64,000 nucleotides of DNA from Hydrogenovibrio kuenenii DSM 12350 (lineage in GTDB: Bacteria; Pseudomonadota; Gammaproteobacteria; Thiomicrospirales; Thiomicrospiraceae), in NCBI RefSeq assembly GCF_000526715.1, contig NZ_JAGP01000001.1, positions 992,001-1,056,000 on the forward strand, in the 5' to 3' direction. Below the pieces are notes generated by a model, which saw only the letters and a program-made list of their open reading frames with translations, had not been told where the DNA came from and searched no databases. A program made the translations under genes and the position numbers. This document shows positions 1-64,000 of the stretch, in pieces. Each line of letters begins with the position of its first letter. Positions within the stretch are counted from its first letter, which is position 1.

Positions 1-449
1 TGGGGTTAATCGATAAAGAAGAATTTGGTTTTGCGATTTTGGATTTGAACCTTGATGGACAAAGTGGTTTAAACCTAATGAAAGAACTGCTGCAATTACG
101 CCCTGACTGCAAAGTGTTGATTTTGACAGGCTATGCCAGCGTCGCAACAGCGGTAGAAGCCATGCGATTAGGCGCGATGGACTACCTTTGCAAACCAGCA
201 ACTGTGGCGGACATTTTAAAAGCACTACAACCAGAAACCTCAGACACTACCGATGAAGAGCCAAAAGAAATGAGTGAAGAAGAGGTTGAAGATGATTTTC
301 AACCTATGTCTGTGAAACGCCTTGAGTGGGAGCATATCCAAAAAGTATTGGTTGAGCACGACGGTAATATCAGCGCCACTGCGCAAGCACTCAATATGCA
401 CCGCCGTACCCTGCAAAGAAAACTGCAAAAACGCCCGGTAGAAAAGTAG
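1..449 (+). CDS. RegA/PrrA/ActR-type response regulator, 5' truncated
   Basis: The reading frame is open from base 3, so the gene starts before the window. What remains is the receiver from just before its phospho-acceptor (ILDLNLDG; the Asp of ILDL is the likely site), the conserved Thr/Lys region (LILTGYAS, DYLCKPA), an acidic linker, and a C-terminal Fis-type helix-turn-helix (ISATAQALNMHRRTLQRKL). Receiver plus short linker plus Fis HTH is the layout of the RegA/PrrA/ActR family. In that family a RegB-type redox kinase phosphorylates the regulator, which then controls respiratory, carbon-fixation or photosynthetic genes. The partner kinase is presumably upstream, outside the window. Family call is firm; targets are unknown. 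Confidence 0.88.
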   Translation, partial: GLIDKEEFGFAILDLNLDGQSGLNLMKELLQLRPDCKVLILTGYASVATAVEAMRLGAMDYLCKPATVADILKALQPETSDTTDEEPKEMSEEEVEDDFQPMSVKRLEWEHIQKVLVEHDGNISATAQALNMHRRTLQRKLQKRPVEK

Positions 450-462
450 CGGTGAAAGCCTA

Positions 463-482
463 AAAATCTACCAGGCTGGGGT
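463..482 (+). repeat. dispersed 20-mer, copy 1 (TACC form)
   Basis: Exact match to AAAATCTACCAGGCTGGGGT. It sits in the 40-bp gap between the convergent ends of the RegA-like gene (13 bases before it) and the DASS transporter (7 bases after it). No hairpin terminator is visible in this gap. Confidence 0.95.
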
Positions 483-489
483 CGTTGGG

Positions 490-1893
490 TTATAGCATGC
501 CAAGCAGTTTCCACCAGAAGTAATCTAGTGGTAGCAGCAACAGAACCGTTGCTATAGCCAAAATCAGTACCAGCTTCATGCCGTGAATCATCTTTTCACC
601 TGCTAACTGCATTCCAATTACCAATGGTGGTACTTGGTAGATGAAAATCGGTGTGGAAAACCCCAGCACCTGAGTCATCAATACGCTGTTCAAAGGCAAG
701 CCAGCGGCCTGTGCCAGTTGTTGCGCCAGAGGCGTCAATACAGCGGGTACTCCGGGCGTTGTGGTGGCAATCGATGTTGTCATTGCCATAAATGCCAGAG
801 ACATAAAGTTCATGAAATCGTGTCCGGCAGACAAGGGTAATATCTGCGTCAGTTGCTTGGCAATGACGGCACTTAATCCTGAGCTGGACAGCAAAGCTCC
901 CAATCCCAATATCCCGGCAACAATCAGAAAGGGCGGGAGTTTGATGTCATCATTAAACTGTTTGCTGCTCACTAAGCCAAACCCGGGGAGCAATAACAAA
1001 AAGGCCGCGCCTACCGCAATCCATGCTGGAGAAATATGGTGTATGAAATCTGTTAACCATAGGCCGACGGTAAGCACCAGAATCACCGACATTTTGAACT
1101 GTGCATTGGTGAAAGGCGGTTTGGTTTCATGGGGTGATACATAAGGTTTGGGTGTGTCCGGGAATTGCCACAAGATCAATCCCCAAATTATCAAGGCTTT
1201 CAACAATCCCAATACTGGAAAATGTAGCATGAGGTATTCACCGTATAGTGGTTCGATTTTATAAAGGGTTTCGATACTTCCCACCAAAACCATATTGGGT
1301 ACGTTGTTCGGAAGCACCGAAAAGGTCGGGAAAAAAGTGCCGAAAATGGCGGCCAGCACTAACCCGGTTCTGCCCTTTGAACCGCTGTGAAAGCCAAAGC
1401 CTTCTGCCATGACAATAATGATGGGAATCAGCAAGGCAATGCGTGCAGTTGCCGACGGCATGACAAAGCCCAATAAAATGCCCACTACGATGACACCTAA
1501 CACCAGCCGTGCATAGCTGCCGTTCAATTTGTCTGCGACACTGTGAACGATGCGGTCGCTTAACCCGGTATTTTTTACTGCGGATGCAATCACCAAACCA
1601 CCAAAAACCATCCAGAAAGCCGAAGAGGCAAAGCCTGAAAAAATTACCGAAGGCGCGCCCAGACTCATCAACATCGCGACGAGGAAAAACAACACGGCTG
1701 TTAAATGCTCGGGGAGTTTTGCCGTCGCCCAAAGGCTGATGATAATAATGCCCAGCCCAGCGACATGCCGTTGTTCTGCCGGTAAATTCAAGATAGGGAA
1801 AAACATGATTACGATGCCGGAGATGGCAGCAAACAAAGCCACTAAGCTTGAAAAAGACAAGTAAGCAGGTTTGTGTTGAGTGATGGATGACAT
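490..1893 (-). CDS. DASS (SLC13) family anion:sodium symporter
   Basis: About 467 residues, almost entirely hydrophobic, with the length and many membrane segments typical of divalent anion:Na+ symporters (citrate, C4-dicarboxylates, sulfate). Two signature-like motifs are visible: MPSATARIALLIP in the first half and SIATTTPGVPAVLTPLA in the second, at the positions where the family's two helical hairpins carry Ser/Asn-Thr motifs. The substrate cannot be read from sequence. ATG at 1893 is preferred over an upstream TTG at 1905 because a GGAG ribosome site lies about 6 bases before it. The gene is divergent from the AraC-type gene starting at 1967, with only 73 bases between them, so that regulator probably controls it. 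Confidence 0.85.
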   Translation of the reverse strand: MSSITQHKPAYLSFSSLVALFAAISGIVIMFFPILNLPAEQRHVAGLGIIIISLWATAKLPEHLTAVLFFLVAMLMSLGAPSVIFSGFASSAFWMVFGGLVIASAVKNTGLSDRIVHSVADKLNGSYARLVLGVIVVGILLGFVMPSATARIALLIPIIIVMAEGFGFHSGSKGRTGLVLAAIFGTFFPTFSVLPNNVPNMVLVGSIETLYKIEPLYGEYLMLHFPVLGLLKALIIWGLILWQFPDTPKPYVSPHETKPPFTNAQFKMSVILVLTVGLWLTDFIHHISPAWIAVGAAFLLLLPGFGLVSSKQFNDDIKLPPFLIVAGILGLGALLSSSGLSAVIAKQLTQILPLSAGHDFMNFMSLAFMAMTTSIATTTPGVPAVLTPLAQQLAQAAGLPLNSVLMTQVLGFSTPIFIYQVPPLVIGMQLAGEKMIHGMKLVLILAIATVLLLLPLDYFWWKLLGML

Positions 1894-1929
1894 GGCTTGC
1901 TCCAAAAATAATCGGTTATGAGTATTTTC

Positions 1930-1960
1930 TTGAAAATTACGGGGGCTGTCTTGCTACAAT
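1930..1960 (+). promoter_or_regulatory. candidate promoter of the AraC-type gene
   Basis: TTGAAA (1930-1935) and TACAAT (1955-1960) are separated by 19 bases, longer than the optimal 17. The -10 box ends 6 bases before the ATG at 1967, so a transcript from it would have practically no leader. The divergent DASS gene shares this 73-bp region. Confidence 0.35.
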
Positions 1961-1966
1961 TTGACA

Positions 1967-2785
1967 ATGAATATCGAAAAAGTGACAAGTGAATCACAGG
2001 CAATCGAGCCGCCATCTCCAGCTTCTTACTATCTGGATGAAAACCGGCCGGTGCTGGCTCGCGCTGTGGAAATGCAAAAAGCGAGACAAACGCGGTTTCA
2101 TAACCATCCCAGAGCGCAATTGATTTACGCCATTAATGGCGTAGTGAGAGTGTTGACTGATGAAGGTACTTGGCTGGTGCCGCCCTCTCAGGCGGTGTGG
2201 ATTCCATCCGGTGTCATGCATGAGACTTTGGCGGTCAATAAGGTGTCGGTGCGCAATCTGTTTATTGATCCTACGGCAACAGCAGACTTACCCAAAAACG
2301 TTTGTGTTTTTAATGTTTCCACTTTGCTGCGGGAGTTGATTTTAAAAGCCGTTTCAATCGGAAATGAATATCAACCGGATTCCAGTGAATACCGAATCAT
2401 GCAGGTGATTCTGGACACGCTCAAAGAAGCACAGCCAACAATCTTGCACCTACCAATGGGAAAAGATCCGAAACTAAACAAAGTGATCGGTGAACTGCTA
2501 CAAACCCCTGATAACAGCCTAACTCTGGAAGAGTGGGCATCCTATGTCGGAGCCAGTAGTCGAACTTTGGCAAGACTATTCAACAAGGAAACCGGCATGA
2601 ATTTCGGGCAATGGCGCAATCAGTTACGCTTGATTGAAGCGATAGATCGACTAGGGCAAGGGCAATCGGTGACTAACGTTGCGATTGACTTGGGCTATAA
2701 CAGCCCCAGCGCGTTTATCGCCATGTTCCGCAAAAAACTAGGCAAGTCACCGGCAGCTTATTTTCGAGATATTTCTGAAGGGTAA
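1967..2785 (+). CDS. AraC-family transcriptional regulator with N-terminal cupin
   Basis: 272 residues. The N-terminal half is a cupin-like sensor (FHNHPRAQLIYAINGVVRV, then VPPSQAVWIPSGVMHE). The C-terminal 100 residues carry two AraC helix-turn-helix motifs (LTLEEWASYVGASSRTLARL and SVTNVAIDLGYNSPSAFIAM). The architecture resembles the NimR/YeaM type, whose members often regulate an adjacent divergent transporter, as the layout here suggests. Start chosen at ATG 1967 rather than TTG 1961. No Shine-Dalgarno sequence is visible before either. Confidence 0.9.
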   Translation: MNIEKVTSESQAIEPPSPASYYLDENRPVLARAVEMQKARQTRFHNHPRAQLIYAINGVVRVLTDEGTWLVPPSQAVWIPSGVMHETLAVNKVSVRNLFIDPTATADLPKNVCVFNVSTLLRELILKAVSIGNEYQPDSSEYRIMQVILDTLKEAQPTILHLPMGKDPKLNKVIGELLQTPDNSLTLEEWASYVGASSRTLARLFNKETGMNFGQWRNQLRLIEAIDRLGQGQSVTNVAIDLGYNSPSAFIAMFRKKLGKSPAAYFRDISEG

Positions 2786-2791
2786 GTTTCT

Positions 2792-2811
2792 AAAATCTAC
2801 CAGGCTGGGGT
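2792..2811 (+). repeat. dispersed 20-mer, copy 2 (TACC form)
   Basis: Exact AAAATCTACCAGGCTGGGGT, 6 bases after the AraC gene stop and 16 bases before the convergent end of the next gene. No other structure is visible in the 42-bp gap. Confidence 0.95.
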
Positions 2812-2827
2812 CATCGCTTTGATTTGT

Positions 2828-3598
2828 TTAATGTCCGCTTTTTGCTGCGCGTTGCTTGAAGGCGAATAGGAAGAAAATAATCAAGAACAATAGTGTGGCG
2901 GTTGCTGAAAATCTGCTCAATTCCAAGCCACCGTTTGCCACTGGTTTATCTAGGAAATCACCGACAACCGCACCCAGTGGACGCGTCAAAATAAACGCCA
3001 ACCAGAACAGCACCACGTGCGAAATTTTGGTTTTGTAGTAGGCGATAGCAATCAAGGCCAGCGCACCGCCAAAGATAAATATACTCGCTTCATAGCCCAA
3101 ACCTTGCGTATCCGCAACCCAATCGCCTAAAGCCGTCCCCAACGTTTGCGAGAACATAATCGTCAGCCAGTAAAAAGCTTCGGATTTCGGTGAACTGACC
3201 GAGTTAATGGAAACCGTTCCCAGTGTCTTGCGCCAGATGAATAGTGAACTCAAAAGCAGCAGCAACAAAATAGTCGAGCCACCCGCATACCCTATACCCA
3301 AAGAACGGTCAGTAAAGTCCGCCATGGTCGTGCCGACAGTGGTGGTGGCAATAATCGTTGTCCAGTAAATCACCGGGTGAAATGCTTTGGCAAACATTTG
3401 GGCGGCAACTGCTATGACGAAAACTGCGGCAAAAATATAAGTGCTTTCGAGATAGCCCAGCCCCAAAGACATGGAAACGGCATCCCCACCGGTTTCGCCT
3501 AAAGTGGTTGCGAAGATTTTGATGATCCAATATACGAGGGTGACTTCGGGGACTTTGCTGAGGATTTCTTTCTGCGTTGAGTTCATTCTGCTTTCCAT
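2828..3598 (-). CDS. COG4705-like membrane protein with four internal repeats
   Basis: About 256 residues, strongly hydrophobic. Four related units can be picked out by eye, each with an aromatic-rich helix followed by a Gly/Asp motif: KIFATTLGETGGDAVS, IIATTTVGTTMADFTD, IMFSQTLGTALGDWVAD and FILTRPLGAVVGDFLD. Three are followed by an LGLGY or LGIGY type motif. This matches the conserved membrane proteins grouped as COG4705, whose function is not established as far as I know. Start ATG 3598; ATG 3586 has a GGAAAG site just before it and is an equally good choice. Single gene, convergent with the AraC gene. Confidence 0.7.
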   Translation of the reverse strand: MESRMNSTQKEILSKVPEVTLVYWIIKIFATTLGETGGDAVSMSLGLGYLESTYIFAAVFVIAVAAQMFAKAFHPVIYWTTIIATTTVGTTMADFTDRSLGIGYAGGSTILLLLLLSSLFIWRKTLGTVSINSVSSPKSEAFYWLTIMFSQTLGTALGDWVADTQGLGYEASIFIFGGALALIAIAYYKTKISHVVLFWLAFILTRPLGAVVGDFLDKPVANGGLELSRFSATATLLFLIIFFLFAFKQRAAKSGH

Positions 3599-3697
3599 AC
3601 TTCGGTGTTATGAGTGCTTATCTTAACGCGTCTAGTTGGGCAGAAATCTTTCAATATTGTGAATTTGTATGCTGGAATAAAAAAACTGGTCGTAACC

Positions 3698-3988
3698 TTA
3701 TTCGCCAATAAACGCTTCAAAGCCGGGTTGCATTCTGCTTGGTATGAATTCGATCACGTCATAATCAGCAAGGTTTTCTCTTTTGAAAGGGTCAAGCGCC
3801 AGAATACTTTCCAACTCGTCTTTTTCTACGCCTGACGCAAGGATAACACCGCCAACTCTTGGATTTCTTCTGCCGGAGGCGACAAATACGCCTGCATCAT
3901 ATTGTTTGGTTAAAAACTCGACGTGTTCCGCGTGGTATTTTTCAACATCTTCAATTGGGCATTTATAAGTGATAACAACGGCAAACAT
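3698..3988 (-). CDS. YciI-family protein
   Basis: 96 residues with the YCII-related fold signature: a short ferredoxin-like protein beginning MFAVVITYKCP, a central His-containing segment (YHAEHVEFL), VFVASGRRNPRVGGVILA, and a C-terminal DPFKRENLADYDVIEF block. Members are small alpha/beta dimers, some with dehydrochlorinase-like activity, most unassigned. The start lies 20 bases after the TetR gene stop on the same strand, so it is probably the last gene of the TetR operon. Confidence 0.85.
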   Translation of the reverse strand: MFAVVITYKCPIEDVEKYHAEHVEFLTKQYDAGVFVASGRRNPRVGGVILASGVEKDELESILALDPFKRENLADYDVIEFIPSRMQPGFEAFIGE

Positions 3989-4008
3989 TGGGTTTCCTTT
4001 TAGAGTAA

Positions 4009-4593
4009 TTAGCAGTTCAAATGATGGTTAATCATTTGTTGGATGTTTTTTGTCAAGTAGTCTATCGACTGAGTTTCTTCGCTACCACCGGGTAGATGCA
4101 AGCGTAAGGCGTTGGATTGAAAGTGAAAAAATAGCAATGACATCAAACTGGTCGTCAAAAAATGCGGGTCACAATCGGGATTGATGTCAACAAACACCTT
4201 TTGCAAAGCAAGGCAATTATCCAACATCACTTCATTAGCCAAAAACTTCAATCTATCCTCATCTTGCCCAAGCAGTTCGCGAATGAACAGTTGGCGGAAG
4301 ATAAAACTGCCTGCCATCTGGCGGCAAGCCAAGGCAATAAAATCATCCAGTTTTTGTTGTGCAGGCAAGTCTGATTGAAGGCACGCCATCAGCGCATCGC
4401 CTTCACGCGTGAAGACAAATCTCAATGTCGCCAAATAGAGTTGCTGCTTGTCTTTGAAATGATTGTAGAGCGAGGGCGCTTTGATATTGCAGGCTGTGGC
4501 AATATCACGCATCGTCAACGCATCATAGCCTTTGTTGGCAAAAAGTGCCGCAGCGGTTTCTAAGATGCGTTGTTGTGTGTTGTTTGTTGTCAT
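4009..4593 (-). CDS. TetR-family transcriptional repressor
   Basis: 194 residues. Residues about 8-55 form the TetR DNA-binding domain (RILETAAALFANKGYDALTMR and ATACNIKAPSLYNHFKDKQQL). The rest is the variable ligand-binding and dimerisation part. Its start overlaps the end of the DUF4395 gene by 4 bases, so the two are translationally coupled and co-transcribed. The palindrome at 5751-5768 ahead of the operon is the probable operator, implying autoregulation. The ligand is unknown. Confidence 0.92.
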   Translation of the reverse strand: MTTNNTQQRILETAAALFANKGYDALTMRDIATACNIKAPSLYNHFKDKQQLYLATLRFVFTREGDALMACLQSDLPAQQKLDDFIALACRQMAGSFIFRQLFIRELLGQDEDRLKFLANEVMLDNCLALQKVFVDINPDCDPHFLTTSLMSLLFFHFQSNALRLHLPGGSEETQSIDYLTKNIQQMINHHLNC

Positions 4594-5303
4594 GTCGCTT
4601 CGTGTTTACGTTTGATTGCGTCCCAGTCGATATTATTGCAAGCGTAACAGGGTTCTTTGATCACGCCCATCCAAACCAATAGGCTATGTATTTTACAACC
4701 TAAACAGAAACCAAGTACAGCTTCAAACCACATTAGTGCGATACACACCCAAACCAAGTTCACCGGAAACCAATAGGGAATATAGTTATAGGTTGTCGGT
4801 AACGTATTCGCACCCAAGAGTGCATTGACCCAGTTCGCAACCGTATCAGGGTTGAAAAACACCAAGCACAAAGTCACCAAACTTATCCCCAAACTCCAGG
4901 CGAAGCGTTTTGGTGTCAGCGGTTTCCACTCTGGGCGTTTGTTGCGCGCAAGGTAAGTGGATAGATGAATGGTTGGCGATAAACGAGACGTCCACACAAA
5001 CATGCCCGCAAACAACTCAAACAAACCGTAGAGCAACAAGGTCGTTTGCACCGTGTAGTCATAAGTACGGCGTGTCATTTCACCCGAATAGATGATTTGC
5101 GAGGCATCATTCACCTCGTAAGTGTCTTCAATGCTATTCGGGTTCACAATCCAAGGTGAAGTGTAAGCCACATCAAATAAGGTCAACGCCATAAACAGCG
5201 GAATCGACAGCATCATCCCTGCACGGATGCGCACCGCTGTATCATTGATAAAAAGAATTTCTTCCTTAGGGTCTCTAAACCAAGTGTTTTTTAACCAAGA
5301 CAT
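4590..5303 (-). CDS. DUF4395-like membrane protein
   Basis: 237 residues with several hydrophobic segments. The second half carries the family hallmark LGFCLGCKIHSLLVWMG followed by a Cys pair (EPCYACNN). DUF4395 proteins share the FCLGC motif near the last membrane helix; the cysteines suggest a redox or metal role, but no function is established. About 25 bases separate it from the upstream small membrane gene, and it overlaps the TetR gene, so it belongs to the same operon. Confidence 0.7.
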   Translation of the reverse strand: MSWLKNTWFRDPKEEILFINDTAVRIRAGMMLSIPLFMALTLFDVAYTSPWIVNPNSIEDTYEVNDASQIIYSGEMTRRTYDYTVQTTLLLYGLFELFAGMFVWTSRLSPTIHLSTYLARNKRPEWKPLTPKRFAWSLGISLVTLCLVFFNPDTVANWVNALLGANTLPTTYNYIPYWFPVNLVWVCIALMWFEAVLGFCLGCKIHSLLVWMGVIKEPCYACNNIDWDAIKRKHEAT

Positions 5304-5328
5304 CTTTGCCTCCTTATTGATGATAGGC

Positions 5329-5727
5329 TTAAACTTTTTGAACCGAGCCAGTAACAGGCTTGCTGAAAAAAGTGCGGAAAATCATTGAAAGTGAATAGCG
5401 TTCAGCGTGATTCCACGGCATAAGCGACATAAAACGCGCCAAGAAACAGTAGTCAAACAGTACCATTGCGGTTGTACCTAGAATCACGAAATACAACACC
5501 CAATACATAGGCGCCCAGAAAGCGATGAGCAGCAAGAGGGTATAAGCGATGCGAACCTGGACCGGAAAGGCCGTGATGGACTTGCTCTCCGCATAAAAAT
5601 GAAAGATTTGTACCACCGTCAAAGCCGTTGCCAAAGGCAAACCATAGTGCCAACCGCTCACATCCAATATCAATAAAATATCGGTGATAAACCAATAACC
5701 CCAAACCTTGTTCATAATTCTATCCAT
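5329..5727 (-). CDS. small membrane protein, first gene of TetR operon
   Basis: 132 residues, three to four hydrophobic segments, no motif I recognise. It is rich in aromatic residues (WGYWFITDILLILDVSGWHY; FWAPMYWVLYFVIL). Start ATG 5727 has an AGGAT-type site upstream; ATG 5715 is an alternative. It is the promoter-proximal gene behind the TetR-type operator and is followed by the DUF4395 and TetR genes. Product class is clear, function unknown. Confidence 0.7.
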   Translation of the reverse strand: MDRIMNKVWGYWFITDILLILDVSGWHYGLPLATALTVVQIFHFYAESKSITAFPVQVRIAYTLLLLIAFWAPMYWVLYFVILGTTAMVLFDYCFLARFMSLMPWNHAERYSLSMIFRTFFSKPVTGSVQKV

Positions 5728-5750
5728 GTTTGCCTATCCTTAATTTAGCT

Positions 5751-5791
5751 AACTAACGTTTGTTAGTTTAAATAAACCGTTTAATTTAAAC
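5751..5791 (-). promoter_or_regulatory. palindromic TetR-type operator
   Basis: A perfect inverted repeat AACTAAC-GTTT-GTTAGTT lies at 5751-5768. A second, partly overlapping inverted repeat has arms GTTTAAAT (5766-5773) and ATTTAAAC (5784-5791). The pair sits 24 bases upstream of the first gene of an operon that encodes a TetR repressor. Size and symmetry are typical of TetR-family operators. Assignment to this repressor is inference from position. Confidence 0.65.
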
Positions 5792-5917
5792 AAGCAAAAC
5801 TTACGAAGAGCGTTATTGAAAAATATCGTTTGAGAATAAAGGTTTTTAAATCAGGTACTCAATCGGAGCGTTGATTGATAGGGTAAAATACTGCCATTAA
5901 TTTTATAGAGATGGGTA

Positions 5918-6472
5918 ATGACTATGGCAGGATCGTTATTTGATCAGCTGAAAAAAGCCGGTTTGGTGGATGAGAAAAAAGCCAAAAAAGCCAAGCAAGA
6001 AAAGTATCAGCAAACCAAGAAAAACAAAGGCAAAAAGGGCGAGGTGCAACAAAGCGAAGCCGCTAAGCTGGCTGCCGAGGCCGCACAACAAAAAGCCGAA
6101 CGTGATCGCCAGTTGAATTTAGAGCGTCAACAACAGCAAGCCAAGAAAGCTTTGCAGGCTGAGCTACGCCAAGTCATCGAATCCAACCGCTTAAAAAACA
6201 CCAATGGCGACATCGCCTACAACTTTGCCGATGACAGTAAAGTTAAAACACTCTACGTTAATGCAGAGATTCATAAACGATTGGTTGCCGATAAAATCCG
6301 CATTGCCCGTTTTAATGGTGATTATGCCCTGGTGCCGGACACGGCGGTTGAAAAGATTGAACAACGCGATAAAGACGTGCTGATTCCACTTGCAGGCGTG
6401 GACAAATCCCTTTCAAAAGAAGATCAAGATTATTACGCTCAGTTTGAGATACCAGACGATTTGGTTTGGTAA
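5918..6472 (+). CDS. DUF2058 (YaiL-like) nucleic-acid-associated protein
   Basis: 184 residues beginning MTMAGSLFDQLKKAGLVDEK, then a long Lys/Gln/Ala-rich charged segment likely to be helical or coiled (about residues 20-85), then a globular C-terminal part (LRQVIESNRL, DIAYNFADDSKVKTLYV, YALVPDTAVEKI). Start, length and C-terminal motifs match the DUF2058 family (E. coli YaiL), described as polynucleotide-associated without a firm role. ATG 5918 and ATG 5924 are both possible starts. Monocistronic. Confidence 0.85.
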   Translation: MTMAGSLFDQLKKAGLVDEKKAKKAKQEKYQQTKKNKGKKGEVQQSEAAKLAAEAAQQKAERDRQLNLERQQQQAKKALQAELRQVIESNRLKNTNGDIAYNFADDSKVKTLYVNAEIHKRLVADKIRIARFNGDYALVPDTAVEKIEQRDKDVLIPLAGVDKSLSKEDQDYYAQFEIPDDLVW

Positions 6473-6536
6473 AAGAGCTCGGTGAGTTGATTAGAACTGA
6501 ATTGTGCCCAGCCATAGTTTAGAGCTAAAAAACTCT

Positions 6537-6556
6537 AAAATCTGCCAGGCTGGGGT
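6537..6556 (+). repeat. dispersed 20-mer, copy 3 (TGCC form)
   Basis: Exact AAAATCTGCCAGGCTGGGGT between the convergent DUF2058 and DUF6172-like genes, 64 bases after the former's stop and 27 before the latter's. Confidence 0.95.
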
Positions 6557-6583
6557 AGCTGCTAAAGAGGGTGGTCAGACGCT

Positions 6584-6916
6584 TTATTCGTCATCAGCCT
6601 CATCAATCTCTTCAATAGTCTCATCACTGTATGAAGCTTGACCTCGTACCGCAGGTTTGGCAAGTATTTCCAAATAAAAGCTTTCCAGTTTATCCGCTTC
6701 CGCTTGATTGATGTACTGGTCAATTTCTTTGACGTGAATCACTTGGCTATCTGCCGCAGTGGCGCCGAATTTGCAATCAAAATCCCAATAGTCCGCATCC
6801 ACAGGCAGGGCACGTCTGCGTTCACGTTTCAAGTATTTACGCACTTCATTTTTAATGGCTTCAACCAATCTGGCAGGGGCAATTTTTTCGTCGGTTAATT
6901 TAAAGGTTTTTTTCAT
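6584..6916 (-). CDS. DUF6172-like small conserved protein
   Basis: 110 residues beginning MKKTFKLTDEKIAPARLVEA. It has a basic block KYLKRERRRALP followed by DYWDFDCKFG and IHVKEIDQYINQA, then an acidic tail (ETIEEIDEADDE). The basic block and WDFDCKFG motif match the small proteins grouped as DUF6172, of unknown function. Short, charged and soluble, it may bind nucleic acid, but nothing here proves that. Confidence 0.7.
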   Translation of the reverse strand: MKKTFKLTDEKIAPARLVEAIKNEVRKYLKRERRRALPVDADYWDFDCKFGATAADSQVIHVKEIDQYINQAEADKLESFYLEILAKPAVRGQASYSDETIEEIDEADDE

Positions 6917-7244
6917 TTAAGGTCTCTAAGCGTCGGGAAATATCATTATGATTTATGGCAAGGTCAAAAAGTCTTACGCTTGCACTATGCGCTAGACGGA
7001 TTGATAAGAAAGGTCAGCGCGGGTTTGTTTGTTGTTTAGCTTGGTAGTTGAGCTTGAAAAGCCAAATCAATCGGTTAAACAAGGAAGAATGCAAGTTTAC
7101 GCTTTTCACTTTGGAGAGTAAATGTGTAAATCATCGAAAGCCCAAAAATCTGCCAGGCTGGGGTCGTTAGCCAGTCGAGTTTTTTCGGTAAGTGTGAAAC
7201 AATAACAACATCGAGTGTCATCTATTTTTGAGAAAGAGGTTATT
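6917..7244. other. 328-bp divergent intergenic region
   Basis: Holds the upstream regions of the DUF6172-like gene and the ABC transporter operon, and repeat copy 4 at 7145-7164. I see no RNA gene or convincing small ORF. A GTG at 7215 is in frame with the ABC gene, but the ribosome site AGAGG (7235-7239) favours the TTG at 7245. Confidence 0.5.
7145..7164 (+). repeat. dispersed 20-mer, copy 4 (TGCC form)
   Basis: Exact AAAATCTGCCAGGCTGGGGT in a divergent intergenic region, 80 bases upstream of the ABC transporter start, so not in a 3' end context. Confidence 0.95.
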
Positions 7245-8174
7245 TTGACAGCCATTATAGAAGTGAAAGCCTTGAGAAAAGAGTATCCCAAACTAACTGC
7301 GGTGGATGGTGTTGATTTTGCCATTGAAGAAGGCAGTTGTTTTGGTTTGCTCGGGCCAAACGGTGCAGGGAAATCGACCACCATTGAAATGATTGAAGGC
7401 CTGAAAAAACCGACTTCAGGCGAAATCTTATTTCGCGGCCAGCCCATGACTGCGGACTTCAAAAAAGTGGCTGGCATTCAGTTTCAAAGCACCGCCTTAC
7501 AAGACTTTTTAAGCGTGTCGGACAATTTAGCGTTATTCCGCAGTTTTTATGATCGGCATACCGATTTGCAGGACTTGATTTTGGATTGCGACTTAACCGC
7601 CTTTTTGGCGCAAGACGCCTCGAAATTATCCGGTGGGCAACGTCAGCGGTTATTGCTGGCACTGGCATTGGTTCATGATCCCGAAGTCATTTTTCTGGAC
7701 GAACCGACGACTGGCTTAGATCCGCAAGCGCGTCGCCAGTTTTGGTCGCTGATTCAAAAAATCAAAGCGCAAAACAAAACCATTATCCTCACCACGCATT
7801 ACATGGAAGAAGCCTATTTGCTATGCGATGAAATCGCCATTATGGCGCACGGCAAGTTGATTGCCCAAGGTACGCCTGACAACCTGTTGACCCAGCATTT
7901 TGGCGACAATATTTTGGAACTGCCCACAAAAGTTTTAGGGGATTATCAACCGACAGAAGTTCATTTTCATCAGGGTGAAAAAACCGAGATTTTTACCCGC
8001 ACCATGAATCAAACCCTGCACAATTTGATAGATGCAGGTATCGACCTAACCGATTTGAAAATCCGCTCTCGCACCTTGGACGATTTGTTTTTAGAGTTGA
8101 CGGCTAAAGATTCAAGTGGATTAAAGACCCAACAAGAGAACGAACAAGCACACGCTGGAGAGTCGCATGTTTAA
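7245..8174 (+). CDS. ABC-2 type exporter, ATP-binding subunit
   Basis: 309 residues from TTG 7245 (AGAGG site 5 bases before it). Walker A GPNGAGKST at about residues 37-45, signature LSGGQRQRL at about 130, Walker B VIFLDEPTTGLD at about 150, and the H-loop in TTHYMEEA. The C-terminal extension after residue 220 is typical of CcmA/DrrA-type exporters (drug, lipid or polysaccharide export). It overlaps the permease gene by 8 bases, so the two form one complex in the inner membrane. Substrate unknown. Confidence 0.93.
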   Translation: MTAIIEVKALRKEYPKLTAVDGVDFAIEEGSCFGLLGPNGAGKSTTIEMIEGLKKPTSGEILFRGQPMTADFKKVAGIQFQSTALQDFLSVSDNLALFRSFYDRHTDLQDLILDCDLTAFLAQDASKLSGGQRQRLLLALALVHDPEVIFLDEPTTGLDPQARRQFWSLIQKIKAQNKTIILTTHYMEEAYLLCDEIAIMAHGKLIAQGTPDNLLTQHFGDNILELPTKVLGDYQPTEVHFHQGEKTEIFTRTMNQTLHNLIDAGIDLTDLKIRSRTLDDLFLELTAKDSSGLKTQQENEQAHAGESHV

Positions 8175-9195
8175 AAGAATACTTATCCTGATTCATGCCC
8201 GTAACCTAGAGTTCTTTCGAGACAAGGCTTCACTCGGTTGGAGTGTGGCAATGCCTTTCTTTTTGGTATTCGCCTTGGCGTTGGCTTTTTACGGTGACAA
8301 CAAGCCGTTGTTTAAAGTGGCGGTTTATCAACCTGCTGGTGAGATGAATGCGCAATTAAACCCGATTTTTTCATTAAAGCACGTGCATTTTTATGCGGTC
8401 GATAATCTACAAACCGCGATTAACAAAGTGGCGCGTCACCAAACCGATTTACTCATCAACTTAAATCCCAGCACGCCAAAAGCTGAACAAGGCTATTGGG
8501 TGAATGACGATTCTCCCAATGGCTATATGATGGAGAAATTGCTGAAAAGTCTGGATGCCCATCTCAAACGTCACGATACCGAAAACCACCCGATTAAATA
8601 TATCGACTGGGTGATTCCTGGGGTGCTCGGCATGAACATCATGTTCGGAGCCTTGTTTGGTGTGGGGTTTGTGATTGTCCGCTATCGTCGTAGTGGCTAT
8701 CTCAAACGACTGAATGCAACGCCTCTAAAACCCGTTGAGTTTATTTTGGCTCAATTGATTTCAAGGCTGTTTATCGTCGTGTTTATCTCGGCGGTTATCT
8801 TTATGGTGTCCAAAGCGATTTTAGGCTTCGCGATGAATGGTAGTTATTGGGCATTATTGTTTGTGACCGTTTTGGGCAGTATGTCGATGATCGCCATGAG
8901 TTTGATGGTCACCGCACGGGTCAGCTCCGAAGAGTTGGCAGGCGGGTTGTTGAACCTGTTGACTTGGCCGATGATGCTATTGTCAGGTGTATGGTTTTCG
9001 TTGGACGGCAGTTATCCGCCCTTAAAGTATTTTGCGCAATTGTTTCCACTAACGCACATGTTAGAAGCCGTTCGCGCCATTACCATTGATGGCAAAGGCT
9101 TGGTTGACTTAACGCAACCAATCATTGTTTTAAGTGTGATGACAGCCTTGTTTATCGCCATTGGCGCCTACTTTTTTAAATGGTCGGATGATTGA
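8167..9195 (+). CDS. ABC-2 type exporter, membrane permease
   Basis: 342 residues: one N-terminal membrane segment (about residues 20-42), a large extracytoplasmic loop, then five hydrophobic segments in the second half, the standard ABC-2 permease topology. The motif RRSGYLKRLNATPLKP before the first core helix is the usual coupling segment that contacts the ATPase. Translationally coupled to the ATPase gene (8-base overlap). Probably exports a hydrophobic compound or lipid-linked molecule. Confidence 0.92.
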   Translation: MFKRILILIHARNLEFFRDKASLGWSVAMPFFLVFALALAFYGDNKPLFKVAVYQPAGEMNAQLNPIFSLKHVHFYAVDNLQTAINKVARHQTDLLINLNPSTPKAEQGYWVNDDSPNGYMMEKLLKSLDAHLKRHDTENHPIKYIDWVIPGVLGMNIMFGALFGVGFVIVRYRRSGYLKRLNATPLKPVEFILAQLISRLFIVVFISAVIFMVSKAILGFAMNGSYWALLFVTVLGSMSMIAMSLMVTARVSSEELAGGLLNLLTWPMMLLSGVWFSLDGSYPPLKYFAQLFPLTHMLEAVRAITIDGKGLVDLTQPIIVLSVMTALFIAIGAYFFKWSDD

Positions 9196-9216
9196 TTGCA
9201 CCGATGTTTCGGGCTA

Positions 9217-9235
9217 AAAATCTGCCAGGCTGGGT
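9217..9235 (+). repeat. dispersed 20-mer, copy 5 (TGCC, GGGT form)
   Basis: AAAATCTGCCAGGCTGGGT, one G shorter than the long form, 21 bases after the ABC permease stop. It precedes the hairpin at 9278-9303. Confidence 0.95.
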
Positions 9236-9277
9236 CAAAAGTGTAGGCGGATGAACAAAGGTTAGGTATTTATGAAT

Positions 9278-9303
9278 GGGGCAAAATAACGTTACTTTGC
9301 CCC
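9278..9303. terminator. hairpin between convergent genes
   Basis: GGGGCAAA (9278-9285) pairs with TTTGCCCC (9296-9303), and the ten bases between contain AACGTT, which is itself self-complementary. On the + strand it is followed by a short T-rich stretch (GTTTATTTT). It can serve the ABC operon and perhaps the convergent small gene. Confidence 0.6.
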
Positions 9304-9315
9304 GTTTATTTTGAA

Positions 9316-9549
9316 TTAGGAGTGTTGTTTATCGATTTGATTGCTTTTTTTAACCCAGGCAATCGCTTCGCCAGCAAGGGCTCCGCCACCTTGGCCACCA
9401 TATCTTAAAACATCCTTAGCCCAGCTTTCAAAACCGGCACCCGTGGCGGAACTAGGGGTCGGAAATTTAAACGAGCTTAGGTTATTACCTGCAAAAGCAG
9501 TCGTGCTAAAGGCTGCTGCCAACAATATTCCAATCAGTTGTGTTTTCAT
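9316..9549 (-). CDS. small secreted glycine-rich protein
   Basis: 77 residues. Residues 1-20 form a clear Sec signal peptide ending in AFA, with likely cleavage before GNN. The mature part, about 57 residues, has no cysteine and contains a glycine-rich segment RYGGQGGGALAGEAIAWVKK. I recognise no family. The size, signal and glycine-rich amphipathic C-terminal half are reminiscent of small bacteriocin-like or envelope peptides, but no immunity or dedicated export gene is adjacent. The ABC-2 pair upstream is convergent and not co-transcribed. Confidence 0.6.
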   Translation of the reverse strand: MKTQLIGILLAAAFSTTAFAGNNLSSFKFPTPSSATGAGFESWAKDVLRYGGQGGGALAGEAIAWVKKSNQIDKQHS

Positions 9550-9920
9550 ACGTCACCTCTGAATTTTCATAGCATTAAAAGAGAAAAAGTAACCCGAGTA
9601 AGTTTTTCACTCAATTTCACTATACGCCGAATGAAAGTTTAAAAAACAGGGTGACTTGCATCTTCAGGAATCAGTCATTTTTTCATCAAATATATATCAA
9701 ACCTTTATGAGGTTAATGAAGGAATATTGGTGCAAATAATGGGTTTGAATAGAAAAATCAAAGCCAAATTAATGGAGACAGATTAGTCTGATAAAAAAGG
9801 GCGAAAAGGGTGTGAAAATCTACCAGGCTGGGGTAGCGAATGATGTGTGTGATTAAGGGTAGGTTTATAAATAAAAACACGCCTACCATGAGAAATGGCG
9901 ACGTGTTTCGTGTGTTAAAT
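9550..9920. other. 371-bp intergenic region
   Basis: AT-rich; holds the upstream region of the small secreted protein and, at 9815-9834, repeat copy 6. No RNA gene, terminator or credible ORF is apparent. The reading frame through the repeat on the minus strand has no ribosome site and no recognisable product. Confidence 0.5.
9815..9834 (+). repeat. dispersed 20-mer, copy 6 (TACC form)
   Basis: Exact AAAATCTACCAGGCTGGGGT between two minus-strand genes, 86 bases beyond the DUF2189 gene's stop. Its orientation is antisense to both neighbours, unlike most copies beside a gene end. Confidence 0.95.
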
Positions 9921-10751
9921 TTATTGCGCGTTGTCAAACTCAATCAGTTGATTAAAAGCATGCCAGCTAGCATAGCCCAGTAGCGGCATGATGATAAGCA
10001 TTGCAAAGCCAAGCGTCACCAAACCAATGGTTAGAAGTACTGCAATGGTCAATGCCCATGCAGCCATCACCAATTTGTTTTCCATCACCACCTTAAAGCT
10101 CAAGATCATGGCATTAATCACGCCAACTTTTGGGGTTTTCAACAACATTGGCAGGGTGATGACACTGATGCTAAATACAAATGCCGACACAATGGAGGCG
10201 CCAATCATAAAGAACACCATGAATTTCAGCCCGGCTTCAGATTTCAAAAAGCCCAAAACCCCTTCATCAGGGTTTACGATCAAAAGACTACCAGCTTGAG
10301 AGAGGGCAGCGATAAGCGGGGTTGCCAACGACCAAGCTGCCGTAATCAACCCAAGCGCCAAAGCGAAAGAGCAAATTTCAGAGGTGTTGTTACACCAAGC
10401 AAGCATAGAGGCACGCAAAGAAGGCTGTTTTCCCTGCTCCAATTGCTGTGCAATGTAATACAGGCCAGTGGCGAGGAAAGGAGAAAGCATCACAAAAAAA
10501 GTCGATAACTTAAAAATCCAAACCGGCTCTTGGTGAAACAGCAGGAAAACACTCAATATCGCAAACCACATCATAAAACCGTAGAACAAAGATACTCCCG
10601 GTGCATTGGGAATGTCGTCCCAGGCTTTTTTCAACCAAATCCCGATATCTGAAACTTTCGCATCATGTGAAATCAGGTGTTCACCGTTTTCCAGATAGTG
10701 ATCGTGTAAATGAGAGTCATGTAAGTTTGAAGATGAAATTGCTTGTGGCAT
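9921..10751 (-). CDS. DUF2189 family integral membrane protein
   Basis: 276 residues from ATG 10751, which has a strong AGGAG site. The first 50 residues are polar and His-rich (LHDSHLHDHYLENGEHL). Six or so membrane segments follow. The motif GIWLKKAWDDIPNAPGVSLFYG before the first helix and the overall length match DUF2189 (COG5473), inner-membrane proteins of unknown function. The N-terminal histidine cluster could bind metal, which is speculation. Confidence 0.75.
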   Translation of the reverse strand: MPQAISSSNLHDSHLHDHYLENGEHLISHDAKVSDIGIWLKKAWDDIPNAPGVSLFYGFMMWFAILSVFLLFHQEPVWIFKLSTFFVMLSPFLATGLYYIAQQLEQGKQPSLRASMLAWCNNTSEICSFALALGLITAAWSLATPLIAALSQAGSLLIVNPDEGVLGFLKSEAGLKFMVFFMIGASIVSAFVFSISVITLPMLLKTPKVGVINAMILSFKVVMENKLVMAAWALTIAVLLTIGLVTLGFAMLIIMPLLGYASWHAFNQLIEFDNAQ

Positions 10752-11189
10752 ATGTTCTCCTTTATTTGCATCCTGCAAATTTAGAGGCTTTGACTTCTGC
10801 AAAGGCTCCTTAGTGGTAACTCAATTAGTTGTCTTATTTATTATTTCCTACTATTCAGGTAGGTTATTAATAACTATACACAATATTAATCAGGCATTTA
10901 TTGAATTAATTTATGCTGTATATGTTTGTTATATAAAAGAAAATAATAATATTATTGAATTCTGAATAATGATTTTAGAGAGCCTAAAAGGAGTTGATGA
11001 AATGGTTGTGATTTACAGTCAATAACATCAGTAGGTTTTGTCTTTTTACATATGTTGAAAGGGTGGGTAATTCACAAGTATATTTGTCGTTGTAGAGAAT
11101 AATTTTGCTAAAATCGAATTGTCTTTGAGGTGACGAAGTTTGCTCATGATTAAGTGTTAATAACGGGTGTATTAATTTGGAGTTTTGTT
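10752..11189. other. 438-bp AT-rich divergent intergenic region
   Basis: Very AT-rich in the middle (about 10830-10975). A weak promoter-like pair TTGTCG (11084-11089) and TAAAAT (11109-11114) lies ahead of the SMP-30-like gene, with a 19-base spacer. No RNA gene, repeat copy or credible ORF seen. Confidence 0.4.
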
Positions 11190-12107
11190 ATGAGTGTTAA
11201 AGTTTTTAATAAAAAGAAAGTGTTTGCAACATTAGGGTTTTTATTTGCAGGTACTGTTTTATTGTCTTCTGTTTTAACAACGGCTTCTGCAGCGGATATT
11301 GTTGTAAAAGACGTAGGCTTTCAAACGCCGGAGTCGGTTGAATACAATCCTCAAGGTGATTCGTATTTGGTTTCCAATATTAATGGAAGCCCATTTGATA
11401 AAGACAATAATGGTTTTATCTCTAAGCTTAGTCCAGAAGGTAAAGTACTGGATTTAAAATGGATTGCGGGGGGTAAGAAAGGGGTAACCCTAAATGCACC
11501 CAAAGGCATGGTCGCTGATGGAAATACCTTATACGTTGCCGATATCGACACCATTCGTACCTTTAACTTGACCACGGGCAAACCGATTGCCAATTATCCT
11601 ATTGCAGGCAGCTCATTTTTAAATGGCATGACGCCTTCATCAAAAGGCGGCGTGTGGGTCACTGACAGTGGGGTGGCACCTGGCTTCAAGCCAGCCGGTA
11701 CGGATGCGATTTATCATGTGTCAGCCAAGCGGAAAATCAAAACCCTGACCAAAGGCAAAGACTTAGGTCGTCCAAACGGTATTTTGGAAAAAGACGGTCA
11801 GTTGATTGTGGTGACCATCGCCAGCGGTCAAGTGCATCATTTCGACTTAAACGGTGAATGGTTAGGGGCTGAAGCCTTTCCTTATAACAAGCTGGACGGT
11901 TTGATTATGGACAACAAGGGCAATGTGATTTTCTCTAGCTGGAAAGCGCAAGCGATCAAGGAAATTCAACCCGACGCCAACCCGAAAACCCTCTTTACAG
12001 GGCTGAAATCACCAGCGGACTTAGGGTATGACACGAAACGAAACCGATTGCTGATTCCTTCGTTCCTAACCAATAAGGTATGGATTAAGTCCTTACCAAC
12101 AGACTAA
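11190..12107 (+). CDS. periplasmic SMP-30/gluconolactonase-like beta-propeller protein
   Basis: 305 residues from ATG 11190 (TTGGAG site 7 bases before). Residues 1-34 form a signal peptide ending ASA. The mature part shows repeating propeller blades: GFQTPESVEYNPQGDSYLV, NAPKGMVADGNTLYVAD, FLNGMTPSSKGGVWVTDSG, GRPNGILEKDGQLIVV, LDGLIMDNKGNVIFSS and LKSPADLGYDTKRNRLLIP. The pattern fits the SMP-30/gluconolactonase/LRE family. Periplasmic location makes a sensing, binding or hydrolytic role possible; the substrate cannot be read. Single gene with its own terminator. Confidence 0.75.
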   Translation: MSVKVFNKKKVFATLGFLFAGTVLLSSVLTTASAADIVVKDVGFQTPESVEYNPQGDSYLVSNINGSPFDKDNNGFISKLSPEGKVLDLKWIAGGKKGVTLNAPKGMVADGNTLYVADIDTIRTFNLTTGKPIANYPIAGSSFLNGMTPSSKGGVWVTDSGVAPGFKPAGTDAIYHVSAKRKIKTLTKGKDLGRPNGILEKDGQLIVVTIASGQVHHFDLNGEWLGAEAFPYNKLDGLIMDNKGNVIFSSWKAQAIKEIQPDANPKTLFTGLKSPADLGYDTKRNRLLIPSFLTNKVWIKSLPTD

Positions 12108-12128
12108 ATAGCCATGTTTCGAAATATT

Positions 12129-12154
12129 AAAGCCAGACAGTATCTGGCTTTTTT
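12129..12154 (+). terminator. Rho-independent terminator of SMP-30-like gene
   Basis: AAAGCCAGA and TCTGGCTTT arms around a 5-base loop, followed by a run of T. About 22 bases after the stop codon. Confidence 0.85.
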
Positions 12155-12187
12155 GTCTTGTTATGATTTAGTTTTATCTGACACGAA

Positions 12188-12213
12188 TCAATGGAGTCTG
12201 CCCCCATTGATTT
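12188..12213. repeat. 26-bp palindromic repeat, left copy
   Basis: Shares 24 of 26 bases with the copy at 12923-12948. Arms TCAATGG and CCATTGA; core GTCTG. The two copies bracket the orphan membrane gene 12220-12894. This copy lies just past that gene's stop codon and differs from the right copy at two positions that break the perfect symmetry. Confidence 0.85.
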
Positions 12214-12219
12214 CTTGAA

Positions 12220-12894
12220 TTAATTGCTGTAGATAATTACTTGAGAACTTTTTGGTTGAGCACTTTTATGAATTCCTGTGTTTATAGCAGCTAAAATGCA
12301 AACAACTAGGAACAAAGAACCTAAGTAAAAATAGTATTTTTTGAAATAGGTTGCGCTTGCTTCTTTCATGAGGTTATCAAAACTAGGTTTAGGCATTAAA
12401 GGTATAAATGTTGGTAAAGTCATGAATATAGGCAAGAGTATCAGAAAAATAATGTTCAACAATGCGTGAATCTTTGGTTCAAAAAGTCCAAACCATATCC
12501 AAAGACCCGACACCGTCACACCCCCTATTATCCACAGAGAAAGAAGTTGCGGTTTATCATTTGAGTCATATTTTCGATTCATGCTTTCCAACGTAGATTT
12601 TTGTGCGCGAATTTCAGTTATCATGCAAATCGATGATACAGTGGCGACATGGATTTCAACTGGTCGGTATGAAAGTCCTATCATGCCTGAAAAGCTTCTG
12701 ATGGTATTAACGTAATAAAAATTGTAAAAATTCAGTGCATCCAGTATGAAACCCTTCCATTCAACTATTGAGTTAGAAATTGAGGTTAATGAGCTGAAGC
12801 TGAGAAAGAATCCAAGTACAGAAATTATTTTGAATAATATACTGCTCTTCTGAAAGTTAGCTTTAACTTCGGTAAATTCCTTAAGTATATTCAT
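12220..12894 (-). CDS. orphan membrane protein bracketed by palindromes
   Basis: 224 residues from ATG 12894 (AGGAAGG site). One hydrophobic stretch at about residues 22-42 and two long hydrophobic pairs in the second half (LWIIGGVTVSGLWIWFGLF; IIFLILLPIFMTLPTFIPLM; FYLGSLFLVVCILAAI). I recognise no family. It is noticeably more AT-rich than neighbouring housekeeping genes. It lies exactly between two copies of a 26-bp palindrome, which suggests acquisition or mobilisation as a unit. Function unknown. Confidence 0.6.
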   Translation of the reverse strand: MNILKEFTEVKANFQKSSILFKIISVLGFFLSFSSLTSISNSIVEWKGFILDALNFYNFYYVNTIRSFSGMIGLSYRPVEIHVATVSSICMITEIRAQKSTLESMNRKYDSNDKPQLLSLWIIGGVTVSGLWIWFGLFEPKIHALLNIIFLILLPIFMTLPTFIPLMPKPSFDNLMKEASATYFKKYYFYLGSLFLVVCILAAINTGIHKSAQPKSSQVIIYSN

Positions 12895-12922
12895 TGACCT
12901 TCCTGTGTAACTCAATCAAAAG

Positions 12923-12948
12923 TCAATGGGGTCTGACCCCATTGATTT
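12923..12948. repeat. 26-bp palindromic repeat, right copy
   Basis: Positions 12923-12945 form a perfect 23-bp palindrome, TCAATGGGGTC-T-GACCCCATTGA. Near-identical to the copy at 12188-12213. From memory, palindromes with a GGGGTC...GACCCC core recur in many proteobacterial genomes and some accompany REP-associated/IS200-like transposases; no transposase is present here. Confidence 0.85.
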
Positions 12949-13013
12949 GCATTGCTTACTCTTGTGGTTACCAGAATTTCGATTTTCATTTCATCATTCA
13001 GCAATATTTATTT

Positions 13014-13760
13014 TTAAGCTTCAAGCACTTCTTCCTGATGTTGTTCTTTGATTATTTTAAAACTCATAGCCATTAACATGCAGTTAAAGGCATAAAATAA
13101 TAAATTAACTACGCTTGATGTAATCTCCCCCGCGGGAGTTGATTTAAAAAAGCTACTAAATAGGGGAACTGAGTTTATCAATATTTCAAAGGGAAGGGTT
13201 ACAAGGTATGGGAATAGAAGCATAATTATTGCAATACTCAATGTGTATCCTTTTGATATTTTCCAAGCTTCTCTTCTGCTAGCTTTGTCATCTATTGCTA
13301 TGGCTGGAAATATAAAATATAGTCTTGCTGATAACACCACAATTATAAAAAAGCCAATAAATATGCCGATAATAGGGATTAACAGGCAAGTTATGATGAC
13401 TAATGTAAAAATAAAAAACAAAACAAGAGAATATAAGAAAAACAGAAACTCCCTTTTTCGGGGCGTAGAGATTCCAAAGCTTGGCACGGATTCATTTCCT
13501 AGGATGGTGAACCGACAAATATTGATTGTGAATGATATATAGAGAATTAGGACAATTAAGATATAGATAATGTTTTGGCTCAACAATTGTTCGATGAGGT
13601 GTATTCCTACTAGCGATGGAGTTTTATGCATAGCAAGATTGATTTTTTTCTCTATTATCATATTAAGAACAGTAATGAAGGCAATCGGTAAGGTAAATGT
13701 GCTTATGATGCCTAGTTTTTCATTCTTAATTAAATGGAGAGTTTTTGTAAAAACACTCAT
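13014..13760 (-). CDS. orphan multi-spanning membrane protein
   Basis: 248 residues from ATG 13760 (AGGA site). About six hydrophobic segments, including a long pair around residues 100-155, then RLYFIFPAIAIDDKASRREAW, a motif seen in several bacterial membrane families where a charged loop follows a helix. I cannot name a family. It is clearly AT-rich, rich in Ile and Lys, like its neighbour 12220-12894 and unlike proS downstream. The two may have arrived together, but the right-hand palindrome lies between them. Confidence 0.55.
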   Translation of the reverse strand: MSVFTKTLHLIKNEKLGIISTFTLPIAFITVLNMIIEKKINLAMHKTPSLVGIHLIEQLLSQNIIYILIVLILYISFTINICRFTILGNESVPSFGISTPRKREFLFFLYSLVLFFIFTLVIITCLLIPIIGIFIGFFIIVVLSARLYFIFPAIAIDDKASRREAWKISKGYTLSIAIIMLLFPYLVTLPFEILINSVPLFSSFFKSTPAGEITSSVVNLLFYAFNCMLMAMSFKIIKEQHQEEVLEA

Positions 13761-13875
13761 AATTAACATCCTGTTAACTAATAACATTTGACTCTTTCAC
13801 TCCTAGAATAGTATTTCTGTGTGGTTTTTCATTTCTTAAATATAGCGATTTAGAAAAATTGAGACAGTTTTTTGC

Positions 13876-13901
13876 AATAAAAAGCGGCTAAAAAGCCGCT
13901 C
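13876..13901 (-). terminator. Rho-independent terminator of proS
   Basis: Read on the minus strand: AGCGGCT, 4-base loop, AGCCGCT, then TTTTTATT. Located a few bases beyond the proS stop. Confidence 0.9.
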
Positions 13902-13907
13902 TTAATC

Positions 13908-15626
13908 TTAGTTGTTGCTTAGTTTTCCAAGCAAGAAATCCATAAACTCGGTTTCTGGAATATCCTGCGCCTTTTCATCACGGCGATATTTATATTCAAT
14001 CTCGCCTTTGTCCAATCCGCGTTCACCGATAACGATGCGGTGTGGAATACCGATTAACTCCATATCGTTAAACATGACGCCCGGGCGTTCGTTACGGTCG
14101 TCAAACAACACTTCAATGCCTTTGGCTTTAAGGTCGTTGTACATTTTGATAGCGGCTTCTGCTACGCGTGGTGATTTGTGCATTTGCATTGGCACAATAC
14201 ACACCTGGAAAGGTGCTAGTGCTTCTGGCCAGATAATGCCTTTGTCGTCATGGTTTTGCTCGATGGCAGCGGCAACCACACGGGTGATACCGATACCGTA
14301 ACAACCCATTTCCAATACTTGCGCACGACTGTTTTCATTCAACACAGTTGCATTCAAAGCAGTGGAATATTTGTTACCCAACTGGAAGATATGACCGACT
14401 TCAATCCCACGACGGATTTCGATTTTACCTTGTCCACATGGGCTTGGGTCGCCTTTGACCACGTTGCGAATGTCTGCAACCAAAGTCGGGGTAGCGTCTC
14501 TGTCCCAGTTTGCACCTGTGAAATGGAAGCCATCTTCATTGGCACCACAAACGAAGTCCGCAGCGTGTGCGGCTGTGCGGTCAACAATCACAGGAATATT
14601 CAAGCCCACAGGGCCAATAGAACCCGCACCGCAACCTGCGGCGGCTTTGATTTCTTCATCCGTCGCCATCTCGAAAGGTTCTGCAACCAATTCCAATTTC
14701 TCGGCTTTTATTTCATTCAGTTCGTGATCGCCACGCACAACCAATGCAACCACAGGTGCGGCTTCGGTAGCGCCTTTCACCAACAAAGTTTTGAGGACTT
14801 TCTTTTTCTTAAGTTGTAGGAAGTCACACACTTCTTCGATGCTGTGTTTGTTTGGTGTTTCTACTTTTGTGAGTTCTTCACTTGGTGCGGCACGTTCACC
14901 TTTTGGCGCTAGGGCTTCTGCCAGCTCAACGTTTGCCGCGAAGTCTGATTCGGTAGAGAAGGCGATGTCGTCTTCACCTGAGTCTGCCAATACGTGGAAC
15001 TCATGCGAACCGTCGCCACCGATAGAGCCTGTGTCGGCTTGTACTGGGCGGAAGTTTAGCCCTAGGCGAGTGAAGATGCGGTTATAGGCATCGTACATTT
15101 CTTCGTAGGTTTCTTGCAGGCTGTCGCGATCCATATGGAAAGAGTAGGCGTCTTTCATAATGAATTCACGTGAACGCATCACACCGAAACGTGGACGGAT
15201 TTCGTCACGGAATTTGGTTTGGATTTGGTAGAAGTTGATAGGCAGTTGTTTGTAGCTGCGGATTTCTTTGCGAACCAAATCGGTAATGATTTCTTCATGC
15301 GTTGGGCCGAGGGCGAAGTCACGTTGATGGCGATCTTTGAAGCGCAATAGTTCTGGGCCGTAGTCTTGCGCACGACCGGATTCTTCCCATAGCTCAAGTG
15401 GCTGGACGACAGGCATCAACAACTCTTGGGCGTTGGAACGGTTCATTTCTTCACGAACGATTTGTTCTACTTTACGCAGCACTTTCAACCCAAGCGGTAG
15501 CCAGTTGTAAAGACCGCCTGCAAGTGGGCGAATCAGTCCTGCGCGGAGCATCAATTGATGGCTGATAACAACGGCATCGGCTGGAGTTTCTCGGGTAGTG
15601 GCTAGTAATAGATTAGAGGTTTTCAT
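13908..15626 (-). CDS. proS: prolyl-tRNA synthetase
   Basis: 572 residues, full length for the bacterial-type enzyme that charges tRNA-Pro. Class II motifs are visible: motif 1 region [19 protein letters not shown], motif 2 [21 protein letters not shown] and motif 3 [13 protein letters not shown]. Between about residues 225 and 400 lies the YbaK-like editing insertion ([19 protein letters not shown]) that removes mischarged alanine. The C-terminal anticodon-binding domain is present. Start ATG 15626 matches the conserved N-terminus [15 protein letters not shown]. Monocistronic with its own terminator. Confidence 0.98.
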
Positions 15627-15792
15627 TTCGTGGACAAGACTCTTTAAATTTGGGTGTTAACGATGAAATATCAGTTGAATTAAGTGTAACGTTAAAAGTC
15701 GATATTTTAGCATGTCGAAAAGCGTATTTTGAAAAACTATGTGGTTGAAGCGTGTGGTTTGAGGTGGGTTTGGCTGAAGGGAAAATAAACGC

Positions 15793-16419
15793 TTATCTGA
15801 CGTAGACAATAATAGCGATAAAGTGACTAAAGGAACCAAGCAATACAAACAGGTGCCAAATGCCGTGGGCGTGTTTGAGTAGGTTTTTGTCATCCAATAC
15901 ATAGAAAATAATACCGATGGTATAGGCAAGACCCCCTGCGGTTAGCCAGTAAAGCCCGGCAGCGGGTAGGGCGGCTTTTAGGGCTGCGAAATCGAAAACG
16001 ACGAGCCAACCCATAATGAGGTAGATGCCGAGTTGTAACCATTCGATACGTTTTTTGATGGCCAGCTCAAGGGTGATGCCAACGATGGCAAGTGACCAGA
16101 TGGCAATGAGCATCCAGAGACCACCATTACCCATCAAGGTAACTAGGGTGAATGGGGTATAGGTTCCGGCAATGAGTAGGTAGATAGCAATATGGTCTAG
16201 CTTTTGAAAAATGCGTTTGACCAATGGGTGTTTGAAACTGTGGTAAAGCGTGGAAAAACTATAGAGCAAAACCAGTGTGATGCCAAAAATAACGAAGCCG
16301 ATAAATAATGGGATACTTTGTTGCTGTATGCCGACGGTGATTAAAGACCCGAATGCCATGACGGCGAGTACGGTGCCGACAAGGTGGGAGATACTGTTGA
16401 ATTTTTCTGAGTGGTACAT
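15793..16419 (-). CDS. trhA: TrhA/hemolysin III family membrane protein
   Basis: 208 residues, seven hydrophobic segments. Conserved family residues are visible: NSISHLVGTVL, LYHSF, KLDHIAIYLLIAGTYTPF and the C-terminal HGIWHLFVLLGSFSHF. The Ser/His/Asp/His set is thought to bind zinc in the PAQR/HlyIII superfamily. Bacterial TrhA proteins influence membrane lipid homeostasis; the hemolysin name is historical. Single gene. Confidence 0.9.
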   Translation of the reverse strand: MYHSEKFNSISHLVGTVLAVMAFGSLITVGIQQQSIPLFIGFVIFGITLVLLYSFSTLYHSFKHPLVKRIFQKLDHIAIYLLIAGTYTPFTLVTLMGNGGLWMLIAIWSLAIVGITLELAIKKRIEWLQLGIYLIMGWLVVFDFAALKAALPAAGLYWLTAGGLAYTIGIIFYVLDDKNLLKHAHGIWHLFVLLGSFSHFIAIIVYVR

Positions 16420-16457
16420 TTTAAGTGCGTTTTAAGTAGTGATAAAAGTGCAGAGGG

Positions 16458-16661
16458 TTAGTTGTTGTATTTTTCTTTGCATCTTTTAATGGCGGCCCAA
16501 TAGGCGTCGTTTTTGTGAGGATCGCCACCTTTGGTGTTGTCCCAAAGGGCACTGGCTCTGTCTTTACATGCTGTGTATTCTGCACTTTCACAACCACTTA
16601 GCATGGGTAGTGTTAGCGCTAAAGTTAAGAAAGTTAATAGACCTAATACTGCTGTTTTCAT
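16458..16661 (-). CDS. small lipoprotein of unknown function
   Basis: 67 residues from ATG 16661 (AGGAG site 8 bases before it). Signal peptide with lipobox LSGC at residues 21-24, so the mature protein is a lipid-anchored peptide of 44 residues starting at the Cys. Two further cysteines (YTACKDRA, IKRCKEKY) could form a disulfide. The mature part is charged and Trp/Tyr-containing. I recognise no family. An upstream in-frame ATG at 16685 is less likely because it would bury the signal peptide. Confidence 0.65.
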   Translation of the reverse strand: MKTAVLGLLTFLTLALTLPMLSGCESAEYTACKDRASALWDNTKGGDPHKNDAYWAAIKRCKEKYNN

Positions 16662-16760
16662 GGGGAAATCTCCTATGTCCATCATGAAGTGCGTTATCTG
16701 ATTTGAACTTTGCTTTTTATTTTTTGTCTGTAAAGCTTAGCATTATTTAAACATTCTTTG

Positions 16761-16779
16761 ACCCAGCCTGGCAGATTTT
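16761..16779 (-). repeat. dispersed 20-mer, copy 7 (TGCC, GGGT form)
   Basis: Reverse complement reads AAAATCTGCCAGGCTGGGT. It lies in the divergent region between the small lipoprotein gene and dgt, so upstream of both. Confidence 0.95.
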
Positions 16780-16938
16780 TATGGCTTTTTCAAAAAAAAT
16801 ATAGACTGAAAACCAGCGCCTAAGGGGCTGAAAAGTCTGAATATATTGGTGAATGGGTCGAAATTGGTTATGATGGTCGCAAAATATATCTACCATAAAT
16901 GCCTATTGCGACAAGCGTTTGAGATAAAAGGAAGATTC

Positions 16939-18318
16939 GTGACGATTTCTGCACAAGAACAAGAGTTTGATTGGACACAACGTTATACCGACTATTTGGA
17001 GAGCAAAGAATCGCGTCCTTCGCGTATTGTTTACCAGCGAGATAGAGCGCGGGTTATTCACTCAGCGGCGTTTCGTCGTTTGCAGGCGAAAACGCAGATT
17101 TTCGGATTGAATGAATCGGACTTTTATCGCACGCGTTTAACGCATTCAATGGAAGTGGCGCAAATCGGTTCTGGTTTGGTGGAGCAGTTGATTACGGTGG
17201 GCGATGGTAAAGATTATATGGATTGGTTGCCGTCGTTTTATCTGATAGAAGCGATTTGTTTGGCGCATGATCTGGGGCATCCGCCTTATGGCCATGGCGG
17301 CGAAGTGGCACTGAACTATATGATGCGTAAGCATGGTGGTTTTGAAGGCAATGCGCAAACGTTGCGTATTCTTTCTCGGTTGGGAGAGTACACGCCAAAA
17401 AATGGTATTGATTTGTCTCGCCGTGCAACCTTGGGTGTGCTGAAGTATCCGTCGATTTACGATGAGGTGGTGGCGCAGAGTTCGGATTATCAAGCGCGCA
17501 TTCATCAACAAGATGCCTTTGACTTCCGTACTTTGGATATGAGCCGCTGGTATCCGCCTAAAGCGAGCGTTTATATGGAAGAACGTGAGCAGTTTGATTG
17601 GGTGTTGGATATGTTCTCCGATCAAGATAAAGAATTGTTTACTAAGTTGTTAGCAAGCGAAAAGCCTGATGACAAACAAGGCTACTTCCATAAAACGCAA
17701 TATAAAGCGTTTGATACGACCATTATGGAATTGGCAGACGACATTGCCTACGGTATTCACGATCTTGAAGATGCAGTGGCGATGGGAATGGTGCAACGTG
17801 ACCTTTGGCAAGAAGAAGTCATGAATAATGAGGTGTTTAAACACTATCCACTTTGGGGTAGTGAAATGACTGATATGTTGTTCAGCTCTCGCTCAAAAGA
17901 TCGCAAGCATGCCATTAGTAAAATGGTCGGCATTATGGTGGAAAGTGTTTTTGTGGATGAGAATCCGCTTTTTGAACATCCACTATTGCGCTATCAAGCG
18001 AAGCTGGGTGAATCGGAAATGGCAGTGTTGGAGCTGCTGAAAACATTTGTTTATGTGCACGTGATTACCTTGCCGGAAGTAAAAGGTATGGAGTACAAAG
18101 GGCAGTTGATTGTGTTGGATTTGTTTAAATCACTACGCGCTAACCCAGAAGCTTTGTTGCCACGCAATACGTATCATAAATATGAACGCGCTGAATCCGA
18201 GCGAGTACAACAACGCATTATTTCTGACTATATTTCAGGTATGACCAATACCTATGCTTCTCGTTTGTATGAGAAGTTCTTTACAGCATCTCAAGGGTCT
18301 ATTTTTGATAGATTGTAG
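16939..18318 (+). CDS. dgt: dGTPase-like deoxynucleotide triphosphohydrolase
   Basis: 459 residues from GTG 16939 (AAGGA site 7 bases before). HD-superfamily metal ligands are visible in RTRLTHSMEVAQIGSGL and CLAHDLGHPPYGHGGEVAL, with the later Asp in MELADDIAYGIHDLEDAV. The N-terminal SRIVYQRDRARVIHSAAFRRLQAKTQ is characteristic. The enzyme hydrolyses dGTP (or other dNTPs in some subfamilies) to the nucleoside and triphosphate, controlling dNTP pools. The frame is open upstream to 16846, but that extension lacks a ribosome site and family similarity. Confidence 0.92.
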   Translation: MTISAQEQEFDWTQRYTDYLESKESRPSRIVYQRDRARVIHSAAFRRLQAKTQIFGLNESDFYRTRLTHSMEVAQIGSGLVEQLITVGDGKDYMDWLPSFYLIEAICLAHDLGHPPYGHGGEVALNYMMRKHGGFEGNAQTLRILSRLGEYTPKNGIDLSRRATLGVLKYPSIYDEVVAQSSDYQARIHQQDAFDFRTLDMSRWYPPKASVYMEEREQFDWVLDMFSDQDKELFTKLLASEKPDDKQGYFHKTQYKAFDTTIMELADDIAYGIHDLEDAVAMGMVQRDLWQEEVMNNEVFKHYPLWGSEMTDMLFSSRSKDRKHAISKMVGIMVESVFVDENPLFEHPLLRYQAKLGESEMAVLELLKTFVYVHVITLPEVKGMEYKGQLIVLDLFKSLRANPEALLPRNTYHKYERAESERVQQRIISDYISGMTNTYASRLYEKFFTASQGSIFDRL

Positions 18319-18321
18319 AGC

Positions 18322-19515
18322 CTAGTTAGTTTGCTTGCTTTTAGGTAGGTAGTATTTCGGTGCAACAGCAGGTTTGCCAGGTGTTGGGAATGCCCCCAGC
18401 CTGGTAGATTTTGTTAGTTTTTGCTGTTGCTGTTCAATCGCCCAATCACAATGTTCTTTGACGAGTGCTGAACCCGTTTGTAGGTTTGATAATGCAGATA
18501 GATTTTCAGGACGGTATTCGTCATTGCCAATAGCAATGCATAGATTGCGTTGCCAAAGCTCAAAGCCAATCCTTCTGATTGGCGAACCTTCCATTTGTTT
18601 TAAAAACTGGTCTTCATCCCAAGCCAAAAGTTCGAGTAATGAAGTTTTATCTAAATGTGCGCGAGATTGTTTTGCTTGAAAGGCGCTTTCTTGAGTTGGT
18701 TCGGTGAATTTATTCCACGGACAAACCAACTGGCAGTCATCACAACCGTAAATACGGTTTCCAATCAATGGGCGTAACTCTTCGTTAATAGAACCATGGT
18801 ACTCAATAGTGAGATAAGAAATACAGCGCCGAGAATCCACTTGGTTGTTAGGTAAAATCGCTTGTGTCGGGCACTCATCTATACATGCAGTGCAAGGGCC
18901 ACAACCTTGTTTTTCAAAGGGTGAATCATTTGGCAAATCAAGGTTGCAGTATAGTTCACCTAGAAAAAACCAAGAACCTGCGCGGGGGTGAATGATTAAG
19001 CTGTTTTTACCGATAAACCCAAGCCCAGATTGTTGGGCGAGGGGTCTCTCGAGTACGGGTGCGGAGTCTGAAAAAGCGCGATAGCTGAAGTCTGGTATTT
19101 TTTCTTGAATTTTAGCGGCCAGTTGTTGCAGGCGTTTGCGCATGAGTTTGTGATAGTCCTTATGTAAGGCATAACGCGAAACATAGGCTTGGTTTGGCTG
19201 TTGTAATTCTTCAATGGCGGATTGTGCATCACCATCAAAATAATTCATGCGAACACTGATGACGGATTGCGTGCCGGGCACGAGTTCATTTGGGCGTGTA
19301 CGTTTGATGCCATGGGTTTCCATGTATGTCATGTCGCCATGATAGTTTTCGCCAATCCAGTTGAAGTAATCTGCTTCATAAGCAGAAAGGTCTATAGAAG
19401 CAATACCAATATCGGCAAAACCGAGTTCTCGGCCCCAGTTTTTGATGTCTTTAACAAGTTGTTGGCGAGATTCTACGTTCAATGGATTTCTTTTAGTCTG
19501 TAAAAATGGATGCAC
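18322..19515 (-). CDS. queG: epoxyqueuosine reductase
   Basis: About 397 residues. The N-terminal cobalamin-binding part starts with VKDIKNWGRELGFADIGI. Two 4Fe-4S motifs follow: CGPCTACIDECP and CDDCQLVCPWN. The C-terminal part after about residue 290 is the HEAT-like tail. It performs the last step of queuosine synthesis in tRNA. The start is uncertain: GTG 19515 has no good ribosome site, while TTG 19482 gives an N-terminus closer to the E. coli length. The last 30 codons are unusual because repeat copy 8 is embedded there (LTKSTRLGAF), extending a tail rich in Lys and Pro. Confidence 0.93.
   Translation of the reverse strand: MHPFLQTKRNPLNVESRQQLVKDIKNWGRELGFADIGIASIDLSAYEADYFNWIGENYHGDMTYMETHGIKRTRPNELVPGTQSVISVRMNYFDGDAQSAIEELQQPNQAYVSRYALHKDYHKLMRKRLQQLAAKIQEKIPDFSYRAFSDSAPVLERPLAQQSGLGFIGKNSLIIHPRAGSWFFLGELYCNLDLPNDSPFEKQGCGPCTACIDECPTQAILPNNQVDSRRCISYLTIEYHGSINEELRPLIGNRIYGCDDCQLVCPWNKFTEPTQESAFQAKQSRAHLDKTSLLELLAWDEDQFLKQMEGSPIRRIGFELWQRNLCIAIGNDEYRPENLSALSNLQTGSALVKEHCDWAIEQQQQKLTKSTRLGAFPTPGKPAVAPKYYLPKSKQTN
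18393..18412 (-). repeat. dispersed 20-mer, copy 8, inside queG
   Basis: On the minus strand it reads AAAATCTACCAGGCTGGGGG; the last base differs from consensus. It is sense with respect to queG and encodes KSTRLG at about residues 370-375, in the C-terminal tail past the HEAT-like region. Confidence 0.93.
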
Positions 19516-19889
19516 TCATTTTATCCGCTTCTTAAAACAGAGTGGCGTTATGCGCTGAGATTTTGGAAAAAATATTCAAAAGATTGTGCGAAATAAGCAT
19601 GTTTTTTTGTAGTAAAAAATCCACAGTTGCAAATTTTGTTGATTTTAGGGTTTCTTTTTTATCTAATTTCTATAGAATGATAGCTAATTAGTTGAAATAT
19701 ATATCAAATACAGTAATTTTTTTGGAGCTAAATTGCTTCTACTTTGTTGTATTTATTATATTTTTTCTGTGTTGAGATGGCTTTAAAGGCTTTTGTAATG
19801 GCCATTTGAAGCAAAGTAGGCTTTATTGGCAAACAAAAAATAAAATCAATAAATTGCTAGTTGATAGCGGATATTTTTAACAAAAGACG
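19516..19889. other. 374-bp AT-rich intergenic region upstream of tsaE
   Basis: Divergent region between queG and tsaE, very AT-rich (runs of A/T around 19570-19640 and 19740-19765). It must hold promoters in both directions, but no box pair stands out. No RNA gene or repeat copy seen. Confidence 0.45.
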
Positions 19890-20489
19890 ATGCAGACAAC
19901 ACAAACAAATATTAACGGTAAGTTGGCAGATGAGTCGGCAACCGAAGCTTTAGCAAAATTATTGGCGCAAGCGTTAAGCCAGTTGGCAGATGAGCACGAA
20001 AGAGAGCATAAAAATCTGCCAGGCTGGGGTAGCGATAACAAACTAGATAACGGGCTGGTTATTTATTTAGAAGGTAACCTCGGTGCGGGGAAGTCCTTTT
20101 TTACTAGAGCGTTAATTCAGAGTTTTTTACCAGGACAAAAGGTAAAAAGCCCAACCTATACGTTGGTTGAAACTTATGAAGGCCCTTTGGGTGAGATACA
20201 TCATTTTGATTTATATCGATTGTGTGATCCTGAAGAGTTAGAGTTTTTAGGTATACGAGATTTGTTAAAAACGCATTTTTTATCTTTGGTGGAATGGCCA
20301 TCTAAAGGTGAAGGCGTTTTACAGGGAGCAGACCTTGTGATTCATTTGCAATATGCGAGTGAGTTGGGGGAAGGAGAAGGTCGCTCTTTTACAATAACCC
20401 CCGTTACGGATACAGGTGGTCGTCTTGCCAAAAAACTGTCAGAGTTGGTTAAAAACTCTGGCATGGAATTTGGTTCACAAGATGTATAA
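19890..20489 (+). CDS. tsaE: tRNA threonylcarbamoyladenosine biosynthesis ATPase
   Basis: 199 residues, longer than the usual 150-160. Walker A in EGNLGAGKSFFTRALIQ (about 62-78), the invariant VKSPTYTLVETYEG, HHFDLYRLCDPEELEFLG, and LVEWPSKG. TsaE works with TsaB and TsaD to form t6A37 on ANN-decoding tRNAs. The extra length lies at the C-terminus and between the first helix and the first strand, where repeat copy 9 encodes KNLPGWG (residues 41-47). The DNA for LADE segments (19921 and 19981) is a 14-bp direct repeat 60 bases apart, so part of the N-terminal extension looks duplicated. First gene of the mutL/miaA/hfq cluster. Confidence 0.93.
   Translation: MQTTQTNINGKLADESATEALAKLLAQALSQLADEHEREHKNLPGWGSDNKLDNGLVIYLEGNLGAGKSFFTRALIQSFLPGQKVKSPTYTLVETYEGPLGEIHHFDLYRLCDPEELEFLGIRDLLKTHFLSLVEWPSKGEGVLQGADLVIHLQYASELGEGEGRSFTITPVTDTGGRLAKKLSELVKNSGMEFGSQDV
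20011..20030 (+). repeat. dispersed 20-mer, copy 9, inside tsaE
   Basis: Exact AAAATCTGCCAGGCTGGGGT, sense with tsaE, read in the frame that gives NLPGWG. It lies just before the first beta strand and Walker A motif, in a region absent from the shorter E. coli protein as I remember it. Confidence 0.95.
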
Positions 20490-20509
20490 ATGAAGAACTT
20501 GGAAAAGCG

Positions 20510-22102
20510 ATGGGTAATGCCATGACTAGAAAAATGCATACAACCGGAAAGTCCTCTTTTATCTCGATGCTGATAATGTTTTTGGCGTTGATTTATACGT
20601 CTAATGCAATGGCTTCGGCAACCTTGTCGAAAATTCGTGTAGGTCAAACCAATGAAAAAACTCGCATTGTGTTCGATATCAAGCATAACCACTATTTCAA
20701 AGTACGAAAACTAAATAACCCTTCTCGAATTGTTGTTGATTTCTATAAAGCGAAAAACGATGTTTCCTTCAAGAAAATGAAGTTTCTTGATCCAAGGTTA
20801 AGCAGAATTCGTTTGTACAGCCAAAAAGCTAGAACACGTGTGGTTTTGGATTTAAGAAAAAATTATGATTTCCGTTATTTCACTTTGGCAAAAAACAAGT
20901 TTGGTGCGGAGCGAGTAGTGGTGGACATTACCAAGCGTTTGCCAAGTGTTAAGCCTAAAACCATTGCGAAGAAGGTTTCAAAACCGAAACCAAAGATTAT
21001 TGCTAAAGCAAAACCAGTTATTAAAAAAGTGGCTAAGCCTCCTGTTAAAAAGGTAGCGGTTAAAACAAGCGCGAAACCTAAAGTTGTCAAGGTTAAGCTT
21101 GCGGATGCTGGTTCAAAGAAAGCAGTAGCCAGTGTTAAACACGTAAAAAAATTCACTAAAGATATTGCGGATGAGCAAAGTACGCGAGATGTGATGAATG
21201 CTGGAAGCTCAGTGTTCTATCCAGAGAATAAAGATTTAATTGTGGCGATTGATCCAGGGCACGGTGGTAAAGATACTGGTGCAATCGGGGTACACGGCAT
21301 TTATGAAAAAAATGTTGTGTTGGCAATGGCGAAAAAACTGAAAAAGTACATTGATGCCCAACCGGGTATGCATGCCGTTCTGACGCGTGATCGTGATGTT
21401 TTTATTCCTTTAGGGAAGCGTGTGCGTTTAGCGCATAAGATGAATGCGGATATATTTATTTCAATTCATGCAGATTCCTTCCCAGACAGAAGTGCGCGAG
21501 GTGGTTCTGTTTATGTATTGTCAACTCGTGGTGCAAGTTCTGTTATGGCGCGCATTTTAGCCAAGTCTGAAAATGCTTCTTTGAACGATATTAAATTGAA
21601 AGGCCGTGATTCGGATGTGGCATTTGTGTTGTCTGATTTGTCTCGCGAGGCAAATATTCGTGCGAGTCGTAAGCTTGCTAGAACAGTCTTGGGATCAATG
21701 GGGCGTTCGGTAACACTGCATAAGCGTAGTGTACAAGCTGCTAATTTTGCGGTGTTAAAGTCAATTGATATGCCGTCTATGTTGATTGAAACTGCGTTTG
21801 TGTCGAATCCTAAGGAAGCACGCAAACTGAAGAATAGCTTTTTCCAGGATAGAATGGCGAAGTCGATTGCTTTGGGTGTAACAAAGTTTGTCCGTAATAA
21901 CGCTGATGAGCCTAGATGGGGTGAAAAACTGTATTTGCATTATCGCGTACAAAGTGGCGATACGCTTTCGGAGATAGCTGCCAATTATAAAATCTCAACG
22001 CGAACGCTAAAACGCATTAACCATATTAAGAAAGCTGACCGTCTTTATGTTGGCAAAAAACTACGCATTCCGGTATCCGATAGTGTCGTAGCATCGCTTT
22101 AA
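20510..22102 (+). CDS. AmiB/AmiC-type N-acetylmuramoyl-L-alanine amidase
   Basis: 530 residues. N-terminal signal (about 12-37, ending in AMASA). AMIN domain at about 38-140 (RVGQTNEKTRIVFDIKHNHY, SRIVVDFYKAK), which targets the septum. A Lys/Pro/Ala/Val-rich linker follows (about 145-235). Amidase_3 catalytic domain at about 245-465 carries zinc-ligand motifs IDPGHGGKDTGAIG, EKNVVLAMA, ISIHADS and IETAFVSN. A C-terminal LysM is at about 480-525 (YRVQSGDTLSEIAANYKIS). It cleaves stem peptides from murein during cell separation. Position between tsaE and mutL is conserved in Gammaproteobacteria (amiB). The LysM distinguishes it from AmiC. Confidence 0.93.
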   Translation: MGNAMTRKMHTTGKSSFISMLIMFLALIYTSNAMASATLSKIRVGQTNEKTRIVFDIKHNHYFKVRKLNNPSRIVVDFYKAKNDVSFKKMKFLDPRLSRIRLYSQKARTRVVLDLRKNYDFRYFTLAKNKFGAERVVVDITKRLPSVKPKTIAKKVSKPKPKIIAKAKPVIKKVAKPPVKKVAVKTSAKPKVVKVKLADAGSKKAVASVKHVKKFTKDIADEQSTRDVMNAGSSVFYPENKDLIVAIDPGHGGKDTGAIGVHGIYEKNVVLAMAKKLKKYIDAQPGMHAVLTRDRDVFIPLGKRVRLAHKMNADIFISIHADSFPDRSARGGSVYVLSTRGASSVMARILAKSENASLNDIKLKGRDSDVAFVLSDLSREANIRASRKLARTVLGSMGRSVTLHKRSVQAANFAVLKSIDMPSMLIETAFVSNPKEARKLKNSFFQDRMAKSIALGVTKFVRNNADEPRWGEKLYLHYRVQSGDTLSEIAANYKISTRTLKRINHIKKADRLYVGKKLRIPVSDSVVASL

Positions 22103-22122
22103 TGAACTACTCCTAAGTATTT

Positions 22123-22147
22123 AAAGGCCTTCATTGGCCTTTTTTTT
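22123..22147 (+). terminator. Rho-independent terminator after the amidase gene
   Basis: AAAGGCC, 6-base loop, GGCCTTT, then a run of T. It separates the amidase from mutL, suggesting mutL has its own promoter. Confidence 0.88.
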
Positions 22148-22266
22148 CGTCTTGAATTTATGTGTTGTTTGCTGTGTTTGAGTTGATTGCCGTGTGAATT
22201 GCAGTTTGGAATCTGTATAATCGTTAGCCATTAATTCAAGTCTTTAAATGTGTGGTTTAAATCGTT

Positions 22267-24165
22267 TTGCAAACAGAAACTTCCAGTCTTTCAGATATGC
22301 CCGAACCTACCGAAATGAATGTGTCTAACTCCTTTGATAAGGAAATTGCATTATTACCCAATTATTTAGCGGATCAGATTGCCGCTGGTGAAGTGGTGGA
22401 GAGACCTGCATCTGTTGTGAAAGAGTTGTTGGAAAATGCCTTGGATTCTGGCGCAACGCAAGTAGATATTTATATTGAAGAAGGCGGTGAAAAACGCATT
22501 ACGGTGGTAGATAACGGTTGTGGTATTCGCAAAGAGCAAATGATGTTAGCTGTGAGCCGTCATGCAACCAGTAAAATTGCAAGTTATGATGATCTAACAG
22601 CGGTTTCAACACTGGGCTTTCGTGGAGAGGCATTGGCAAGTATTAGCTCCGTTTCTAGATTTACGTTAACCAGTTGTCATCACCAAAGTAAGCACGCGTG
22701 GAAATTGAGTGGAGAAGGTGAGTCTGGTTGGCAAGAGGTGCAACCTACGGCGCATCCTCAGGGCACATGTATAGAAGTGTGTGATCTCTTTTTTAACACA
22801 CCAGCACGCAAAAAGTTTTTACGCTCTGCACGCACAGAGTTCTCTCATATCGACCAATTGGTTAAACGTGTGATGTTAAGTCGCCCAGATGTTTCGATGA
22901 AGCTGGTGCATAACAATAGCGTGGTGCGTCAAGTGCAGGTTGCACAGGACTTGGCCGCATTAAAAGTACGTCTAAAGCATTTAATGGGAGCGCCTTTTGT
23001 CGACCAGAGCTTTAGTGTCGATTTTGAAGCGCAAGATATTCGATTGAGTGGTTGGGCAGGTTATCCAACGTTTAACCGTGCACAAACCGATATGCAGTAT
23101 TTGTTTGTGAATGGTCGTATTGTTCGTGATCGTTTACTGTCTTATGCTGTTAAGCAAGCCTATGCAGATGTTTTGTACCATGGTCGTCACCCAGCTTATT
23201 TACTGTTTATTGAAATGCCATTTGATTTAGTGGATGTGAATGTTCATCCTGCCAAGTATGAGGTACGTTTCGCTAATGGTCGTTGGGTTTATGATTTTTT
23301 GAGACGTTCTGTTCGTGAAATTGTGACTAAACCTGTCGGTAATGTAGGTGGTGCTAGTTCACCCGGTAAGTCGTTAAATATTGCCGGAGATATGAATCAT
23401 AACGAACAGGCTTATCAAGCATCGATGGCATTTCAAAGTTATGATAATGCATCAGATAGCCAATCCAATATGACTGTTTCGGAGCCAGGTCTTTCTTACG
23501 GCCAAACGGTTGATGTTTCTAAGTTGCAGCCCAGTTATGATGCATTTGAAAAAATTGAGCAGGATGCGCGGTCATCAAGCTCACCGGTATTGGGTTATGC
23601 CAAAGCACAAATTAAAGGCGTGTTTATTTTGGCAGAAAATGAACAAGGTTTGGTATTGGTGGATATGCACGCAGCGCATGAGCGTATTGTGTATGAGCGT
23701 ATGAAGACACAATGGCAAAAGGATCGACTTATTTCACAACCGCTATTGGTGCCGATTGTTATTGCGATGGAAACATCACAATTAAAAACATGGCAGAGTT
23801 TTGAACCTGAATTTCAGCGTTTGGGCTTTGAAATGGAACCTTTTGGCCCTGAGCAGTTAAAAGTGACAGCGGTGCCTGCGCTTTTGGCAAAATCCGATGT
23901 AACCAATCTTATTCATGACATGATTGCAGATTTTGCAGTGGTTGGCGAATCTCAAGCGGTTGAAGAAAAAATCAATGCTATTTTATCTACCATGGCATGC
24001 CATGGATCAGTGCGAGCACACCGTCAGCTAACACTAGAAGAAATGAATGCTTTGTTGCGCGACATGGAGGCAACGGATGCCTCTTCACAATGTAATCATG
24101 GCCGTCCAACATGGGTGCAGTTATCAATGGAACAGCTGGATGGGCTGTTTATGAGAGGGCAATAA
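22267..24165 (+). CDS. mutL: DNA mismatch repair protein MutL
   Basis: Up to 632 residues. GHKL ATPase motifs near the N-terminus: IAAGEVVERPASVVKELLENA, DNGCGI and TLGFRGEALASISSV. A flexible linker follows (about 360-440), then the dimerisation domain. The C-terminal domain has DMHAAHERIVYERMK, which fits D(Q/M)HA-X2-E-X4-E, and ACHGS-R, CNHGRP and a final FMR, the set associated with MutL endonuclease activity. The start is uncertain: TTG 22267, ATG 22297 and ATG 22315 are all in frame and none has a good ribosome site. The last is nearest the conserved LPNYLADQIAAGE. miaA follows after one base. Confidence 0.95.
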   Translation: MQTETSSLSDMPEPTEMNVSNSFDKEIALLPNYLADQIAAGEVVERPASVVKELLENALDSGATQVDIYIEEGGEKRITVVDNGCGIRKEQMMLAVSRHATSKIASYDDLTAVSTLGFRGEALASISSVSRFTLTSCHHQSKHAWKLSGEGESGWQEVQPTAHPQGTCIEVCDLFFNTPARKKFLRSARTEFSHIDQLVKRVMLSRPDVSMKLVHNNSVVRQVQVAQDLAALKVRLKHLMGAPFVDQSFSVDFEAQDIRLSGWAGYPTFNRAQTDMQYLFVNGRIVRDRLLSYAVKQAYADVLYHGRHPAYLLFIEMPFDLVDVNVHPAKYEVRFANGRWVYDFLRRSVREIVTKPVGNVGGASSPGKSLNIAGDMNHNEQAYQASMAFQSYDNASDSQSNMTVSEPGLSYGQTVDVSKLQPSYDAFEKIEQDARSSSSPVLGYAKAQIKGVFILAENEQGLVLVDMHAAHERIVYERMKTQWQKDRLISQPLLVPIVIAMETSQLKTWQSFEPEFQRLGFEMEPFGPEQLKVTAVPALLAKSDVTNLIHDMIADFAVVGESQAVEEKINAILSTMACHGSVRAHRQLTLEEMNALLRDMEATDASSQCNHGRPTWVQLSMEQLDGLFMRGQ

Positions 24166-24166
24166 C

Positions 24167-25150
24167 TTGCAAGACAACTTGAAATTCTCTAACGATGAGA
24201 TTGAAAAATTAATCGAACAAAAACAATGTCTGGCGATTATGGGACCGACGGCATCCGGTAAAAGCCGCTTATCGATGGCGGTTGCAGAGTGCTTGCCAGT
24301 AGAAATAATTAGTGTCGATTCTGCATTGATTTATAAAGGAATGGATATAGGGACTGCTAAGCCTTCGGAAGAGGAAATGCAGCAAGTGCCGCATCATCTG
24401 ATTTCTATTTTAGAGCCGACAGAGAGTTACTCGGCGGCCGATTTTGTTGATGACGTACATAGACTGGTGCCGGAGATTTTTGCACGAGGTCGTATCCCGC
24501 TTTTGGTAGGTGGGACAATGATGTACTTCAATGCTTTGCAAAAGGGAATGGCGAAATTACCGTCGGCAGATGAGGCTTTGCGTGAAAAGCTGTTTGCTGC
24601 ATGGCAGGCAAACCCGAAAGAAGTGCATGCCAGGCTCGCGGAAGTGGATCCTGAAGCGGCGGATAGAATCCATGCTAATGATTCACAGCGCTTAACGAGA
24701 GCCTTAGAGGTTTATGAACTGACGGGCAGGCCCTTGAGTGAGTTGCAAAAAGCGGAACAAGGTGAGGGGTTGACTGAATTTAAATTGGCGAAGGTCGCTT
24801 TGATGGCAGAAGATCGCGCCAAGTTGCATGAACAGATTGCAGTTCGTTTTCAACACATGATTGACCAGGGTTTTTTGGCGGAGGCGGGTTGTTTGTTTCA
24901 GACGCCAGCGATTCATCCGGATTTACCTTCAGTAAGAAGCGTTGGTTATCGACAGGCTTGGCCTTTCTACCGTGGGGAGTATGGCTTTCAAACGTTTGTT
25001 GAGAAAGGAATTGTGGCGACACGACAGTTGGCTAAACGACAAATTACTTGGTTACGAAAGGAAGCGGTGGATTTGGTTATAGACCCTTTTGAAACAAGTT
25101 TAGATCAACAAGTCGCAGAGACCTGTGGCCTTTTGAAAGGCGATCTTTAG
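24167..25150 (+). CDS. miaA: tRNA dimethylallyltransferase
   Basis: 327 residues from TTG 24167, with a GAGAGGG site inside the end of mutL. P-loop GPTASGKSRL (about 26-35), DSALIYKGMDIGTAKPS, HHLISILEPTESYSAADF, and LLVGGTMMYFNAL are all family signatures. The enzyme transfers an isopentenyl group to A37 of tRNAs reading UNN codons. One base from the mutL stop, so translationally coupled. Confidence 0.97.
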   Translation: MQDNLKFSNDEIEKLIEQKQCLAIMGPTASGKSRLSMAVAECLPVEIISVDSALIYKGMDIGTAKPSEEEMQQVPHHLISILEPTESYSAADFVDDVHRLVPEIFARGRIPLLVGGTMMYFNALQKGMAKLPSADEALREKLFAAWQANPKEVHARLAEVDPEAADRIHANDSQRLTRALEVYELTGRPLSELQKAEQGEGLTEFKLAKVALMAEDRAKLHEQIAVRFQHMIDQGFLAEAGCLFQTPAIHPDLPSVRSVGYRQAWPFYRGEYGFQTFVEKGIVATRQLAKRQITWLRKEAVDLVIDPFETSLDQQVAETCGLLKGDL

Positions 25151-25167
25151 TTTACTTTTGATTGCTG

Positions 25168-25197
25168 TTTACGTTTGTGATTGCGTTATGGTATTAT
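25168..25197 (+). promoter_or_regulatory. candidate hfq promoter
   Basis: TTTACG (25168-25173) and TATTAT (25192-25197) with an 18-base spacer, about 100 bases upstream of the hfq start. Plausible sigma-70 promoter giving hfq-hflX-hflK-hflC expression independent of miaA. Confidence 0.4.
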
Positions 25198-25299
25198 TTT
25201 GCTATCTGCGTGTATCAGAAATAGACAGACAGTTACGCAGAACATAAAAATACAAATACAACATACAACGCAAGAAAACTCTTAGAACAAGGAATAATC

Positions 25300-25560
25300 A
25301 TGGAGAATAAGAAAGTGACCAAAGCTTTGCCGATTCAGGACCCGTATTTGAACGCGCTTAGAAAAGAAAAAATCAGCGTAGCCATTTATTTGGTAAACGG
25401 GGTTAAGTTGCAAGGCCGAATCGATTCTTTCGATCAGTTTGTCGTACTGTTGCGCAGCAACGTAACACAAATGGTTTACAAACATGCAATTTCAACTATC
25501 GTTCCTGCTCGTGATCCTAAAGCTTACGAATTTGAATCTACAGACTCTTCTGACGCATAA
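25300..25560 (+). CDS. hfq: RNA chaperone Hfq
   Basis: 86 residues. Sm1 motif region [21 protein letters not shown] and Sm2 motif VYKHAISTI are intact, and the N-terminal [14 protein letters not shown] keeps Gln, Asp and Lys of the proximal RNA-binding face. Tyr replaces the more usual Phe in DPFLN. The acidic C-terminal tail is short. The hexamer pairs small RNAs with mRNAs. Ribosome site AAGGA 8 bases before ATG 25300. Confidence 0.98.
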
Positions 25561-25611
25561 TTCCTTGTTGAAACAAAATTTTCCTATCAAGCGTGAGTCT
25601 TTCAAGTAACC

Positions 25612-26907
25612 ATGGAGTTATTTGGAAGGCTTGAGCAGCGTGAACTTGAAAAAGCCGTTTTGGTTCATGTTGATTTCTACCAAGAAGCAGACCGTGAGAT
25701 TCTCGAAGAGTTCTATGAACTTGTTGATTCAGCAGGTGCTGAAATCGCAGAGTTGATCACGACAAAACGTCAATCTCCTGACCCTAAATATTTTGTTGGT
25801 AAAGGCAAAGCCGAAGAAATTAAAGATGCCGTTGAGTTGCATGAAGCAGATGTGGTGATTGTTAATCATGCTTTATCGCCTGCTCAAGAACGCAACCTGA
25901 GTCAGTATTTGGAATGTCAGGTACTTGATCGTGTGGGGCTGATTCTCGACATCTTTGCGCAGCGTGCGCGTTCACATGAAGGGAAATTGCAGGTTGAATT
26001 GGCACAGCTTAAACGCATGGCAACACGTCTTGTAAAAGGATGGTCGCATTTAGATCGTCAGGGTGGTATTGGTGCGAGAGGGCCAGGGGAAACCCAGCTT
26101 GAAACGGACAGACGTTTGATTCAAGGTAAAATCAAACAGCTCGAATCCCGTATTGAAAAAGTACGTCATCAACGTCAACTCGGGAGACGTTCGCGCAAAA
26201 AATCAGACATGTTAACTGTAACGATTGTTGGTTACACTAACGCTGGGAAATCTACTTTATTTAATCAGATGACGCAGGCTGGTGTTTATGCAGAGGATCG
26301 ACTCTTTGCAACCTTGGATGCGACGCTTCGTAAGGTTCGTTTGCCTGGCGCTGGTTCGGTTATTTTTGCGGATACAGTAGGATTTATCAGACATATTCCA
26401 CATGATTTGGTGGCGGCATTTCGTTCAACCTTAGAAGAAACCAGTGAAGCCAATTTGTTGATTCATTTGGTGGATGCGTCTGACCCTCACAGAGAAGAAA
26501 AAATTGCTGATGTGCAAGAAGTGATTAAAGAAGTCGGTGCAGAAGAGGTTCCGCAGTTATTGGTATATAACAAGATCGACTTGCTTGATCCACCTGTACA
26601 GCCTCACGTTGATTTGAATGATCAGCAACTGCCAGAGCGAGTATGGGTTTCTGCAAAAGACCAGCAAGGCATAGAATTGATGTTAGACTCTGTTGCTAGC
26701 TATTTTAGAGGTAAGTTTATAACGGTGAAACTGACGCTAGATGTTTCTGCCGGAAAGCAACGTGCCGAACTTTATACGCTAGGAACGATTTTAAATGAAG
26801 GGTTTGATGAGCAAGGTAATAGTGAATTTACCATGTGTTTGACTGAGCAGGAATGGGCAAGCATTCAAAACTGGCCGGAAATAATCCAAACTGAGTTGCA
26901 AGCTTGA
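25612..26907 (+). CDS. hflX: ribosome-associated GTPase HflX
   Basis: 431 residues. N-terminal HflX domain with DPKYFVGKGKAEEIKDAVE and VNHALSPAQERNL, a coiled linker (GARGPGETQLETDRRLIQGK), then a Ras-like G domain from about residue 200: G1 GYTNAGKSTLFN, G2 ATLD, G3 DTVGF, G4 NKID and G5 VSAKD. It binds the ribosomal 50S subunit and rescues stalled ribosomes in other bacteria. Fifty bases after hfq, same transcription unit. Confidence 0.97.
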   Translation: MELFGRLEQRELEKAVLVHVDFYQEADREILEEFYELVDSAGAEIAELITTKRQSPDPKYFVGKGKAEEIKDAVELHEADVVIVNHALSPAQERNLSQYLECQVLDRVGLILDIFAQRARSHEGKLQVELAQLKRMATRLVKGWSHLDRQGGIGARGPGETQLETDRRLIQGKIKQLESRIEKVRHQRQLGRRSRKKSDMLTVTIVGYTNAGKSTLFNQMTQAGVYAEDRLFATLDATLRKVRLPGAGSVIFADTVGFIRHIPHDLVAAFRSTLEETSEANLLIHLVDASDPHREEKIADVQEVIKEVGAEEVPQLLVYNKIDLLDPPVQPHVDLNDQQLPERVWVSAKDQQGIELMLDSVASYFRGKFITVKLTLDVSAGKQRAELYTLGTILNEGFDEQGNSEFTMCLTEQEWASIQNWPEIIQTELQA

Positions 26908-26999
26908 TAAGCAGGATAGCTTGCTAATAAGAATAATTGATGACTTTTGTGGTCATTAAAACTAAAATATCGAATCTATTTCAATTTCTGGAGAAAAGA

Positions 27000-28202
27000 A
27001 TGGCGTGGAACGAGCCGGGTAAACCAGGACAAGATCCATGGGGCAATAACTCTAACGGTCCTAATAAACCAAAGGGTCAGAAACCTGATCCTGATTTGGA
27101 TGAACTGTTAAAAAAATTGCAGAGCTTTTTAGGTGGCGGCGGCAGTAGCGGTGGCTTTAGTGCTAAAGGTGCTGGTGTTGCGGTGATTGTTGCAATTATC
27201 GTATGGCTATTAAGCGGTATTTATACCGTTGATTCTCCAGAAAGAGGAGTTGTGAAACGCTTTGGTGCTTATGCTGAACAGACAACAGCTGGTTTGCATT
27301 GGCATTTGCCTTGGCCGATTGAATCAGTCACGTTGGTGAATGTTGATCGTATCCGTACAGCAGAAATTGGTTATCGTTCAGACTCGCGTAATAAGGGCAG
27401 TAATGTTCCTTCTGAGTCATTGATGCTGTCTAAGGACGAAAACATCGTTGATATTAAAATCGCGGTACAGTACAAAGTTAGCGATGCTAAGAAATATCTT
27501 TATGATGTCTCCGATCCTGATATGACACTTCGTGCTTTAACTGAAAGCGCGCTACGTGAAGTTGTTGGACAAAATACAATGGATTTCGTTTTGACAGAAG
27601 GTCGTGACGAAGTTGTTAACAAAGTTAAAATCATTACACAAAAGAACTTGGATAAGTATGAAACAGGCTTGTTCATTACTTCTCTAAACTTGCAAGATGC
27701 TCAGCCACCTGAGCAGGTGCAGGATGCTTTTGCTGATGTGGTAAAAGCCCGTGAAGATAGAGAACGTTTAATTAACGAAGCGGAAGCTTATTCAAACGAT
27801 ATTTTGCCGAAAGCAAGAGGTAATGCGGCAAGACAAATTGAAGATGCGCGAGCTTACCATGACTCAGTTATTGCAAGAGCAACAGGTCAAGCGAGTCGAT
27901 TTGACAGTATTGTAGCTGAGTATAAAAAAGCACCTAAAGTTACGCGTGAGCGTTTGTATATTGATGCGATTACTAATGTATTGGAATCTACGTCTAAGAT
28001 TTTCGTAGGGTCTAGCAGCAGTAATAATCTGTTGTATTTGCCTTTAGATAAAATGATTGGTAATAATGCGCCAAAAGTTCCTTTCAAGTCAGCAGATAAG
28101 CAAGGGGGGGGCTTGAATACAAATACATCTTCTCAACCAGTGAAAAGCTCGAATCCACGGAGCAATATTCGCGAACTGTTAAGAACTAGGGAGCTGCGTT
28201 AA
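27000..28202 (+). CDS. hflK: FtsH protease modulator HflK
   Basis: 400 residues from ATG 27000 (GGAGAA site 5 bases before); the frame is open further upstream but the start MAWNEPGKPGQDPWG is the conserved one. A Gly/Pro/Asn-rich cytoplasmic N-terminus, one membrane helix at about residues 60-80, then a band-7/SPFH domain (YTVDSPERGVVKRFGAY, AGLHWHLPWPIESV) and a long helical region (AFADVVKAREDRERLINEAEAYSNDILPKARG is the conserved stretch). With HflC it forms the periplasmic cage around FtsH. Confidence 0.96.
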   Translation: MAWNEPGKPGQDPWGNNSNGPNKPKGQKPDPDLDELLKKLQSFLGGGGSSGGFSAKGAGVAVIVAIIVWLLSGIYTVDSPERGVVKRFGAYAEQTTAGLHWHLPWPIESVTLVNVDRIRTAEIGYRSDSRNKGSNVPSESLMLSKDENIVDIKIAVQYKVSDAKKYLYDVSDPDMTLRALTESALREVVGQNTMDFVLTEGRDEVVNKVKIITQKNLDKYETGLFITSLNLQDAQPPEQVQDAFADVVKAREDRERLINEAEAYSNDILPKARGNAARQIEDARAYHDSVIARATGQASRFDSIVAEYKKAPKVTRERLYIDAITNVLESTSKIFVGSSSSNNLLYLPLDKMIGNNAPKVPFKSADKQGGGLNTNTSSQPVKSSNPRSNIRELLRTRELR

Positions 28203-28203
28203 G

Positions 28204-29061
28204 ATGAGAGCAATTTTATTAGTTATCGCTGCTGCGGCAGTTCTGCTGGGTGTTAGTTCTGTGTATACCGTACAACAAGGACAAACAGGCCTTTTATTCC
28301 GCTTTGGTGAGATTGTTAGTAGTAATATCAAGCCCGGGCTGCATTTTAAAATGCCATTCGTGAACAATGTGCGTACTTTTGATGCGCGTTTACAAACATT
28401 GGACGCTGCACCTGAACGTTATTTAACCAGTGAAAAGAAAAACCTGATTGTGGATTCTTTTGTTAAATGGCGTATTGCTGATGCGAAGCGCTTTTATACC
28501 ACGATGAATGGTGATATTCGTTTGGCGAATATGCGCCTTGCTCAGATTATCAAAGACGGCTTAAGAGCTGAATTTGGTAGCCGTACTGTTCAAGAAGTTA
28601 TTTCACAAGATAGAAAACTGATTGTAAGTGATATTCGTAAGAAGACAGCGCAGGCTGTAACTTCTTTCGGTATTGACTTAGTTGATGTTCAAATCAAGCG
28701 CGTTGATCTACCACAGAATGTCAGTGAATCGGTTTACAGAAGAATGGAAGCTGAGCGAAATCGTGTGGCTAAAGACTTACGTTCTCAAGGTGCTGAAGCG
28801 GCAGAGAAAATTCGTGCTGATGCAGACAGACAACGTACGATTATTTCAGCAGATGCCTACCGTGATGCTGAGAGCATCCGCGGGGAAGGGGACGCTAAGG
28901 CAGCAGGCATTTATGCTAAGGCATACAACAAAGATGATGAGTTTTATGCTTTTTATCAAAGCTTAAATGCTTACCAGCAAGCGTTTAAAGACAAGTCTGA
29001 TGTGATGGTTGTTGATCCTAAGTCGGAATTCTTTAAATACTTTAATCAACAGAAAAAATAA
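28204..29061 (+). CDS. hflC: FtsH protease modulator HflC
   Basis: 285 residues. N-terminal membrane anchor (about 4-22), SPFH domain (VYTVQQGQTGLLFRFGEIV, KPGLHFKMPFVNNVRTFD) and helical C-terminal part (ESVYRRMEAERNRVAKDLRS, EGDAKAAGIYAKAYNKD). Starts one base after the hflK stop with GGGAG inside hflK, hence strict coupling and 1:1 expression. Partner of HflK in regulating FtsH. Confidence 0.97.
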   Translation: MRAILLVIAAAAVLLGVSSVYTVQQGQTGLLFRFGEIVSSNIKPGLHFKMPFVNNVRTFDARLQTLDAAPERYLTSEKKNLIVDSFVKWRIADAKRFYTTMNGDIRLANMRLAQIIKDGLRAEFGSRTVQEVISQDRKLIVSDIRKKTAQAVTSFGIDLVDVQIKRVDLPQNVSESVYRRMEAERNRVAKDLRSQGAEAAEKIRADADRQRTIISADAYRDAESIRGEGDAKAAGIYAKAYNKDDEFYAFYQSLNAYQQAFKDKSDVMVVDPKSEFFKYFNQQKK

Positions 29062-29083
29062 ACCCTTAGGTTTTAAAATGAAG

Positions 29084-29107
29084 AAGGTGGCATTGACCAC
29101 CTTTTTT
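29084..29107 (+). terminator. Rho-independent terminator after hflC
   Basis: AAGGTGG, 6-base loop CATTGA, CCACCTT, then T-run. It ends 13 bases before the DUF2065 start, so that gene either has its own promoter or depends on readthrough. Confidence 0.85.
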
Positions 29108-29120
29108 ATGGAAATAAATT

Positions 29121-29309
29121 ATGTTGGATAATATATTAATTAGTGCGATTGCTTTAGTCTTTATATTTGAAGGTTTGATGCCTTTCGTATTTCCGCACTT
29201 TTGGCAAAAAATGATGTCAGAAGCTGTAAAAATGGAAGAGAAAAAGATTAGGTTAATGGGTTTGATTAGCTTGGTAGTCGGCATGGTTATTTTGTTTTTA
29301 ATGGCCTAA
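29121..29309 (+). CDS. DUF2065 (YjeT-like) small membrane protein
   Basis: 62 residues: two membrane helices separated by a charged loop (MSEAVKMEEKKIRLMG). The N-terminal helix ends FEGLMPFVFPHFWQKMM, the family signature. E. coli YjeT sits at the same place between hflC and purA. Function unknown, possibly linked to the HflKC/FtsH membrane complex by conservation of position. Confidence 0.88.
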   Translation: MLDNILISAIALVFIFEGLMPFVFPHFWQKMMSEAVKMEEKKIRLMGLISLVVGMVILFLMA

Positions 29310-29376
29310 TTATCCTTCGGTCACTTTTGGCTAAACTAGACAAATTTTATTTTAGAAAACGATAGAAAGAGTTTTA

Positions 29377-30552
29377 ATGCAACAGAATATTTGGTTCACC
29401 CCTGACGGTATTGAAGATTTGCTTCCTGAAGAAGCAAAGAAGCTTGAATATTACCGACGCCAGCTTTTGGATGGTTTTGAGTCATCAGGATATGATTTAG
29501 TTTTACCGCCAATTGCAGAATATACAGACTCACTTTTAACGGGTACTGCACGACATCTAGCAACCGATACTTGTCGCTTTCCAGACCAAGAATCTGGTCG
29601 TATGATGGGGGTAAGAGCTGATATGACCCCTCAAGTTGCCCGTATTGCGGTGAATCGCTTGAAAAACAAAGGTCAAATTACTCGTCTTTGTTATGTTGGT
29701 GAAGTACTGAAAACTCGAAACAATAAGGCTAAAGGATCACGTAGCCCTATCCAAGTTGGCGCAGAGCTTTTTGGTCACCAAGGTGTTGAAAGTGATATTG
29801 AAGTCATTGCGTTAATGCTAAGCTCTATTCGAGCTTTGGGTTTGAATGACTTAACCTTGAGCTTGGGTCATGTTTCTGTTGTTGAAGAGTTAATGCGATT
29901 GGCTCAGTTGAATAAAAAGCAAACACAGCAGTTGGTTGATATTCTGATGCGAAAGTCAGTGCCAGAATACAATGAGTTTGTTGCTAGTTTATCTTTAAAC
30001 GGTTCTTTAAAAACAGCCTTTGAAAGTTTGTTGTCGTTATGCGGTGATGCGGATGAAGCCTTGACCAAGGCACAAACTGTTTTGACAGGGTTGTCCGCAG
30101 AAATGGACGAATGTATCGAACGTTTAAAACAAGTCATGTCTTATTTTCAAGCGGCCTCTAAATTACAGGGGATTCATTTGGATTTAGCTGATTTACGTGG
30201 TTTTCAATATCATACCGGTATTATTTTTGGATGTTATGCGGCAGGCCAAAAGCTTTATATGATTGCCAAGGGTGGTCGTTATGATGAAATCGGTTCGGAT
30301 TTTGGTTCAGCCCAACCAGCGACAGGGTTTAGTTTGGATTTGAGAAGTACGCTAGATTTGCTTGCTTGTCCGCCGACTCCAGAAAAGAAAGTGATTTATG
30401 CGCCTATTGAGGCCGATCCAGAGTTGGTTCAAGAAATTTTAAATTTGAAAAAAAGTGCGGTTGTTAAACGCTATTACGAATTGTCTGAAGTTCCTACAGG
30501 TAGTGAGTATTTAAGTAAGCAAAATGACATCTGGCAGTGTGTTCAAAAATAG
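29377..30552 (+). CDS. hisZ: ATP phosphoribosyltransferase regulatory subunit
   Basis: 391 residues, class II aminoacyl-tRNA synthetase-like fold without the anticodon-binding domain. Begins WFTPDGIEDLLPEEAKKLEYY; shows MGVRADMTPQVARIAVNRL, RLCYVGEVLKT, GFQYHTGIIFGCYA and YDEIGSDFG. HisZ forms a hetero-octamer with a short-form HisG and gives histidine feedback control. It is not HisS: the tRNA-binding C-terminal domain is absent. This predicts a short HisG elsewhere in the genome. Just upstream of purA, a common gammaproteobacterial arrangement. Confidence 0.95.
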   Translation: MQQNIWFTPDGIEDLLPEEAKKLEYYRRQLLDGFESSGYDLVLPPIAEYTDSLLTGTARHLATDTCRFPDQESGRMMGVRADMTPQVARIAVNRLKNKGQITRLCYVGEVLKTRNNKAKGSRSPIQVGAELFGHQGVESDIEVIALMLSSIRALGLNDLTLSLGHVSVVEELMRLAQLNKKQTQQLVDILMRKSVPEYNEFVASLSLNGSLKTAFESLLSLCGDADEALTKAQTVLTGLSAEMDECIERLKQVMSYFQAASKLQGIHLDLADLRGFQYHTGIIFGCYAAGQKLYMIAKGGRYDEIGSDFGSAQPATGFSLDLRSTLDLLACPPTPEKKVIYAPIEADPELVQEILNLKKSAVVKRYYELSEVPTGSEYLSKQNDIWQCVQK

Positions 30553-30561
30553 TTCCTTTGA

Positions 30562-31899
<1,338 letters not shown>

Positions 31900-31920
31900 G
31901 ATAAAAGAAGTGTTTGTAAT

Positions 31921-31948
31921 AAAAAAACCGCCAACAGGCGGTTTTTTT
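31921..31948. terminator. bidirectional Rho-independent terminator
   Basis: AAAAAAACCGCC, loop AACA, GGCGGTTTTTTT; A-run before and T-run after make it usable from both sides, for purA and for the convergent CheY-like gene. Confidence 0.93.
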
Positions 31949-31980
31949 ATAATTGATGTTTTTAGTTGGGCTATGGTTAT

Positions 31981-32000
31981 ACCCCAGCCTGGCAGATATT
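31981..32000 (-). repeat. dispersed 20-mer, copy 10 (AATA variant)
   Basis: Reverse complement reads AATATCTGCCAGGCTGGGGT, one change in the leading A-run. It starts 2 bases after the stop of the CheY-like gene and is in sense orientation to it, ahead of the shared terminator. Confidence 0.93.
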
Positions 32001-32002
32001 TG

Positions 32003-32359
32003 TTATAGAACTTTTCGGATAATGGCTGGGAGTTTTGCAGGGTCGAAAGGCTTAACAATCCAGCCCGTTGCGCCCAATTTTTTCCCTTGGTCTTTCATTT
32101 CGCGACTGGCTTCAGTTGTCATCATCAAAACTGGAATAAATTTATAGTTTTCAATGGCACGAACGTTTTCTAAAAACTCTAAACCATTCATTACCGGCAT
32201 ATTGATGTCGGAAATAATGACATCGTATTGTGACTGCTGGGCAGCATCTAATCCTTCTTGCCCGTTAGATGCCAGTGTAATGTCAAATTCTGGACTTAAA
32301 ACCATTTCTACCAGCTTTCTCATGGAGGGAGCATCATCGACATAAAGTATTTTGTTCAT
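32003..32359 (-). CDS. single-domain CheY-like response regulator
   Basis: 118 residues, a receiver domain with no output domain. Acidic pair DD at 8-9, phospho-acceptor D51 in VIISDINMPVMNG, conserved Thr in VLMMTTEAS and Lys in WIVKPFDP. It resembles CheY of chemotaxis systems or the stand-alone receivers of sensory arrays. No chemotaxis gene is adjacent, so the partner kinase is unknown. Single gene between purA and ppiD. Confidence 0.9.
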   Translation of the reverse strand: MNKILYVDDAPSMRKLVEMVLSPEFDITLASNGQEGLDAAQQSQYDVIISDINMPVMNGLEFLENVRAIENYKFIPVLMMTTEASREMKDQGKKLGATGWIVKPFDPAKLPAIIRKVL

Positions 32360-32517
32360 GGCCTGTTTTCTCTTATATTTTTGTACGCAATTCTATCATA
32401 GCTCTTGGTTAAATATCCTAGAAGCAGGGCTAGGTGAAATTAATATGAAACCCATGCAATAGCCTGATAAAATACCGACTTTAAATTTAAATTTCATTAG
32501 AAAATAGGTTGTCGGTA

Positions 32518-34419
32518 ATGTTACAAAGCATTAGAGAACACGCGCAAGGATGGATTGCGTGGATTATCGTAGGTTTGATTATTATCACTTTTGCACTTTT
32601 CGGTATTCAGCAATATGCTCAAGGCGAGAAAAAGACCGCAGTAGCAGAAGTAAATGGTAAAGATATTACAGCAACAGATTTTCTGAAGCTTTATCATCGT
32701 CAAAAAGCACGTCTTAAACAGCAATTTGGCGACATGTACGACCAGGTAGTGAAAGACGACCAGCTTAGAGACCAAGTTCTTGATGCGTTAATTGAATCAT
32801 CAGTTATTGAGCAATGGGCGAAATCTCATAATATGGCGATTACTAATGCTGAATTATCAATGGTGATTCAGTCTGCAAAAGTTTTCCAAAAAAACGGTAA
32901 GTTTGATCAACAAACCTATGAAAACCTATTGGCACGTAATGGCTTAACGGTTGGAGGCTTTGAGCAGGAGCAACGTGACTTCTTATTGGAAACGCAAACC
33001 CGTCAACTCACTTCAGCTTCAGAAGTGGCACCAAACAGTTTGTTTAAACATTTAGTTGATTTGCAATATCAACAACGCAAAATGAATGTTTTAAAAATTG
33101 ATCAAACTCCATTAATGAAAATGGCGGTTATTTCACAAGACGAGATGCAAGATTATTACGACAAGCATAAAGCTAAATTTGTCATTCCAGAGCAAGTTAG
33201 CATTGATTATGTTTTGTTGTCTGAAGATGAGTTAGCAAAAAAAGTTAAAGTTACTGATGATGAATTGAAAGCTTATTATCAAGATAACAAGGATCAATTC
33301 ACTGAGTCAGAGCAAAGACAAGCTAGCCATATTTTGATTCGTATTGATGGTAAAACCGATGCAAAGCAGGCATTAAAGAAAATTCAGGATATTCGTAAGC
33401 AGCTTGTAGCTGGTGCGAAGTTTTCGGATTTAGCTAAGAAATACTCTCAAGATCCTGGCTCAGCTAAACTGGGTGGTGATTTAGGTTTGTTCCAGCAGGG
33501 TATGATGGTGCCAGCTTTTGATAAAGCGGTTTTCTCAATGAAGTTAAATGAAATCAGTGAACCAGTTAAGACCAACTTTGGGTATCACTTAATTAAGCTG
33601 ACGAAAATTGAACCTAAACGTACTAAGAGTTTTGCGGAAGTGAAATCGGATGTTGAAGGCATGTACCGTAAAAAACAGGCTGAGAAACAGTATTTTGATT
33701 TACTTGATAAGCTGAGCTCTGTTGCTTATGAACAGCCAGATACTTTAGAGCCTGCCGCTGATGTTGCAGGTATTGATGTTAAAACCTCAGAACCATTCTC
33801 TAAAGCAGGTGGTGATGATGAGTTAACGCAAAATTCAAAAGTGATTAAGGCTGCATTCTCGGAAGATGTTATGAAGGGGAATAATAGTTCTTCAATTGAA
33901 TTATCGCCTACGTCATCTGTTGTTATTCGTATTCATAAAATGATTCCTGAAAAACAACAAGCATTTGACGAAGTAAAAGACGAAGTTGAGCAGGCTCTAA
34001 GAAAAGATGCAGGCGTTCAAGCTTCTGCTGACTTGGCTAAAGGTATTTTGGCTAAAGTTAAAGCGGGGGCAGATCTGAAGTCTATGGTGCGCAATGGCGT
34101 CACTTATCAGCAAACTGACTGGCTTGATCGTCAGAATAGAAAAGTCTTACCACAGCTGATAGCTGCGTTGTTTAAAGCGCCTAAGCCAAAAAATGGTAAA
34201 CCTTCATATTCAACTTATAAGTTGCCTTCAGGCGATTCTGTTGTGATTGAAGTGACAGGCGTGCGCGAAGGCAAGTTGCCTGGTGATAAAGAAGAGTTAA
34301 AGCAGCTTAAAGATTCAGTTGCTGGTGTACTAGGTGATGCAGAAGTGCATGCACGCATTAAGGCATTGTTAGCCGCTGCAAAAGTCGTTAAGAAGCCAAT
34401 TTATAAAAAGATTAAATAA
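32518..34419 (+). CDS. ppiD: periplasmic folding chaperone PpiD
   Basis: 633 residues from ATG 32518. Short cytoplasmic N-terminus MLQSIREHAQGWIAWIIVGL running into one membrane anchor (about 12-34), SurA-like chaperone domain (about 40-230), a parvulin PPIase domain at about 270-360 (RQASHILIRIDG, FSDLAKKYSQDPGSAKLGGDL, KTNFGYHLIKLTKI), then a C-terminal helical region. Located near the Sec translocon in other bacteria, assisting newly exported proteins. Own promoter region and own terminator. Confidence 0.95.
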   Translation: MLQSIREHAQGWIAWIIVGLIIITFALFGIQQYAQGEKKTAVAEVNGKDITATDFLKLYHRQKARLKQQFGDMYDQVVKDDQLRDQVLDALIESSVIEQWAKSHNMAITNAELSMVIQSAKVFQKNGKFDQQTYENLLARNGLTVGGFEQEQRDFLLETQTRQLTSASEVAPNSLFKHLVDLQYQQRKMNVLKIDQTPLMKMAVISQDEMQDYYDKHKAKFVIPEQVSIDYVLLSEDELAKKVKVTDDELKAYYQDNKDQFTESEQRQASHILIRIDGKTDAKQALKKIQDIRKQLVAGAKFSDLAKKYSQDPGSAKLGGDLGLFQQGMMVPAFDKAVFSMKLNEISEPVKTNFGYHLIKLTKIEPKRTKSFAEVKSDVEGMYRKKQAEKQYFDLLDKLSSVAYEQPDTLEPAADVAGIDVKTSEPFSKAGGDDELTQNSKVIKAAFSEDVMKGNNSSSIELSPTSSVVIRIHKMIPEKQQAFDEVKDEVEQALRKDAGVQASADLAKGILAKVKAGADLKSMVRNGVTYQQTDWLDRQNRKVLPQLIAALFKAPKPKNGKPSYSTYKLPSGDSVVIEVTGVREGKLPGDKEELKQLKDSVAGVLGDAEVHARIKALLAAAKVVKKPIYKKIK

Positions 34420-34437
34420 GTTGGAATTAACCAGTAC

Positions 34438-34467
34438 AAAAAAAGCGCCTTTTAGGCGCTTTTTTTT
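34438..34467. terminator. Rho-independent terminator of ppiD
   Basis: AAAGCGCC, loop TTTTA, GGCGCTTT and long T-run, with an A-run on the other side. It also lies beyond the end of the convergent cupin gene, so it may work both ways. Confidence 0.93.
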
Positions 34468-34488
34468 ATGTTTAAAGAAAAATGAATT

Positions 34489-34761
34489 TTATTTAAATTG
34501 ATAGTGCTTTTTGACTGGTGAGTGAATAGTCCACTCACAACTTAAGCCTTGTGGGAAGGTTACCAAGTCCCCTTTACCAAATTCAAATGTTTGTCCATTG
34601 GCGGTAACGGTTACTTTACCTTCAAGTAGGTAACACACTTCTTCCGTATCATAGTGCCAAGGAAAGTTGGATGCTTCTTTTTCCCATATTGGCCAGTTAA
34701 AAACACCAAGCTTGTTTAAGCTGTCTTCGGCTGGTTGATTTTGTATTTTGACATCTGCCAT
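34489..34761 (-). CDS. small cupin-domain protein
   Basis: 90 residues from ATG 34761 (GGAG site 6 bases before); a longer upstream frame exists but lacks a ribosome site. A single cupin barrel: WPIWEKEASNFPWHYDTEEVCYLLEGKV is the first motif region with His and Glu ligands, FGKGDLVTFPQGLSCEW the second. Similar to the EutQ/DUF861-type small cupins. Substrate unknown. It begins 37 bases after the hflD stop on the same strand. Confidence 0.85.
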   Translation of the reverse strand: MADVKIQNQPAEDSLNKLGVFNWPIWEKEASNFPWHYDTEEVCYLLEGKVTVTANGQTFEFGKGDLVTFPQGLSCEWTIHSPVKKHYQFK

Positions 34762-34798
34762 AGTTACTCCGTTGCAATTGATAACGAAATTGAGAAAT

Positions 34799-35470
34799 TT
34801 AATCTTGATTGAAATAAGACGAATCTGATGGCGGTGGTGTGCGCGACAGTGTTTGTGCATCTCTTAAGTATCTTTTTCTTGACCAGAGAAGCCCCCAACG
34901 ACTACCTCCCACTTGACGCCATAACATAGATGCGCGGATACCTGCTAGAAGCAGGCTGCGAATTTTGTTGGCGATTAATGGGTTTTGCAGATGACCATGT
35001 GCACCATTGACCATAATGCGTGGCGATAGCGAACTAATGTTTTCGGTATAAGCTCTAGCCAATGAGGCAATGACGTTTTCGTGAAAATCACCAAAGTGTT
35101 CACGGCTGGAACGAGCTGACTCTATCACGCTAAAAATTTTGTTAAGTGCTTCAGGAGAGTCGGATACCTTCTTCTCAAGAATCATTAAGTTCAGTACGTA
35201 CTTGGTGACCTCAATATTGCGTATTTGAGCAGCTTGGCTTGAATTCATTTGTCCTAATAGGGTAGTGACGCCTTTTTGGATGTTCATGACATCGCCACCA
35301 AAAACATCCAGCGTATCTTTCGGATTGTCACAAAACAAAGAGTTGATGCTGGTTTCATAGGCAAGCGTATCTGTTTTACCTGTTGTAGCGAGTTCAAAAA
35401 CCTGTTGAGCAACTTGGTAAATACCAATGAGTGCAATGGTTTTATCTTGATCAGTATAGTTTTGATTCAT
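34799..35470 (-). CDS. hflD: HflD (YcfC) lysogenization regulator homologue
   Basis: 223 residues from ATG 35470, all-helical. Family features: [20 protein letters not shown] near the start, [30 protein letters not shown], and [25 protein letters not shown]. In E. coli HflD associates with the membrane and lambda CII, and lies directly behind mnmA, as here. The start overlaps the mnmA end by 4 bases. Confidence 0.93.
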
Positions 35471-36666
35471 ACACATTCCACTTTGCTTGATGACAGTTTG
35501 TCTGAACAGTATTCAGGGATGTTTTCTAGCTCATGATAACGCTGAGAAATAATGGCGCCCCCTAAACAATCTTCTCCTTGATAGAAAACAATTGATTGCC
35601 CAGGGGTAATCGCTGTTTGAGGTTCGTCAAAAGCAACGATAATGGTATCGTCGTTTTGCATGACGATTATACAAGGTTGTTCAGGTTGTCGATAACGCAC
35701 TTTAGCCTTTAAAGCAACGCCGACTTCAGGTGCATGGCCTGCTGCCCAATCGCAAGTGTCTGCCACCAAGTAACGGTGGTTGAGCAAAGGGTGGTCGGCA
35801 CCTTGAACGGCGATTAATTGATTTTTTTCTAGATCTTTATCAGCCGAAAACCAAGGTAGTCCAGAGTCGCCATGACCACCACCAATTCCTAAACCTTTGC
35901 GTTGCCCTAACGTAAGGTACATAAGGCCATCATGCTTACCTATGATGTTGCCACTTGTATCGACAATGTCGCCAGGTTTGGCAGGCAAAAACTGCTGCAA
36001 AAAGTCTTTGAACTTGCGTTCACCAATAAAGCAAATACCTGTGCTGTCTTTTTTATCGTGCGTGATTAAATCGGCTTCTTCTGCCAATTGACGCACATAA
36101 GGTTTTTCAAGCTCACCAATCGGAAAGAGTGATTTTGCCAACTGGTTTTGTTGCAAAGTATAAAGAAAGTAGGTTTGATCCTTATTGTTATCCAAGCCTT
36201 TCAGTAGGTGGAATTTCCCTTTTTCATCTTGATGAATGCGTGCATAGTGACCGGTTGCAATATAGTCGGCCCCCAGTGTCATGGCGTGATCAAGAAAAGC
36301 TTTGAATTTGACTTCTTTATTACAAAGAATGTCTGGGTTAGGGGTTCTGCCGGCAGCATATTCGGTTAAAAAATGCTCAAATACGCGATCCCAATATTCT
36401 TTGGAGAAATTTTCGACATGTAGAGGAATGTCTAGCTTTTCGCAAATTGCCAAAACATCTTTTAAGTCTTCGGCAGCAGGGCAGTAGTCTTCCGTATCGT
36501 CACCTTCCCAGTTTTTCATGAAAAGTCCCTCCACTTGATAACCTTGTTGCTTAAGTAACAAAGCTGTGACGGACGAGTCTACACCACCAGATAAGCCTAC
36601 GATAACTTTGGTGTCTGTTTTGGGTTTTGATGCTGAGGTGTCAGCAAATGATAATGTTTCTTTCAT
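35467..36666 (-). CDS. mnmA: tRNA-specific 2-thiouridylase
   Basis: 399 residues. PP-loop [16 protein letters not shown] at about residues 22-37; catalytic cysteines in [13 protein letters not shown] and [26 protein letters not shown]. It thiolates U34 of tRNA-Lys, Glu and Gln, receiving sulfur from the Tus relay. The N-terminus is about 15 residues longer than usual, Ser/Lys-rich. Second gene of the rluE-mnmA-hflD operon (12 bases after rluE). Confidence 0.97.
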
Positions 36667-36678
36667 AAAGTTATTTTA

Positions 36679-37257
36679 TCATGAAATTTCTTGCATGATG
36701 GATTCGCCCGACGGTAGATTTTTTAGTTGGTAAGGGCCAATTTTTATGCGGATTAAGCGTAACGTTGGGAAGCCTACGGCAGCCGTCATACGGCGGACTT
36801 GGCGGTTTTTCCCCTCAGTAATTGTTAGTTCAACCCAAGAAGTAGGAATGTTTTTACGCTCTCGAATGGGTGGATTGCGTGGCCAAAGCCACTTAGGCTC
36901 GTTAACTTTTTTAGCTTGAGCCGGGCGAGTAGTACCATCTTTGAGCACAACACCTGTTTTTAGCTGGCTGATTGCATTAGAAGAAATGTCGCCTTCGACC
37001 TGAACCAAGTAAGTTTTAGGGAGTTTGTGTTTTGGGTCAGCAATTTGATTTTGCAGCTGTCCGTCATTGGTGAGAAGCAATAGACCTTCGGAATCTCTGT
37101 CTAGGCGGCCAGCGGCATAGAAACCAGGGCAGTCAATATAGTCTGCCAGAGTTTGACGTTGCTCTCGATATTGAGGTTCATCTGTAAACTGACATAAGAC
37201 ATTAAAAGGTTTGTTGAATAATAATATTTGTCGCATGGTATTTTTGATTTGTGGCAT
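36679..37257 (-). CDS. rluE: 23S rRNA pseudouridine synthase RluE-like
   Basis: 192 residues (185 from ATG 37236). RsuA/RluB/E/F family, without an S4 domain: [18 protein letters not shown], catalytic Asp in [19 protein letters not shown], the RluE-specific stretch [18 protein letters not shown], and [20 protein letters not shown]. RluE modifies U2457 in E. coli 23S rRNA. Neither start has a visible ribosome site. First gene of an rRNA/tRNA modification operon with mnmA, divergent from icd. Confidence 0.92.
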
Positions 37258-37406
37258 TCAATGATGCGAAGAATAAAGCTTACAATCACAGGGCTTGAAG
37301 TTATGCAAAGCACGCCAGAGTAAGTTAAAATAATGCGTATTTTAACACTTTCTTTTAATGTTGATGCATTTGGCAAAGAAGTTCTGCGACTGCAGTTCTT
37401 TAATAG

Positions 37407-39662
<2,256 letters not shown>

Positions 39663-39668
39663 GTCTTT

Positions 39669-39706
39669 AAAGCCCGCTTTGTGTGATGCTATTCTGCGGG
39701 CTTTTT
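39669..39706 (+). terminator. Rho-independent terminator of icd
   Basis: AAAGCCCGC and GCGGGCTTT arms around an 18-base loop, followed by T-run; 7 bases after the stop. Confidence 0.88.
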
Positions 39707-39748
39707 AGAGAACTTTAAACAGGGGTAAATGAAAGTCATGTTATATGA

Positions 39749-41152
39749 ATGGATCTTTATGAGTCTCTGTTTCAGCTCAAAAGGTTAAAACAGTTTATGA
39801 ATGTTTTGATTGTAGACCCGTCATCGAGTTATCGTGAAATTGTTAAGCAAATTCTACTAGCTGAAGATGTCAATGCGCTCGAGTATGTCAATGGTGCTGA
39901 AGCACTTGCCTATCTTGAAAAGAACAAACCCGATGCGATCAGTATTTCCCATGAATTGGGTGATATGGATAGTTTTGCATTTCTAAAAAAAATAAAAGAA
40001 AACAGTAAGTTGGATAATATTCCAAGCTTTCTTCTAACTTCAAATACTACTCAGGAATTTAAGCGTAAAGCCTATGATGCAGGTTTTACTGAAGTGTTTA
40101 TCAAATCTGATTTTGCAACGTTGAAGCGTGCACTACGAAGCCTTGTGCTTTATGCAACAACCAATATTGCGGCAAAGGTTCTGTATATAGAAGATGCGCA
40201 AAGTACGGCTGACTATACAACCTATATTATGAAAACTGCTGGTTGGGAAGTGGTGCATGTTAAAAGTGGTGAAGAGGCTGCTGAGCTATTAGATGAAGAG
40301 CATCATTTTGATTTGGTTGTGACTGACTTGGTGCTGGAAGGGCGTATTAGTGGTATTGGTTTGATAAACCTGATTCGTCAGGGAAATGAGTCCATTCGCG
40401 GTATTCCGATTTTAGCAGTATCAGGCTGGAATGATTTGTTGCGACAGTTTTATGTGCTCAAACATGGGGCTGGAGATTTCATTGCCAAGCCTTTTCATGA
40501 GACAGATTTTTTAGCTAGAGCAATTAATCTGATACTAAATAAGAAGAAGTTGGATAAGGTTAAAGAAACGCAAAAGGCCTTGTATGAAAAAGCCAATATA
40601 GATGCCGTAACAGGTCTGAATAATCGGCATTTTATGGAAGAATTCGGTTCTAAGATTGTTAGTGATGCAATTGAAAATAATGAGGGAGTTGCACTGGCCT
40701 TGTTGGATATTGATCGCTTTAAAGAAATTAATGATGGAAGTGGTCATGCTTGCGGTGATGAAGTGTTGCGTCAGGTGGCTTCTTTAGTTAAGAGCTTGAG
40801 GCATTCTGGAGATGTTGTTGCTCGATTTGGTGGCGATGAAATCGTTTTGCTTATGCCTGGCTGTGAACCTCATGTTGTTGAAGAGCGTATGGAGGAAGTT
40901 AGAGCGGGTATTGAGAAGTTGTCTCCAATGGGAGTTGGCGTAACAGCTAGTATAGGTGTTGCTTGTCATGATAAAAGAGTGATTTCAAGATTGGTCGCTT
41001 TATTAGACAGTGCAGAACAAACGTGTCATGATGATTTGAAAGTGGACTTTGATACTTTATTTAACGCTGCAGACCATGCTTTATACGCAGCGAAAAGAGA
41101 TGGCAGGAATCGGGTTTGCGTCAGTGACTTACTCGATCATGTGGAAGTTTAA
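39749..41152 (+). CDS. REC-REC-GGDEF diguanylate cyclase
   Basis: 467 residues (451 from ATG 39797, where the first receiver begins). First receiver (about 17-135) starts MNVLIVDPSS but has AISISHELGDMDSF where the phospho-Asp is expected, so it is a degenerate pseudo-receiver. Second receiver (about 140-265) has a normal acceptor in LVVTDLVLEGR and Lys in FIAKPFHE. GGDEF domain (about 290-460): DAVTGLNNRHFMEEF, DIDRFKEIND, signature RFGGDEIVLL. The product-inhibition RxxD site is replaced by HSGD. It should make c-di-GMP under control of phosphorylation of the second receiver. Confidence 0.93.
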   Translation: MDLYESLFQLKRLKQFMNVLIVDPSSSYREIVKQILLAEDVNALEYVNGAEALAYLEKNKPDAISISHELGDMDSFAFLKKIKENSKLDNIPSFLLTSNTTQEFKRKAYDAGFTEVFIKSDFATLKRALRSLVLYATTNIAAKVLYIEDAQSTADYTTYIMKTAGWEVVHVKSGEEAAELLDEEHHFDLVVTDLVLEGRISGIGLINLIRQGNESIRGIPILAVSGWNDLLRQFYVLKHGAGDFIAKPFHETDFLARAINLILNKKKLDKVKETQKALYEKANIDAVTGLNNRHFMEEFGSKIVSDAIENNEGVALALLDIDRFKEINDGSGHACGDEVLRQVASLVKSLRHSGDVVARFGGDEIVLLMPGCEPHVVEERMEEVRAGIEKLSPMGVGVTASIGVACHDKRVISRLVALLDSAEQTCHDDLKVDFDTLFNAADHALYAAKRDGRNRVCVSDLLDHVEV

Positions 41153-41171
41153 GAAATTCAACGGTAGAAAT

Positions 41172-41200
41172 AAAAAACTCTCCTATAAGGAGAGTTTTTT
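41172..41200. terminator. bidirectional Rho-independent terminator
   Basis: AAAAAACTCTCC, loop TATAA, GGAGAGTTTTTT between the GGDEF gene and the convergent phnA gene. Confidence 0.93.
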
Positions 41201-41218
41201 ATAGGCGGTTTGGTTTGT

Positions 41219-41788
41219 TTAAGCTTTCTTTAAAAAAGCTGCAACCAATACGATCTGGGTTCCGTTAACCTTACCTTCAATGTGTAGAGGGTTATCAGTC
41301 AAGTGAATGCTTTTCACAAGCGTTCCACGTTTGGCTGTAAAGCCCGCGCCTTTAACGTCTAGGTCTTTAATTAGTGTGACATCATCACCTTCATTTAAGA
41401 TGGTTCCGTTGCTGTCTTTTGTTGGTGTTGTGTCATCATCTTCGCTAGGCATGCCTGCTTCAGCCCATTGACGTACATCATCTGCTAAGTACATCATGTC
41501 TAGCAAGTCCTGTGGCCAGCCTTCGCCTCTCAATAGATTCAACTGTCTGTAAGCCATAACTTGAACAGCTGGCACTTGGCTCCACATGCTATCGTTTAAA
41601 CAACGCCAGTGGTTTGCATCCATAGTTTCTGGGTTTTCGATTTGGCTAGCACAGGTTTCGCAAACAAGAATTGACTGATCAGCAGAACCATCACTAGGCG
41701 CTACTTCATAAACGCGTAAATTGTCTTCTGATCCACAAAGTTCACATTTATGTCCACTTCTTTCCTGTAAAGTTTGTTCTACACTCAT
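41219..41788 (-). CDS. PhnA-like zinc-ribbon protein
   Basis: 189 residues. N-terminal zinc ribbon with CELCGSEDNLRVYEV and CETCASQI; RCLNDSMWSQVPAVQVMAYR; the C-terminal PhnA domain DSNGTILNEGDDVTLIKDLDV and FTAKRGTLVKSIHLTDNP. The name comes from E. coli PhnA/YjdM, which is not part of the phosphonate pathway; the real role is uncertain. Single gene. Confidence 0.9.
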   Translation of the reverse strand: MSVEQTLQERSGHKCELCGSEDNLRVYEVAPSDGSADQSILVCETCASQIENPETMDANHWRCLNDSMWSQVPAVQVMAYRQLNLLRGEGWPQDLLDMMYLADDVRQWAEAGMPSEDDDTTPTKDSNGTILNEGDDVTLIKDLDVKGAGFTAKRGTLVKSIHLTDNPLHIEGKVNGTQIVLVAAFLKKA

Positions 41789-41847
41789 TATTGATATCCC
41801 TTTTAATTCGAGAGGGTATTATCCTTTATTCGAAGTGCTTTTTGGAA

Positions 41848-41866
41848 AAAATCTACCAGGCTGGGT
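41848..41866 (+). repeat. dispersed 20-mer, copy 11 (TACC, GGGT form)
   Basis: AAAATCTACCAGGCTGGGT in the divergent region between phnA and the J-protein gene, so upstream of both. Confidence 0.95.
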
Positions 41867-41977
41867 AGGTCGTTTTTGTTTTGTTATTTGCTTTGTTTTT
41901 CCCCATAAACACGTTAGAATAAAAATCGATTTTAAGAAGTTATATCAGGTTTTTATAGGCGCTCCCCATACTCTAGA

Positions 41978-42766
41978 ATGCTTAATTCTCCCTTTGATGT
42001 CACAAAAGATTATTTTGCTATATTAGGCATACATCATCTTGCTTGTGATAAGACCATTAAACAAGCCTACCGCAAAATGGCGAGGCGGTATCATCCTGAT
42101 GTCTCCAAAATTCATAATGCGACGCAAAAGTTTCAGGAAGTTTCTGAGGCGTTTGAAATTTTAATCAAGCATAAAGACTCATATTGGACGGCTTTTTGTC
42201 GTTACCACAATCGTTCAACTGAGACTGGGGATAAAAAGCCAGGTCAGCAATCGTCACAGCAGACAAACGGTGCAAAATCAGATTACTGGCGTTATACGCA
42301 ATCAAGAAAGCCTGTTCGAGGAAAGGATAAAGTGATTACTTATCCTTTGACTTTGCGTTATGCGATTCGTTTGCTAAAGATAGGTTATTTCTATATACCC
42401 GGATTAAAAATTCGGATGAAATTTTCGCGATTAGCTTTTCAGGGAAAAACGTTTCGAATTAAAAATAGAGGGTACCCTGGGTTATTCGGTGGTGAAAATG
42501 GCGATTATCTAGTGAAATTCAGTTTAAAAATGACTGGGTTGAAATGGGAATTGAAAGGGTCTGATTTATATGGTGAGATAGAAGTGCCAAGCCCTATGCT
42601 GATGTCAGGAAATCAAATTGAGTTGGAATCACCTGTTGGGCCGCTTAAATTGATCGTTCCAAATAATTATTCGTCAAAGCAATATATCAAAGTTGAAAAT
42701 ATGGGACTGCCAGGAGATGAGCTTCATTCCCCTGGGCACCTTTTTGCAAAACTGATTGCGGCGTGA
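41978..42766 (+). CDS. CbpA-like DnaJ-family co-chaperone
   Basis: 262 residues. N-terminal J domain (about 10-70) with the DnaK-stimulating HPD in RRYHPDVSK. A Ser/Gln/Lys linker follows (about 80-115), then a C-terminal substrate-binding region of DnaJ_C type (LRYAIRLLKIGYFYIPGL, FRIKNRGYPGLFGGENGDYLVKF, KVENMGLPGDELHSPGHLF). No zinc-finger repeats, so it is CbpA-like rather than DnaJ. The G/F region is not evident. Confidence 0.85.
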   Translation: MLNSPFDVTKDYFAILGIHHLACDKTIKQAYRKMARRYHPDVSKIHNATQKFQEVSEAFEILIKHKDSYWTAFCRYHNRSTETGDKKPGQQSSQQTNGAKSDYWRYTQSRKPVRGKDKVITYPLTLRYAIRLLKIGYFYIPGLKIRMKFSRLAFQGKTFRIKNRGYPGLFGGENGDYLVKFSLKMTGLKWELKGSDLYGEIEVPSPMLMSGNQIELESPVGPLKLIVPNNYSSKQYIKVENMGLPGDELHSPGHLFAKLIAA

Positions 42767-42921
42767 TTGTTGCTAGTTAGCGTTTGTTAGCAAGAATTTT
42801 GGCGTATCAAATAAAATCGTGCTTGATTACCGTTTGTTTGCCCATATATTATGATTAGGAAGAAATGCATAAATGGATTGGTTTTCCGCTTTGCATAAAT
42901 GCAGATTTTATAGGATATTAA

Positions 42922-43236
42922 ATGGCAACTAGGCCTTATGATGATGACGGCGCAATTTTAGAAGCGGTAAAAATTCCGGTAAAGCCACCGAGACGTTATC
43001 AAGTTGTATTGTTAAATGATGATTTTACACCGATGGATTTTGTAGTAGAGGTGCTGATGCGTTTTTTTGGTATGGACGAAGCAAAAGCCGTTGCGGTTAT
43101 GATGTCAGTACATTCTCAAGGAAAAGGCGTGTGTGGCGTGTATAGTAAAGAAGTCGCTGAAATGAAAGTAATGCAAGTAAATCATTATTCAAGAGAAAAT
43201 CAGCATCCCTTGCAGTGCCAAATGGAGATTGTTTAA
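42922..43236 (+). CDS. clpS: ATP-dependent Clp protease adaptor ClpS
   Basis: 104 residues. Core PPRRYQVVLLNDDFTPMDFVVEVL contains the NDD(F/Y)TPM motif that, with the following Met and later His, forms the N-degron pocket; VHSQGKGVCGVYSKEVAEMK completes it. It delivers N-end-rule substrates to ClpAP. Its stop overlaps the clpA start (TAATG). Confidence 0.97.
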   Translation: MATRPYDDDGAILEAVKIPVKPPRRYQVVLLNDDFTPMDFVVEVLMRFFGMDEAKAVAVMMSVHSQGKGVCGVYSKEVAEMKVMQVNHYSRENQHPLQCQMEIV

Positions 43237-45485
43237 TGTTAAGTAAAGAATTGCAATTAACTCTGAGCAATGCCTTCAGTTTGGCGAGTGAGTACGAGCA
43301 TGAATATGTCACGTTAGAGCATTTGCTGCTAGAGTTGCTTGGACTACCGTCAGTAAGAGAGGTGGTTGAGGCATGTGGTGCTTCTGTTCAAAAAATTGAA
43401 TCGGAGCTTGAAGCTTATCTTGAGACTGAAACCGCCTCGGTAAAACCAGAAGAACTTTTGCCTACCATGGCTTTTCAGCGTGTTATTGAACGTGCCATTT
43501 ATCTAGTGCAGTCTAATGGATATAACGAAGTTACCGGTTTACACGCACTGGCCTCTATTTTCTCTGAGCAGGATTCTCAAGCCGTTTACGTGCTTGAATC
43601 TTGTGGTGTGCATCGTGTGGATGTATTGAGTTACATTTCTCATGGTGTGATCGCGCAGCAACAAGAAGATTTTTTAAATACCAGTTCAACACAAGAAACC
43701 AAAGAAGAAGTTACGGGTGAGCAAGAAAGTGATCCTCTAACAAGCTTCAGTCTGAACCTTAATGAGTCAGTTAAAAAAGGGCAAATAGACCCTATTATTG
43801 GTCGAGATTGGGAGTTGAATCGTACGCTAGAAGTCCTGTCGCGTCGTCGTAAAAATAATCCGTTATTGGTTGGTGAACCTGGCGTGGGTAAAACTGCAGT
43901 GGCAGAAGGCTTGGCTTATAAAATTGTTCATAACGATATTCCAGAGCAGCTTCAAGATGCTGTCGTTTATAGTTTAGATATGGGAGCTTTGCTTGCAGGA
44001 ACGCGTTATCGTGGTGATTTTGAGAAGCGTTTTAAAGCACTTCTAAAAGCATTGGAAGAACAACCGCATTCAATATTGTTTATAGATGAAATTCATACCA
44101 TTATTGGTGCCGGTTCTGTTCAAGGTGGAGCAATGGATGCCTCTAACTTGATGAAGCCTGCTTTGGCTTCTGGTAAGTTACGTTGTATCGGTGCGACAAC
44201 CTATGAAGAGTATCGTGGTATTTTCGAAAAAGACCGTGCTTTGGCAAGACGTTTCCAAAAAGTTGATGTGCGTGAACCAACACAGCAGGAAGCGTTTGAA
44301 ATTCTAAAAGGATTGAAGACCCAGTTTGAAGAACATCATGGTGTTAAATACACCTTGCCAGCTCTGCGTACGGCGGTAGATTTGTCAGCACGTTATATTA
44401 ATGACCGCCATTTGCCGGATAAAGCGATTGATGTCATTGATGAAGCAGGTGCAAAACAAGCGTTGATGCCAAAGAGTAAACGACGTAAACAGATTTCTGT
44501 GAATGAAATTCAGCAAATCGTTGCCAATATTGCGCGTATTCCAGTATCGCAAATCACGCAAAAAGAGCGTGATAAGCTGCATACGCTAGAAGAAAGTTTG
44601 AGACGCGTTGTATTTGGGCAGGATGAAGCAGTTGCTCAAGTCGTGTCTGCAATTAAGCTTGCTCGTTCAGGTTTGAATGAGCCTGATAGACCAACGGCTT
44701 CTTTCTTATTTACAGGTCCGACAGGGGTTGGTAAAACAGAATTAACCAAACAGTTGGCACACCATCTAGGTATTGAGATGGTTCGTTTTGATATGTCTGA
44801 ATACATGGAAGCTCATTCCGTTTCTCGTTTGATTGGTGCACCGCCTGGCTATGTTGGTTTTGACCAAGGTGGTTTATTGACTGAGGCGGTAAACAAGCAT
44901 CCTCATTCAGTTGTCTTGTTAGATGAAATAGAGAAGGCGCATCCAGACGTGTTCAATCTGTTGCTACAGGTGATGGATAATGGAACGCTGACGGATAATA
45001 ATGGACGCAAAGCAGACTTTAGAAACGTGGTGTTGATAATGACCTCAAACGTTGGTGCAACTTATGCCTCACGTTCTTCTATGGGCTTTTTAGAGCAAGA
45101 TCATTCATTTGATGTGGATGGTGAGTTGAAGAAAGTGTTTACGCCTGAGTTTCGTAATCGTTTAGATGCCGTTATTCAGTTTAAACGATTGTCATCTGAG
45201 GTTATGCATTCTGTTGTTAACAAGTTTATCTATGGGCTTGAAGCAAGCTTGGCAGATAAAAAGGTTGAAATTTCTCTTACCAAAACAGCACAAGACTGGT
45301 TGGCTGAGAAAGGTTATGACCCATTAATGGGGGCTAGACCGATGGCAAGATTGATTCAAAATGCCATCAAGAAACCTTTAGCAGATAAATTGCTCTTTTC
45401 ATCGTTGAAAGATGGTGGAAAAGTAGTTGTGGATCTGGAAAAAGACAAGCTTGTTTTACTGGTAGATGAACCCGCAGAGGTTTAG
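43236..45485 (+). CDS. clpA: ATP-dependent Clp protease ATP-binding subunit ClpA
   Basis: 749 residues from ATG 43236 (GGAG 8 bases before, overlap with the clpS stop). N domain (about 1-140), a Gln/Glu/Ser-rich linker, AAA+ module 1 with [18 protein letters not shown]+ module 2 with [15 protein letters not shown] and [21 protein letters not shown], and C-terminal D2-small domain. It unfolds proteins for ClpP. The downstream aat gene supplies N-degrons that ClpS recognises, so the whole pathway is encoded within 4 kb. Confidence 0.98.
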
Positions 45486-45499
45486 TTTTAATCGCAGTT

Positions 45500-45518
45500 A
45501 AAATCTGCCAGGCTGGGT
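45500..45518 (+). repeat. dispersed 20-mer, copy 12 (TGCC, GGGT form)
   Basis: AAAATCTGCCAGGCTGGGT, 14 bases after the clpA stop, sense with clpA and before the shared terminator at 45561-45593. Confidence 0.95.
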
Positions 45519-45560
45519 AGTTCTAGTTTTGGCGTTTAACTGTATGTTTCCCATAAACTA

Positions 45561-45593
45561 AAAAGCCCCATCAGATTTCTGATGGGGCTTTTT
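45561..45593. terminator. bidirectional Rho-independent terminator clpA/infA
   Basis: Long perfect hairpin: AAAAGCCCCATCAGA pairs with TCTGATGGGGCTTTT, T-run on either strand. Confidence 0.95.
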
Positions 45594-45639
45594 GCTATTC
45601 ATTCTTTTTTAATGGGAAAAATTATGAAAAGACGGTGTT

Positions 45640-45858
45640 TTATTTTCCGCGGTAGGTAATGCGACCTTTTGTTAGGTCGTAAGGCGTCAATTCTACTTTT
45701 ACCTTATCACCAGCCAAGATGCGGATGTAATTTTTACGCATACGACCAGAGATGTGAGCAAGAATTTCATGTCCGTTTTCTAAACGAACTTTAAACATAG
45801 TGTTTGGAAGTGTTTCTAACACTTCACCATCGAATTCAATAACGTCTTGTTTTGACAT
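45640..45858 (-). CDS. infA: translation initiation factor IF-1
   Basis: 72 residues, exactly the family length, a single S1/OB fold: [60 protein letters not shown]. It binds the 30S A site during initiation. Close to aat and clpA, as in many Gammaproteobacteria. Confidence 0.99.
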
Positions 45859-46027
45859 AGTTTATTAGCTTTATTAGCCCCATTAAAAAAGAGAAGCGGG
45901 GATTATACCAGTTCCTTCAGAGATGTTCAATTTATGGGTAATAATCTTTTAATGGTGTCTTAAGAAATAGGGTGTTTTTTATTTATGTTGTTTCTAGGTG
46001 TGTTTTTTAAATGATTGAAATACTAGG

Positions 46028-46804
46028 TTAAATGTGTTGATTTTTACTTTGTGTAAATTCAAGTTGCCAATCGCTATCAAGCTGCCATTTTTGTGCTGGA
46101 AAAGGCTTTTGAGAGTCGAGAATAAGCTGCTTTTCAAATTCTACGCGAGGGATTTCTGTTGCGCCAAGAGAAAGCATATGCTCTGAAGTCACTTGCGCAT
46201 CAATCATATTAAAGCCCCAGGATTTTAGCTGTTTGCACAAAGCAACCAATGCAACCTTTGATGCATCCGTTTGTTTGGAAAACATTGACTCTCCAAAAAA
46301 TACTTTACCTATGGCAACCCCATACAGTCCACCAACCAGTTCGTCGTCGTGCCAAACTTCAACTGAATGGGCATGTCCTTTTTCGTGTAAGACTGTATAG
46401 GCTGTAAGCATGTCGTCGGTAATCCATGTGCCATCCTGACCCTCTCTAGGTGCTTGCGCACAAGCGCGCATAACCTTTTCAAAAGCGGTGTCCATGGTTA
46501 CTTTGAAATGACTTTTACGGATGGTTTTTTTAAGGCTTCTTCTGACCTTTAAGTGCTCAATCATCAAAACTGCTCTTGGGTCTGGTGTCCACCATAGAAT
46601 AGGGTCATCTTCACTAAACCAGGGAAATAAACCTTTGCTGTAGGCGAGTAACAACCATTCTGGTGTGAGTTCGCCGCCGACTGCCAGTAATCCATTAGGC
46701 TCCGTCATTGCGATGTTGGTTGGAGGAAACATGACTGGGAAGGGATCTAGCCAAAAAGGCTGGGTAATTGGTTTGGGTTGAAAAGAGGTTTGTTGTTCGT
46801 CCAT
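46028..46804 (-). CDS. aat: leucyl/phenylalanyl-tRNA--protein transferase
   Basis: 258 residues. LLAVGGELTPEWLLLAYSKG, LFPWFSEDDPILWWTPDPR, GTWITDDMLTAY and GGLYGVAIGKVFFGESMFS are diagnostic. It adds Leu or Phe to proteins with N-terminal Arg/Lys, creating N-degrons for ClpS-ClpAP. Confidence 0.98.
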   Translation of the reverse strand: MDEQQTSFQPKPITQPFWLDPFPVMFPPTNIAMTEPNGLLAVGGELTPEWLLLAYSKGLFPWFSEDDPILWWTPDPRAVLMIEHLKVRRSLKKTIRKSHFKVTMDTAFEKVMRACAQAPREGQDGTWITDDMLTAYTVLHEKGHAHSVEVWHDDELVGGLYGVAIGKVFFGESMFSKQTDASKVALVALCKQLKSWGFNMIDAQVTSEHMLSLGATEIPRVEFEKQLILDSQKPFPAQKWQLDSDWQLEFTQSKNQHI

Positions 46805-46955
46805 AAAAAATCGCAGGAAATATTAGCTGTCGCTAGGGTTAAATTCGCTTAAAATAGGTAGCGGCTGAAGTCGTGATTTTTAAATCATAACGTATTTATG
46901 AAGTCATTGTTAAGCCTATCTAAACCTAAATAATAAAGTTTTGTCGAAGTACTTA

Positions 46956-49900
46956 ATGTCTCAATTTATCCACCTACATGTCCATTCTGAATATTCCGTT
47001 GTCGATGCTACGCTGAGAGTTAAGCAAGCGATTTCGTTGGCTAAAAAACATAATCAACCCGCAATGGCGTTGACAGATCAAAGCAATATGTTTGCTTTGG
47101 TTAAGTTTTACAGTAGTGCGATAGGCGAAGGAATTAAGCCTATTATCGGTGCTGATATTGATGTTGAAGCGGAAGATGGCAATGTCTTTAAGATTGTTTG
47201 TTTATGTCAGGATGAACAAGGTTATTTAAATCTATCCCACTTAATCTCCATGAGTTATCTGAAAAACCAGAAGATAGTGGGAAATGAAATGAAGGCGTTG
47301 GTCAAGCAGGATTGGTTGGCAGAACGCAATAAAGGGTTGATTGTTTTATCTGGTGGGCTTTACGGTGATATTGGACAGGCCTTGTTGGCAGAAAAACCAA
47401 ATTTAGCTGCAGCACGTACTAACTGGTGGCAAACACACTTCCCGGATCGATTTTACCTTGAGTTGGTGCGTACTGGTCGCAATCAAGAAGAACAATATAT
47501 TGCTGCAGCAGTAGAAGTAGCTCAGTGCTACGAGTTGCCAGTCGTTGCAACTAATGATGTGCGTTTTGAGTCACCCGATGATTTTGATGCGCATGAAGTC
47601 CGAGTCTGTATCCATGGCGGGTATGTGTTGGATGATCCTAACCGACCTAAGCCTTATTCTGAACAACAGTATTTCCGTAGTAGTGAAGAAATGGTGGCAT
47701 TGTTTCAGGATATTCCTGAAGCCATAGAGAATACAGTTGAAATTGCCAAGCGTTGTAACCTTGATTTAACGCTTGGTACTTATTTCCTTCCAGATTTTCC
47801 TGTGCCGGAAGGTATGACGATGGATGAATACTTTATTCACTCATCACAACAAGGCCTTGAAGAACGCCTGAATTTTCTATTTGGACATTTATCAGAAGCT
47901 GAGTTTTTAGAAACACGTAAGGAATATGATGAACGTCTCAAATTTGAGTTAGATATCATCCTTCAAATGGGATTCCCTGGTTATTTCTTTATCGTTGCTG
48001 ACTTTATTCAATGGGGTAAAAATCATCAAGTACCGGTAGGGCCAGGTCGTGGGTCGGGTGCCGGGTCTTTGGTGGCTTACGCTTTAAAAATCACGGATCT
48101 TGATCCGCTTGAATATGATCTTCTATTCGAACGTTTTCTTAACCCAGAAAGGGTTTCCATGCCTGACTTTGACGTCGACTTCTGTATGGATCGACGTGAT
48201 GAAGTGATTGACTATGTATCTCGACAATATGGAAAGGATCACGTTTCTCAGATAGTGACCTTTGGTACCATGGCTGCGAAAGCGGTGGTTCGAGATGTCG
48301 GTCGTGTATTAGGGCTTGGTTATGGGGTGGTTGATGGCATTGCCAAGCTCATTCCAAACGATTTAGGAATTAAATTATCCGCCGCTCTCGAGCAAGAAGA
48401 AATGCTTCAAAGTCGCTACGATGAAGAAGAAGATGTTCAGCAGTTGCTTGATTTAGCATTGAAGCTCGAAGGTACGGTGCGTAATACAGGAAAGCACGCG
48501 GGTGGGGTTGTTATTGGTCCGAAACCATTAGATGAGTTTTGCCCAATATTGTGTGAACCAGATGGAACAAGTGTGGTTACACAGCTCGACAAAAACGATG
48601 TTGAAACTGCCGGGCTGGTTAAGTTTGACTTTTTGGGGTTAAGAACCCTCACCATTATCGACTGGGCACTACAATCCATTAATGAAGGTAAGCAGAAAGG
48701 TGACGAAGGTTTTATTGAAATCGAACGGATACCTTTAGATGATGCTGAAACGTTTAGGCTAATTAAAACAGGGAAAACAACAGGGGTTTTCCAGCTTGAA
48801 TCTTCAGGAATGCAGAACCTGATTGTGCGCTTGAGACCTGATTGCTTTGAAGATATTATCGCCTTGGTGGCATTGTTCCGTCCCGGTCCTTTGGAATCTG
48901 GAATGGTTGATAACTTTATTGCTCGTAAACATGGTAAAGAAAAAGTTTCTTATCCTGATGCACAATATCAACACATGTCTCTACAGCCTATTCTTGAACC
49001 CACTTATGGGGTTATTCTTTACCAAGAACAGGTTATGCAAATTGCTCAGGTGTTAGCTGGATATACGCTAGGTGGCGCAGATATGTTGCGTCGAGCTATG
49101 GGTAAAAAGAAACCAGAAGAAATGGCCAAGCAGCGATCGGTTTTTAAAGAAGGATCGATTCGTATTGGGGTGGATGGCGACCTATCCATGAAAATCTTCG
49201 ATTTGGTGGAAAAATTTGCAGGTTACGGTTTCAATAAATCTCACTCAGCGGCTTATGCTTTAGTTTCTTATCAATCTGCCTGGTTGAAAACGCATTATCC
49301 TGCCGACTTCATGGCGGCACAGATTTCCTCTGATATGGACAATACCGATAAAGTGGTTCATATGATTAATGAGTGTTATCAAATGGGCTTGGAGGTTGAT
49401 GCACCTGATATTAATCTCGGTCAAATTCACTTTAAGGCTGTAAAAGGTGAGAAGCGCCTTCGTTACGGGCTTGGCGCTATTAAAGGTGTTGGTGAGTCTG
49501 CTTTGGAAGGAATTATTCAAGAAAGAGAACAGAACGGTCCATTTAAGGATTTGTTTGATTTCTGTATGCGCGCCAATAAAAAAGCCAATAAGCGTGTTAT
49601 TGAAGCGCTCGTCGTGTCGGGTGCCTTTGATCACTTGCATGACAATCGTAATGCTGTATTGGCATCTATTGGTACAGCGTTGCAAAAGGCTGAGCAAAAA
49701 CAAAAAGATGATGAGGCCGGTCAAAGTGATTTATTTGGCGATAGCGATGCTTTCGAAAGTGAAAATGCATCAGAACTCGTACAAGTGCCGGAAATGCCTG
49801 AGAAGCAAAAGCTTAAAGCTGAAAAAGATGTTTTAGGCTTGTACTTGTCGGGGCACCCAATTGCAGCTTATCGTGATGAATTATCCAGACTTGTGGATAG

Positions 49901-50432
49901 CCAACTGGTGGATTTAAAACCAGAAAAATGGGCTAAGAAGTGGGTAGCAGGCTTAATTGTTGAAGCTCGAGCCAAGGTTACTAAGAGTGGTAATAAAATG
50001 GGGTTCGTGTCTTTAGATGACCAAACCTCGCGATTGGAAGTAGTTTTAAGACCAGCAGTTTTTGAGTCTTGTCGTGAACTTCTTGAGCCAGACAATATTG
50101 TAATGGTTTATGGCGAGGTGGCAGAAGATACGTTTAATGGCGGTATTAAGCTTGATGCGGAGCAAGTGGTAACGCTTGCGGAATCACGTATTGAAAGAGC
50201 AAGGGCTATCAAAATTCTTGTGCATAAGCCTATGGCGTTGTCGGATATTCATGAGTTGCAGAATATTATGCTGACCTCTCGTTCCGAACAAGGATTGCCT
50301 TTGGTAATCGATTATCAAAATTCGAATGCACGCGCACAATTGATTACTCAAGAGGGATTTATCTTCTATCCCGATGATGCTTTGTTGGAAGCGTTAAAAT
50401 CGAATGGTTGGCAGGCAGAAATAGTGCTTTAA
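46956..50432 (+). CDS. dnaE: DNA polymerase III alpha subunit
   Basis: 1158 residues from ATG 46956 (the frame opens at TTG 46941 but the conserved start is [17 protein letters not shown]). PHP domain (about 1-270), palm with catalytic aspartates in [38 protein letters not shown], FKFDF-like [36 protein letters not shown], the helix-hairpin-helix region and the C-terminal OB fold ([14 protein letters not shown]). Replicative polymerase. A flexible acidic stretch around residue 930 ([11 protein letters not shown]) resembles the usual beta-clamp site region. No accA follows. Confidence 0.98.
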   Translation: [1158 protein letters not shown]

Positions 50433-50641
50433 GCGAAAAAAATGACTACAATAAGCGCATTTTATGGCTGCCTAAAGGTTGAATGGGTTGTTTAGTATAG
50501 TCTATTACTTAATAACGGCAGTTTAAGTATGGTTTTAAGTGATAAAGAATTTTAATTTCTAAAGTTTGGCTAACCGTGTAGTATGGCTCAAACTAAAAAA
50601 TAGAATGCCAAGTGATATCTGGTAGAAAAAAGGGAGAAGAG

Positions 50642-52603
50642 ATGTCCAACAATATTGAATCCATTTTGCATGAAACGCGTGTGTTTAATCCTACAGAATC
50701 ATTCAAAGCGCAAGCGAACGTTAACGATGAAACTTACGCAGCGTTGATGAAAAAAGCAGATGATGATTATGAAGGTTTTTGGGCAGAACTAGCGAGAGAA
50801 AAATTAACTTGGTCAAAACCTTTCACCAAAACACTTGATGACTCTAATGCTCCTTTTTATAAATGGTTTTCTGACGGTGAACTTAACGTTTCCTATAACT
50901 GTATCGATCGCCACCTTGCTGAAAAGCAAGATAAGCTAGCAATCATTTTTGAAACGGATGATGGTCGAGTTGAACAATATACCTATAAAGAATTACATGA
51001 CGAAGTCAGCCGTTTTGCAAACGCTTTAACCGCTCAAGGCATTGAGGCGGGCGATAGAGTTGTTATCTATATGCCAATGATTCCTCAAGCGGTATTTGCT
51101 ATGCAAGCTTGCGCTCGTATTGGTGCTATTCATTCAGTCGTATTTGGTGGTTTTTCTGCAGAAGCGTTGAAAGATCGCATTGAAGATGCTTCTGCTCGTA
51201 TGGTTATTACTGCAAACGTGAGTGTCCGTGGTGGCAAGACTATCCCTCTAAAGACTTCAGTGGATGAAGCGTTAGAAAAAGGTGGAGACTCAATTCGTAA
51301 GGTTATTGTGTATCACCGTACTAACGATGCTGTCACTATGAAAGAAGGGCGTGATATTACATGGCATGATGCCATTGCAGGCATGAGCAATTATCATGAT
51401 CCTTTGATGGTTAATGCGGAACATCCACTATTTCTTCTTTATACTTCTGGTTCAACAGGTAAACCTAAAGGAATTCAGCATAGCTCCGCTGGTTATTTAC
51501 TAAACGCCCACCTTACCAATGAGTGGGTATTTGACTTAAAAGACAATGATGTATTTTGGTGTACTGCGGATGTAGGTTGGATTACAGGGCATACTTATGT
51601 TGCTTATGGCCCATTGTCTGTTGGTGCAACGATAGTAATGTTTGAAGGTGTGCCTACATACCCTGATGCAGGGCGTTTCTGGCAAGTGTGCCAAGACCAT
51701 GCGGTGACTGTTTTCTATACGGCACCAACGGCAATTCGTGCACTGATGAAGTTTGGTGATGATCTACCAAAACAATACGATTTATCTAAGCTACGTCTTT
51801 TAGGTACGGTAGGTGAGCCTATTAACCCTGAAGCTTGGATGTGGTATCACACGATTATCGGTCGAGAAGAGTGTCCTATTGTGGATACTTGGTGGCAAAC
51901 TGAAACAGGTGCCAACATGATTGCACCATTACCAGGTGTTACGCCTTTGAAACCAGGTTCTTGTACTAAGCCGTTACCAGGTATTGATGCCAAGATCGTT
52001 GATGAAGAAGGTAACCCTCTTACACATGGTGAAGGTGGGTATCTGGTTGTCGAGAAGCCATGGCCTTCAATGTTGAGAACTATCTGGCATGATGATGAAC
52101 GTTTTGTTGATACCTATTTTGCGATGTTTAAAAATAAGTACTACGTTGTTGGTGATAGTGCTCACTTGGACAATGACGGAAACTTCTGGATTATGGGGCG
52201 TATTGATGATGTCTTGAATGTTTCTGGACACCGTTTAGGAACGATGGAGATTGAGTCTGCATTGGTATCTCATGAAAACGTTGCTGAAGCGGCGGTGGTT
52301 GGAAAACCACATGATGTGAAAGGTGAGTCGGTATTTGCATTTGTGGTCTTGAATATTGATATCCCAGATGGTGAGTTGCGTAACGAGTTGATTCAGGAAC
52401 TTCGTAATCACGTAGCAAAAGAAATTGGGCCTATAGCAAAACCGGATGATATTCGTTTTGGTTCCAACTTACCAAAAACGCGTTCAGGAAAAATTATGCG
52501 TCGTTTACTGAGAACGATTGCTAAAGGTGAAGAAATTACTTCGGATACATCTACTTTAGAAGATCCAAGCATTCTTGATCAGTTCATGCAGCAAAATAAA
52601 TAA
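50642..52603 (+). CDS. acs: acetyl-CoA synthetase
   Basis: 653 residues from ATG 50642 (GGGAG site). AMP-forming motifs: [69 protein letters not shown], and the regulatory acetylation lysine motif [14 protein letters not shown]. Converts acetate, ATP and CoA to acetyl-CoA. It heads an acetate module with the DUF485 protein, ActP and the DUF294 protein downstream. Confidence 0.98.
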
Positions 52604-52657
52604 AAGAAACTTCTGCATATCATTAATGTAAGAAGTTCAAAGAATAGATGTAAAAAG

Positions 52658-52677
52658 AAAATCTACCAGGCTGGGGC
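52658..52677 (+). repeat. dispersed 20-mer, copy 13 (TACC, last base C)
   Basis: AAAATCTACCAGGCTGGGGC between acs and the DUF485 gene on the same strand, 54 bases after the acs stop. No terminator hairpin is evident here. Confidence 0.93.
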
Positions 52678-52741
52678 TAATAACAATAACTTAGCCTAGT
52701 AGGTTTAATGTAGTTGTTCTATTAAACCAAAGGAGGAACGG

Positions 52742-53047
52742 ATGGAACAATCCAAAGTAGAGAAGATTAAAAGTCTTCCGCAATATCACCAATTGGTGAA
52801 GGAACGTTCTAGCTTGGCGTGGAAACTCTCTATCGCAATGCTAGTCGTTTATTATGGTTATATTTTGTTGCTGGCATTTGACCCAGCATTTTTTACAACT
52901 ATTGTAAGCGGTCAGTACGTTTCGATAGGATTTCCAGTCGGGGTGGCAATCATTATTTTTTCTTTCTTATTGACGGGTTATTACGTTAAAAAAGCGAATA
53001 GCGATTTTGATAAATTAACTGCTGAAATTAAAAAAGAGGTGGAGTAA
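52742..53047 (+). CDS. DUF485 (YjcH-like) inner membrane protein
   Basis: 101 residues, two membrane helices (about 30-50 and 60-80). [19 protein letters not shown] and [18 protein letters not shown] are family signatures. It accompanies ActP in most proteobacteria and overlaps its start by one base (TAATG). AGGAGG ribosome site upstream. Confidence 0.92.
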
Positions 53048-54708
53048 TGACGATGATTAAATGGAACAAAATCTTCGGATTAGCTGCACTATTATTAATG
53101 CCAACAATTGCATTTGCTGCTGGCGATATGCAAACAGACGGAACCAAGTCTGAAACAAATTTCTCTGCGATTGCGATGTTTGTTGTGTTTGTTGGTTTAA
53201 CGCTTTATATCACTTATTGGGCTGCAAAGCGCACTAAGTCAGCAAAAGATTTTTATGCTGCTGGTGGTGGTATTACAGGTCTTCAGAACGGTTTGGCGAT
53301 TGCGGGAGACTATATGTCTGCGGCGTCATTCCTGGGTATTACTGGGATGGTTTATCTAAAAGGTTATGATGGTTTGATTTTTGCCATCGGTTTCCTTGTT
53401 GGTTGGCCTATTATCCTGTTCTTGATGTCAGAGCGCTTGAGAAACCTAGGTAAGTACACCTTTACGGATGTAGCTGCTTATCGTTTTAAACAAAAGCCTA
53501 TTCGTATTCTTGCTGCTTTCGGTGGGATTGCTGTTGTTATCCTATATCTTATTGCGCAGATGGTTGGTGCGGGTAAATTGATTGAATTGCTATTCGGTCT
53601 AGACTTTGCCTATGCTGTTGTGATGGTTGGTGTTTTGATTATTGCATACGTTTCATTTGGTGGAATGTTGGCAACTACCTGGGTACAAATCATTAAAGCC
53701 GTCTTGCTGCTTGGTGGTGCGACCTTTATTGCCTTAATGGTAATGGTTAATATGGGCTTTAGTTTTGAAACCTTGTTTAAAACTGCAGTCGAAAACCGTG
53801 GTAATAATATGAATATCCTGTTCTCAGGTGGGTTTGTTTCTGACCCTGTGAATGCGATTTCTCTTGGTATCGCCTTGATGTTTGGTACAGCTGGTTTGCC
53901 ACATATCCTAATGCGATTCTTCACTGTTCCTGATGCAAAAGAAGCTCGTAAGTCTGTTTTCTTTGCTACAGGTTTCATCGGTTACTTCTATATTCTTGCA
54001 TTCATTATCGGTTTTGGCGCAATTGCGTTGATTACAGCTGATATGTATATGCATGCTGGTAAGTTGATCGGTGGTAACAACATGGCGGCGATTCACTTGT
54101 CACATGTGTTAGGTGGTGATGCATTCCTTGGTTTCATCTCTGCGGTAGCTTTTGCAACGATTCTTGCAGTAGTTTCAGGGTTGACCTTGGCTGGTGCGTC
54201 TGCAATTTCACATGATATTTATGCGAATGTTATTAACCCTAACGCAACAGAAGAGCAAGAAACCAAAGTAGCGAAAAAAGCGACGTTTGTTATTGGTGCT
54301 TTGGCGATTATTTTCGGTATCGGCTTTAAAGATCAAAACATCGCTTTCGTGGTAGCACTTGCATTTACGATTGCTGCATCTGCTAACTTCCCAGTTCTGA
54401 TTATGTCTATGTTCTGGGATAAAATGACTACACGTGGTGCAGTTATCGGTGGTTGGCTAGGGCTAATTTCGGCTGTTGTAGCTGTTGTGCTTGGGCCTGT
54501 TGTTTGGACGCAAATCCTACATATGGGTGAAGCAATTGTTCCTTACAAATTCCCTGCCTTGTTTACGGTAGCGATTGCATTTATCGGTATTTGGTTCTTC
54601 TCAATTACTGATAAATCAGAAAGAGCAAAAATTGACAGAGAAGGATTTGAAGCGCAGTTCATTCGTTCTCAAACAGGTATTGGTGCTGAAGGTGCTTCAG
54701 ACCACTAA
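53047..54708 (+). CDS. actP: cation/acetate symporter ActP
   Basis: 553 residues. N-terminal signal-like helix ([16 protein letters not shown]), then about 13 membrane segments of the sodium:solute symporter family: [21 protein letters not shown] is the classic SSS motif, followed by [33 protein letters not shown] and [16 protein letters not shown]. Takes up acetate and glycolate. Coupled to the DUF485 gene. Confidence 0.97.
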
Positions 54709-54740
54709 ATGTTATTTGTCAGTTATATGATGATGTAATA

Positions 54741-54766
54741 AAAAGGGGGCTTATGCCTCCTTTTTT
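54741..54766 (+). terminator. Rho-independent terminator after actP
   Basis: AAAAGGGGGC, loop TTAT, GCCTCCTTTT with one G-T pair, then T-run. Confidence 0.85.
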
Positions 54767-54824
54767 GTCTTGAAATCCTTGTAAAACTGATACAAGATGA
54801 ACGAAACAATAAAGTCAGTCTTAT

Positions 54825-56717
54825 ATGCATAATAGTCCGGTAATAAACTTACTTCACCAGTTAGAGCCTTTTTCTAATTTACCTGAACAATCGCTACAAG
54901 AGCTAGCTGCTTCAATGGATGTGGTTTATTTTCCTCAGGGTTCAAAATTCGCACTACAGTTACATGAAAATCCTGAGGAAAATGCATCACTTTATATTTT
55001 GATTAAAGGTCGTATTGCAGAGTTCGATAATGAAGGTCGTCAAACAGCTTTGTATCTTCACCATACGTTCTTTGGCGAGTCGGTTTTATTGAAGAAACTC
55101 AATGAAAGCAACTATGAGGTTAAAGAAGAGGCTATAGCTTATCGTTTGCCAGGGGGTAAGTTTCTGGAATGGGTAAAGATGCCTGAGTTGGCAAACTACT
55201 TCTTTAATTCCATTACGGATAAGCTGGATCAGCTACACAAAAGCCGGCAAATGGCGTCATCAAGTGAAGCCTTGATGGAGTTGGTTGTGGATGCTCCAGT
55301 AAAACCGCTTAATATCCTAAGTGCACAAGCAACGGTTGCATCGGCCATAAGTCAGATGGCAACAACGCAAGTGGATGCTTGTTTGGTTAAATTGGACAGG
55401 GCATCACACGAAGTCCAAGACGTTATGAGTGAGTATGGCATTTTGACGGCGATGGATTTGTTAAAAGCCATTTCTCATGATCCAAACGTGCTGAATCAAG
55501 CCGTTGATCCATTTGCTCAATCTCCGGTAATAAGTGTTCACCGACATGACTATTTGTTCAACGCATTGCTTAAAATGACTCGCCACTATGTGAATCGTTT
55601 GGTTATTAGAGGTGACAACGAACCCGTTGGCTTTCTTTATCAAAAAGATTTAATGGGGCACTTTGCTACCCAGTCTGGTTTAGGGATGTTGAGCTTAGAA
55701 CAGGTAACAAGTAGAGAAGAAATTGAGCCTGTCTTAAGGCAGGTGGATGATCTGATTACAAATTTAAATGCGCGTGGCGTGAAAACACACTATATCGCCA
55801 AATTGGCAACAGAGGTTTACCGGAAGGTTTTTCAAAAAGTATTTGACTTGCTAGAGCCAGATGCAGTGCTGCAATCAGGGTGTTTTATTGTAATGGGAAG
55901 TGAAGGTCGTGCTGAACAGGTTATGAGAACCGATCAGGACAATGCTTTTATCTTGCCTGAAATGGATGAGCAAACGTTTGAAACACTAAAGCCATTTGCA
56001 GAGCGTTTGACTCAATCCCTTATTGATTTGGGTTTTCCGCGTTGTCCTGGTGAAGTTATGGTCTGCAACCCATTGTGGTTTCAGCCAATTAATAGTTTTA
56101 AGCAACAGCTTAAATCTTGGATGAATACACAAGATGAAACGGGTTTTATGAATGTGTCTATTTTTCTTGATGCCGAAGTTGTGTTTGGTGATGAAGCGCT
56201 TTTAAAAGATTGTAAACAGTTGGTTTCGGACTGGGTAAAAAATTACCCTCAATTTTTAAGGCATTTTGCCAAACCTGTTTTTCAGTTTGAAACACCGGTC
56301 AATTTCTTTGGTCGTTTGGTGTCTGAAAAGCAAGATCAACAAGATCTTTTGGATTTAAAGAAAGGCGGTATTTTTGCCATTGTTCACGGCGTGCGTTGCT
56401 TGGCACTGGAGTTTGGTATTTCCCAAACCAATACTCATTGGCGTATAAAAGCACTAATGGAAAGTGGTTTTTTCTCTGAATCTTTTGGTCATGAATTAGG
56501 GGAAAGTTTGAACTTTTTTAATACGCTACGTTTAGAAAATATGATTGATTTAAAACAATCTGGCGTTAATGCATCTGAATTCGAGTCTAAGCAAAATAAG
56601 ATACAAGTAACGAATTTAACTACGATTCAACAAGATTTATTAAAAGATGCTTTTGATGTGGTTAAGCGGTTTAAGAAAATGCTTAATCACCACTATAAAC
56701 TCGATACTTTGCTTTAA
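54825..56717 (+). CDS. cNMP-binding/CBS/DUF294 nucleotidyltransferase-like signalling protein
   Basis: 630 residues. Cyclic-nucleotide-binding-like domain (about 10-125; YILIKGRIAEFDNEGR, HHTFFGESVLL), two CBS motifs (about 165-280), DUF294 nucleotidyltransferase-like domain (about 310-450) with the GSEGR and RTDQDNAFIL motif (MGSEGRAEQVMRTDQDNA), and a helical DUF294_C (about 480-620). Such proteins are regularly linked to acs-actP and to a DnaQ-like exonuclease, as here, and are thought to sense nucleotides; the function is not settled. Confidence 0.9.
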   Translation: MHNSPVINLLHQLEPFSNLPEQSLQELAASMDVVYFPQGSKFALQLHENPEENASLYILIKGRIAEFDNEGRQTALYLHHTFFGESVLLKKLNESNYEVKEEAIAYRLPGGKFLEWVKMPELANYFFNSITDKLDQLHKSRQMASSSEALMELVVDAPVKPLNILSAQATVASAISQMATTQVDACLVKLDRASHEVQDVMSEYGILTAMDLLKAISHDPNVLNQAVDPFAQSPVISVHRHDYLFNALLKMTRHYVNRLVIRGDNEPVGFLYQKDLMGHFATQSGLGMLSLEQVTSREEIEPVLRQVDDLITNLNARGVKTHYIAKLATEVYRKVFQKVFDLLEPDAVLQSGCFIVMGSEGRAEQVMRTDQDNAFILPEMDEQTFETLKPFAERLTQSLIDLGFPRCPGEVMVCNPLWFQPINSFKQQLKSWMNTQDETGFMNVSIFLDAEVVFGDEALLKDCKQLVSDWVKNYPQFLRHFAKPVFQFETPVNFFGRLVSEKQDQQDLLDLKKGGIFAIVHGVRCLALEFGISQTNTHWRIKALMESGFFSESFGHELGESLNFFNTLRLENMIDLKQSGVNASEFESKQNKIQVTNLTTIQQDLLKDAFDVVKRFKKMLNHHYKLDTLL

Positions 56718-56726
56718 GGGGACCCT

Positions 56727-57371
56727 GTGGTTGGGTTAAAAAAATTTAAGCATGCAATTTTTCATATTTGGCAGAAATATTGGCTCAAAGAGCCTGAGTA
56801 TCAATTTTTGTTTGAGCAGGCACCAGAAGATGAGTATGTGTGTTTTGACTGCGAAACAACTGGATTAAACCCCAAAAAAGACAAGATATTAACGCTCTCA
56901 GCAGTCAGGATAAAAGGCAATCAAATCCTTGCAGGACAATCTTTGGATATTACAGTAAGGCATGCCGGTCAAATTCATGAGAACAGTATAAAAGTACACC
57001 AGTTGAGATATTTAGATTTAGTAGAAGGTATTGGTGAAAAAGAAGCTATACGGCAATTTTTATACTTTATTGGCAGTCGTCCGCTAGTGGGGTACTACCT
57101 AGAGTTTGATGTTGAACTTGTTAATAGAGTGCTTAAACCTTGGTTGAATATAGTGCTTCCAAACCTTCAGGTAGAAGTGTCTGAGCTTTTTTATGATTAT
57201 AAGTTGAAGTCGAAATATCAGTCTGTTTACCTGCCTAATATAGACTTGTCGTTTGAGCACATTCTTGAACAATTGGCGCTACCCAATCTTGGACAGCATA
57301 ACGCTCGGAATGATGCGATGATGACGGCATTGGTTTTCCTTAAATTGAAATCTTTGATGAATGTCAGATAG
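56727..57371 (+). CDS. DnaQ-like 3'-5' exonuclease
   Basis: 214 residues from GTG 56727 (GGGGA site). DEDDh exonuclease: Exo I CFDCETTGLNPKKDKILTLSAV, Exo II GYYLEFDVELVNRVL, Exo III HNARNDAMMTALVFLKL. The His-Asn-x-x-Asp arrangement fits DEDDh. It follows the DUF294 gene by 9 bases, a pairing common in proteobacteria with acetate modules; the biological role is unclear. It is shorter than PolC/DnaQ epsilon and lacks a clamp-binding tail. Confidence 0.9.
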   Translation: MVGLKKFKHAIFHIWQKYWLKEPEYQFLFEQAPEDEYVCFDCETTGLNPKKDKILTLSAVRIKGNQILAGQSLDITVRHAGQIHENSIKVHQLRYLDLVEGIGEKEAIRQFLYFIGSRPLVGYYLEFDVELVNRVLKPWLNIVLPNLQVEVSELFYDYKLKSKYQSVYLPNIDLSFEHILEQLALPNLGQHNARNDAMMTALVFLKLKSLMNVR

Positions 57372-57398
57372 AAAGGTAAACAAAAATAAGGTTTTGCA

Positions 57399-57427
57399 TT
57401 GAAAATTAGCGGTAAAGTCCTTATAAT
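57399..57427 (+). promoter_or_regulatory. strong sigma-70 promoter of the rimP leader
   Basis: TTGAAA (57399-57404), 17-base spacer, TATAAT (57422-57427): the best promoter match in the window. Transcription should begin near 57434. Confidence 0.8.
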
Positions 57428-57433
57428 GACGCC

Positions 57434-57570
57434 AGTTTTTTAAATCTGTTTAACAGAAGATATTCAGAAACTAGGGTTTGGTCACGATGACTTTTTGTCC
57501 GATTTATCGGCAAGCTTCTGAATACTCTATGCTGATACCATTTAAAAACCCCGTTTTACGGGGTTTTTTG
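57434..57570 (+). ncRNA. structured leader RNA or attenuator upstream of rimP
   Basis: About 137 nt between a strong promoter and an intrinsic terminator. An outer stem TATTCAGAA (57461-57469) with TTCTGAATA (57516-57524) encloses two small hairpins, GTCA-CGA-TGAC (57481-57491) and CCGA-TTTA-TCGG (57499-57510), giving a three-way-junction shape. A terminator follows (ACCCCG/CGGGGT stem, 57544-57569, with T-run). The rimP start is 23 bases beyond, so the RNA may be an attenuating leader of rimP-nusA-infB or a separate small RNA. E. coli has a tRNA (metY) and a known leader at this place; the structure here is not a tRNA. Confidence 0.6.
57544..57569 (+). terminator. intrinsic terminator within the rimP leader
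   Basis: AAAAACCCCG, loop, CGGGGTTTTTT; lies upstream of rimP rather than after a gene. Confidence 0.92.
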
Positions 57571-57592
57571 TTTTTAGAAATAAGGAAAGTGC

Positions 57593-58045
57593 GTGACATT
57601 AGAGGATAAAATCGAGCAGTTGCTAAAACCCACTGTTGAATCAATGGGATTTGACCTTTGGGGGTGTGAATATTTACCTGCGGGAAAACACTCTACCCTA
57701 AGAGTTTATATTGAAAAGCCAGAAGGCGTCACTGTTAGCGACTGTGGTTCTGTAAGCCGTCAGGCAAGCGCGATTTTAGATGTCGAAGATCCTATTTCCA
57801 ATGCGTATATGCTGGAAGTTTCTTCCCCTGGTATGGATCGTCCGTTAATGAGACCTGAACAATTTAAAGCGTATGAAAATGCTTTGGTTCAGGTTAGAAC
57901 GGCAGTTGACGTTATGGGGCGTAAGCGTTTTAAGGGCAAGATGGTTCAAGTCAGTGAAGAAGGTATTGAAGTGGAAGTCGATAATGAAATTTATCCGATT
58001 GCCTTCAGCATGATAGAAAAAGCCAATGTCGTTCCAGAGTTTTAA
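57593..58045 (+). CDS. rimP: ribosome maturation factor RimP
   Basis: 150 residues from GTG 57593 (AAGGA site 7 bases before). Two-domain fold: LKPTVESMGFDLWGCEYL, LRVYIEKPEGVTVSDCGSVS, DPISNAYMLEVSSPGMDRPL. Needed for 30S maturation. First gene of rimP-nusA-infB. Confidence 0.97.
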   Translation: MTLEDKIEQLLKPTVESMGFDLWGCEYLPAGKHSTLRVYIEKPEGVTVSDCGSVSRQASAILDVEDPISNAYMLEVSSPGMDRPLMRPEQFKAYENALVQVRTAVDVMGRKRFKGKMVQVSEEGIEVEVDNEIYPIAFSMIEKANVVPEF

Positions 58046-58128
58046 TTCACACTCTGTACAACACTAAACTATTTATATTGAATTCTTTTAAGGTTAAGTA
58101 TTAACTCCTATTTTTGAGGAAAGTTGAA

Positions 58129-59616
58129 ATGAGCAAGGAAGTATTAGCCGTTGTTGAAATCATGTCTAATGAAAAAGGCGTGGAAAAAGAAATTATCTTC
58201 GATGCAATCGAAGCTGCACTAGCAACCGCCACTCGTAAAAGTCATAATGATGAGTTAGATGCTCGCGTTTCAATTGACCGTCAAACAGGAGAGTATGAAA
58301 CTTTTCGTCGTTGGGAAGTGATCGAAGATGATGTTCAGATCGAAGAAAATGTTGGTTGGTATATGCGTCATATGGATGCAGTGGATATTGATCCTCATAT
58401 AGAACCAGGGCAATTTATTGAAGAGCCAATGGAATCTATTGAATTCGGTCGCATTGGAGCACAAACAGCGAAGCAAGTTATTATTCAAAAAGTGCGTGAA
58501 GCTGAGCGCAAGAAAGTTGTTGAAGAGTACACTAAACGTGTTGGTGAGATTCTGACAGGTCAAGTGAAGAGAATAGATCGTGGTGATGTTATCCTAGATT
58601 TAGGTGATAACGTTGACGCAGTTATTCCTCGTGCTGAACTGATTAATCGTGAAACCTTTAAAATGGGTGATCGTGTTCGTGCTTATGTGCAAGAAGTTGG
58701 CTATCGTCCACGTGGTCCTCAAATCATCATGTCACGTTCAGCGAAAGAAATGTTGATGGAGCTGTTCAAGATTGAAGTGCCTGAGATTGGCGATGACCTG
58801 ATTGATATCATGTCAGCAGCACGAGATGTTGGTTTGCGAGCGAAAGTAGCTGTGCGAGCAAATGATCCACGTTTAGACCCAATTGGTGCTTGTGTCGGAA
58901 TGCGTGGTGGGCGTGTTCAAGCGGTCACTAATGAATTGAACGGTGAACGTATTGATATTATCCTTTGGGATCCGAATGATGCGCAATTCGTTATCAATGC
59001 TATGGCGCCTGCTGAAGTCACTTCAATCATGGTTGATGAAGACAGACATGTTATGGACCTAGCGGTAGAAGACGAACAGTTGTCTCAGGCAATTGGTAAA
59101 AATGGACAAAATATCCGTTTAGCGACAGAACTTACTGGTTGGGAATTAAATGTTATGACCCAGTCTGATATGGCTACTAAGCATGAGACTGAGTCTAAAG
59201 ATCAGATTGAACTTTTCATTAACGGACTGGATGTTGATGAAGAATTAGCTGAAGTTTTGGTTGCTGAAGGTTTCACGTCGCTTGAAGAAGTCGCTTATGT
59301 GCCAGCAGCAGAGATGTTGGACATCGAAGGTTTTGATGAAGATATCGTAACGGCTCTAAAAGATAGAGCAAAAGACGCACTGTTAACTCAAGCAATTGCT
59401 AACGAAGAAAAAGCTGCGCTTGCTGAGCCGGATGAAGATCTAAAAAGCTTGGAAGGCATGACGCTAGATATGGCGAAAGCTTTAGCTTCTAAAGGCATTA
59501 AGTCTCAAGAAGACTTGGCCGAGCTTGGCACAGATGAATTAATGGAAATGATTGAGATTGACGAAGTGGCCGCTGGAGAATTGATTCTCAAAGCTCGCGC
59601 CCCTTGGTTCGAATAA
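58129..59616 (+). CDS. nusA: transcription termination/antitermination factor NusA
   Basis: 495 residues from ATG 58129 (GAGGAAAG site; the frame opens at 58114 but this start is better). N-terminal RNAP-binding domain, S1 domain (about 135-200, GEILTGQVKRIDRGDVILDL), two KH domains (GACVGMRGGRVQAVTNEL; SQAIGKNGQNIRLATELTGW), and two C-terminal acidic repeats (FINGLDVDEELAEVLVAEGF; AKALASKGIKSQEDLAELG). Length and repeats match the E. coli type. Confidence 0.98.
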   Translation: MSKEVLAVVEIMSNEKGVEKEIIFDAIEAALATATRKSHNDELDARVSIDRQTGEYETFRRWEVIEDDVQIEENVGWYMRHMDAVDIDPHIEPGQFIEEPMESIEFGRIGAQTAKQVIIQKVREAERKKVVEEYTKRVGEILTGQVKRIDRGDVILDLGDNVDAVIPRAELINRETFKMGDRVRAYVQEVGYRPRGPQIIMSRSAKEMLMELFKIEVPEIGDDLIDIMSAARDVGLRAKVAVRANDPRLDPIGACVGMRGGRVQAVTNELNGERIDIILWDPNDAQFVINAMAPAEVTSIMVDEDRHVMDLAVEDEQLSQAIGKNGQNIRLATELTGWELNVMTQSDMATKHETESKDQIELFINGLDVDEELAEVLVAEGFTSLEEVAYVPAAEMLDIEGFDEDIVTALKDRAKDALLTQAIANEEKAALAEPDEDLKSLEGMTLDMAKALASKGIKSQEDLAELGTDELMEMIEIDEVAAGELILKARAPWFE

Positions 59617-59637
59617 ACTCCGGGAGACAAATAATAG

Positions 59638-62088
59638 ATGTCGCAAGTATCCATAACAAAATTTGCAGAAACACTGAACCTTTCAGTAGAGAAGCTGCTA
59701 TCTCAGCTGGAAACAGCGGGAGTTTCCGGTAAAAAGGCGTCGGACTCACTTTCTGAAGAAGAAAAAATGACATTGCTGGCTTATTTAAAAGGTTTGCATG
59801 GTGATTCTGCCGATGCACCAGAGAAAGTCACGTTGAAGCGTAAAAAGGTACAAACTCTGAACCTTTCATCAGGTTCGGGCAAACGTACTGTAAATGTTGA
59901 AGTGCGTAAAAAACGAACTTATGTCAAAAAACCAGACTCTAATGAAGAGTCGGTTGAAGAAATCGTCGAAGATGTACCGGTTGTTGACGAGGTGATTGAA
60001 GAAACGTCTGTTCAAGAAGTCGCATCTACTGAGCCAGTAGAAACACCTGTTGTTGAAGAAGTAGTCATTCCAGTTGAACCAGTTGTTGAAGAGCCTGTCG
60101 TTGACAAAAAAGCTAAGCAAGATAAAAAGCATAAACATGCTGAGCCTCACAAAAAATCAGACAATGCAGAAGATTTAAAACACAAAGGCAAGCCTAAGGT
60201 TAAAGAAAAGCAACCTAAGAAAAGCCTAGCCTTTTCTGGTGATGATCGTGTGTTTGGTCGTAGACGTCATAAAGGACATCACAAGAAAGCACAACAAGAT
60301 AATGAGCATGGTTTCCAAAAACCAGTTGAGAAGCGTGTGCATGAAGTTGCTATTGGAGAATCTATTAAGGTATCCGAGCTTGCCGATAAGATGGCAATCA
60401 AAGCGACTGAAGTTATCAAGTTTATGATGACAATGGGTTCAATGGTTACCATTAACCAAGTTTTGGATCAAGAAACAGCACAACTGATCGTCGAAGAAAT
60501 GGGGCATACAGCCGTATTGGTTAATGAAAACCAAATCGAAGACGATGTTATGAACCAAGTGTTGAGTAGTGACACGATTAAACGTTCACCAGTAGTTACA
60601 ATCATGGGGCATGTTGACCATGGTAAAACATCGTTATTGGATTACATCCGTAAAGCGAAAGTAGCTCACGGTGAGTCAGGTGGGATCACTCAGCATATTG
60701 GTGCTTATCATGTAGAAACTGGACATGGTGGGATTACCTTTATCGATACTCCAGGTCATGAGGCCTTTACAGCGATGCGTGCCCGTGGTGCGAAAGTAAC
60801 TGATGTGGTTGTTATTGTTGTGGCAGCTGATGATGGTGTGATGCCTCAAACAAAAGAAGCGATTCAGCATGCAAAAGCAGCTGGCCTGACAATGGTTGTT
60901 GCAATTAACAAGATCGATAAAGAGGGTGCAAACCCGGATCGTGTTATGCAAGAACTAGTATCTGAAGAAGTTGTTCCTGAAGAATGGGGTGGTGACGTAC
61001 AGTTCATGCGCGTATCTGCCAAAACAGGACAAGGGGTTGATGAGCTGTTAGATGCAATCCTATTGTCTTCTGAAATTCTTGAGCTAGAAGCGCCTGTTGA
61101 TGGCCCTGCTAAAGGGGTTGTTGTTGAGTCTCGTCTAGATAAAGGACGTGGTCCAGTTGCAACGGTATTGGTACAGGCTGGAACTTTAAGAAAAGGCGAT
61201 ATTGCCCTTTGTGGTATGGAATATGGTCGCGTTCGTGCACTTGTAAACGAAAATGGTGATCCTGTTGAAAGTGCTGGACCATCTATGCCAGTTGAGCTTC
61301 TTGGTTTATCTGCGGTACCAGTTGCGGGTGATGATATGATTACGGTTGAATCTGAGCGTAAAGCGCGTGAAGTCGCGATGTTCAGACAATCTAAGAACAA
61401 AGAGAAGAAAATTGCACGTCAGCAAAAATCTAAGTTGGACAATATGTTCAACAGAATGGCTGAAGGTGAAGTGCAGAACGTTAACATTATCCTTAAAGCG
61501 GATGTACAAGGGTCGATTGAAGCAATCGTTGATGCTTTGTTGAAGCTATCTAATGATGAAGTTAAAGTCGGTGTTGTTTCTTCAGGCGTAGGTGGTATTA
61601 CCGAAACGGATGCTAACTTGGCGCTAGCTTCTGATGCTCTGCTCTTTGGTTTTAATGTTCGTGCTGACGCTAAAGCAAAACGTATTATTGATAACGAAGG
61701 TGTATTCTTGAAGTACTACAGCGTTATTTATGAGATCGTTGATGAAGTTAAACGTGCAATTGAAGGTAAACTAGCTCCTGAATTTAAAGAAGAAATTATT
61801 GGTGTTGCAGATGTTCGTGATGTCTTTAAAGCACCTAAAATTGGCGCAATTGCAGGTTGTATGGTTACTGAAGGGGTTGTTAAGCGTAATAATCCTATCC
61901 GTGTATTGAGAGAAAACGTCGTTATCTATCAAGGTGCTCTTGAATCACTTAGACGTTTTAAAGATGATGTAAACGATGTACGTCAAGGCATGGAATGTGG
62001 TATCGGTGTGAAAGATTACAACGATGTCAAAGTTGGTGACCAAATTGAGGTTTACGAGCGCATTCAAATAAAACGTACTATTGATTAA
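59638..62088 (+). CDS. infB: translation initiation factor IF-2
   Basis: 816 residues. N-terminal domain ([20 protein letters not shown]), a long charged Lys/Glu linker (about 80-240), then the G domain from about residue 318: [44 protein letters not shown], and domains II-IV. It brings fMet-tRNA to the 30S. 21 bases after nusA. Confidence 0.98.
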
Positions 62089-62112
62089 ATATCGTTAAAC
62101 TTTGATTGATAG

Positions 62113-62154
62113 ACCTCCGTTTTTAGAAGATTGATTCTAGAAATGGGGGTTTTT
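62113..62154 (+). terminator. terminator after infB
   Basis: Long hairpin: CCTCCGTTTTTAGAA with TTCTAGAAATGGGGG (several G-T pairs), followed by TTTTT. It separates infB from rbfA, though readthrough is likely since rbfA and truB normally belong to this operon. Confidence 0.65.
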
Positions 62155-62213
62155 CTGTTTATAGAACAACAGTTTTAATTCATATTTAGTGCTTAGTTGT
62201 AAAAGGAATATAA

Positions 62214-62588
62214 ATGAATCCAGAAGTCAGTCGTACCAAAAGAATTGCGCTTGAGATTCGTAAAACATTATCGGAAATTCTACACCGAGATACGAAAGAT
62301 CCTCGCTTAGCTAAAGTAAATATTACCGAATGTAAGATTTCAAAGGATTTGGGTGTGGTGACGGTTTATTTCACTATTATCGGTCAGAATGAATCAGATC
62401 AAGCCGCTCAAGATGCGATCAAAGCTTTGGAAAAAGCCAAAGGTTTTTTCCGTACCGAAATAGGTAAGCGTATGAATCTGCGTATCACACCAGAAGTTCG
62501 CTTTTTTTATGATACGGTAGCAGAGAAAGCTAGTCATATCGAAGAGTTGATTTTTCAAGCGTTGCACAAAAAAGACGAATATAAATAA
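62214..62588 (+). CDS. rbfA: ribosome-binding factor A
   Basis: 124 residues, KH-like fold: RIALEIRKTLSEILHRDTKDPRL, LGVVTVYFTI, KAKGFFRTEIGKRMNLRITPEVRFFYD. Cold-shock 30S maturation factor. AAAGGA ribosome site. Confidence 0.97.
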   Translation: MNPEVSRTKRIALEIRKTLSEILHRDTKDPRLAKVNITECKISKDLGVVTVYFTIIGQNESDQAAQDAIKALEKAKGFFRTEIGKRMNLRITPEVRFFYDTVAEKASHIEELIFQALHKKDEYK

Positions 62589-62595
62589 TCTTCAT

Positions 62596-62620
62596 AATGC
62601 CGAGGTTCATTCGGCATTTT
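62596..62620 (+). terminator. hairpin between rbfA and truB
   Basis: AATGCCGA and TCGGCATT arms, then only a short T stretch. 15 bases before the truB ATG; weak terminator or a translation-controlling hairpin. Confidence 0.5.
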
Positions 62621-62635
62621 ACAGTTGTATATCTA

Positions 62636-63529
62636 ATGGCTAAAAAACAGTGGCAAAAAGTGGATGGTATTGTTTTGGTGGATAAACCAGAAGGCATAAC
62701 ATCCAATGATTTATTACAAAAGATTCGTCGCGTTTATCAAGCAAAAAAAGCCGGTCATACCGGAGCTTTAGATCCTTTTGCTACAGGGTTGTTGCCAATC
62801 TGCTTAGGGGAAGCCACAAAGGTCTCAGGGCTCTTGTTGGATTCTGATAAACGTTATCAAGCAACGCTTAAGTTAGGTGAGGCAACAGACACAGGGGATA
62901 AAGATGGGCAGGTTGCTTTAACCCAAGCCATTCCAGATTTAACAGAGGAAGCAATTCGCTCTGTTTTCGACAGTTTTACAGGTGAAGTCTCACAGATTCC
63001 GCCGATGTACTCTGCACTGAAGTTTCAAGGAAAGCCGCTTTATGAATATGCCAGAAAAGGCATTGAAATTGAGCGTCCAGCAAGAAAAATACATGTCTTT
63101 GAATTACAGTTAATTGACTTTCAACCTGACGAAATTCGTTTTGAAGTTTATTGCTCCAAAGGGACCTATGTGCGAACGTTGGGGGAAGACATCGCTAAAG
63201 TGTTGGGTACAGTTGGTCATTTGACAGCCTTACGCCGTACCCAAACCGGTTCTCTAACGTCAAGTGACATGCATACACTTGAAGAAATTTCACAAGATGC
63301 TGAATCCTTTTTGAAGCCATTAGATTTGCCTTTAGCACATTTGCAGGCGATTCACTTAAACGCTGAAGATACGAATTGCATTCAACATGGTGGTAAGCTC
63401 GCTGTAGAAAAGCCACAAACCGACTTAGTGCGTTTTTATGATCCTGAAGGGCGCTTTTTTGGTGTAGGAGAGTGGCAGTTAGAAAAGCAACTGCTTAAGC
63501 CAAAGCGATTGTTTAACCTATCTGAATAA
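62636..63529 (+). CDS. truB: tRNA pseudouridine-55 synthase
   Basis: 297 residues from ATG 62636 (a longer frame starts at 62597 but would overlap the hairpin and lacks family similarity). DGIVLVDKPEGITSNDLLQK, catalytic Asp in GHTGALDPFATGLLPICLG, SKGTYVRTLGEDIAKVLG and C-terminal PUA-like part. Makes pseudouridine 55 in tRNA. No Shine-Dalgarno site is seen before the chosen start. Confidence 0.97.
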   Translation: MAKKQWQKVDGIVLVDKPEGITSNDLLQKIRRVYQAKKAGHTGALDPFATGLLPICLGEATKVSGLLLDSDKRYQATLKLGEATDTGDKDGQVALTQAIPDLTEEAIRSVFDSFTGEVSQIPPMYSALKFQGKPLYEYARKGIEIERPARKIHVFELQLIDFQPDEIRFEVYCSKGTYVRTLGEDIAKVLGTVGHLTALRRTQTGSLTSSDMHTLEEISQDAESFLKPLDLPLAHLQAIHLNAEDTNCIQHGGKLAVEKPQTDLVRFYDPEGRFFGVGEWQLEKQLLKPKRLFNLSE

Positions 63530-63539
63530 CGGTTCTGAG

Positions 63540-64000
63540 ATGTTTGATAGCAATTTACCACTTCTAGATTTGCGTCAAACAGATGACTATCAAAAAGAGC
63601 ATGTGGTTGGCTCTACCCATCTTCCTTGGCCCAGTTTGCTTGAAAGATTGAATGAATTGCCAGCAAGACCCGCTCAATTACAAATTGTGGCTGAAGCTTC
63701 TGTTTTGGGCGCCGCTTCTCGCTTTTTGGTAGAAAAAGGTTATGAGGTCGTATTGCAGGTGTCCTCAAATGATCTAACACTGTTCTTAAATCAATTCCCT
63801 AAAATCTGCCAGGCTGGGTCTAGCTCTCGGGCTCTATGGCAGCCTTGCGCTTTGCTCAAAAACTATATAGAAAAACTAGATGGCAGTTGTGGCCAGGCTT
63901 TAGATATTGGCTGCGGCGGCGGGCGAGATGCAGTTTATTTATCACAACAAGGTTGGCAGGTTACAGCTATAGACAAGCAAGACGCTGTCTTACAGCGGGC
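63540..64000 (+). CDS. rhodanese-like/SAM methyltransferase fusion, 3' truncated
   Basis: 153 residues are visible, continuing past the window end. N-terminal rhodanese-like part (LPLLDLRQTDDYQKEHVVGS, then HLPWPSLLERL; no catalytic Cys loop is seen). A linker contains the repeat-encoded KICQAGS. Then a class I methyltransferase begins: QALDIGCGGGRDAVYLSQQG (motif I) and VTAIDKQ (motif II). ATG 63540 lies 10 bases after the truB stop, so it may be co-transcribed. Substrate unknown. Some bacterial thiol- or tellurite-type methyltransferases share the motif-I pattern. Confidence 0.8.
   Translation, partial: MFDSNLPLLDLRQTDDYQKEHVVGSTHLPWPSLLERLNELPARPAQLQIVAEASVLGAASRFLVEKGYEVVLQVSSNDLTLFLNQFPKICQAGSSSRALWQPCALLKNYIEKLDGSCGQALDIGCGGGRDAVYLSQQGWQVTAIDKQDAVLQR
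63801..63819 (+). repeat. dispersed 20-mer, copy 14, inside rhodanese-methyltransferase gene
   Basis: AAAATCTGCCAGGCTGGGT, sense with the gene, in the frame giving KICQAG, exactly in the linker between the rhodanese-like and methyltransferase domains. Confidence 0.94.

Follow-up and report, generated by a model that had tools for sequence, protein, structure and literature searches.

A lineage-specific rimP leader variant with a candidate antiterminator helix at the 5' end of the transcript

In Hydrogenovibrio kuenenii DSM 12350, the region between a 3'-5' exonuclease gene (ending at 57371) and rimP (GTG start at 57593) contains a promoter-leader-terminator unit at 57399 to 57592. On the sequence comparisons described here, this is a rimP leader of a variant form specific to its lineage, and it has at its 5' end a candidate antiterminator helix (P1) that lies outside the Rfam model RF01770. 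Coordinates refer to the window, the whole stretch of 64,000 nucleotides that was analysed (contig NZ_JAGP01000001.1, positions 992,001 to 1,056,000). Conservation of the leader structure was well supported, and the unit is likely to be a transcription attenuator. Our preferred reading, which we consider reasonably probable, is attenuation of rimP-nusA-infB with P1 as the antiterminator and with negative feedback by NusA.

Results

The features of the unit and of the adjoining gene, all on the forward strand, were located as follows.

57399..57427, + strand: predicted sigma-70 promoter (TTGAAA, 17-nt spacer, TATAAT), 11/12 consensus match, position relative to the terminator conserved in relatives
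57434..57445, + strand: predicted transcription start and conserved 5' element AGUUUUUUAAAU; 57437-57445 is the 5' strand of P1
57458..57528, + strand: P2 region, outer stem 57458-57469/57516-57528 around hairpins 57480-57492 and 57494-57514, from the fold, family-wide covariation and alignment with two sister species
57540..57548, + strand: 3' strand of P1, AUUUAAAAA; its A-tract (57544-57548) doubles as the 5' side of the lower terminator stem
57544..57569, + strand: intrinsic terminator AAAAACCCCGU-UUU-ACGGGGUUUUUU, core common to RF01770
57581..57588, + strand: probable Shine-Dalgarno sequence of rimP, AAGGAAAG, from the sequence
57593..58045, + strand: rimP, GTG start, first gene of rimP-nusA-infB-rbfA-truB

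A preliminary description of this region had proposed a near-consensus promoter, a leader of about 137 nt able to fold into a 9-bp outer stem around two hairpins, a strong terminator just before rimP and an operon encoding NusA and IF-2, and all four were recovered in the present analysis. The genes nusA, infB, rbfA and truB were confirmed downstream of rimP in that order. Sigma-70-like sites are common by chance (5 were found, compared with 4.8 expected in shuffled sequences), so that the evidence for the promoter is its conservation; a TTGACA/TATAAT-like promoter was present 65 to 121 nt upstream of the same terminator in nearly all relatives. Transcription was predicted to start at 57434, about 7 nt past the -10 box. 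Folding of the leader (57434 to 57575) with RNAfold gave a minimum free energy (MFE) of -35.9 kcal/mol and a z score of -3.66, with an outer stem of 9 bp plus AGA/TCT at 57461-57469/57516-57524 that encloses the hairpins at 57480-57492 and 57494-57514. The terminator (57544 to 57568) has an 11-bp stem and a U tract, is near-invariant in relatives and ends 24 nt before the GTG codon at 57593. The z score was only -1.11 once the terminator was left out of the fold. Single-sequence energy alone is therefore no proof of the inner structure, and it is the comparative evidence that supplies it. No tRNA gene precedes rimP in the window, unlike in E. coli. Upstream of the exonuclease gene, 54825 to 56714 encodes a large protein without a good NCBIfam match and with only a weak one to PrdR.

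The genome of the window and 93 relatives were searched. Loci containing rimP were gathered from the order, which is represented by a single family in this collection (63 genomes, 62 of them with rimP), and 59 distinct rimP leaders were extracted from this family. In most leaders the predicted start AG(A)TTTTTTAAA is followed by 6 to 8 nt, the hairpin P2 and (A)TTTT. The terminator AAAAACCCCG-N4-CGGGGTTTTTT was near-invariant across the leaders and is directly followed by GTTATTTGAA in most of them. The upstream gene varies by species (exonuclease, acetyl-CoA synthetase and others), and promoter, leader and terminator are retained before rimP; because the upstream gene differs, the unit is assigned to rimP. 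A covariance model (R1), built from 26 leaders with that of the window excluded, gave the window leader (57432 to 57579) as its top match in the window genome (54.1 bits, E = 3.1e-6) and recovered 51 of the 56 rimP loci searched. Among 369 genomes of the class, matches of R1 adjacent to rimP were found only in this family and the other matches were not beside rimP, under strict filters that may miss weak matches. U6A3 was also considered as a genome-wide promoter motif; the 10 copies of AGWTTTTTTAAA found elsewhere in the genome were mostly inside open reading frames, and none was taken as a sister leader.

Helix P1, which the preliminary description had missed, is formed in the window by pairing of 57437-57445 (UUUUUAAAU) with 57540-57548 and is A-U rich and weak. 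Its 5' strand belongs to the U6A3 element, which takes up the initial ~12 nt of the transcript as predicted, and its partner is the A-tract just before CCCCG. Across the family, matched 5' and 3' elements paired better than permuted ones (mean of -4.40 versus -3.44, sd 0.18; 0 of 5,000 permutations), as they did in 17 representatives (0 of 5,000) and in 8 divergent ones (2 of 5,000), figures that are inflated by the relatedness of the species. Two control segments, one of 14 nt lying farther upstream and one of 20 nt following the terminator, gave no excess of pairing over permutation. The post-terminator/ribosome-binding region, considered as an alternative partner of the 5' element, showed no excess over permutation.

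A stronger argument for P1 than the permutations comes from the C/G exchanges, whose positions differ between g3 and g6. In several lineages a terminator A-tract containing a G was accompanied by a matching C in the 5' element. The compensatory variants were UUCUUUU/AAAAGAA (L105/L106 and L111), UUUUUCUGA/UUAGAGAA (L113, L120 and L126) and UUUUUCAA/UUGAGAA (L119, L122 and L123). In seven leaders (L111 and six of g6), P1 had a predicted probability of 0.61-0.93 with the native 5' element and of 0.02-0.19 once the common one was put in its place, with a smaller contrast in the C/G variant L074 (0.89 with its own element versus 0.65 with the common one).

For P2, all 10 pairs were changed on both sides in the R1 alignment, and the covariation score was 0.439, compared with 0.146 for shuffled and at most 0.127 for slid alignments, an effect size that is an upper estimate as this alignment was fitted to the structure. 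P2 was also present in single folds. With a plain, unfitted MAFFT alignment, RNAalifold detected no more than the terminator and a portion of P2, because the arms are misaligned in genus g1. The check for covariation upstream of rimP that the preliminary description had suggested was thus positive, strongly for P2 and through compensatory changes for P1. Sequence and size of P2 are highly variable, and the structure, with a preferred base of UUAAG/CUUAA and a 3'-side bulge, is kept in nearly all P1-bearing leaders. The window and the two relatives closest to it (L002 and L003) have an enlarged, branched P2 (a 9- to 12-bp stem with two inner hairpins), and a C-G to U-A exchange in the outer stem was read from the alignment of these three.

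P1 and the lower stem of the terminator are mutually exclusive because both use 57544-57548. The balance between them was examined by folding, with energies that ignore cotranscriptional kinetics. When transcripts were cut before the 3' arm of the terminator, the probability of P1 exceeded 0.5 in 45 of 54 leaders, including that of the window, whose cut transcript holds P1 in its MFE structure; P1 was not predicted in a few cut leaders (for example, 0.10 in L008 and 0.01 in L144). In full-length transcripts, the lower terminator stem (A-tract/U-tract) exceeded 0.5 in 54 of 54. Of the competing full-length states of the window leader, the one with the complete terminator had an energy of -35.9 and the one that combines P1 with the terminator core an energy of -33.0. 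As P1 covaries, forms in the fold before the 3' arm of the terminator emerges and excludes the lower stem, it is a candidate antiterminator, and we infer from these folds that it may compete in the cell. The unit combines a leader terminator with a conserved and mutually exclusive alternative helix, the general hallmarks of a transcription attenuator.

Other arrangements were observed within the family. Genus g2 (L127 to L130) has minimal rimP leaders in which a CCCCG..CGGGG terminator lies 17 to 20 nt after the -10 box, without P1 or P2. In genus g7 (L112, L115, L118 and L121), the terminator is retained with a GC-rich upstream sequence that has possible hairpins and no U6 element; P1 and P2 are absent here as well. 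As both genera keep the terminator without P1 or P2, it can serve without the switch. In L125 (G037), a tRNA-Ser gene (2097-2187, - strand) is immediately upstream of the rimP terminator, an arrangement reminiscent of E. coli, where the metY tRNA precedes rimP; what is left of the leader retains a short UUUUUCU..AGAGAA hairpin and lacks P2. A single family holds several grades of one attenuator: the terminator alone (g2), the terminator with other upstream sequence (g7), P1 with a simple P2 (most leaders) and P1 with a branched P2 (the clade of the window).

Discussion

The comparison of leaders suggests the following mechanism. In the nascent leader, as the comparison shows, P1 can form around P2, and it excludes the A-U lower half of the terminator. 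P1 would form first and would serve as the antiterminator. The CCCCG/CGGGG core would nucleate at the U tract and, on capture of the A-tract from P1, transcription would terminate ~137 nt from the start; where the A-tract is not captured, RNA polymerase would proceed into rimP. NusA, the product of the second gene, would favour the finished terminator hairpin, as extrapolated from other bacteria, such that ample NusA would lower, and scarce NusA raise, expression of its own operon.

The sequence itself gives no hint of NusA, whose role as the best candidate for the signal, which is plausible, is drawn by analogy. Feedback by NusA on its own operon is reported for E. coli (cited in PMC2965389; PMC6511841), nusA expression in B. 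subtilis is attenuated through NusA-stimulated termination (PMC12288461) and, in S. agalactiae, a short rimP-leader RNA has been seen and NusA feedback proposed (PMC4448216). The preliminary description had envisaged an attenuator responding to NusA, to ribosome assembly or to a ligand. The attenuator was supported by conservation, by the covariation of P2 and by the exclusive helix; the ligand was not. A small-molecule riboswitch at this leader appears unlikely, since there is no conserved large unpaired core or binding pocket and P2 is free in both sequence and size.

The same attenuator could respond to a signal other than NusA, such as a ribosome assembly factor or ribosomal protein on P2 or another factor that shifts the balance of P1 and terminator. 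We regard this as possible and rather unlikely. The retention of P2, with its preferred base and bulge, in nearly all P1-bearing leaders favours it, as does the fact that the operon also encodes RimP, IF-2 and RbfA, but P2 varies widely, being even branched in the clade of the window, and the feedback described for this operon in other bacteria is that of NusA. We are similarly doubtful of a bolder variant, namely, that the family has acquired a separate class of riboregulator on the rimP terminator. Here the extreme 5' end of the transcript would be the antiterminator strand and would read the exact start, P2 may bind an assembly factor and the input to the operon would be other than NusA.

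It is improbable that the hairpin merely ends transcription of the upstream gene, or acts as a partial terminator that is constitutive, without a regulatory role. The upstream stop codon (57371) is only 28 nt from the promoter with no other terminator within this interval, and genus g2 has a promoter and terminator only, both in favour of this reading. However, the terminator is always downstream of the rimP promoter and is kept with different upstream genes, and P1 and P2 covary. Still less probable is that the 5' U tract senses UTP through reiterative transcription, as at codBA and upp of E. coli, with the terminator being a separate element. The predicted start AG(A)UUUUUU resembles the promoters of these E. 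coli genes, and the U tract is unbroken in the window and in most species, but it is broken in L074/L105 and in L111 (AUUCUUUUU), where the pairing partner shifts to AAAAGAA, and g6 has UUUUUC together with GAGAA. Moreover, slippage does not involve the AAA that follows U6, yet this AAA pairs in P1. Finally, although a 5'-terminal helix can protect RNA, a structure that mainly stabilises the mRNA, or a released leader acting in trans as a small RNA, is very hard to credit, as the partner of P1 is the terminator A-tract and P2 is quick to change in sequence, in contrast to the region through which a small RNA pairs.

The rimP leader has been described as the most ubiquitous transcription attenuator (PMC2965389), and here it carries a covarying alternative helix of known position. 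With P1, compensatory mutations become a direct test of whether NusA feeds back on the nusA-infB operon.

Kinship with the known rimP leaders, which the preliminary description had left open while suggesting a search with the Rfam model, could be settled. No Rfam family reached its gathering score in the window, and at E values up to 10 only weak matches, mostly driven by the terminator, were obtained. RF01770 scored 23.6 bits on the window leader, below its cut-off of 47, and aligned over model positions 34 to 97 only, which is the terminator part. Among the 94 genomes, and using only matches at rimP since many low ones were chance terminators, one relative (G049) exceeded the cut-off at 49.3 bits and several others reached 40 to 46 at the same place. 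The terminator core is thus shared, while the upstream structure is different.

In Firmicutes and other bacteria (S. agalactiae; ylxS of B. subtilis), the general rimP leader likewise has a terminator between promoter and rimP, but its arms are in the opposite orientation (GGGc..gCCC) and no antiterminator is visible (PMC2965389). For the gammaproteobacterial form, the same paper (Naville and Gautheret 2010) does describe a potential antiterminator, with none visible outside some Gammaproteobacteria. The metY-nusA-infB leader of E. coli (102 bits on RF01770) also places terminators before rimP, with reported NusA feedback, and shares AA(A/G)CCCCG..CGGGGUUUUUUGUUAU(C/U)UGA with the leaders of the family; its first element is the metY tRNA gene, its terminators number two, and it shows neither U6A3 at the corresponding place nor such a 5'-end helix. 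RF01770, the gammaproteobacterial rimP leader (PMC2965389), occupies the same position before rimP-nusA-infB and has the same CCCCG..CGGGG core, with UUUUUUGUUAU(C/U)UGA next in most relatives. After the U tract, the tail is GUUUUUAGAA in the window, where terminator and U tract are present, and GUUAUUUGAA in most relatives (the RF01770 type, GUUAU(C/U)UGA). This stretch (57569 to 57580 in the window) is kept from E. coli to most of the family, though it lies beyond the terminator. RF01770 differs in an unpaired AGGGUCCAG-like stretch, absent from the window leader, in the second terminator (GGGC..GCCC) that it shares with E. coli and that is absent at 57569-57592 of the window, and in having neither P1 nor P2. 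From these sequences, we judge the terminator core to be homologous to that of RF01770 and P1 and P2 to be an addition in this family.
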